A stretch of DNA of 23,148 nt from positions 1 through 23,148 of the IMG/VR virus record IMGVR_UViG_3300031974_002451; one strand, given 5' to 3'. Position 1 is the stretch's first letter, and each line of letters begins with the position of its first letter. The stretch is from a virus. A program made the translations under genes and the position numbers. Below are positions 1 through 23,148 of the stretch, in pieces. A model generated the notes under the pieces. That model had not been told where the DNA came from and did no database searches. It saw only the letters and a program-made list of their open reading frames with translations.

Positions 1-90
1 CTTACGCTCGGCTTTGTCCAGCATGTCGAGAATCTCATCCTCGCTACGCACTCCCATGAAGTGTTCTGAGTCTTGGTGGTCGTTCATCAT
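1..90 (-). CDS. Hypothetical protein, 3' end outside window (partial)
   Basis: First 30 codons of a leftward gene that runs off the left edge. The start ATG at 90 overlaps the TGA stop of the preceding gene (ATGA) and follows an AAGGTG ribosome site. A second in-frame ATG lies at 87. The visible residues are polar and acidic (MMNDHQDSEHFMGVRSEDE...). It is the last visible gene of the leftward operon. No function can be assigned from so short a piece. Confidence 0.55.
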   Translation of the reverse strand, partial: MMNDHQDSEHFMGVRSEDEILDMLDKAERK

Positions 91-284
91 TCTATCACCT
101 TCAATTCATCGTCAATGTTCTTGTCGTTATACACGGCCTCTTCAATCATCTCATGTATTACCTCAAGTGTCTCCGGCACACAGTCTATCAGTATATCCAA
201 AATATCCTCGATGTCAACATAATGCTTCAAGCAACTCAAGTCACTTGAGAATCCAAGTCGTTCTGTATATGTGTGTAGGCTCAT
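87..284 (-). CDS. Small acidic hypothetical protein
   Basis: This 65-residue protein is rich in Asp, Glu, Ile and Leu and probably helical. It has no recognisable motif or membrane segment. Its ATG overlaps the stop of the upstream gene (ATGA), and the GGTGAGGAAG ribosome site is the coding sequence for the acidic tail of that upstream protein, so translation is likely coupled. I do not recognise the family. The overlaps on both sides are the best evidence that it is a gene. Confidence 0.6.
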   Translation of the reverse strand: MSLHTYTERLGFSSDLSCLKHYVDIEDILDILIDCVPETLEVIHEMIEEAVYNDKNIDDELKVIE

Positions 285-553
285 TCTTCCTCACCACCCT
301 CTAATTTGTTTAATTCATCCTCTAACGCCAACCAATCCAACAACTGCCCTTTGCTTAGACTTGCTACGGCTTCGAGTTTTCGATAATATCCGATTTCAGC
401 GTGTATTTCTTCGATTCTATTCTCAATCCAATCTTCTTCAAGTTCCTGTAAGTATTCATCAACCGCATGGGCTACAAACTTAGGCACATCTGTTATGATG
501 TGTTCTTGCCCTTTGTCATCGAAAGCAGTTATATTCCAGCCTGTGTATCTCAT
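281..553 (-). CDS. Hypothetical protein with charged helical centre
   Basis: A 90-residue protein. Residues 1-25 look like short beta strands (MRYTGWNITAFDD), followed by a long charged helical part (QELEEDWIENRIEEIHAEI) and a final Gly-Gly-Glu-Glu-Glu tail. The tail is the translation of the next gene's Shine-Dalgarno region. The start ATG at 553 overlaps the stop of the 401-residue gene. It sits in the leftward operon and has no recognised family. Confidence 0.65.
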   Translation of the reverse strand: MRYTGWNITAFDDKGQEHIITDVPKFVAHAVDEYLQELEEDWIENRIEEIHAEIGYYRKLEAVASLSKGQLLDWLALEDELNKLEGGEEE

Positions 554-1755
554 TCTTCCTCACCCCCGTCATCTGTTGACTTGATTCCGTTTGTGATTAA
601 GAATCTTGCTACCTTGCGCTTGGCAACCTTGAACTCTAAGGTGACTAATTCATCATCATAACCTGCGATTGCTTGCTTGGTATTTTTGATATACCTTGTG
701 TAGTCATCAATCTGTGTCTGAGTCCTTTTTAGTTTATAACTTAGCAATTCACTGTGGTTAACTTCGGGAGTCCTTATGAGTGTCACTGCGTCTGCGTGTG
801 GTATGTTTTTCAAATACTCTTGGACTTCTGCCACCATCTTGTTTTCGGCCTCGATAGCCTCTTCGATAGTATCGTGTCCTCGGTCTAACAAAGTCTGTGT
901 TATTTGCACTCGTTGGTCTTGAAATTGCCTTAGAGCCGTCTCGTATGACTTTAGACTGTTCAAATCAGTCTGATTTCTTCTTGACCCATTTCGCATCCCA
1001 TGAGAAGCATTACACACCTGTTGCATCAGTTCTTGAAGTTGTGTCAGCATGGTTATGTGCGCCCTATCGAACTTAATTGGCATGAACGCAACGCTACCGT
1101 AGTCACTATTCAAACCCCTCTTGTAAGCGTTTCCGCCACTATCAACTGATGGCTCACGGATTACGATGTGTTGCGATGAAGTAGGGTAATTCCTTTTGCT
1201 GAACAGCCCGCTACCTTGGTCTTTGAATAGATTATTGACCTTCATCCACTGTGCTAATTTGAACAGTTTCATAGGTGTTTGGCTGTTGTAATGGTTTTCT
1301 AACTCAAAATGCTTGACCATCACTGCCATGTAGGGCTTGATACCAGCATCCCACAACTCTTGCGGGTCGAGTTTAATACCAAAGTGTTTTTCAAAAATGT
1401 CCCTGCTCACCCCGTATGATGCGTAGTCCTTTGCTACAAAGTCTCCGGTTTCCCTGTCCCTGTATTCTGTTAGAAAGTTGACATTGAAATGAAACGCTCT
1501 CCACTTAGATAAGTTGGGTGCGCTGAATGATATTTCCCCACTCCATACCTTTGTGAACTTGGTTCTGTCCCTGCCGTAGCCATAATACATCTTGTCAATG
1601 CTTGCGACCATCGTTTCGGGCAACTCGGTAATCTTGTCGCCGTATAGCGTATCGAAGCCATGCCTCAATACTGTGCCGACTTGACCTTGGCCTTCGTATG
1701 CACTCAATAGTTTTAGTTCGTTCTTAGTTCCTACATTCATTCTTATTGCTTTCAT
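550..1755 (-). CDS. Hypothetical protein with C-terminal coiled coil (401 aa)
   Basis: The longest gene of the leftward operon. The start ATG at 1755 follows a strong AGGAGGAATAAAC site. Residues about 1-235 look like a mixed globular domain with many aromatic residues. Residues about 240-390 are charged and helical with Leu/Ile spacing typical of a coiled coil. The tail is Asp-Asp-Gly-Gly-Glu-Glu-Glu, coded by the next gene's ribosome site. I see no Walker motif, nuclease motif or zinc site. A DNA-associated or structural role is possible, but the family is not recognised. Promoter P1 (1815-1840) lies 60-85 bases upstream, inside the end of the previous gene. Confidence 0.75.
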   Translation of the reverse strand: MKAIRMNVGTKNELKLLSAYEGQGQVGTVLRHGFDTLYGDKITELPETMVASIDKMYYGYGRDRTKFTKVWSGEISFSAPNLSKWRAFHFNVNFLTEYRDRETGDFVAKDYASYGVSRDIFEKHFGIKLDPQELWDAGIKPYMAVMVKHFELENHYNSQTPMKLFKLAQWMKVNNLFKDQGSGLFSKRNYPTSSQHIVIREPSVDSGGNAYKRGLNSDYGSVAFMPIKFDRAHITMLTQLQELMQQVCNASHGMRNGSRRNQTDLNSLKSYETALRQFQDQRVQITQTLLDRGHDTIEEAIEAENKMVAEVQEYLKNIPHADAVTLIRTPEVNHSELLSYKLKRTQTQIDDYTRYIKNTKQAIAGYDDELVTLEFKVAKRKVARFLITNGIKSTDDGGEEE

Positions 1756-1757
1756 GT

Positions 1758-2258
1758 TTATTCCTCCTGTGTGTTTGTGTCGGCGTTGTCTGAGTCGCCG
1801 TCCTCATTATTACTATGGGGGCTACCGGTATATATACCTGTTGCCTCGTCAATCATACCCTCAATAGTTTCTGTGATTCCAAAGAACTCGAGAACATCAT
1901 TGACTCTCCAATCTTGGTAGTCCCATATTCCTAATTCTTGCTTACGCCTTTGTGCTTCATCGTAGGGCAACTCTTTGCCGAGCAGGTTCACTGCGTAGTC
2001 ACCCATCAATTCGCCCCAACTGTTGCCGAAGATGAATCTTGCCCATGTTAGTTCCCCATCGGGGTTTGCCAAGTATAGTATCGAGTCCTCAAGATTCCAT
2101 AGGTTGTATGTAATCGTCCCAATACTCAGTCCGTCACATGGTATGTCGTAGTAGTCATCCCCATACGAGTCGCCTGTCTTGATAAATCGGCAACCGATGT
2201 CTTGTAGTTTTTTCAAAATTATTCTTGCTTCTATTCCGTATTCTCGTTCTGTTCTCAT
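1758..2258 (-). CDS. Hypothetical protein, 166 aa, promoter-coded tail
   Basis: Start ATG at 2258 with a perfect AGGAGGAATAAAC site. Residues 1-135 look globular, with many Trp, Tyr and Asp (GDSYGDDYYDIPCDG, YQDWRVNDVLEFFG), but have no motif I recognise. The last 28 residues are low in complexity and acidic. They include I-Y-T-G-S-P-H, coded by promoter P1, and end in Gln-Glu-Glu coded by the downstream ribosome site. The neighbouring gene at 2261-2506 has a similar tail made the same way. Function unknown. Confidence 0.7.
   Translation of the reverse strand: MRTEREYGIEARIILKKLQDIGCRFIKTGDSYGDDYYDIPCDGLSIGTITYNLWNLEDSILYLANPDGELTWARFIFGNSWGELMGDYAVNLLGKELPYDEAQRRKQELGIWDYQDWRVNDVLEFFGITETIEGMIDEATGIYTGSPHSNNEDGDSDNADTNTQEE
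1815..1840 (-). promoter_or_regulatory. Leftward promoter P1: TATATATA then small hairpin
   Basis: Read on the minus strand: GGTATATATACC, then GGTAGCCCCC, then ATAGTA. The TATA box centre is about 77 bases before the ATG at 1755. The layout matches P2, P3 and P4: a TATA box followed at once by a G/C-rich block, an AT-rich stretch and then GGAGGAATAAACATG. It lies inside the 3' end of the 166-residue gene. Promoter function is inferred from this repetition. Confidence 0.55.
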
Positions 2259-2260
2259 GT

Positions 2261-2506
2261 TTATTCCTCCTTGTTGGCGGGTCTGTCCCCGCTATTTGTA
2301 ATATGGGGGTTTCCCCTATATATACTTTGTTCGTCACCATCCCAAAGCCATGTTAGGCCATCTCGTTCAACCATCAAATACCATGTGCTATTGCCACCGT
2401 AGGCGTTTGTAGGCACACAACCTGAGTTGTTAATCCGATGTTTGAATACCCTACGACCGTGTAGTTCAACCCACACACCAGCAATTCCTCTCATATCTCC
2501 CGTCAT
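2261..2506 (-). CDS. Small hypothetical protein, 81 aa
   Basis: I place the start at ATG 2506 rather than at the TTG at 2521, because GGTGGTGAG lies at ribosome-site distance from that ATG and the ATG overlaps the stop of the upstream gene (ATGA). The protein (MTGDMRGIAGVWVELHGRRV...) looks like a small beta-rich domain with several Trp residues. Its last 21 residues (S-I-Y-R-G-N-P-H-I-T-N...K-E-E) are coded by promoter P2 and the next gene's ribosome site. No family recognised. Confidence 0.65.
   Translation of the reverse strand: MTGDMRGIAGVWVELHGRRVFKHRINNSGCVPTNAYGGNSTWYLMVERDGLTWLWDGDEQSIYRGNPHITNSGDRPANKEE
2302..2330 (-). promoter_or_regulatory. Leftward promoter P2: TATATATA followed by GGGG-AAA-CCCC hairpin
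   Basis: Minus strand reads CAAAGTATATATA, then GGGGAAACCCCC, then ATATTACAAA. The TATA box centre is about 64 bases before the ATG at 2258. It lies inside the 3' end of the 2261-2506 gene. The G4/C4 hairpin begins at the edge of the TATA box, as in P3. The role is inferred from four similar copies. Confidence 0.6.
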
Positions 2507-2811
2507 TCGCTCACCACCCAATCAATGCACTGCGAGACATACATCAGTGATGCCACGCCCTCTTCGACAGTGGTAAAATTGTCGTATGGCAGGTGCTTTT
2601 CTTTGATGTGTCGCTTTGCTCTCGCCTTCATGGTTTCTTCGTGCCATTTGGGCGCAAGTGACTTGTCTTTTCTGTTGGTTGCGTTGTATGCTCTCGCTTT
2701 CTCGACAGTCCACGCCGAGCCGTCTTGAGCCGTCCACCAACCGATGTCCTCAATGAGTCCACAGTCTTGACATTTCAGATGCTTGCATGATTTTTTCTGC
2801 TTTAGGCTCAT
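2503..2811 (-). CDS. Small zinc-ribbon-like protein, 102 aa
   Basis: Starts at ATG 2811, which overlaps the stop of the previous gene, behind GGGGGTGG. Residues 9-18 hold C-x4-C-x2-C (CKHLKCQDCG), probably half of a zinc-binding knuckle. The middle is basic (RKDKSLAPKWHEETMKARAKRHIKEKH) and suggests nucleic-acid or protein contact. A Cys near residue 95 is isolated. No enzymatic motif is seen. It is one of several small zinc-type proteins in this window. Confidence 0.65.
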   Translation of the reverse strand: MSLKQKKSCKHLKCQDCGLIEDIGWWTAQDGSAWTVEKARAYNATNRKDKSLAPKWHEETMKARAKRHIKEKHLPYDNFTTVEEGVASLMYVSQCIDWVVSE

Positions 2812-3017
2812 TGTTCCACCCCCATTTCAGCGAGTATGTCTTTTAGAAGCCCCTCGATTTGCACGATGTTGCTCTCTATGGTGTGATGTTCCATAGATGT
2901 AAGCATGTTTAGATTCCTCATACGGCGGTTGCCGTCTGATACTCCCATTAGTTTGTCTAACATCGGTGTGATGTATGCTATGTATTCCTCAATTACTTTT
3001 TCCTGTGCTGTCTTCAT
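2808..3017 (-). CDS. Small helical hypothetical protein, 69 aa
   Basis: The ATG at 3017 is chosen because GGAGGGATAAAC precedes it directly; a longer reading from 3041 would bypass this ribosome site and overlap the upstream gene. The protein (MKTAQEKVIEEYIAYITPM...) is predicted helical throughout, with Leu/Ile/Met spacing that would allow a short coiled coil. It lies between genes 3020-3199 and 2503-2811 with overlaps or 2-base gaps. Unknown function. Confidence 0.65.
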   Translation of the reverse strand: MKTAQEKVIEEYIAYITPMLDKLMGVSDGNRRMRNLNMLTSMEHHTIESNIVQIEGLLKDILAEMGVEQ

Positions 3018-3019
3018 GT

Positions 3020-3199
3020 TTATCCCTCCGTGATTTCCCATGTGGTAGCGTCACCACAAATGCTAATATTACCGTTAGGTAGGCGTATTAGACCTATCTC
3101 AAGGTCGCCTACCCAAAGGGCATTCTCGATGTCCTCTTTGGTAAATTCGGTCGTCAGTTGCGCTTCGTATGTTATTTCTATTGTGTATGTTTTTTCCAT
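3020..3199 (-). CDS. Small hypothetical protein, 59 aa
   Basis: A 59-codon gene running from ATG 3199 to TAA 3020-3022. It reads MEKTYTIEITYEAQLTTEF, continues with EDIENALWVGDLEIGLIRL, and ends near TTWEITEG. The alternating pattern suggests a small alpha-beta fold. AGGAGGAATAAAC stands directly before the ATG, and promoter P3 lies about 75 bases upstream. Its final codons form the ribosome site of the next gene. Function not recognised. Confidence 0.7.
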   Translation of the reverse strand: MEKTYTIEITYEAQLTTEFTKEDIENALWVGDLEIGLIRLPNGNISICGDATTWEITEG

Positions 3200-3253
3200 G
3201 TTTATTCCTCCTGTTTTTTTCTGTGTCGGGGCGGGTGTCGCCCCATGTTTAGT

Positions 3254-3282
3254 ATATTGGGGTCGCCCCTATATATACTTTA
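3254..3282 (-). promoter_or_regulatory. Leftward promoter P3: TAAAGTATATATA with GGGG-CGA-CCCC hairpin
   Basis: Minus strand reads TAAAGTATATATA, then GGGGCGACCCC, then AATATACTAA. A second G/C-rich inverted repeat follows within the leader. The TATA centre is about 74 bases before the ATG at 3199. It begins at the stop codon of the 35-residue membrane peptide gene. This is the cleanest of the four leftward promoter copies. Confidence 0.65.
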
Positions 3283-3387
3283 CTTTAGTTGAACTACTCC
3301 TGTGATATACAAAAGCAGGTTCAGTAGTGCGATTGGCAGTGTTAGTATCACCCAAACGCCCCAAATCTTGTGGTTGACTGTAATCAT
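3280..3387 (-). CDS. Very small single-span membrane peptide, 35 aa
   Basis: The peptide reads MITVNHKIWGVWVILTLPIA, then LLNLLLYITGVVQLK. It has a hydrophobic stretch of about 24 residues and a basic residue before it. ATG 3387 is placed by the AGGTTGGG site and follows the upstream stop at 3389 by one base; an in-frame ATG at 3408 would add seven residues. Position in the operon and the clear membrane segment support it. Role unknown. Confidence 0.5.
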   Translation of the reverse strand: MITVNHKIWGVWVILTLPIALLNLLLYITGVVQLK

Positions 3388-3388
3388 T

Positions 3389-3589
3389 TCAACCCAACCT
3401 GTAATCATTGTGTTTATTTCGTGCGAAGCATAGCGGGCATACTTCGACTTCTTTCATATCGTAGTTGTCGAGTAAATTGTCACTGTCTCCGTCATTAGGT
3501 ATCACTACATTGACGGCGATATAATCATCATCGTCAAGAAGTTCGCCACGACTACAAAAGTAGCATTTCTTTGTTGTTGGTTGGTTCAT
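3389..3589 (-). CDS. Zinc-ribbon mini-protein, 66 aa
   Basis: First gene of the leftward operon. ATG 3589 is chosen because GGTGAG stands just before it and promoter P4 lies about 35 bases upstream; a longer open frame reaches into the promoter. The protein has two knuckles: C-Y-F-C near residues 9-12 and C-P-L-C near residues 53-56. They are separated by an acidic middle (LLDDDDYIAVNVVIPNDGD). This is a zinc-ribbon layout, common in small archaeal and viral regulators. Its exact role is unknown. Confidence 0.65.
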   Translation of the reverse strand: MNQPTTKKCYFCSRGELLDDDDYIAVNVVIPNDGDSDNLLDNYDMKEVEVCPLCFARNKHNDYRLG

Positions 3590-3605
3590 GTTGCTCACCG
3601 ATTCT

Positions 3606-3632
3606 AAATAGGGGGTCGCCGGTATATCAAGT
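3606..3632 (-). promoter_or_regulatory. Leftward promoter P4
   Basis: Minus strand reads CTTGATATACCGGCGACCCC, followed by CTATTTAGAAT and the GGTGAG ribosome site. It is the same module as P1-P3 but closer to its gene, with the TATA about 35 bases before ATG 3589. That would give a short leader. It is likely to drive the head of the operon. Confidence 0.5.
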
Positions 3633-3639
3633 TGTTGGC

Positions 3640-3928
3640 GTAGTTGGTAGTTAAAGTTTGATAGGTCGGGGCGCACACTGCGCCAATGTCTATGTATAGA
3701 TTTCGGCTGGCCTTGTGGGTGTGTCGCCGGATGAACGGGAATTGGTCGGAAATGGCGGGAGTTGTTAGTTAAACATATGTGGTGATAGGAGATACTAAGT
3801 GTTGCTGAGAACACTTGATTTACCTACTCCATCATACACGATTGCCAAGATTTTTTCGTTTTTCGCTGGTTTTCTCTCCAATTGCCATGCAGTGCATCGT
3901 TTTTGCTCTCTTTTAAACTCTTTTCGTA
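3640..3928. other. Noncoding stretch with two strong inverted repeats
   Basis: No credible gene. The open frames here are shadows of CT-rich or unrelated sequence. Visible structure: a perfect 6-bp hairpin GGCGCA-CAC-TGCGCC at 3670-3684, and a perfect 7-bp hairpin AAGTGTT-GCTGAG-AACACTT at 3797-3816. The block 3889-3905 (GCAGTGCATCGTTTTTG) recurs exactly at 7712-7728. If a leftward promoter at about 3960 is real, this stretch would be a leader or a small noncoding RNA. Confidence 0.35.
3889..3905 (+). repeat. 17-bp direct repeat, copy 1
   Basis: GCAGTGCATCGTTTTTG, identical to 7712-7728. Both copies lie in noncoding AT-rich DNA a few hundred bases before a CT-tract cluster. Meaning unknown. 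It could be a protein binding site, part of an origin or part of a transcript end. Confidence 0.6.
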
Positions 3929-3972
3929 AAATATATATAGTCTTACTAAGTCTTACTATATATACTTTACCT
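3929..3972. promoter_or_regulatory. Candidate two-way promoter with AGTCTTACTA operators
   Basis: The plus strand has ATATATATAGTCTTACTAAG, then TCTTACTATATATACTTTAC. Read on the minus strand this gives GTAAAGTATATATA, the same TATA context as P3. Read on the plus strand it gives another TATATATA. Two tandem AGTCTTACTA sites lie between them. This looks like a promoter pair with operator sites. No protein gene directly follows on either side. Confidence 0.4.
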
Positions 3973-4116
3973 TTCTTTCTCTCTCGAAACGCTCTCTCAA
4001 GGGGATGCTCTCTCTCTCTTGTAGTCTTACTAATAAGACCTATAACAACCCCCCCCCAATTTCCCCCGTTTCCTGTCCCAAATTTCTCTTTCATATGCGG
4101 GAGGTTTCTCTCTCGT

Positions 4117-4129
4117 AGTCTTACTAAGA

Positions 4130-4131
<2 letters not shown>
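4117..4131. promoter_or_regulatory. Palindromic operator AGTCTTA-C-TAAGACT
   Basis: A perfect inverted repeat with 7-bp arms around one base. Related sites are AGTCTTACTAATAAGACC at 4023-4040, the tandem pair near 3939-3960 and the CTTACTAAAGACTA blocks before plus-strand TATA boxes at 9403, 9944 and 10690. The dyad symmetry fits a dimeric transcription factor. Function is inferred. Confidence 0.45.
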
Positions 4132-4170
<39 letters not shown>

Positions 4171-4177
4171 CACTCCA

Positions 4178-4212
4178 TGCTTACGCATAGACTATTAAAA
4201 AATAATAAATAA
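4178..4212 (+). promoter_or_regulatory. Rightward promoter-like block before RNA element A
   Basis: TGCTTACGCATAGACTA followed by ATTAAAAAATAATAAAT. The first part matches TGCTTACTAAAGACTA, which stands before the rightward genes at 9525, 10072 and 10892. About 40 bases after TGCTTAC the sequence becomes GGGAGAGCCG, the start of RNA element A. On the minus strand the same AT-rich stretch would instead be the T-rich tail of a terminator. Confidence 0.4.
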
Positions 4213-4217
4213 AAATT

Positions 4218-4379
4218 GGGAGAGCCGAGAGGGGTGAGCAATCCCCTCTCGACCCTCATGCACTCGACCGAGGGGAAGAAAACAAAAACCTCGGTCAAGT
4301 TAGTGAGTGTGATGCCGGTTTTGTCGTCAGACCGGCCTTGGCTACCTCAAAGCCAACTGCCACCCCATAAGGGAGGGGT
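4218..4379. ncRNA. Structured RNA element A: row of five hairpins
   Basis: Five inverted repeats in a row: CGAGAGGGG/CCCCTCTCG (4226-4251), GACCGAGG/CCTCGGTC (4266-4296), GCCGGT/ACCGGC (4314-4336), TTGGCT/AGCCAA (4338-4356) and ACCCC/GGGGT (4362-4379). The first hairpin is framed by GGAGAGCCG and CGACCCTC, as in element B at 7998. Two readings are possible: a rightward RNA from the promoter-like block at 4178, or the structured 3' end and T-tailed terminator of the leftward gene 4412-4654. The sequence does not decide, but the terminator reading also explains element B. Confidence 0.5.
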
Positions 4380-4411
4380 ATTCCCATTTCCTCTCAATTA
4401 CAAGACCTGTC

Positions 4412-4654
4412 TCAATCTAAGTGGGTGTGGATAGAACAGTGTTCTGTCGCACAGTCCACTATGCCCGATTCGGGGCAAGGGGTCTTGGTTGGTTGCTTCT
4501 TGTCTGTCACTGATAGTCGCCAATTTGCTTGGCGTCTGACTGAACAAGCACCGTCGCATTCGACTTGCTTGCTACCGTCGTCGTATGAGTGTGGGGTTAG
4601 TTTGCCACACTCGACCATAGGACAGAACTTCATGGTTGTTTTATTTGCTACCAT
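4412..4654 (-). CDS. Cysteine-rich zinc-type small protein, 80 aa
   Basis: The start is placed at ATG 4654 with GGTGAG six bases before it; a GTG at 4663 is in frame but overlaps that ribosome site. The protein has eight cysteines in pairs: C-P-M-V-E-C near residues 11-16, C-D-G-A-C in the middle, then C-P near residue 60 and C-A-T-E-H-C near the end. This layout suggests one or two zinc-binding units. It lies downstream of the amidoligase gene in the same direction, separated by a strong palindrome, so it probably has its own transcript. Family not recognised. An overlapping rightward frame of similar length is rejected as its shadow. Confidence 0.55.
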   Translation of the reverse strand: MVANKTTMKFCPMVECGKLTPHSYDDGSKQVECDGACSVRRQANWRLSVTDKKQPTKTPCPESGIVDCATEHCSIHTHLD

Positions 4655-4701
4655 AATGCTCACCTGCGGGAGTTGAATAAAGGATTAGACTTGGAGATGG
4701 G

Positions 4702-4733
4702 GGACTCGGGGGTAGCGCGCTACCCCCAAGTCC
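4702..4733. terminator. Strong palindrome between leftward genes
   Basis: The core GGGGGTAGCGCGCTACCCCC (4708-4727) is a perfect 20-base palindrome. It is extended by GGACT/AGTCC with one mismatch, giving a hairpin of about 15 bp. It lies about 55 bases after the stop of the amidoligase gene. It has no T-run on either side, so it may be a transcript-end stabiliser, a protein binding site or a terminator of unusual kind. Confidence 0.45.
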
Positions 4734-4787
4734 GAATTACGGATTAACCGTTTATGCTTGTTCTTGGCGATTCAATGAACGAATGAC

Positions 4788-7319
4788 TCAATTGTAGTAA
4801 GACCAATTGTAGCCCCAATCATCGGTGCTTTGGTTGAAGTAGTCACCCCGTAGGATTTCGACTAAATCGTCCTCAAAGGCACACGGATTACAGTATTGAG
4901 GTAGGTTATACTTCACACCGTTGGGTCTGATACCTTGATGCTTTTGTGCATCATAGCCATCATAACCGGCACGACTATCGAAGCCAACCCCATACTCAAG
5001 TTCCTCCTTCGCCTTCTTGATAACCCAATAGGGCGGTCGGCCTTGGCCGTATTTGGTTTGCTTGACAACCTTGGTTTTGGTCTTCTTGACCTTCTTCTTG
5101 GGGATATACGAATAAGTCCTCCAATCGTAGGTTATACCGGCCGTTTCCTCACTACCTTCGATGTCACGCTTGGTTATCGTTCCATCGGCATTGATAGTGT
5201 ATTCACGGCCTATGACCGCATCCCAATGAGTCTTGAGCCTATTGCCACATGAAGCCTTGAGTATTGCCTCGGTTGATGCGATTACTACCGCACCGGTCTT
5301 GGCATTGTCAAGACGACCCATTACTAACGGATTACCGCCATTAGTCCAACACTTGAGAGTATCAACACCGTCACGCTTGTCATTCCAAATCAAAGACATT
5401 GAGCCTTTACAGTGTTTGACTACCGTTTCGATGCCACCTTCCTCAAGGCACTGTGCTACCGCTTGTGAGTCAACTTCGCCCGTAGGCTCTTGACCTAATG
5501 CTTTCCAAACATCATCGTGGTTGTGAACTACTCCGTTGTGGACTAAGGTGATAATCACCTTGCGACTGAAATGCGGGTGTGCATTTTCATCAGTATTAGC
5601 ACCATGAGTTGCGAACCGTGTATGTCCCATCATCCAAGAAGTCTCCTTTGGGGTTATCTCCTTGCGTATCTTATTGGCAACGACCGAAGCCGGTAATGCC
5701 ATTTTCAGATAGAACACATTTCCGAGTTTGTTGAAAGCAAATCCCGTTGCTTGAGCGCCTCTAACTTGAAGCCCTTTCAGCAACTTGGTCGCAAGGTTTC
5801 GCTCACTGAACTTACGCCTTGCGACATGGATAGCACCAATTCCGCAACCAACGGTCAATAGTAGCATAGGACTTACGCCCATAACTAACGATACTAAGAA
5901 ACCGCCATACATGCTGAATATAGAAGAACGGGCATTGAACACCGTATCTTCATCACAATACTCGCACCATGTAGTGCATTCGCTACCGTTAGCATTGAAC
6001 ACCGCAAAGCCATTTGACATGGCATCATCAACGGATGATTCACGACATTCAGTGCAAGTCCAAGACCGGTCAAATGGCCTTGAGCCTCTAAAGTGGTGTG
6101 CTATTGCATTGACCTCTTCCGTTGTTGGCTTGATACCGCATTCGTCGTCGTGGTCGCATGTTTGTGAACCGCATCCACTACATGTCTCGGACTTCTTGAA
6201 AAGTTGCCCGAGTGCTAATTGTGGGTCATGTTGGAACACTGTGTTCAAGTGGTTTGAGTTTAGTTTCCTAATTCGCCTCACTTGATGCTTGAACAGTTGG
6301 TCGCTTGGGCTTACACCCAAGAATCCAAAGAAGTCGGTAATTGACTCACCGTTGTAGTTTGTCAAATCCATCATACCGAAGTTAGTGCATCGCTGAACTA
6401 ATAGATAGTGCATATCGACCCAATTCTTGATTTTACGGCCATTTGTAGTGCCTTGATGAGAACGGAACTCAATTGTTCCATATCGCTCAAAGGATTGCGG
6501 ATTAACGCAATAATACCGACTACCACTATTGATGAAGTAGTCGGCTACCTTGTTCAGCATTCTCATATGTTGTTCGTCACTCATTTCATTGATTTGCTCA
6601 AAGTGGTTGATAACAAACGATTTGTCCCATATTCTTGAGACATTCTTAGACCATTGGCCGTTTCGTCTTGAAGTTGAAACCATCATGTTATAGACACGCT
6701 GAAAGTGACCTACAACTAAGAGAACCGCACCAAGAGTTGCTTTCGCATGGTAGTATTTGTGTGAATATTCACCATCGAACTCACCGAAGTTAGAATCGGT
6801 TGAATCCCAAGAATTACTCGGGCTTCTAAGTCCGACATGAAGGTGAAGTCCTGTCGAGCCGTCAACCTTTGCTACGCCTTTCAAGCCGTAGGTAATTTGG
6901 TCTATCCACTCTTGGGTTTCTTCATTCACTAATACCGGTGAAACAATCTCAATGCCACCGGAACTCAGTGAAGAGTCGGTGACTAATTTTGTCACATCAT
7001 CCGAGACCTCATGAGTATAGCCCATATAGCGGACTATTAGGTTCTTGATGGCCTTGAGAGTCTTGCCCTTGCGAGCCTTCTTCATTTCAGACCATTCGAC
7101 TGACTTCTTGGTTAGCCAAGTAGCCAATGCTTCATGAGGCGCTTCCCTTGCATGGGCGGTTTTGATAACCTCCATTTCAAGGCCGATACGCTTTGTCATT
7201 CGTTCATTCATTTTATTTCGAGCGATTGTGACTACAACCGCACCCATGACTACGAAAAGCCATAGTAGCGGAAGGATAGCCTCCAATACACTGTCGCCTG
7301 TTCCATTTGTTGCATACAT
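4788..7319 (-). CDS. Amidoligase - zinc region - class II glutamine amidotransferase fusion, membrane-linked (843 aa)
   Basis: Start ATG 7319 with AAGGAGATG upstream. Order of parts: a hydrophobic segment at about residues 12-33 followed by Arg/Lys; an amidoligase-type domain (Amidoligase_2-like, glutamine-synthetase-related fold) with I-G-L-E-M-E (45-50), T-G-L-H-L-H-V (156-162) and G-T-I-E-F-R-S-H-Q-G-T (281-291); a Cys-rich stretch with CxxC pairs (380-455) that may bind zinc; a second hydrophobic stretch (472-490); and a class II amidotransferase domain. That last domain has C492-G-I-G-A-I, G-H-T-R-F-A-T-H-G (565-573), H-N-G (594-596) and D617, the set seen in GlmS/PurF-type enzymes. The tail (740-843) is Lys-rich, then Tyr/Asp-rich. 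Expected chemistry: glutamine is hydrolysed to give ammonia, and an ATP-dependent amide bond is formed on an unknown acceptor. The nucleophile cysteine should be N-terminal in this family, so cleavage before C492 would be needed. Confidence 0.85.
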   Translation of the reverse strand: MYATNGTGDSVLEAILPLLWLFVVMGAVVVTIARNKMNERMTKRIGLEMEVIKTAHAREAPHEALATWLTKKSVEWSEMKKARKGKTLKAIKNLIVRYMGYTHEVSDDVTKLVTDSSLSSGGIEIVSPVLVNEETQEWIDQITYGLKGVAKVDGSTGLHLHVGLRSPSNSWDSTDSNFGEFDGEYSHKYYHAKATLGAVLLVVGHFQRVYNMMVSTSRRNGQWSKNVSRIWDKSFVINHFEQINEMSDEQHMRMLNKVADYFINSGSRYYCVNPQSFERYGTIEFRSHQGTTNGRKIKNWVDMHYLLVQRCTNFGMMDLTNYNGESITDFFGFLGVSPSDQLFKHQVRRIRKLNSNHLNTVFQHDPQLALGQLFKKSETCSGCGSQTCDHDDECGIKPTTEEVNAIAHHFRGSRPFDRSWTCTECRESSVDDAMSNGFAVFNANGSECTTWCEYCDEDTVFNARSSIFSMYGGFLVSLVMGVSPMLLLTVGCGIGAIHVARRKFSERNLATKLLKGLQVRGAQATGFAFNKLGNVFYLKMALPASVVANKIRKEITPKETSWMMGHTRFATHGANTDENAHPHFSRKVIITLVHNGVVHNHDDVWKALGQEPTGEVDSQAVAQCLEEGGIETVVKHCKGSMSLIWNDKRDGVDTLKCWTNGGNPLVMGRLDNAKTGAVVIASTEAILKASCGNRLKTHWDAVIGREYTINADGTITKRDIEGSEETAGITYDWRTYSYIPKKKVKKTKTKVVKQTKYGQGRPPYWVIKKAKEELEYGVGFDSRAGYDGYDAQKHQGIRPNGVKYNLPQYCNPCAFEDDLVEILRGDYFNQSTDDWGYNWSYYN

Positions 7320-7351
7320 ATCTTTGCATCTCCTTGTCCATATTGGACTAT

Positions 7352-7379
7352 GAAAAACGACTGAGAAGTTTTCTCAGTC
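7352..7379 (-). terminator. Intrinsic-terminator-like hairpin just before the amidoligase gene
   Basis: A perfect 9-bp stem, GACTGAGAA/TTCTCAGTC with a 3-base loop (7359-7379). On the minus strand it is followed by GTTTTTC (7352-7358). It lies about 30 bases before the start codon and upstream of its ribosome site. It could end a separate small RNA or act as an attenuator for the amidoligase gene. Confidence 0.55.
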
Positions 7380-7664
7380 AAAGGAATAGGATAAATGAAT
7401 GAACTCGGGTGACAATTCCGACTTTCCCATGTTGGACTAAGCATGGTCGCATACGACCTTCGCATACCAAGTATGCTGACATGGTGAGTTCGTCGCCTGT
7501 CACCCCTCTCCGTCATCTGAGAGTGCCTTGGGTATTCAGCCCAAGGACTTCTGTCGAGAGCCGTGACTCCCCAAGAACTCAATCTTGGTTGGGTGGAGTT
7601 CCCCTCGATTCGTTTCCGATTGCTTCGGTCTTGGGGAATTGTCCCCTCGACATGTTCGCCACAT
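7352..7664 (-). ncRNA. Candidate structured RNA or long structured leader
   Basis: About 310 bases without a credible gene and dense in helices. In minus-strand order: GGGG/CCCC (7633-7646), CCGA/TCGG (7616-7628), CTCC-CCAAGA/TCTTGG-GGAG (7567-7598), CCTTGGG/CCCAAGG (7526-7546), then a nested branched unit at 7407-7505, then the terminator hairpin. The branched unit has an 8-bp closing stem GGGTGACA/TGTCACCC, inner stems CGAC/GTCG and CCATGT/ACATGG, and two hairpins GGTCG/CGACC and GCATAC/GTATGC. A TATA box at 7686-7695 gives an expected start near 7660. No tRNA, RNase P or SRP signature was recognised. Strand is inferred from the TATA box and the U-run. Confidence 0.55.
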
Positions 7665-7683
7665 CGCCTTTACACTTAAAGTT

Positions 7684-7697
7684 CATCTATATAGATT
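7684..7697 (-). promoter_or_regulatory. Leftward TATA box for the structured leader and amidoligase gene
   Basis: The minus strand reads AATCTATATAGATG. Transcription would begin about 25 bases further, near 7660, giving a leader of roughly 340 bases before ATG 7319. No other TATA-like sequence lies between this site and the gene. Confidence 0.45.
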
Positions 7698-7711
7698 ACA
7701 TAGTCATAGAC

Positions 7712-7728
7712 GCAGTGCATCGTTTTTG
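7712..7728 (+). repeat. 17-bp direct repeat, copy 2
   Basis: GCAGTGCATCGTTTTTG, identical to 3889-3905. It lies upstream of the leftward TATA box at 7684-7697 and before an AT-rich stretch (7730-7780). Confidence 0.6.
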
Positions 7729-7795
7729 TCTGTAATAAAATGATAAAAAAAATTAACAAAAGACCATTTTTGAGCCGATTTTGGGGTGGCCGACG

Positions 7796-7830
7796 ACCCG
7801 TTCATGATAGGCTAACCCGTTCATGATAGG
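7796..7830 (+). repeat. Tandem 16-bp repeat ACCCGTTCATGATAGG (two copies)
   Basis: Copies lie at 7796-7811 and 7815-7830, 19 bases apart, next to an AT-rich stretch and a CT tract. The arrangement resembles a pair of iterons or operator sites. Two copies are too few to call an origin. Confidence 0.7.
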
Positions 7831-7833
7831 GTG

Positions 7834-7860
7834 TTCTCTCTCTCTCTCTTTCTCTCTCCC
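7834..7860. repeat. CT tract
   Basis: 27 bases of plus-strand pyrimidine, mostly CT repeats, directly after the tandem ACCCGTTCATGATAGG repeats. It is followed by AAGACTTACTTACTATATTA, a variant of the operator/TATA block. Confidence 0.8.
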
Positions 7861-7907
7861 AAATGTCGAAACCAAGAAAGACTTACTTACTATATTATTT
7901 CTCTCTC

Positions 7908-7942
7908 TCTTCTCTCTCTCTCTTTTTTTCTCTCTCTCTCCC
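7908..7942. repeat. CT tract
   Basis: About 35 bases of plus-strand pyrimidine, followed by the AT-rich stretch 7943-7993 (TATATACTATACTATATTAT and A-rich sequence) and RNA element B. The order tract, AT block, RNA element is the same as at 4130-4218. Confidence 0.8.
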
Positions 7943-7997
7943 TATATACTATACTATATTATTATAATTAAAAAACTAATAAAAATAAAAAAATGGT

Positions 7998-8157
7998 GGA
8001 GAGCCGGTGGCCGAAGCCACCGACCCTCCGGTTTTGTTGGGGACAAAATGAATAGAAGGCCACCCCCGAGAGCCTCAGTTCTCGGGGGGGCGAATGCCGG
8101 GTTTCCGGTTATCTATCTGATTCACCACTTATGTTTCAAAGTGTGGCTGGTGAATCA
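7998..8157. ncRNA. Structured RNA element B (related to element A)
   Basis: Hairpins: CGGTGGC/GCCACCG (8005-8022), CCCCCGAG/CTCGGGGG (8063-8088), CCGG/CCGG (8097-8107) and a long TGATTCACC/GGTGAATCA stem (8118-8157) that overlaps the stop of the leftward gene. The first hairpin is framed by GGAGAGCCG and CGACCCTC and followed by CCGGTTTTGT, all shared with element A. On the minus strand its loop is C(TTCG)G, a stable RNA tetraloop, and it is followed by T7 and further T-runs. That favours a leftward 3' end with a terminator. A rightward RNA from the AT block remains possible. Confidence 0.5.
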
Positions 8158-8726
8158 TCTGCTGGGAGATAGGTGTGCCATCTCATCACAGGCAGAAATT
8201 CTGCGACCAAGAGAATGTCCTCTCGGTTCATTGACCCAATAAGGTCGCCTCTCCTGTGTATGCGGTCTGCGAACAGACCATGATAGGCACTGTGGTAATT
8301 ATACCCGATTACATCTCCGTCTGCATCTATTTTTGGATTACCTAAGCAATCCATGTGCTGATGGACTTTTTGCGCCCCACAACACGCACAGTCGATGATA
8401 TGAGCATAGTATTTGTCAACCTTCTCAATGAAGTCAACAATTTGCTGTCTCATATCTCGATGCAACTTGCCGGGTCTGCCGTGGTCGCCTCCGTATTGGT
8501 TTCTCCAAAGGAATGTGCGACCATATCCTCTAAATCGAGGGTATAGTCGCCATTGGTTCAACCAATTGTTGTAGGCTTTTATGGCAATACCTATCTGCGT
8601 TCCCAATTCTTGCGCTGGTGTTGTTGTCAACTTGGTGCTTAGTGTCATGAGCAAACTCACTTGACACCTTAGCACATTGTATGCCAACTCCACCATGTTT
8701 GTTCCGTTGTTGTTATTTCCAAACAT
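8136..8726 (-). CDS. Hypothetical protein, 196 aa, with Cys/His cluster
   Basis: Leftward gene between two noncoding stretches. ATG 8726 is preferred (MFGNNNNGTNMVELAYNV...); an ATG at 8696 is possible, and neither has a strong ribosome site. Residues about 25-75 are helical and contain aromatic residues (NNWLNQWRLYPRFRGYGRTF). A short C-A-C-C-G-A-Q-K-V-H-Q-H-M-D-C cluster follows near residues 115-130 and might bind a metal. A minus-strand TATA (TTTATATCT, 8840-8848) and a leader with a CTGATT/AATCAG hairpin lie upstream. The stop lies inside a strong hairpin leading into RNA element B. No family recognised. Confidence 0.6.
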   Translation of the reverse strand: MFGNNNNGTNMVELAYNVLRCQVSLLMTLSTKLTTTPAQELGTQIGIAIKAYNNWLNQWRLYPRFRGYGRTFLWRNQYGGDHGRPGKLHRDMRQQIVDFIEKVDKYYAHIIDCACCGAQKVHQHMDCLGNPKIDADGDVIGYNYHSAYHGLFADRIHRRGDLIGSMNREDILLVAEFLPVMRWHTYLPADDSPATL

Positions 8727-8837
8727 GGATTCATGCTGATTCCACAAAATCAGTCACGCCACTTGCGGTTCATAGGATTCCCGACCAAAATCCGAGGGCT
8801 TGTTTGTAGGTCGGCTTGTAGTTAGCGGATAGCATGG

Positions 8838-8850
8838 TTAGATATAAACC
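8838..8850 (-). promoter_or_regulatory. Leftward TATA box
   Basis: The minus strand reads GGGTTTATATCTA, a good archaeal TATA match. Start expected near 8815, leaving a leader of about 90 bases that can form CCGACC/GGTCGG (8793-8820 region) and CTGATT/AATCAG hairpins before ATG 8726. Confidence 0.5.
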
Positions 8851-8858
8851 CGTCGCCA

Positions 8859-8888
8859 TCTCTCTCTCTCTTTTTTCTCTCTTTTTTC
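8859..8888. repeat. CT tract
   Basis: 30 bases of plus-strand pyrimidine with two T6 runs. It sits between the leftward TATA box and the rightward AT-rich promoter of gene 9007. No rightward gene ends here, so this copy cannot be just a terminator tail. Confidence 0.8.
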
Positions 8889-8898
8889 GGGGGCAACA

Positions 8899-8936
8899 TG
8901 ACTTAATTATAAGAATATTAATATATACTATTATAT
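8899..8936 (+). promoter_or_regulatory. Rightward promoter of gene 9007
   Basis: GACTTAATTATAAGAATATTAATATATACTATTATATC region: an operator-like GACTTA followed by TATA-rich sequence. Expected start is near 8950-8956, just where the shared leader GGGTTTAATAGGGG begins. Confidence 0.45.
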
Positions 8937-8955
8937 CAAAAAAATATCATTCGAT

Positions 8956-8990
8956 GGGTTTAATAGGGGAAACCTGTTGGCTTAGATTGC
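8956..8990 (+). promoter_or_regulatory. Shared 5' leader, copy 1
   Basis: GGGTTTAATAGGGGAAACCT and the following bases to GATTGC. It matches 9463-9497 at about 30 of 35 positions. It lies at the predicted transcript start and ahead of the GGGAGGT ribosome site of gene 9007. It may be an RNA element or a binding site. Confidence 0.5.
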
Positions 8991-9006
8991 TCGGGAGGTA
9001 TAACAA

Positions 9007-9240
9007 ATGAGAAACATGAACAAAGCGAAAAGGTTGATACAAAAAGCATCATCCATAAGAAATTATGGAGGTTCGCCTAAATTGGTGGTAGTTGGTGACA
9101 TTGTGTATTCGTATAATACTGCGGTCGCTGTCTATATCGAAGGGAGTCTGTATGTCCCAACATGGTATAGCACCACCACAAGCCGACACATCAACAAAAT
9201 CGCTGAGGAATGGAATTGCGAAGTTATCAAGGATTATTAA
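9007..9240 (+). CDS. Small DUF8033-like protein, 77 aa
   Basis: ATG 9007 with GGGAGGT upstream. The N-terminal 15 residues are basic and helical (MRNMNKAKRLIQKASS). The rest is beta-rich, with V-Y-S-Y-N-T-A-V-A-V, V-P-T-W-Y-S and T-T-S-R-H-I-N-K-I-A. This pattern, Y-S-Y-x-T-x-V...S-x-T-T-x-x-H-I-N, recurs in small proteins of tailed viruses and archaea and resembles what is catalogued as DUF8033; the match is from memory. It is the first gene of the rightward region. Function unknown. Confidence 0.7.
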   Translation: MRNMNKAKRLIQKASSIRNYGGSPKLVVVGDIVYSYNTAVAVYIEGSLYVPTWYSTTTSRHINKIAEEWNCEVIKDY

Positions 9241-9348
9241 TTCTTGAAACAGTGCAGTGAAAAAGCGAGGAACGGTTGACCTTAATCAATCCGCAGTTAG
9301 GCCAAGAGGTAGCCGGTGGGGGTCTGAGGACAAAACCCCCGAGGGAGG

Positions 9349-9391
9349 GAGGGCTTCGGCCCTCTCTCTCTCTTTTTTTTTCTCTCTCTCC
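9349..9391 (+). terminator. GAGGGC-TTCG-GCCCTC hairpin with CT-tract tail
   Basis: A 6-bp stem with a TTCG tetraloop at 9349-9364, running into a CT/T tract of about 30 bases. A second inverted repeat, GGGGG/CCCCC, lies just before (9318-9340). This fits a terminator for gene 9007, with the pyrimidine tract as tail. Confidence 0.65.
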
Positions 9392-9402
9392 AATCCAGCC
9401 CT

Positions 9403-9433
9403 TGCTTACTAAAGACTATATTATATAATATAC
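9403..9433 (+). promoter_or_regulatory. Rightward promoter: TGCTTACTAAAGACTA plus TATA
   Basis: TGCTTACTAAAGACTA is followed by TATTATATAATATAC. The first block recurs at 9944 and 10690, and in variant form at 4178. It serves gene 9525. Confidence 0.55.
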
Positions 9434-9462
9434 TATTATAATAACTAAAATTGATAATCACA

Positions 9463-9497
9463 GGGTTTAATAGGGGACACCTCTTCGCATAGATTGT
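9463..9497 (+). promoter_or_regulatory. Shared 5' leader, copy 2
   Basis: GGGTTTAATAGGGGACACCT and the following bases to GATTGT, aligned with 8956-8990. The differences are single substitutions. It stands before the AGGAGGTGAG ribosome site of gene 9525. Confidence 0.5.
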
Positions 9498-9524
9498 TGG
9501 CGACAGCAGGAGGTGAGAAACGAA

Positions 9525-9824
9525 ATGAGCGAAGATATGGAAATACTATGGCCTAAGAGCAGTATGATACACCCTAATTTCTTGAATTATGTAAAAGTAT
9601 CAAGGATTAGCGAAAAGAGAGATGATTACATAACTCGAATCGGTGTAAGAACTGACAGGGAATTACAGATATACGACCTACGAGTATTCTGTGGCAACCT
9701 AACAGAAGAAATGGCTGGCGACCTTGCTGACGGTGTAAGAACTGTCAAGTGGGTCGAAGAAGGAGAGAATTACATTGTCTCCTTCCCATACAAAGATGCC
9801 ACATGTGGGATTCATGTAAAGTGA
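9525..9824 (+). CDS. Hypothetical protein, 99 aa
   Basis: ATG 9525 is chosen because AGGAGGTGAG lies at ribosome-site distance; a GTG at 9513 overlaps that site. The protein (MSEDMEILWPKSSMIHPNFL...) looks alpha-beta with alternating charged and hydrophobic residues, and has two Cys (C-G-N-L and C-G-I-H). No known motif. It forms a single-gene unit with its own promoter and terminator. Confidence 0.65.
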   Translation: MSEDMEILWPKSSMIHPNFLNYVKVSRISEKRDDYITRIGVRTDRELQIYDLRVFCGNLTEEMAGDLADGVRTVKWVEEGENYIVSFPYKDATCGIHVK

Positions 9825-9873
9825 TTATTCACATACATGTAATCTAAACATGATAAACGGAAATCCGTTATTC

Positions 9874-9931
9874 GCCCCCTTCCGAAGTGCGCTTCGGTTG
9901 GGGGCCTCTCTCTCTCTTTTTTCTCTCTCCC
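9874..9931 (+). terminator. Perfect hairpin with CT-tract tail
   Basis: GCCCCC-TT-CCGAAG-TGCG-CTTCGG-TT-GGGGGC (9874-9905) runs directly into a CT/T tract (9905-9931). This is a strong terminator candidate for gene 9525. The tract is at the same time the upstream part of the next promoter cassette. Confidence 0.7.
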
Positions 9932-9943
9932 TAAGCAGTGCTT

Positions 9944-9981
9944 TGCTTACTAAAGACTACAATATATTATTAATATACTAT
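9944..9981 (+). promoter_or_regulatory. Rightward promoter: TGCTTACTAAAGACTA plus TATA
   Basis: The block is followed by AATATATTATTAATATAC. Start expected near 9983 or slightly later, leaving a leader of up to about 90 bases before ATG 10072. Confidence 0.55.
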
Positions 9982-10071
9982 TGGCTGTGATTTCAATATG
10001 TTATCTGAAACCGTATTTATTACGCTCAAATTCAAGAAGATATTATAAGGGTGGATGCCTACGGCTAAACA

Positions 10072-10251
10072 ATGGAGGAAAACGCACCAACATATTGTGT
10101 TGCTTGTGGGCTACGAGCCGATAAAGCAATACTACGAGGCCAAGAAGGCGTGTGCAATTGCAGAAAGCAAGAGCATATCCTTGTTGTAAAAATAACGACC
10201 GACCAATATATCCTTGAGATATTCACCAAAGGGGGTGAGCCTCAATGCTGA
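10072..10251 (+). CDS. Small zinc-type protein, 59 aa
   Basis: A 59-codon gene. It carries C-V-A-C near residues 9-12 and C-N-C near residues 30-32, consistent with a small zinc-binding unit. A beta/helix tail follows (HILVVKITTDQYILEIF). The ATG lies after AAGGGTGG, at a rather long spacing. Its end (GGGGGTGAG) is the ribosome site of the next gene, which begins seven bases before its stop, so the two are probably coupled. Family unknown. Confidence 0.55.
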   Translation: MEENAPTYCVACGLRADKAILRGQEGVCNCRKQEHILVVKITTDQYILEIFTKGGEPQC

Positions 10252-10574
10252 TAATATCACTATTATTGGCCTTGATGATATCATTTGCTTGGGAGGATAA
10301 ATTCACACACTACGGTAAAATGTATGGTGTGCGTTATTGGATGAGATTAGTCGGTTTTGGAACTGATGATACACCGAATACCTACATGTTCTATACAGGC
10401 GATAGGGTATATGATGCAAAGAGAGATAGACTGACAGGCTCGATTGTATTAGGTCATATAGATGTATCAAAAGAAGAAATGGAGGGTTTGAATAGAACGC
10501 AGGTTAGAATGAAGGCTTGGAAGAAATTCCGAGAGTCTGACCTACCGTTGAAAAAATCATGGCATGATGAATAA
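10245..10574 (+). CDS. Hypothetical protein with N-terminal membrane or signal segment, 109 aa
   Basis: Residues 1-15 (MLIISLLLALMISFA) are hydrophobic: a short signal sequence or membrane anchor with no basic residue before it. The rest is soluble-looking, with many aromatic residues (YGVRYWMRLVGFG) and a Lys/Glu-rich end. ATG 10245 overlaps the upstream gene and follows GGGGGTGAG. A terminator stands 12 bases after the stop. Unknown function. Confidence 0.6.
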   Translation: MLIISLLLALMISFAWEDKFTHYGKMYGVRYWMRLVGFGTDDTPNTYMFYTGDRVYDAKRDRLTGSIVLGHIDVSKEEMEGLNRTQVRMKAWKKFRESDLPLKKSWHDE

Positions 10575-10586
10575 GTAATTTAGTGC

Positions 10587-10615
10587 TGGGCATCACTCTA
10601 AACTGCCCATTTTTT
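10587..10615 (+). terminator. TGGGCA/TGCCCA hairpin with T6
   Basis: A 6-bp stem with an 11-base loop and a T6 run. The whole block from GTGCTGGGCATCAC to GCTTGAG recurs after gene 10892-11308 (11319-11363), so it is a repeated terminator. Confidence 0.7.
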
Positions 10616-10649
10616 ACGCTTGAGTAGTTTGAGAATTAGTGAAGTCGGC

Positions 10650-10727
10650 TCTCTCTCTTTCTCTCTCTCTTTTTTCCCAGCCCAGCCCTTGCTTACTAAA
10701 GACTACAATATATTATTAAATTACTAT
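10650..10727 (+). promoter_or_regulatory. CT tract, operator and TATA before gene 10892
   Basis: CT tract at 10650-10677, then CAGCCCAGCCCTTGCTTAC. TGCTTACTAAAGACTA begins at 10690 and is followed by CAATATATTATTAAATTAC. This is the last CT tract in the window; the head module to the right has none. Start expected near 10730, leaving a leader of about 160 bases with hairpins. Confidence 0.55.
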
Positions 10728-10827
10728 TGATTTCGTGATTTGAATGTCGGTATTCCTGAACATGTCCGGCTGATGAAAAAAACCTCTCGGAACGCAAAAA
10801 ATCAGTAAAAAATCAAGGAGGGTTTAT

Positions 10828-10895
10828 GTAGGGGAAGCCCCTACGAAGGTATGTCCGAAGGAGGACACAGAAAAAATTGGAGAGATAAACCATGA
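10828..10895 (+). promoter_or_regulatory. Leader with hairpins and 14-codon upstream frame
   Basis: A GTAGGGG-AAG-CCCCTAC hairpin (10828-10844) is followed by an open frame ATG 10851 to TGA 10893-10895 (MSEGGHRKNWRDKP). Its stop overlaps the ATG of gene 10892. GAAGG stands just before its ATG. The GGAGAGATAAACC ribosome site for the main gene lies inside the small frame. This could be a leader peptide with coupled translation, or chance. Confidence 0.35.
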
Positions 10896-11308
10896 GCGAA
10901 AACGATGAATACGACAACAACATGTTGTTTTACATGACACAATGGGTTAGGAACCTTGTTGCGTCAATGTTAGACAAACTGTTGAAGCCTGTGAAAGAAG
11001 TGATTGCAGACAACGAGGATGCTATCAAAGCAACCATTGAAAGAATTGATGCTATCGTAGCAAGATACAATGAGTTGATTGAGAACATGTCTGAGGCAAT
11101 CGGTGAAAACAGAACAATGATTAGAGAACTACAAAAAACGGTAGTTAATCACGACGAACTAAACGAAGTGATTTCTAACATTGAAACTGAATCAGCAGGT
11201 CTGGACGAAGGAACACAGCAAGAACACGACAAAATGATGAGTATGCAAGGCACTATCATACAGTGCTTAACAGACATCAAGGAGGCTATCGAGAACCACA
11301 ATCTTTGA
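10892..11308 (+). CDS. Coiled-coil protein, 138 aa
   Basis: ATG 10892 with GGAGAGATAAACC upstream. The whole protein is helical. Residues about 10-35 are an amphipathic helix with a hydrophobic face (MLFYMTQWVRNLVASMLDKL), and 35-135 show heptad-like Ile/Leu spacing with acidic character. It may be a membrane-associated or oligomeric virion or assembly factor; it directly precedes the packaging genes. No family assigned. A repeated terminator follows. Confidence 0.65.
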   Translation: MSENDEYDNNMLFYMTQWVRNLVASMLDKLLKPVKEVIADNEDAIKATIERIDAIVARYNELIENMSEAIGENRTMIRELQKTVVNHDELNEVISNIETESAGLDEGTQQEHDKMMSMQGTIIQCLTDIKEAIENHNL

Positions 11309-11324
11309 GTTGGCCGTGAGTGCT

Positions 11325-11355
11325 GGGCATCACAAAAAACTGCCCCACTTTTTTT
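11325..11355 (+). terminator. GGGCA/TGCCC hairpin with T7
   Basis: Same repeated block as at 10587, with a T7 run. It separates the small-gene region from the head module. Confidence 0.7.
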
Positions 11356-11375
11356 ATGCTTGAGCAGTCGCCAAA

Positions 11376-11392
11376 AATATCAATATATACAC
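11376..11392 (+). promoter_or_regulatory. TATA box before the packaging/head operon
   Basis: AATATCAATATATACAC lies about 70 bases before the GTG at 11458. It has no CT tract or TGCTTAC block, so the late-type operon seems to use a different promoter style. Weak evidence taken alone. Confidence 0.35.
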
Positions 11393-11457
11393 ATATAGCG
11401 ACAGCCAAGCACCATGCAAATTTTTTATAATTTTTTTGAAAACATTGATAAGGTGGC

Positions 11458-12843
11458 GTGAACACCCGTATATTAATGGATTACATACAAGCCATCGAAA
11501 AACACCAAGACGAACACCCCGGAACAAGACTTGGCTACGCCCGACATCTAAACAAACTATACCCCGAACTAACAGTAAAAGCGTGGGAAATGCGCCTCAT
11601 AAAATATGAAGCGTCTTGTCAAAACGAGTCATACGAATATGACGAGTCCACCGACACCTACACTACCCGTATAGCAACGGGCGAGATAATAATGTCCGGT
11701 GAACAACACCGAGCCATGCTCAAAGATTACTCAAGTCATGGCGGAACTGAACTGACCGGTGCTGAAATCGCACTAAAATATGATATGCCGGTTGAACACT
11801 TTATGGCTTACAAGCGAGTTCACGGCTTCACTCATAACACTGTCCCGCTAACAAACGAGCAACTGCTCGGGGATTCTGACAAACATATTGACGACCTGTT
11901 GGCATCTCGCAAACATAGTGCCGCCCAGCAAATTTACAAGCGTGAGCGTAAGGCTATCGAAGAGGATGCGGTCAAGTGGCGTGATTTAGATTACAAACTA
12001 AATTACTTAAAAGACCTGCCAAAAGCCAGCGATTCAGTCCCAAAACTAAAACTACCTGTTGCACCAACACCATACGCTCTTGTAGTCTGTCCTACTGATT
12101 TCCATTGGGGCAAATACGGCTGGGAGGATGAAGTAGGTGAAACATACGACTTTGATGAAGCACGAAAGCGTCTTATGGAAAAGACTGAAAGCCTTGTCAG
12201 CAGACTACCATCAGCGCCCGATAAAATTTATGTCGGTGCTGGTTCTGATTGGTTCCATGTTGATAATGACTACGGGGCTACTACAAAGGGAACTCCGCAA
12301 GATATGTGCGCTACTCCGGCTCAAATCCTTATCACCGGATGCAAGTTAGCCCGAGAACACATTGATTTGATGCGACAAATCGCACCGGTCGAAGTAGTAA
12401 TGATGCCCGGCAACCATGACCGTCATTCAACTATTGCACTTATGATGTATCTATCAGCCGCATACGAGGACATTGAAGATGTGACAATCACAATATCCTC
12501 TATGAACAGACGCTATCTAACATACGGTTCAACCTTACTCGGGTTCACTCACGGTGATGGACTAAAGCGTTCAATCAGTCTTGCTGGCCTAATGGCTAAT
12601 GAAGCAAAGAAAGAGTGGGGCGAAACTGAACATAGAGTATGGTTTCATGGACATCTTCACCATCAGCGTCTAACTGAAAAAGACGGATGCCTTATCGTGC
12701 AAATGCCATCTCTTGCAGGTCACGACAGATACCACGCAAGAAGCGGTTATACAACAAGCACCGCAGGTTTAGCCGCATACTTGATTGATGAAAAAGAAGG
12801 CTACATAGGTTCACTATTCGCACCGGTGGTTCATGAGGGTTGA
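11458..12843 (+). CDS. HTH-calcineurin-like metallophosphoesterase, 461 aa
   Basis: Residues 1-200 are a helical, DNA-binding-like part; 98-124 (T-G-A-E-I-A-L-K-Y-D-M-P-V...) fits a helix-turn-helix. Residues 205-461 form a metallophosphoesterase core: D214-F-H216, G-S-D264-W, G-N319-H320-D321, H365-G-D and G-H398-L-H400. All metal ligands seem present. GTG 11458 is used because AGGTGG precedes it, though closely; ATG 11476 is the alternative. Such proteins often stand just before the large terminase in tailed viruses, and no separate small terminase is visible. The HTH part may therefore serve DNA recognition and the phosphoesterase DNA end processing (inference). Confidence 0.85.
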   Translation: MNTRILMDYIQAIEKHQDEHPGTRLGYARHLNKLYPELTVKAWEMRLIKYEASCQNESYEYDESTDTYTTRIATGEIIMSGEQHRAMLKDYSSHGGTELTGAEIALKYDMPVEHFMAYKRVHGFTHNTVPLTNEQLLGDSDKHIDDLLASRKHSAAQQIYKRERKAIEEDAVKWRDLDYKLNYLKDLPKASDSVPKLKLPVAPTPYALVVCPTDFHWGKYGWEDEVGETYDFDEARKRLMEKTESLVSRLPSAPDKIYVGAGSDWFHVDNDYGATTKGTPQDMCATPAQILITGCKLAREHIDLMRQIAPVEVVMMPGNHDRHSTIALMMYLSAAYEDIEDVTITISSMNRRYLTYGSTLLGFTHGDGLKRSISLAGLMANEAKKEWGETEHRVWFHGHLHHQRLTEKDGCLIVQMPSLAGHDRYHARSGYTTSTAGLAAYLIDEKEGYIGSLFAPVVHEG

Positions 12844-12845
12844 GT

Positions 12846-13010
12846 ATGGCAGGTGGGTTTAGGTATTTCAAAAAACTAAGAAGATGTAATAGTTGCGGAT
12901 ATGAATGCACCGCAAGATACACTTCTCATACTGTTTGGGATAAAAAACTCAAAAAAATGGTATATTGTGGTAATATGAGAGTGGTTCGTGATGGTGATTC
13001 CAAACTTTAA
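12846..13010 (+). CDS. Zinc-knuckle basic peptide, 54 aa
   Basis: Two bases after the phosphoesterase stop. It starts MAGGFRYFKKLRRCNSCGYE and carries C-N-S-C-G-Y-E-C then a later Y-C-G, surrounded by Lys/Arg. It looks like a small zinc-binding, nucleic-acid-contacting peptide. It overlaps the start of the terminase gene by 20 bases, suggesting translational coupling. Length and position argue for a real gene. Confidence 0.6.
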   Translation: MAGGFRYFKKLRRCNSCGYECTARYTSHTVWDKKLKKMVYCGNMRVVRDGDSKL

Positions 13011-14508
13011 CTTTGAGCGTTCACGCCACGACATAAAGCACTTCTATGAGTGGCTATCTCCCGAATACAAATGGGCAGACCACATAGAAGAATGGATGGA
13101 GTTATACGGCAACCGTAAAGGCGCTCAAGTCCACCGTGTCTGTATTATAGCCCCTCGCTCTCATAGTAAGTCTGCTACCCTTCGAGTTAAACTACTACAT
13201 ATGTGTTTATTTGAAAAGCGCAATAATCAGCCTATGGAGGTATGGTTATTTTCCGCCAGCATACGACAGGCTACAAACCGTCTTGAAGAAATAAAGACAG
13301 ATATGCGTAGGCATCCCGAACTACGAAAATACCTTGACGAAAAAAGGTCAAACAAAAACAGAATACAATTTACAAACGGGGCTTGGATTCAAGCAACCGG
13401 TGTTGGTTCTGCTATTCGTGGAGAACACCCTGCGGTAGTAGCACTCGATGATGTCCTTGCTGAAATGGGTGACATGACTATGGAAACTGTGGCCGAGTGG
13501 TTCAAGAAGGTAATCACTCCTATGCTTGACCCCGGCACATCTTTATTTTGTGTAGGCACACCAATGTCCCACACAGACCTGTATCATACTGAAATGCTAT
13601 CTGAAAAGGCTAAAGCGGTTTGGAAATCGGGAGTTTGGTCTGCATTCCCAAATTGGGATGAGCATAGAGCCGACCCCGATAATGTGCCACTACTCCCACT
13701 GTGGCCCGAATTTAGACCCACCGAGTTTCTCTTGGAACAAAAAATCAGCATAGACGACGACCTCGCTTTCGCACAAGAGTATCTTTGTAAGGTCGTGGAC
13801 GATGACTCCCAAGTTTTCAACAGGCATCTCATCAGAAAAAACATAGACATAAACTCCGTTGGAGGTTTCGATAGTCAACTCGACAATAGTGCCTTCATTC
13901 TCGGATTCGACCCTGCTCATGGTATAGGTAAAGATTACTCCGTCTTAATATGTTTGCGACAAGATGAACAGGGATATGTGCATTTTGTTGATATGTGGCG
14001 TAAAAATGATTTTCCGCCGGACAGACAAGCAGATGTTATTATTGAGTGGGCAAAGTTATACAAATGTCCTGTGTCAGCAGAAGATGTTGGTTTTCAGCGA
14101 CTATACCAAACGGTCATAGAACAAAAGGGTGGGCATCTTGAATACCGCCCTTCAAAAGCATCTAACAAAGGACTTAAGCAAGGATTACTAAATCGCTTGC
14201 GTGTTTGGTTTGAGCGAGAGTTAGTAGTATTCCCATACGGAAATGATGCCACACGAAAAAAAGTAAATATCATTCTTGATGAATTAGAAGCCCATGTTTG
14301 GAAAAGCGGAGACATTGTTGATGTCGGCAAACATAACGATACTGTCATGGCGCTGGCTCACGCAATAGACCAATTCAAAGCAAAAACAAATAACTCAATG
14401 CCCATGAGAGCCAAGACTACAAGTATGGGAGGGTGGGGCAACAAAGGAAACAAAAAACCCAAAGGTATAAACCGCAGACCATCCAAAGGTAAATATGTAA
14501 GGTTGTGA
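12991..14508 (+). CDS. terL: Terminase large subunit
   Basis: Packaging motor that cuts and pumps genomic DNA into the head. The ATPase half shows I-A-P-R-S-H-S-K-S near residue 54 (Walker A; the usual Gly before Lys is replaced by Ser), A-V-V-A-L-D-D near 150 (Walker B) and F-C-V-G-T-P-M-S near 187 (coupling motif). The nuclease half has G-F-D-P-A-H-G near 306, S-A-E-D-V-G, and H-N-D-T-V-M-A-L-A near 450, giving three acidic metal ligands. At 505 residues it has normal length. ATG 12991 is preferred to the adjacent GTG 12988; no clear ribosome site is seen, in line with coupling to the overlapping upstream gene. Confidence 0.93.
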   Translation: MVIPNFNFERSRHDIKHFYEWLSPEYKWADHIEEWMELYGNRKGAQVHRVCIIAPRSHSKSATLRVKLLHMCLFEKRNNQPMEVWLFSASIRQATNRLEEIKTDMRRHPELRKYLDEKRSNKNRIQFTNGAWIQATGVGSAIRGEHPAVVALDDVLAEMGDMTMETVAEWFKKVITPMLDPGTSLFCVGTPMSHTDLYHTEMLSEKAKAVWKSGVWSAFPNWDEHRADPDNVPLLPLWPEFRPTEFLLEQKISIDDDLAFAQEYLCKVVDDDSQVFNRHLIRKNIDINSVGGFDSQLDNSAFILGFDPAHGIGKDYSVLICLRQDEQGYVHFVDMWRKNDFPPDRQADVIIEWAKLYKCPVSAEDVGFQRLYQTVIEQKGGHLEYRPSKASNKGLKQGLLNRLRVWFERELVVFPYGNDATRKKVNIILDELEAHVWKSGDIVDVGKHNDTVMALAHAIDQFKAKTNNSMPMRAKTTSMGGWGNKGNKKPKGINRRPSKGKYVRL

Positions 14509-14512
14509 ACCT

Positions 14513-14632
14513 ATGTATATTGAAACAGGAATGGTGATAATTATGATAGAGTTAGCATTTTGGGCTTGGTTGCTTCGCAAACTATATATACGAAAAAGCC
14601 GAAAAAAGTCTATTTGGGATGAAGAACCTTAA
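14513..14632 (+). CDS. Very small membrane peptide, 39 aa
   Basis: It starts MYIETGMVIIMIELAFWAWL and ends with a basic tail (LRKLYIRKSRKKS). One membrane segment with positive residues after it, so the C-terminus is probably cytoplasmic. It lies five bases after the terminase stop, behind AAGGTTGTG. Such peptides between terminase and portal are sometimes holin-like or regulatory; no function is claimed. Confidence 0.45.
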   Translation: MYIETGMVIIMIELAFWAWLLRKLYIRKSRKKSIWDEEP

Positions 14633-14659
14633 AATAGCACACCATAAGTAGGTTTTTTT

Positions 14660-16045
14660 ATGGCGTGGTATAACTTTTGGCGCACAGTCGAAGCAGAAGA
14701 TAAATCAGAAACCGTTCCTTTAAAGGTCACGGCAGGGACAAATCTAAAAAGTCCGTTTGAAATTATGTCTGCTGGTATTAGCAACATAGTAAAAGACACT
14801 GAGGACATGACTCAGACCACATTTAACAATACAAATGAGTTTGATTTGTATGATGATATGCTAAACTTTGACCCCGAACTAAACGGCGCAGTTAGAACTA
14901 TTGCATTGACCGCCAACAAATACACAATAACCGGTGGTCGAAACGCTCAGATTAGGTCAGCAATAAAAGAATTAACAGAAGATACTCTTGATTTTGACGA
15001 TTTCTTGATAAATGCTATGCGAAATTTGATGGTTTATGGAAATGATATTAGCAAATTGGTAGGTAAAACGGGAGTTGGTATAACACGACTACAATCTTTA
15101 CCTATTAACTACATTACTATGGTTGATGATAGAGAAATCCCATTTGCCGCTACAAAAGAATTTGCTATTATGGAGGCAAAATACTATCTTTACAAAGAAA
15201 ACGCCATCAATGCGGCTAAATACCCAGCAAGCGAAATTATGCACATTAAAATAGACTACCGTTCTAATTGGTATATTGATAGAATGGGGCGCTGGACATA
15301 TGGTATTTGGGGCGCTTCTCGCTTCTCCGCACTAAAACAAGCGATTCGTGCTAAATATAACAGTATGAATAATCGTATTGCACTCGAGGATAGTTTGACA
15401 AAGCAGTATATTACAATCGGCCCCGAGGCTATTGAAAACATTCAAGACCCCGACGAAGCCGCAGAACGCCTTGAGCATATCATGGACAGTGTAGGTTCCC
15501 TTCTTGATGGGCTACGCTCAGACCAAGTGCCTATCCTACCACACTATGTTGATATGAAGTTCGTGGATTTAAAGAATACAATACCCGATAACTCATCATT
15601 CCTTGACAATGTAAATGCTGACATTTCAGCAGTGCTACATGTCCCTCGAGTATCTATGGGACAAGAGCGTGGTTCGACTTTTGCGGCCACATTTAACGCT
15701 TCTCAGTGGTCGGTGCAATCTATTCGCAGATTACAAAATGTATTGGCTCAAGCAATTAGTGATTTGTTTTCAAAGCATTTAGAATTGTTAGGAATACAAC
15801 ACAAAAAATCAGACCTACCTGTAATTGAGTTTGACCCGTTAGATGAAGAATCTCCATTTGAACAGACTCGTAGGGTTGTATTGGCTTACGAAGCAGGTAT
15901 TACCACACTTAATGAAGCAAGAGAAGAACTAAGCCTACCAAGAGAAGGTTCTGAATTAGGCAGACAACGCTATAAAAAAAGCGGTAATGTCGAAAAAGGT
16001 GAAATGCCAAGACAAAATGAAAACAAACCAACTGATGTTCAGTAG
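14660..16045 (+). CDS. Portal protein
   Basis: Forms the ring at the special vertex through which DNA passes and to which terminase docks. Its 461 residues show the usual portal pattern: an N-terminal wing (T-F-N-N-T-N-E-F-D-L-Y-D-D-M-L near 54), P-E-L-N-G-A-V-R followed by helices, an H-I-K-I-D-Y-R-S-N strand near 195, the long stem helices, and D-I-S-A-V-L-H-V-P-R near 330. The C-terminal 60 residues are helical, then polar and disordered. A TAGGTTTTTTT-ATG start context is shared with the next gene. Placement after terminase supports the call. Confidence 0.88.
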   Translation: MAWYNFWRTVEAEDKSETVPLKVTAGTNLKSPFEIMSAGISNIVKDTEDMTQTTFNNTNEFDLYDDMLNFDPELNGAVRTIALTANKYTITGGRNAQIRSAIKELTEDTLDFDDFLINAMRNLMVYGNDISKLVGKTGVGITRLQSLPINYITMVDDREIPFAATKEFAIMEAKYYLYKENAINAAKYPASEIMHIKIDYRSNWYIDRMGRWTYGIWGASRFSALKQAIRAKYNSMNNRIALEDSLTKQYITIGPEAIENIQDPDEAAERLEHIMDSVGSLLDGLRSDQVPILPHYVDMKFVDLKNTIPDNSSFLDNVNADISAVLHVPRVSMGQERGSTFAATFNASQWSVQSIRRLQNVLAQAISDLFSKHLELLGIQHKKSDLPVIEFDPLDEESPFEQTRRVVLAYEAGITTLNEAREELSLPREGSELGRQRYKKSGNVEKGEMPRQNENKPTDVQ

Positions 16046-16053
16046 GTGTTTTT

Positions 16054-16524
16054 ATGAAGTTGCGTTTTGATTTTGCATTAACGCATGAAGAATTAGAACG
16101 AGTGTGGGGTTCACCCTTACCAAAAGCCAGCGAAAAAGGCTACCCGCAAATTTTTGATAAGATGTGTCATTGGGTTTTGTATGACGGCGATATAGCAGTG
16201 GCTTATACATCATCACTAACTATGAGTAATAAGTATGCCTTTGTAGGTAATACATATGTAAGAGAAGGTTGGCGAGGTAAAGGATTACATACTATCCTAT
16301 TAGAGTATAGAAATAACGCCCCTCACATGAAAACCCGTAGTAAGATTACTGTTGTTAATCCGATAGAAAATTCTAAGATAGAAAACTTAATTTCAGTGAT
16401 AAGTAAATTAGGCTACACAAAGGTTCAAAGCATACACGATATTTCAGACTTAATGCCGGAGTGGCTTTACGACAGTCTATGCGATTCGGGCAAACAAATA
16501 TGGAGGTTGGATTATGAAACATAG
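16054..16524 (+). CDS. GNAT-family N-acetyltransferase-like protein, 156 aa
   Basis: The central motif V-R-E-G-W-R-G-K-G-L-H-T-I-L-L-E is the acetyl-CoA pyrophosphate loop and following helix of GNAT enzymes (near residues 71-86). It is preceded by beta strands (I-A-V-A-Y-T-S-S-L) and followed by a relationship-typical N-P-I-E-N-S-K-I...L-G-Y segment. It probably transfers an acetyl group to a protein or small molecule, substrate unknown. It sits between portal and protease genes, behind TAGGTG, and overlaps the next gene by 11 bases, so it is made with the head proteins. Confidence 0.75.
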   Translation: MKLRFDFALTHEELERVWGSPLPKASEKGYPQIFDKMCHWVLYDGDIAVAYTSSLTMSNKYAFVGNTYVREGWRGKGLHTILLEYRNNAPHMKTRSKITVVNPIENSKIENLISVISKLGYTKVQSIHDISDLMPEWLYDSLCDSGKQIWRLDYET

Positions 16525-16945
16525 CAAAGACACCTTTAACGACCGAATGGTTAGAAAAACAGTATTACCTGTAATTTATTTATGGCTTCTTGCCTGTGGT
16601 GCAGTTGTAGGCATGGGTATATGGAAGCCCGAAGTTGTGTTAATGAACCTTGATGGTTTTATTGCACTGATAGCGATTATTGGAGGAACTGCCGCACCTG
16701 CTTTACAAACGCTACTAAGAATGTGGGAAACTGAACAGACTATCGAAGTTGATAGTATGCCTACTGAATTAGAACACGAAAGAGATTTGTGTAAAACAAA
16801 ACAGGCGCACGAATTAGAAATACAGAAATTAGCACAGGCGCACGAACAGGCTATGGCTACATCTGCTCAATCTCATTCACATGAAATGGATAAATTAAAA
16901 ACACCATTAAGTGTTGATAATTTAGTCCCAAAACAAAAGAAGTGA
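16514..16945 (+). CDS. Two-span membrane protein with coiled-coil tail (holin-like?)
   Basis: Residues 15-36 (TVLPVIYLWLLACGAVVGMG) and about 47-65 (GFIALIAIIGGTAAPALQ) are membrane segments joined by a short loop. Residues 75-130 are a charged helical tail with a repeated Q-A-H-E-x motif (KQAHELEIQKLAQAHEQAM). Two spans plus a charged tail fit a holin or a membrane anchor, but the position inside the head module and the lack of a lysin nearby leave this open. Confidence 0.6.
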   Translation: MKHSKDTFNDRMVRKTVLPVIYLWLLACGAVVGMGIWKPEVVLMNLDGFIALIAIIGGTAAPALQTLLRMWETEQTIEVDSMPTELEHERDLCKTKQAHELEIQKLAQAHEQAMATSAQSHSHEMDKLKTPLSVDNLVPKQKK

Positions 16946-16949
16946 TACT

Positions 16950-19370
16950 ATGCCTACACCAAATGAAGGAGAAAGCAAAGATGATTTTATGTCACGATGT
17001 ATGGGTGACGACAAGATGGTTGACGAATTTGGCAATCCGCAACAAAGAGCCGCAGTATGCAATTCTTACTTTGAGAAAAAAGACGCTACTGCTAAGATGG
17101 AAGATTATATATTTTCAACTCCCGAAGGCGCACGAAAAAAATCAAGAGAAATAGGCTTCGATGGAGAAATACATGAATCAAAAATGGCAGACGGAACAAT
17201 TATGTATTTTCCAGCAAAAACAGAAAAGGAGTTTATTGAATGGTATCGAAAAAATGATTCTGATGCCGAAGAAGAATTAACTGCATTACAGTATGGCAAA
17301 CCGGGCAAAAATGACCCACGAAAAACACCTGCTAAACCAAGCGAGCGCAGAAAGGGGTCAAAAAAGAATCCACCGGGTTCTGCTAAAAAACCTAATGAAA
17401 ACATTAAGACCAGCGAAGGAACCGAGGCTCGTTTGCGTAAATTAATGACTGAACATAACAAAAAGAACAAAGGTAGTAAAGCCAGCATGGGTATGCTAAA
17501 AACTGTATTCCGTAGGGGAACAGGTGCTTTTAGCCGTAGCCACGCACCTAATATGTCAAGAAGCGGTTGGGGTATAGCAAGAGTTAAAGCCTTCTTATAC
17601 TTACTAAGAAACGGCAGACCAAGCAATCCAAATTACAAACAAGATAATGACTTATTGCCTAAAGGACACCCAAGAGCAAAAAAGGCTGATGAAGAATATG
17701 AGGATTGGGATGAAGAACCATTTAGTGCGGCTGAATATCAAGGTCGCAAAGTCACACTTAACAAACCATTCCGCACACCGGGCGAAAGCAAAAAGTTTGC
17801 AGTATATACTAAAAACGCATCCGGCACAGTAGTAATAGTTCGCTTTGGCGACCCTAACATGGAGATTAAGCGTGACGACCCTCAAAGGCGAAAGAATTTC
17901 CGTTCACGCCATAACTGCGACAATCCCGGCCCAAAGTGGAAAGCCCGATATTGGTCGTGCTATCAGTGGCGTAGTGGCGCTAAGGTAAAGTCGGATGAAG
18001 ATATTGATAAGTCAGACGATTCCGTATTAGCCGACATGAGTTGCGGTTGTGGTTCCGATTGTTGTAATGAAGAAGTTGAAGCGGCAGTGCCAAGTCCTAA
18101 AGACGATGAATCCCACAGTGAGTTTATGTCACGGTGTCAAGAAATGGGATATTCAGAAGATGAGTGTATGAAAGCGCATGAAAATCATGAGTTTATGGAA
18201 GAATCAATGCACCATGAAAAAGAATATTATAGTGAGTTCTATACCTGTCCACCCGGCGAAGAGATGCGTGGTGGAGAATGTCAGCGTGTTGCGGTGACTT
18301 TGGATATTGATATTCAAGATATTGAGACTACTATTATAGCAACAACCGGAGAAACTCTAATCAGAATTAGCGGAACTGCCTTCCACGAAGGAGTTAACAA
18401 GAACTCTTGGGGCATTAGGGAAGAATTGGCTGAAAGGCTTGCTGATGAAATGATTGGCGCTGATGTCACACTAAATCACCCAAAGGCTGAAATGGGTCGC
18501 TTCAAGCGAAACATGGACGGTGGAGTGGATGAGGCAGTTGTTGGTGAAGTAGTTGATGCTTCATATCACAAGAGAGCAGGTGGCTACATAGTAAAGTATG
18601 CCGCAGTTATTAAAAGAAGAGAATTATTCGAGGCTCTTGAGTCCGGCCTATGGATGAAACCGGGCTACGGAGTGTCTATCGGAGGAACAGGTGTTCCGAC
18701 AGAAGTTATCGAAGCGGAAAAGTCGGAGACAGGCAGACCTATTATGTGGTTTGCCGAAGATTTTAAGTTTGACCACTTAGCAATAGTCCATAAGCCAGCA
18801 TACAAAGAAGCCAATATAGAAACGGTTGAAAGGGTTAAGGCTGATGAAAACTTTAAGTATCAAACGGCAAGTAGCGTGAACCAATCGAAGGTGAAAGAAA
18901 TGACCGAAGATATTAACGAAACAGAAAATTTGGCTTCTGAAATTGAAGCACTAAAAGCCTCTCTTGTTCTAAAAGATGCTCAAATCGCTGAATTTGAGGC
19001 ATCCGAGTTGGCAAGAGAAGAAGAAAGCAGAATGGAATTGGTGCGAAAGGCATCTGATTTGGGTCTAAGCGGTCATGACGACTTTAGCAAAGAAACCCTA
19101 ACTACTATGATTGCGTCTTGGGAGGCATCAAGACCTGCACCTGTCGAAGAGAAGGTCGTTGAAATGTCACCTGTTGAAGCAAGTGTCTCAGAAGCACCTG
19201 TCGAAGAGGCAACAGAAGAACCTGTTGTCGCAAACTACCTCAACGGTGTTCTTGTTGAGTCCTCAGAATCCTTGTATGCAAGATGCTACAACAGTTGGGT
19301 TAACGCCTACAACGGCTTTATCGCTTCTGACGAAAGCCCTGCACTAACATACGAGGAACTAAAAAACTAA
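16950..19370 (+). CDS. Composite head protein: Cys-module, DUF5824-like, protease (S78-like) and scaffold, 806 aa
   Basis: Several parts in a row. 1-45: E-S-K-D-D-F-M-S-R-C module. 50-120: small domain. 120-155: Lys/Pro-rich linker. 155-245: DUF5824-like part (F-R-R-G-T-G-A-F-S-R-S, W-G-I-A-R-V). 264-346: a domain with R-S-R-H-N-C and Y-W-S-C. 364-372: C-G-C-G-S-D-C-C. 385-412: a second E-S-H-S-E-F-M-S-R-C module. 433-625: a maturation-protease-like domain with likely catalytic H510 (L-N-H-P), S576 (G-V-S-I-G-G) and acidic D608 (F-D-H-L-A-I-V), ending K-P-A-Y-K-E-A-N-I. 655-725: coiled-coil scaffold. 730-806: acidic tail. Most such proteases are 200-400 residues, so this one is long. Likely the scaffold guides shell assembly and the protease then clears it. 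Confidence 0.8.
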   Translation: MPTPNEGESKDDFMSRCMGDDKMVDEFGNPQQRAAVCNSYFEKKDATAKMEDYIFSTPEGARKKSREIGFDGEIHESKMADGTIMYFPAKTEKEFIEWYRKNDSDAEEELTALQYGKPGKNDPRKTPAKPSERRKGSKKNPPGSAKKPNENIKTSEGTEARLRKLMTEHNKKNKGSKASMGMLKTVFRRGTGAFSRSHAPNMSRSGWGIARVKAFLYLLRNGRPSNPNYKQDNDLLPKGHPRAKKADEEYEDWDEEPFSAAEYQGRKVTLNKPFRTPGESKKFAVYTKNASGTVVIVRFGDPNMEIKRDDPQRRKNFRSRHNCDNPGPKWKARYWSCYQWRSGAKVKSDEDIDKSDDSVLADMSCGCGSDCCNEEVEAAVPSPKDDESHSEFMSRCQEMGYSEDECMKAHENHEFMEESMHHEKEYYSEFYTCPPGEEMRGGECQRVAVTLDIDIQDIETTIIATTGETLIRISGTAFHEGVNKNSWGIREELAERLADEMIGADVTLNHPKAEMGRFKRNMDGGVDEAVVGEVVDASYHKRAGGYIVKYAAVIKRRELFEALESGLWMKPGYGVSIGGTGVPTEVIEAEKSETGRPIMWFAEDFKFDHLAIVHKPAYKEANIETVERVKADENFKYQTASSVNQSKVKEMTEDINETENLASEIEALKASLVLKDAQIAEFEASELAREEESRMELVRKASDLGLSGHDDFSKETLTTMIASWEASRPAPVEEKVVEMSPVEASVSEAPVEEATEEPVVANYLNGVLVESSESLYARCYNSWVNAYNGFIASDESPALTYEELKN
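18900..19370 (+). CDS. Nested scaffold protein from an internal start (candidate)
   Basis: In frame within the 806-residue gene, ATG 18900 (Met651) has AAGGTG ending six bases before it, a good ribosome site. The product would be 156 residues: MTEDINETENLASEIEALKA, a coiled coil, then an acidic Pro/Glu/Val linker and a helical end. This repeats the known arrangement in which a capsid scaffold is translated from inside a protease gene (lambda C/Nu3 type). The site sits exactly at the boundary between protease and scaffold parts. Confidence 0.5.
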   Translation: MTEDINETENLASEIEALKASLVLKDAQIAEFEASELAREEESRMELVRKASDLGLSGHDDFSKETLTTMIASWEASRPAPVEEKVVEMSPVEASVSEAPVEEATEEPVVANYLNGVLVESSESLYARCYNSWVNAYNGFIASDESPALTYEELKN

Positions 19371-19386
19371 ATGGAGTTGATGAAAA

Positions 19387-19806
19387 ATGATGTATAGCGG
19401 AAATGACCCTGTTAACATTGATAGCCTTGTCACAGACACTTATGACGGTGCTGGCTACCTTGTAAAATATAGCGCAAGCGGCCTACTAAAGACCGCCTCA
19501 GTGACCGACACACCAATTGGTGTGACAATAGACGAATCAAGCCGTGATGCGGCTGGCAGTTTGGACGCAGTAGCAGACGCAACTGTTTCAATCCTACCAC
19601 TATCCGGTATTATCTATGTCAAGTGCATGGGTATTGCATCCGGTTCAGTCAAGCAAGGAATGAGCATTTATGTCTCACAAACTGCTGACACCAACGGATA
19701 TGTTGATGACGATTCCTCCAACTCCGCAACTCTTGTAGGCTACTACATGGGACAAGGCGGAATAACAATCACTGCTGGTGATTTAATACCTGTGGCGGTG
19801 GCTTAA
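19387..19806 (+). CDS. Capsid decoration-type protein, 139 aa
   Basis: A beta-rich, Gly/Ala/Ser/Thr/Asp-rich small protein with Y-L-V-K-Y-S-A-S-G, T-P-I-G-V-T-I-D-E and a final A-G-D-L-I-P-V-A-V-A. This is the pattern of head decoration proteins of the DUF2190 or lambda-D group, in which each monomer ends with a statement-like 'G-x-x-I-P-V-A' strand. It lies directly before the major capsid gene, as usual. GGAG stands nine bases before ATG 19387; the next codon is also ATG. Confidence 0.7.
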   Translation: MMYSGNDPVNIDSLVTDTYDGAGYLVKYSASGLLKTASVTDTPIGVTIDESSRDAAGSLDAVADATVSILPLSGIIYVKCMGIASGSVKQGMSIYVSQTADTNGYVDDDSSNSATLVGYYMGQGGITITAGDLIPVAVA

Positions 19807-19823
19807 AATTAGGAGATGGTAAT

Positions 19824-20750
19824 ATGGCAAACGAATCATTAGAAAAAATATTGAATGTATCTGCGGCAACCGGCCCATTCGGCAAGGGTGATGCAGTATT
19901 AGAGCAAACACTTAGAGACTTTATCCAACTGCAATCAACAACAATTGCTATCGGAACAAACCTCGTAGGAACAAGAAATGTAAATTGGTTAACTTTCACT
20001 TGGTACACAGGTGCAACCGGAACATTCCGCTACCCACTTGATGACAACGCAGTTGTTGACCCAACCAAGATTGGAACTGAAAACTACTCAGTCAAACTTG
20101 AGAAGGGACAAGGCCGATGTGTTTTCCTTGACTCCACACTACTTCGTGGCGAAACATGGGAAAACATGAACAGACAACAAATGGCTATCATCCAAGCAAG
20201 AGCAGACCTAATTGACAACCACATTCTAACAAAGTTGGTTGCTGGTGCTGGACAGTCTCAAGCCGCTACTGCTCTTTGGAGTGCTGGTGGTGCAGACCCC
20301 GAAGCAGATGTTCTAAACGCTATGGACTTGATTTTCAAGAACGCAAGAGTCTCCGGCAACGAGAGACTTGCTCTTGTCCTACCTGCTGAACTAAGAGGCG
20401 ACATGTTGAACACACGCCTATACACAAATGTATTGATGTCCCTACAAGAGAGACTAAACTCTCAAATCGGACTTGATGTGTATTACACAAGAGATTACGG
20501 AACAGGCAACGCTATCCCTGCTGGTGGCGCTGGAACTGTTGGTGCTATCTTATTAGTTCCGGGTGCTGAAACTGCTGAGTTCTTCCAATACAACGGTGCT
20601 GGATTCCAAGAAACCGAATTGACAAGAATCGAAGGTGTCGGCTACTCATGGTTGCTAACTTCTTACATGGGAACTGTTATCCACGAACACCAAGACGGTG
20701 CGGCGGCTGGCAAGAACATGAGAATCTGCACTATCACCGGTTGTTTGTGA
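19824..20750 (+). CDS. Major capsid protein (HK97-fold type)
   Basis: 308 residues, AGGAGATGG ribosome site, first after the decoration protein. Sequence features fit an HK97-fold shell protein: a short N-arm, E-loop-like F-R-Y-P-L-D-D near 70, a long spine helix (Q-Q-M-A-I-I-Q-A-R-A-D-L-I-D-N-H) near 125-140, A-domain strands L-A-L-V-L-P-A-E-L near 182, and a C-terminal beta region with E-F-F-Q-Y-N-G-A-G. Codon and residue composition (Gly/Ala/Asn/Thr) is that of an abundant structural protein. Since the upstream gene carries protease and scaffold parts, N-terminal processing is possible but no site is obvious. Confidence 0.82.
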   Translation: MANESLEKILNVSAATGPFGKGDAVLEQTLRDFIQLQSTTIAIGTNLVGTRNVNWLTFTWYTGATGTFRYPLDDNAVVDPTKIGTENYSVKLEKGQGRCVFLDSTLLRGETWENMNRQQMAIIQARADLIDNHILTKLVAGAGQSQAATALWSAGGADPEADVLNAMDLIFKNARVSGNERLALVLPAELRGDMLNTRLYTNVLMSLQERLNSQIGLDVYYTRDYGTGNAIPAGGAGTVGAILLVPGAETAEFFQYNGAGFQETELTRIEGVGYSWLLTSYMGTVIHEHQDGAAAGKNMRICTITGCL

Positions 20751-20763
20751 TTGAGGGTTTTAC

Positions 20764-21120
20764 TTGTCTGAAAAGATAAAACTTCTCAAAGAACTAAAGA
20801 ATCGAGGCATAGATGCACCGAAGGGTGCTAAGGTCAGTGACCTAAAGCACATGGTCGAGCATTGGCTTAGTGGTAATGGCTTTCTTCTAAGGTTAGCCTT
20901 GCCACCAAGCCGTAAGCCCGAGAACCCTGCGAACTTAATGGAGTTCGATACAATGTATTGGATTCCCGATAGTCAGTTTGGTAGGCTTATTGCTGAATCA
21001 CAATTAGTAATGATTATGGGCAGGTCATACCATCCACCCGAAGGTAGCGTTATTCTCGATGTTCCAAAAGATTTTAACGACAGATGGGGTGTAGGTGGTT
21101 CTAATGGCAGTGACGAGTGA
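20764..21120 (+). CDS. SAP-like small head protein, 118 aa
   Basis: Starts at TTG 20764, with GAGGG about six bases before it; no ATG is available near the N-terminus. Residues 1-35 (KIKLLKELKNRGIDAPKGAK, then V-S-D-L-K-H-M-V) match the helix-turn-helix of SAP/HeH-type domains, which bind DNA or proteins. The rest is mixed, ending in Gly/Ser/Asn. It overlaps the next gene by 17 bases. Similar short proteins stand between capsid and connector genes in tailed viruses. Confidence 0.65.
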   Translation: MSEKIKLLKELKNRGIDAPKGAKVSDLKHMVEHWLSGNGFLLRLALPPSRKPENPANLMEFDTMYWIPDSQFGRLIAESQLVMIMGRSYHPPEGSVILDVPKDFNDRWGVGGSNGSDE

Positions 21121-21499
21121 CAATATCCGTGACCTTCTTAACAGGCCAAAAGGTCTAACAGAAGGAACTATCACTGAAATGATTACTATTCGCACTAACG
21201 AAGTTAACAAGATTGCTCGTAAGGCTGATAAATACGGAGTATCTTCTGCTAACGCACCCGATTCTGACCTTAAGGATGGGGCAGTAAAAATGTTAGTTTG
21301 CCTTGACTGTCTTAATATTCTTATTAATACCATACCGACATATTATAGCGAAGATGAGCGCAGTGTATATGACCGTAGGTTTGCCGAGCAGATAAAAGTA
21401 TATCAGCAAAGAGCCGATGACGCACTAAAATTAGTGGCAGAAGGCGAAGGTTCAGCCTACGCAAGCGGAAAAACAAAAACTCGTCTAAGTTCGAGTTGA
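21104..21499 (+). CDS. Head-tail connector-like protein, 131 aa
   Basis: ATG 21104 is preferred to the GTG at 21095, because GGTGG lies just before the ATG. It is helical: T-S-D-N-I-R-D-L-L-N at the start, a central K-D-G-A-V-K-M-L-V-C-L-D-C-L hydrophobic helix, then a long charged helix and a Ser-rich end. Size, helical make-up and place after the capsid gene fit adaptor proteins of the gp6/gp15 type that sit under the portal. The assignment rests mainly on context. Confidence 0.6.
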   Translation: MAVTSDNIRDLLNRPKGLTEGTITEMITIRTNEVNKIARKADKYGVSSANAPDSDLKDGAVKMLVCLDCLNILINTIPTYYSEDERSVYDRRFAEQIKVYQQRADDALKLVAEGEGSAYASGKTKTRLSSS

Positions 21500-21505
21500 T
21501 GTTAA

Positions 21506-23148
21506 ATGGCTACTAAGTATTGGGTTGCTAATCAAACCTCCGGCATAGTCCCTACTGCTAATACTGCGGCTAATTGGAATGATGCCGCAGACGGCACAGG
21601 CTCAAGCGGAGTTCCCGCTACTACTGATGATTGTATATTTGGGCATGAAGATACCTTAAATGCTAATTTAGGAAATGGTGAATGTGTTTGGGACTTGAGC
21701 CAAGTAAATAGTATAACTGTTAACGAGGACTACCGCTACTCAACAACTGTCACTTCTGATACTATATCATTTGATTCGGCAAGTGGCAACATACAACATG
21801 AGTCAGAAAACTTTGAATTACTTGGCTTTAGAGAAGGCATGTGGTTCACTGTTAGTGGAAGTGTAAGTAATGATGGTGATTACAGAATAGGTGCAATAGC
21901 AGGTAGCGTAATAACTACTTCGGGGTTAACTAATGAATTGGCTGGTGCTACTGTCACTATTTCGTCAGAATCTTCTATTGATTTACAAGCGACTACTTGC
22001 ACTATAAATTCATTATCCCTAAATGGAACTATTAAGAATACGACAGGTAGTAATAAAACCCTGCGATTTGAAGGAACACCCGGCACTAACAATTGGTATA
22101 TTACTAATGACACCAACGCTCAAGTTTTAAATCAAGACGATATAACTTACAACTTTAATAGCGCCCAAATAATATCATTTGACGACGGCCCATATCCTAA
22201 AACCACTGTCACTGCGGCGGCTAATTTACAGTGGGACTACAAGGCCGCACCTACTTCGGCAGTTCATGGTGCGGTGTCGTTTTACTCATTAGATGTTTCA
22301 AATAGCAGTGCTACTGCGGCTGGGACATTGGCCGACCCAAGAAATGATTACAAAAAAGTATTCAAACTTTTAACCACATCAACATTCGGCTTTAGTCCGT
22401 CAAGATTCGATGCTGGGTTTTCCACTTGGCATTTCAAAATGAATGCTAACTTTTCATTCCCGTTCACAGGCAATACTGCTTATGGTGCTGGTGATGGCTC
22501 TTTCACTGCGGCTTGGTATAATGTAGTTATTGACGAACCATCAACAACAGGTCTTGTATGCGCCATAGATGCTGGCAGAACATTAAATGTTAATTCATTG
22601 ACCGTTGAAAGTGGCGCACAGTTTCAAGGATATTCGACTAAAGGTAATGATACTACCTCGGCAGTGGTGTCTATTAACCGCCCTACCATAAATGGCGCTT
22701 GGAACTTTTCACAAGTAGCAGAAGGAGTTTATTCGTCAGTAGTCACAGACACTTATCCTTTTACTCCTTCTCACGGAACTGCGGGTAGGCTTCAACTTTC
22801 AGACTATGGTGGTAAATTCTTTAGCGACTCTAAATTAACATGGAACACTTCTTCATCCACACTAACTGTTGATGGTAAATTAACAGTCACAGGATTAATT
22901 GACCCAACGGGTATGGTATTTACACCACAGGCTGTAAATCCCGAAACAACCAATCCATTAGACACCATTTGGATTAACAGCGAAGATGGGCATTTGTATC
23001 GTGGCGATAGAAATGTTGAGTCCACAGTGCATTTTAATGTTCGCAACGATGAAGGGGCAACAATTCCTCTTGGTGCGCCACTTTATTCTAAAGGCGAGAT
23101 TGGCGGAAGCAACAGAATCAAGGTCGGTATTGCTGACGCAAGCGACCC
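21506..23148 (+). CDS. Large beta-rich structural protein, fibre-like (3' end outside window)
   Basis: Starts at ATG 21506 and stays open to the window end (547 codons). Composition is rich in Thr, Ser, Asn, Gly and Ala, with many strand-turn repeats. Early residues read MATKYWVANQTSGIVPTANT. Near residues 470-500 the sequence I-D-P-T-G-M-V-F-T-P-Q-A-V-N-P and W-I-N-S-E-D-G-H-L-Y-R-G-D resembles the shaft/base segments of virus tail fibres and structural proteins. The last part (A-P-L-Y-S-K-G-E-I-G-G) may begin a decoration-like fold. No Shine-Dalgarno is obvious. It may be a head fibre or receptor-binding tail protein; its position directly after the connector would suit either. Confidence 0.7.
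   Translation, partial: MATKYWVANQTSGIVPTANTAANWNDAADGTGSSGVPATTDDCIFGHEDTLNANLGNGECVWDLSQVNSITVNEDYRYSTTVTSDTISFDSASGNIQHESENFELLGFREGMWFTVSGSVSNDGDYRIGAIAGSVITTSGLTNELAGATVTISSESSIDLQATTCTINSLSLNGTIKNTTGSNKTLRFEGTPGTNNWYITNDTNAQVLNQDDITYNFNSAQIISFDDGPYPKTTVTAAANLQWDYKAAPTSAVHGAVSFYSLDVSNSSATAAGTLADPRNDYKKVFKLLTTSTFGFSPSRFDAGFSTWHFKMNANFSFPFTGNTAYGAGDGSFTAAWYNVVIDEPSTTGLVCAIDAGRTLNVNSLTVESGAQFQGYSTKGNDTTSAVVSINRPTINGAWNFSQVAEGVYSSVVTDTYPFTPSHGTAGRLQLSDYGGKFFSDSKLTWNTSSSTLTVDGKLTVTGLIDPTGMVFTPQAVNPETTNPLDTIWINSEDGHLYRGDRNVESTVHFNVRNDEGATIPLGAPLYSKGEIGGSNRIKVGIADASD

Follow-up and report, generated by a model that had tools for sequence, protein, structure and literature searches.

A viral gene that joins an amidoligase to a class II glutaminase, with a conserved hydrophobic segment against its predicted nucleophile

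A fused gene in a tailed virus

The window (the whole stretch of DNA that we analyzed, 23,148 nucleotides) is part of the genome of a tailed virus. Using Pfam and PHROGs, we identified a large terminase, a portal gene, and an exonuclease-like gene beside the terminase, all on the plus strand. The gene of interest is on the minus strand, and residue n of its product begins at position 7319-3(n-1). The features at this locus are:

4788..7319, minus strand: fused amidoligase / class II glutamine amidotransferase gene (843 amino acids, ATG start), identified from profiles and homologues
7330..7335, minus strand: likely ribosome-binding site (AAGGAG), upstream of the fusion's ATG
7221..7280, minus strand: hydrophobic segment 1 (residues ~14-33), a predicted membrane anchor, preceded by no basic residue and followed by a basic cluster
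6240..7199, minus strand: amidoligase domain (residues ~41-360), with the glutamine-synthetase (GS) / glutamate-cysteine-ligase (GCL) fold, from Pfam, conservation, and a structure match
5931..6191, minus strand: Cys-rich linker (residues ~377-463), with CxxC pairs C380/C383, C422/C425, and C452/C455
5847..5927, minus strand: hydrophobic segment 2 (residues 465-491), which abuts the predicted nucleophile; P484 is near-invariant and V490-G491 is invariant
5844..5846, minus strand: codon for Cys492, the predicted nucleophile and predicted new N-terminus after cleavage, from conservation and a structure alignment
5115..5846, minus strand: class II glutaminase domain (residues 492-735), with R568 at 5616-5618, N595-G596 at 5532-5537, and D617 at 5469-5471
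4791..5114, minus strand: C-terminal extension (residues 736-843), weakly conserved, with a YHGYD...GIRPxG...LP motif
4412..4663, minus strand: small downstream gene (83 amino acids, GTG start), zinc-ribbon-like (CxxxECG...CDGPCSxRR), kept beside the fusion in several relatives

GGAGG-like sites likewise precede most of the relatives' fusion genes. All of the motifs that a sequence-only reading of this DNA had reported are present: GLEME (residues 46-50), GLHLHV (157-162), GTIEFR (281-286), and the CxxC pairs, as well as the glutaminase motifs C492-GIGAI, GHTRFATHG, HNG (594-596), and D617. Searching the genes immediately downstream of the fusion for a potential substrate peptide turned up only the zinc-ribbon-like protein and another small protein that is probably helical.

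Past the 3' end of the fused gene, a CT-rich intergenic region contains three copies of TTAGTAAGAC on the minus strand (3940-3949, 4024-4033, and 4118-4127; spacing 84-94 bp; 0.01 expected by chance), which look iteron- or regulator-like. Downstream of the fused gene in relatives, the same sequence is present on the same strand in 2-5 copies (L002 and L013-L016) or once (L017). Non-coding (CT)n/(GA)n tracts of at least 12 bases are found at window positions 4008, 4147, 7835, 7911, 7929, 8859, 9362, and 9906, and such tracts recur in L035 and L039. Elsewhere in the window, an 806-amino-acid ORF after the portal gene (16950-19370) matches phrog_7595 and, weakly, DUF5824. Another ORF (19824-20750) is 79-96% conserved and has no Pfam match; by its position, it might encode the major capsid protein.

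Both halves resemble known enzymes

The sequence-only reading had proposed an HMM search for the two enzyme families, and both match above their curated Pfam cut-offs: Amidoligase_2 (PF12224) at residues 213-302 (E = 4.4e-12) and GATase_6 at residues 559-671 (E = 4e-16). PHROGs stretches the glutaminase match to residues 492-738, and the nearest solved sequence to this domain is GlmS (E = 2e-12).

Structure prediction, which the same reading had suggested, gave a GS/GCL fold for the N-terminal half. When this half was modelled alone, it matched YbdK with Z = 12.1, and all 50 of the structural matches listed have the GS/GCL fold (Z = 10.5-12.5). The AF2 model of the amidoligase domain has a pLDDT of about 80. 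E48, E50, D115, E124, H159, H161, R218, R268, E284, and R286 are invariant in the 15 proteins that we aligned, and E48, E50, H159, H161, E284, and R286 are putative metal- or ATP-site residues. These computations show that residues 41-360 form an amidoligase that has the GS fold and whose active-site residues are conserved. The CxxC pairs of the linker are likely to form zinc ribbons. Hydrophobic segment 1, which the sequence-only reading did not name, is found in all 15 aligned proteins.

The AF2 model of the glutaminase domain (pLDDT mostly 80-94) matches PurF from E. coli (Z = 26.6, rmsd 2.3 over 224-226 residues) and GlmS (Z = 25.8, rmsd 2.3). In the structural alignment, C492 superposes on residue 1 of the solved GlmS and PurF proteins, so it does coincide with the family nucleophile, as had been proposed. 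The model also aligns with the PRPP amidotransferase of Arabidopsis (6lbp), starting from residue 87 of the latter, which we take to be an enzyme whose N-terminal extension is removed. C492, R568, N595, G596, and D617 are invariant (15/15), so selection acts on the glutaminase chemistry. The computations identify residues 492-735 as a class II glutaminase of the GlmS/PurF type, with Cys492 as its nucleophile.

The fusion is conserved in related viruses

Including the window, we found 20 fusions, all in related IMG/VR virus contigs. Scans of IMG/VR gave 14 by homology, which share the fusion architecture at 31-66% identity, and the terminase of the virus group led to five more. The order in all of the fusions is an N-terminal tail with few or no basic residues, segment 1, the amidoligase, segment 2, and the glutaminase; most have the Cys-rich linker between the amidoligase and segment 2. 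V490, G491, C492, G493, I494, and G495 are invariant in the 15 aligned fusions, and in all 20 the hydrophobic run closes as ...VG|CGIG at the nucleophile. The shared architecture of the homologues, the invariance of V490-G491-C492, and the same ending in the five additional fusions confirm that the fused gene is real and strongly conserved, not a chance joining. Among the papers available to our literature search, we found none that describes this fusion.

Nearly all of the fusions are in viruses with close terminases (mostly 76-94% identity to the window's), while identity of the fused protein goes down to 31%. The mean pairwise identity is 0.38 for the amidoligase, 0.26 for the linker, and 0.62 for the glutaminase, so the first two diverge faster. 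Where dS could be estimated, dN was below dS, and this held in 5/5 such pairs for segment 2.

Segment 2 and the proposed cleavage between Gly491 and Cys492

The sequence-only reading had placed a hydrophobic stretch at residues 472-490. This stretch is real and conserved, but those bounds were slightly too narrow: it comprises 27 uncharged residues that end at G491, and the corresponding run has 25-31 residues in each of the 15 aligned fusions.

Class II glutaminases catalyze via the alpha-amino group of an N-terminal Cys, and in some of these enzymes the Cys is freed by cleavage of a propeptide. Among separate viral class II glutaminases, we could locate the Cys motif in 44, a set that includes some near-duplicate records. 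In these, only 2-31 open codons precede the Cys, and the residue before it is Met (37 cases), Val (4), or Ile (3). An N-terminal Cys is the normal position in separate viral glutaminases. In the fusions, there are 395-617 open codons before the Cys; in the window, 491 residues lie upstream. As for an internal translation start at Cys492, we rejected it: the codon at -1 always encodes Gly, the codons for V490 vary, and there is no consistent start.

Given the invariant G491-C492, the conserved active site, and what is known about Ntn enzymes, we infer that the simplest way to obtain an active enzyme is to cut the chain at G491|C492, and we consider this well founded. Self-cleaving Ntn precursors often carry Gly before the nucleophile; for instance, a Gly before the Cys or Thr nucleophile is invariant in proteasome beta subunits and in precursors of acyl-CoA:6-APA acyltransferase. 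Our favored reading is that the fusion is a membrane-associated pro-enzyme, that it is cut at G491|C492, most likely by the Ntn domain, and that the halves act as one enzyme. We assign this a probability of roughly 0.6.

A host or viral protease that cuts at or near G491|C492, either membrane-embedded or resembling a signal peptidase, would give the same product and the same function. The scissile region would suit such a protease: it combines a hydrophobic character with small residues (VG|C) and lies where a predicted membrane segment ends. However, the flank before segment 2 is net acidic in 15/15 fusions, unlike a signal peptide, and the strongly basic sequence after Cys492 would resist export. 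These flanks are why we prefer self-cleavage; also, an invariant Gly right before the nucleophile is the pattern of self-cleaving Ntn precursors. Overall, we consider a separate protease unlikely.

Even less probable, in our view, is that the fusion remains one membrane-bound polypeptide, with Cys492 acting within the chain or with the glutaminase domain serving as an inactive or ammonia-binding partner. Every catalytic residue is invariant, the separate relatives keep the Cys at or beside the start, and Ntn catalysis uses the free alpha-amino group, all of which argue for a cut, although AF2 does build the glutaminase fold with the upstream chain still attached. The lipoprotein-type site that the sequence-only reading had raised would make segment 2 a type II signal peptide, with a lipidated Cys492 and the C-terminal half outside the membrane; [LIV]VG|C does look like a lipobox, but the site is internal, the flank before the hydrophobic segment is acidic and not basic (15/15), the window has Thr at -3, a lipid would block the invariant catalytic thiol, and ATP and glutamine are cytoplasmic, so we consider this very improbable.

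If the fusion is a self-cleaving pro-enzyme, then the Ntn active site would itself cut the Gly491-Cys492 bond, as other Ntn hydrolases do. The cut would free the alpha-amino group of Cys492 and switch on the glutaminase, and segment 2 would be left as a C-terminal tail of the amidoligase half. The halves would then work as one enzyme: ammonia released from glutamine would be joined to a carboxylate by the ATP-dependent amidoligase, and the hydrophobic segments would anchor the amidoligase to the membrane on its cytoplasmic side.

In the uncut AF2 model, residues 464-490 are coil (pLDDT below 50). If the chain is ended at G491, residues 467-490 become a helix (pLDDT about 61). These models were built on 15 sequences and have low confidence in segments 1 and 2, and the coil-to-helix change is only suggestive. 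The charges argue against a simple topology: the positive-inside rule would put the basic residues that follow each of the two segments in the cytoplasm, which leaves no crossing for segment 2. Segment 2 may be a hairpin, or it may insert only after cleavage, or it may not be a membrane segment.

Host and potential function

Several markers suggest that the host is likely to be an archaeon. An ERCC4-type nuclease is encoded by all seven of the long relatives (49331-49759 in G001, with equivalents in G002-G007). Among 14 control genomes, the ERCC4 profile was found in archaea only, and tblastn gave no match to the nuclease in 50,697 phage records. The family B polymerase (PolB) of the relatives is nearest to those of haloarchaeal tailed viruses, at about 24% identity. 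The fusion protein has a pI of 8.3, which argues against a halophile. PCNA, another host marker that we searched for, was absent. We also scanned the alignments of the fusion and of the terminase against 84,980 bacterial and archaeal genomes. Neither scan found a relative (both depend on exact matches to conserved peptides and can overlook distant forms), so there is no host link from this source.

Of the 9 fusion-bearing records of at least 43 kb, 8 encode a gamma-glutamylamine cyclotransferase (PF06094), as does G007 (33 kb); the cyclotransferase is absent from the 23-kb window fragment. Six genomes of a sister group (G034, G038, G039, G040, G041, and G042; 53-65 kb), whose terminase is 55-58% identical, lack both the cyclotransferase and any amidoligase. 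For records of at least 43 kb, this is 8:1 versus 0:6 (P about 0.0014, Fisher's exact test, computed by hand); with the 33-kb record added, it is 9:1 versus 0:6 (P = 0.0009). Because the viruses that we tested are related, the association may reflect one joint gain, or else a joint loss.

The combination of a glutaminase and an amidoligase implies that glutamine-derived ammonia would be used to amidate a carboxylate. Archaea do not have peptidoglycan, so if the host is archaeal, peptidoglycan is an unlikely target. Plausible substrates are a lipid-linked surface precursor and a membrane-associated protein, and blocking superinfection might be the benefit. One article cites a suggestion by earlier authors that such phage genes modify the cell wall against superinfection (PMC10580990). 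More tentatively, we propose a membrane-anchored, self-cleaving amidotransferase of archaeal tailed viruses, in which the segment-2 tail inserts, the glutaminase stays paired with the amidoligase, and the enzyme and the gamma-glutamylamine cyclotransferase together modify a surface precursor or a membrane protein, perhaps to exclude other viruses. This full scenario is possible, but we doubt that all of it is correct.

With 20 natural variants, the limits of Ntn maturation could be tested in one protein, as could how a membrane segment can adjoin a buried beta-strand. Also, the fusion brings a phage module into viruses that probably infect hosts without peptidoglycan, and this limits the roles that the module can have.

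Comparison with known systems

A phage gene pair for an amidoligase and a class II glutaminase was reportedly described by Iyer et al. in 2009. The sequence-only reading had suggested a search for homologues with the two halves as separate genes, and we found the pair as neighbors in the phages PaP3, Kovu, Laroye, Ottawa, and StefiGeyer. More broadly, we sampled 16 viral records that have a separate glutaminase; 13 of them also encode Amidoligase_2, in most cases a few hundred bases ahead of the glutaminase. The pair (PaP3 orf46/orf45; Arthrobacter phages Kovu, Laroye, and Ottawa; UFV-P2 ORF23/25) belongs to the same two families as the fusion, with the amidoligase first, and a gamma-glutamylcyclotransferase-like gene is often nearby: Kovu, PaP3, and StefiGeyer encode the cyclotransferase along with the pair, and in Geobacillus phage GR1 it adjoins the amidoligase. 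The difference is that the phage pair is two genes, with the Cys at the start of the glutaminase, whereas the fusion is made as a single chain that also contains hydrophobic segments and a Cys-rich linker. In the fused gene, the two members of this known pair are linked end to end, and the glutaminase Cys is not at the N-terminus when the protein is translated. A RimK-type ATP-grasp protein, which is present in PaP3, was not found in 12 records of relatives, with the controls working. A search for PF14395 (COOH-NH2 ligase, as in PaP3) gave no match anywhere, controls included.

GatD is a class I type amidotransferase. MurT/GatD is a pair of a ligase and a glutamine amidotransferase that amidates a carboxylate of lipid II (PMC3267633). 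We liken it to the fusion as a functional analogy only; its ligase is from a different (Mur ligase-like) family.

The glutaminase of the fusion shares its fold and catalytic residues with GlmS and PurF. In those proteins the glutaminase is the N-terminal domain, whereas in the fusion it follows about 490 residues. In PurF from B. subtilis, human PPAT, plant PRPP amidotransferase, and GltS, the Cys becomes N-terminal only after a propeptide is removed from the precursor. These propeptides are short and have no enzymatic function, while in the fusion an entire enzyme, including predicted membrane segments, lies upstream. To our knowledge, class II glutaminase domains are found either at the start of their polypeptide or after a short propeptide of tens of residues, and the roughly 490 residues ahead of Cys492 are a point against our favored reading. 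Here, a whole enzyme would be the pro-segment, and a hydrophobic stretch would touch the scissile bond. The sequence-only reading had suggested a new kind of accessory system, which goes too far: the pair itself is an already-described phage module, and its fused, probably pro-enzyme form is new. What is new is the fusion, the C-terminal position of the glutaminase, the hydrophobic segment against the predicted scissile bond, and the probably archaeal host.
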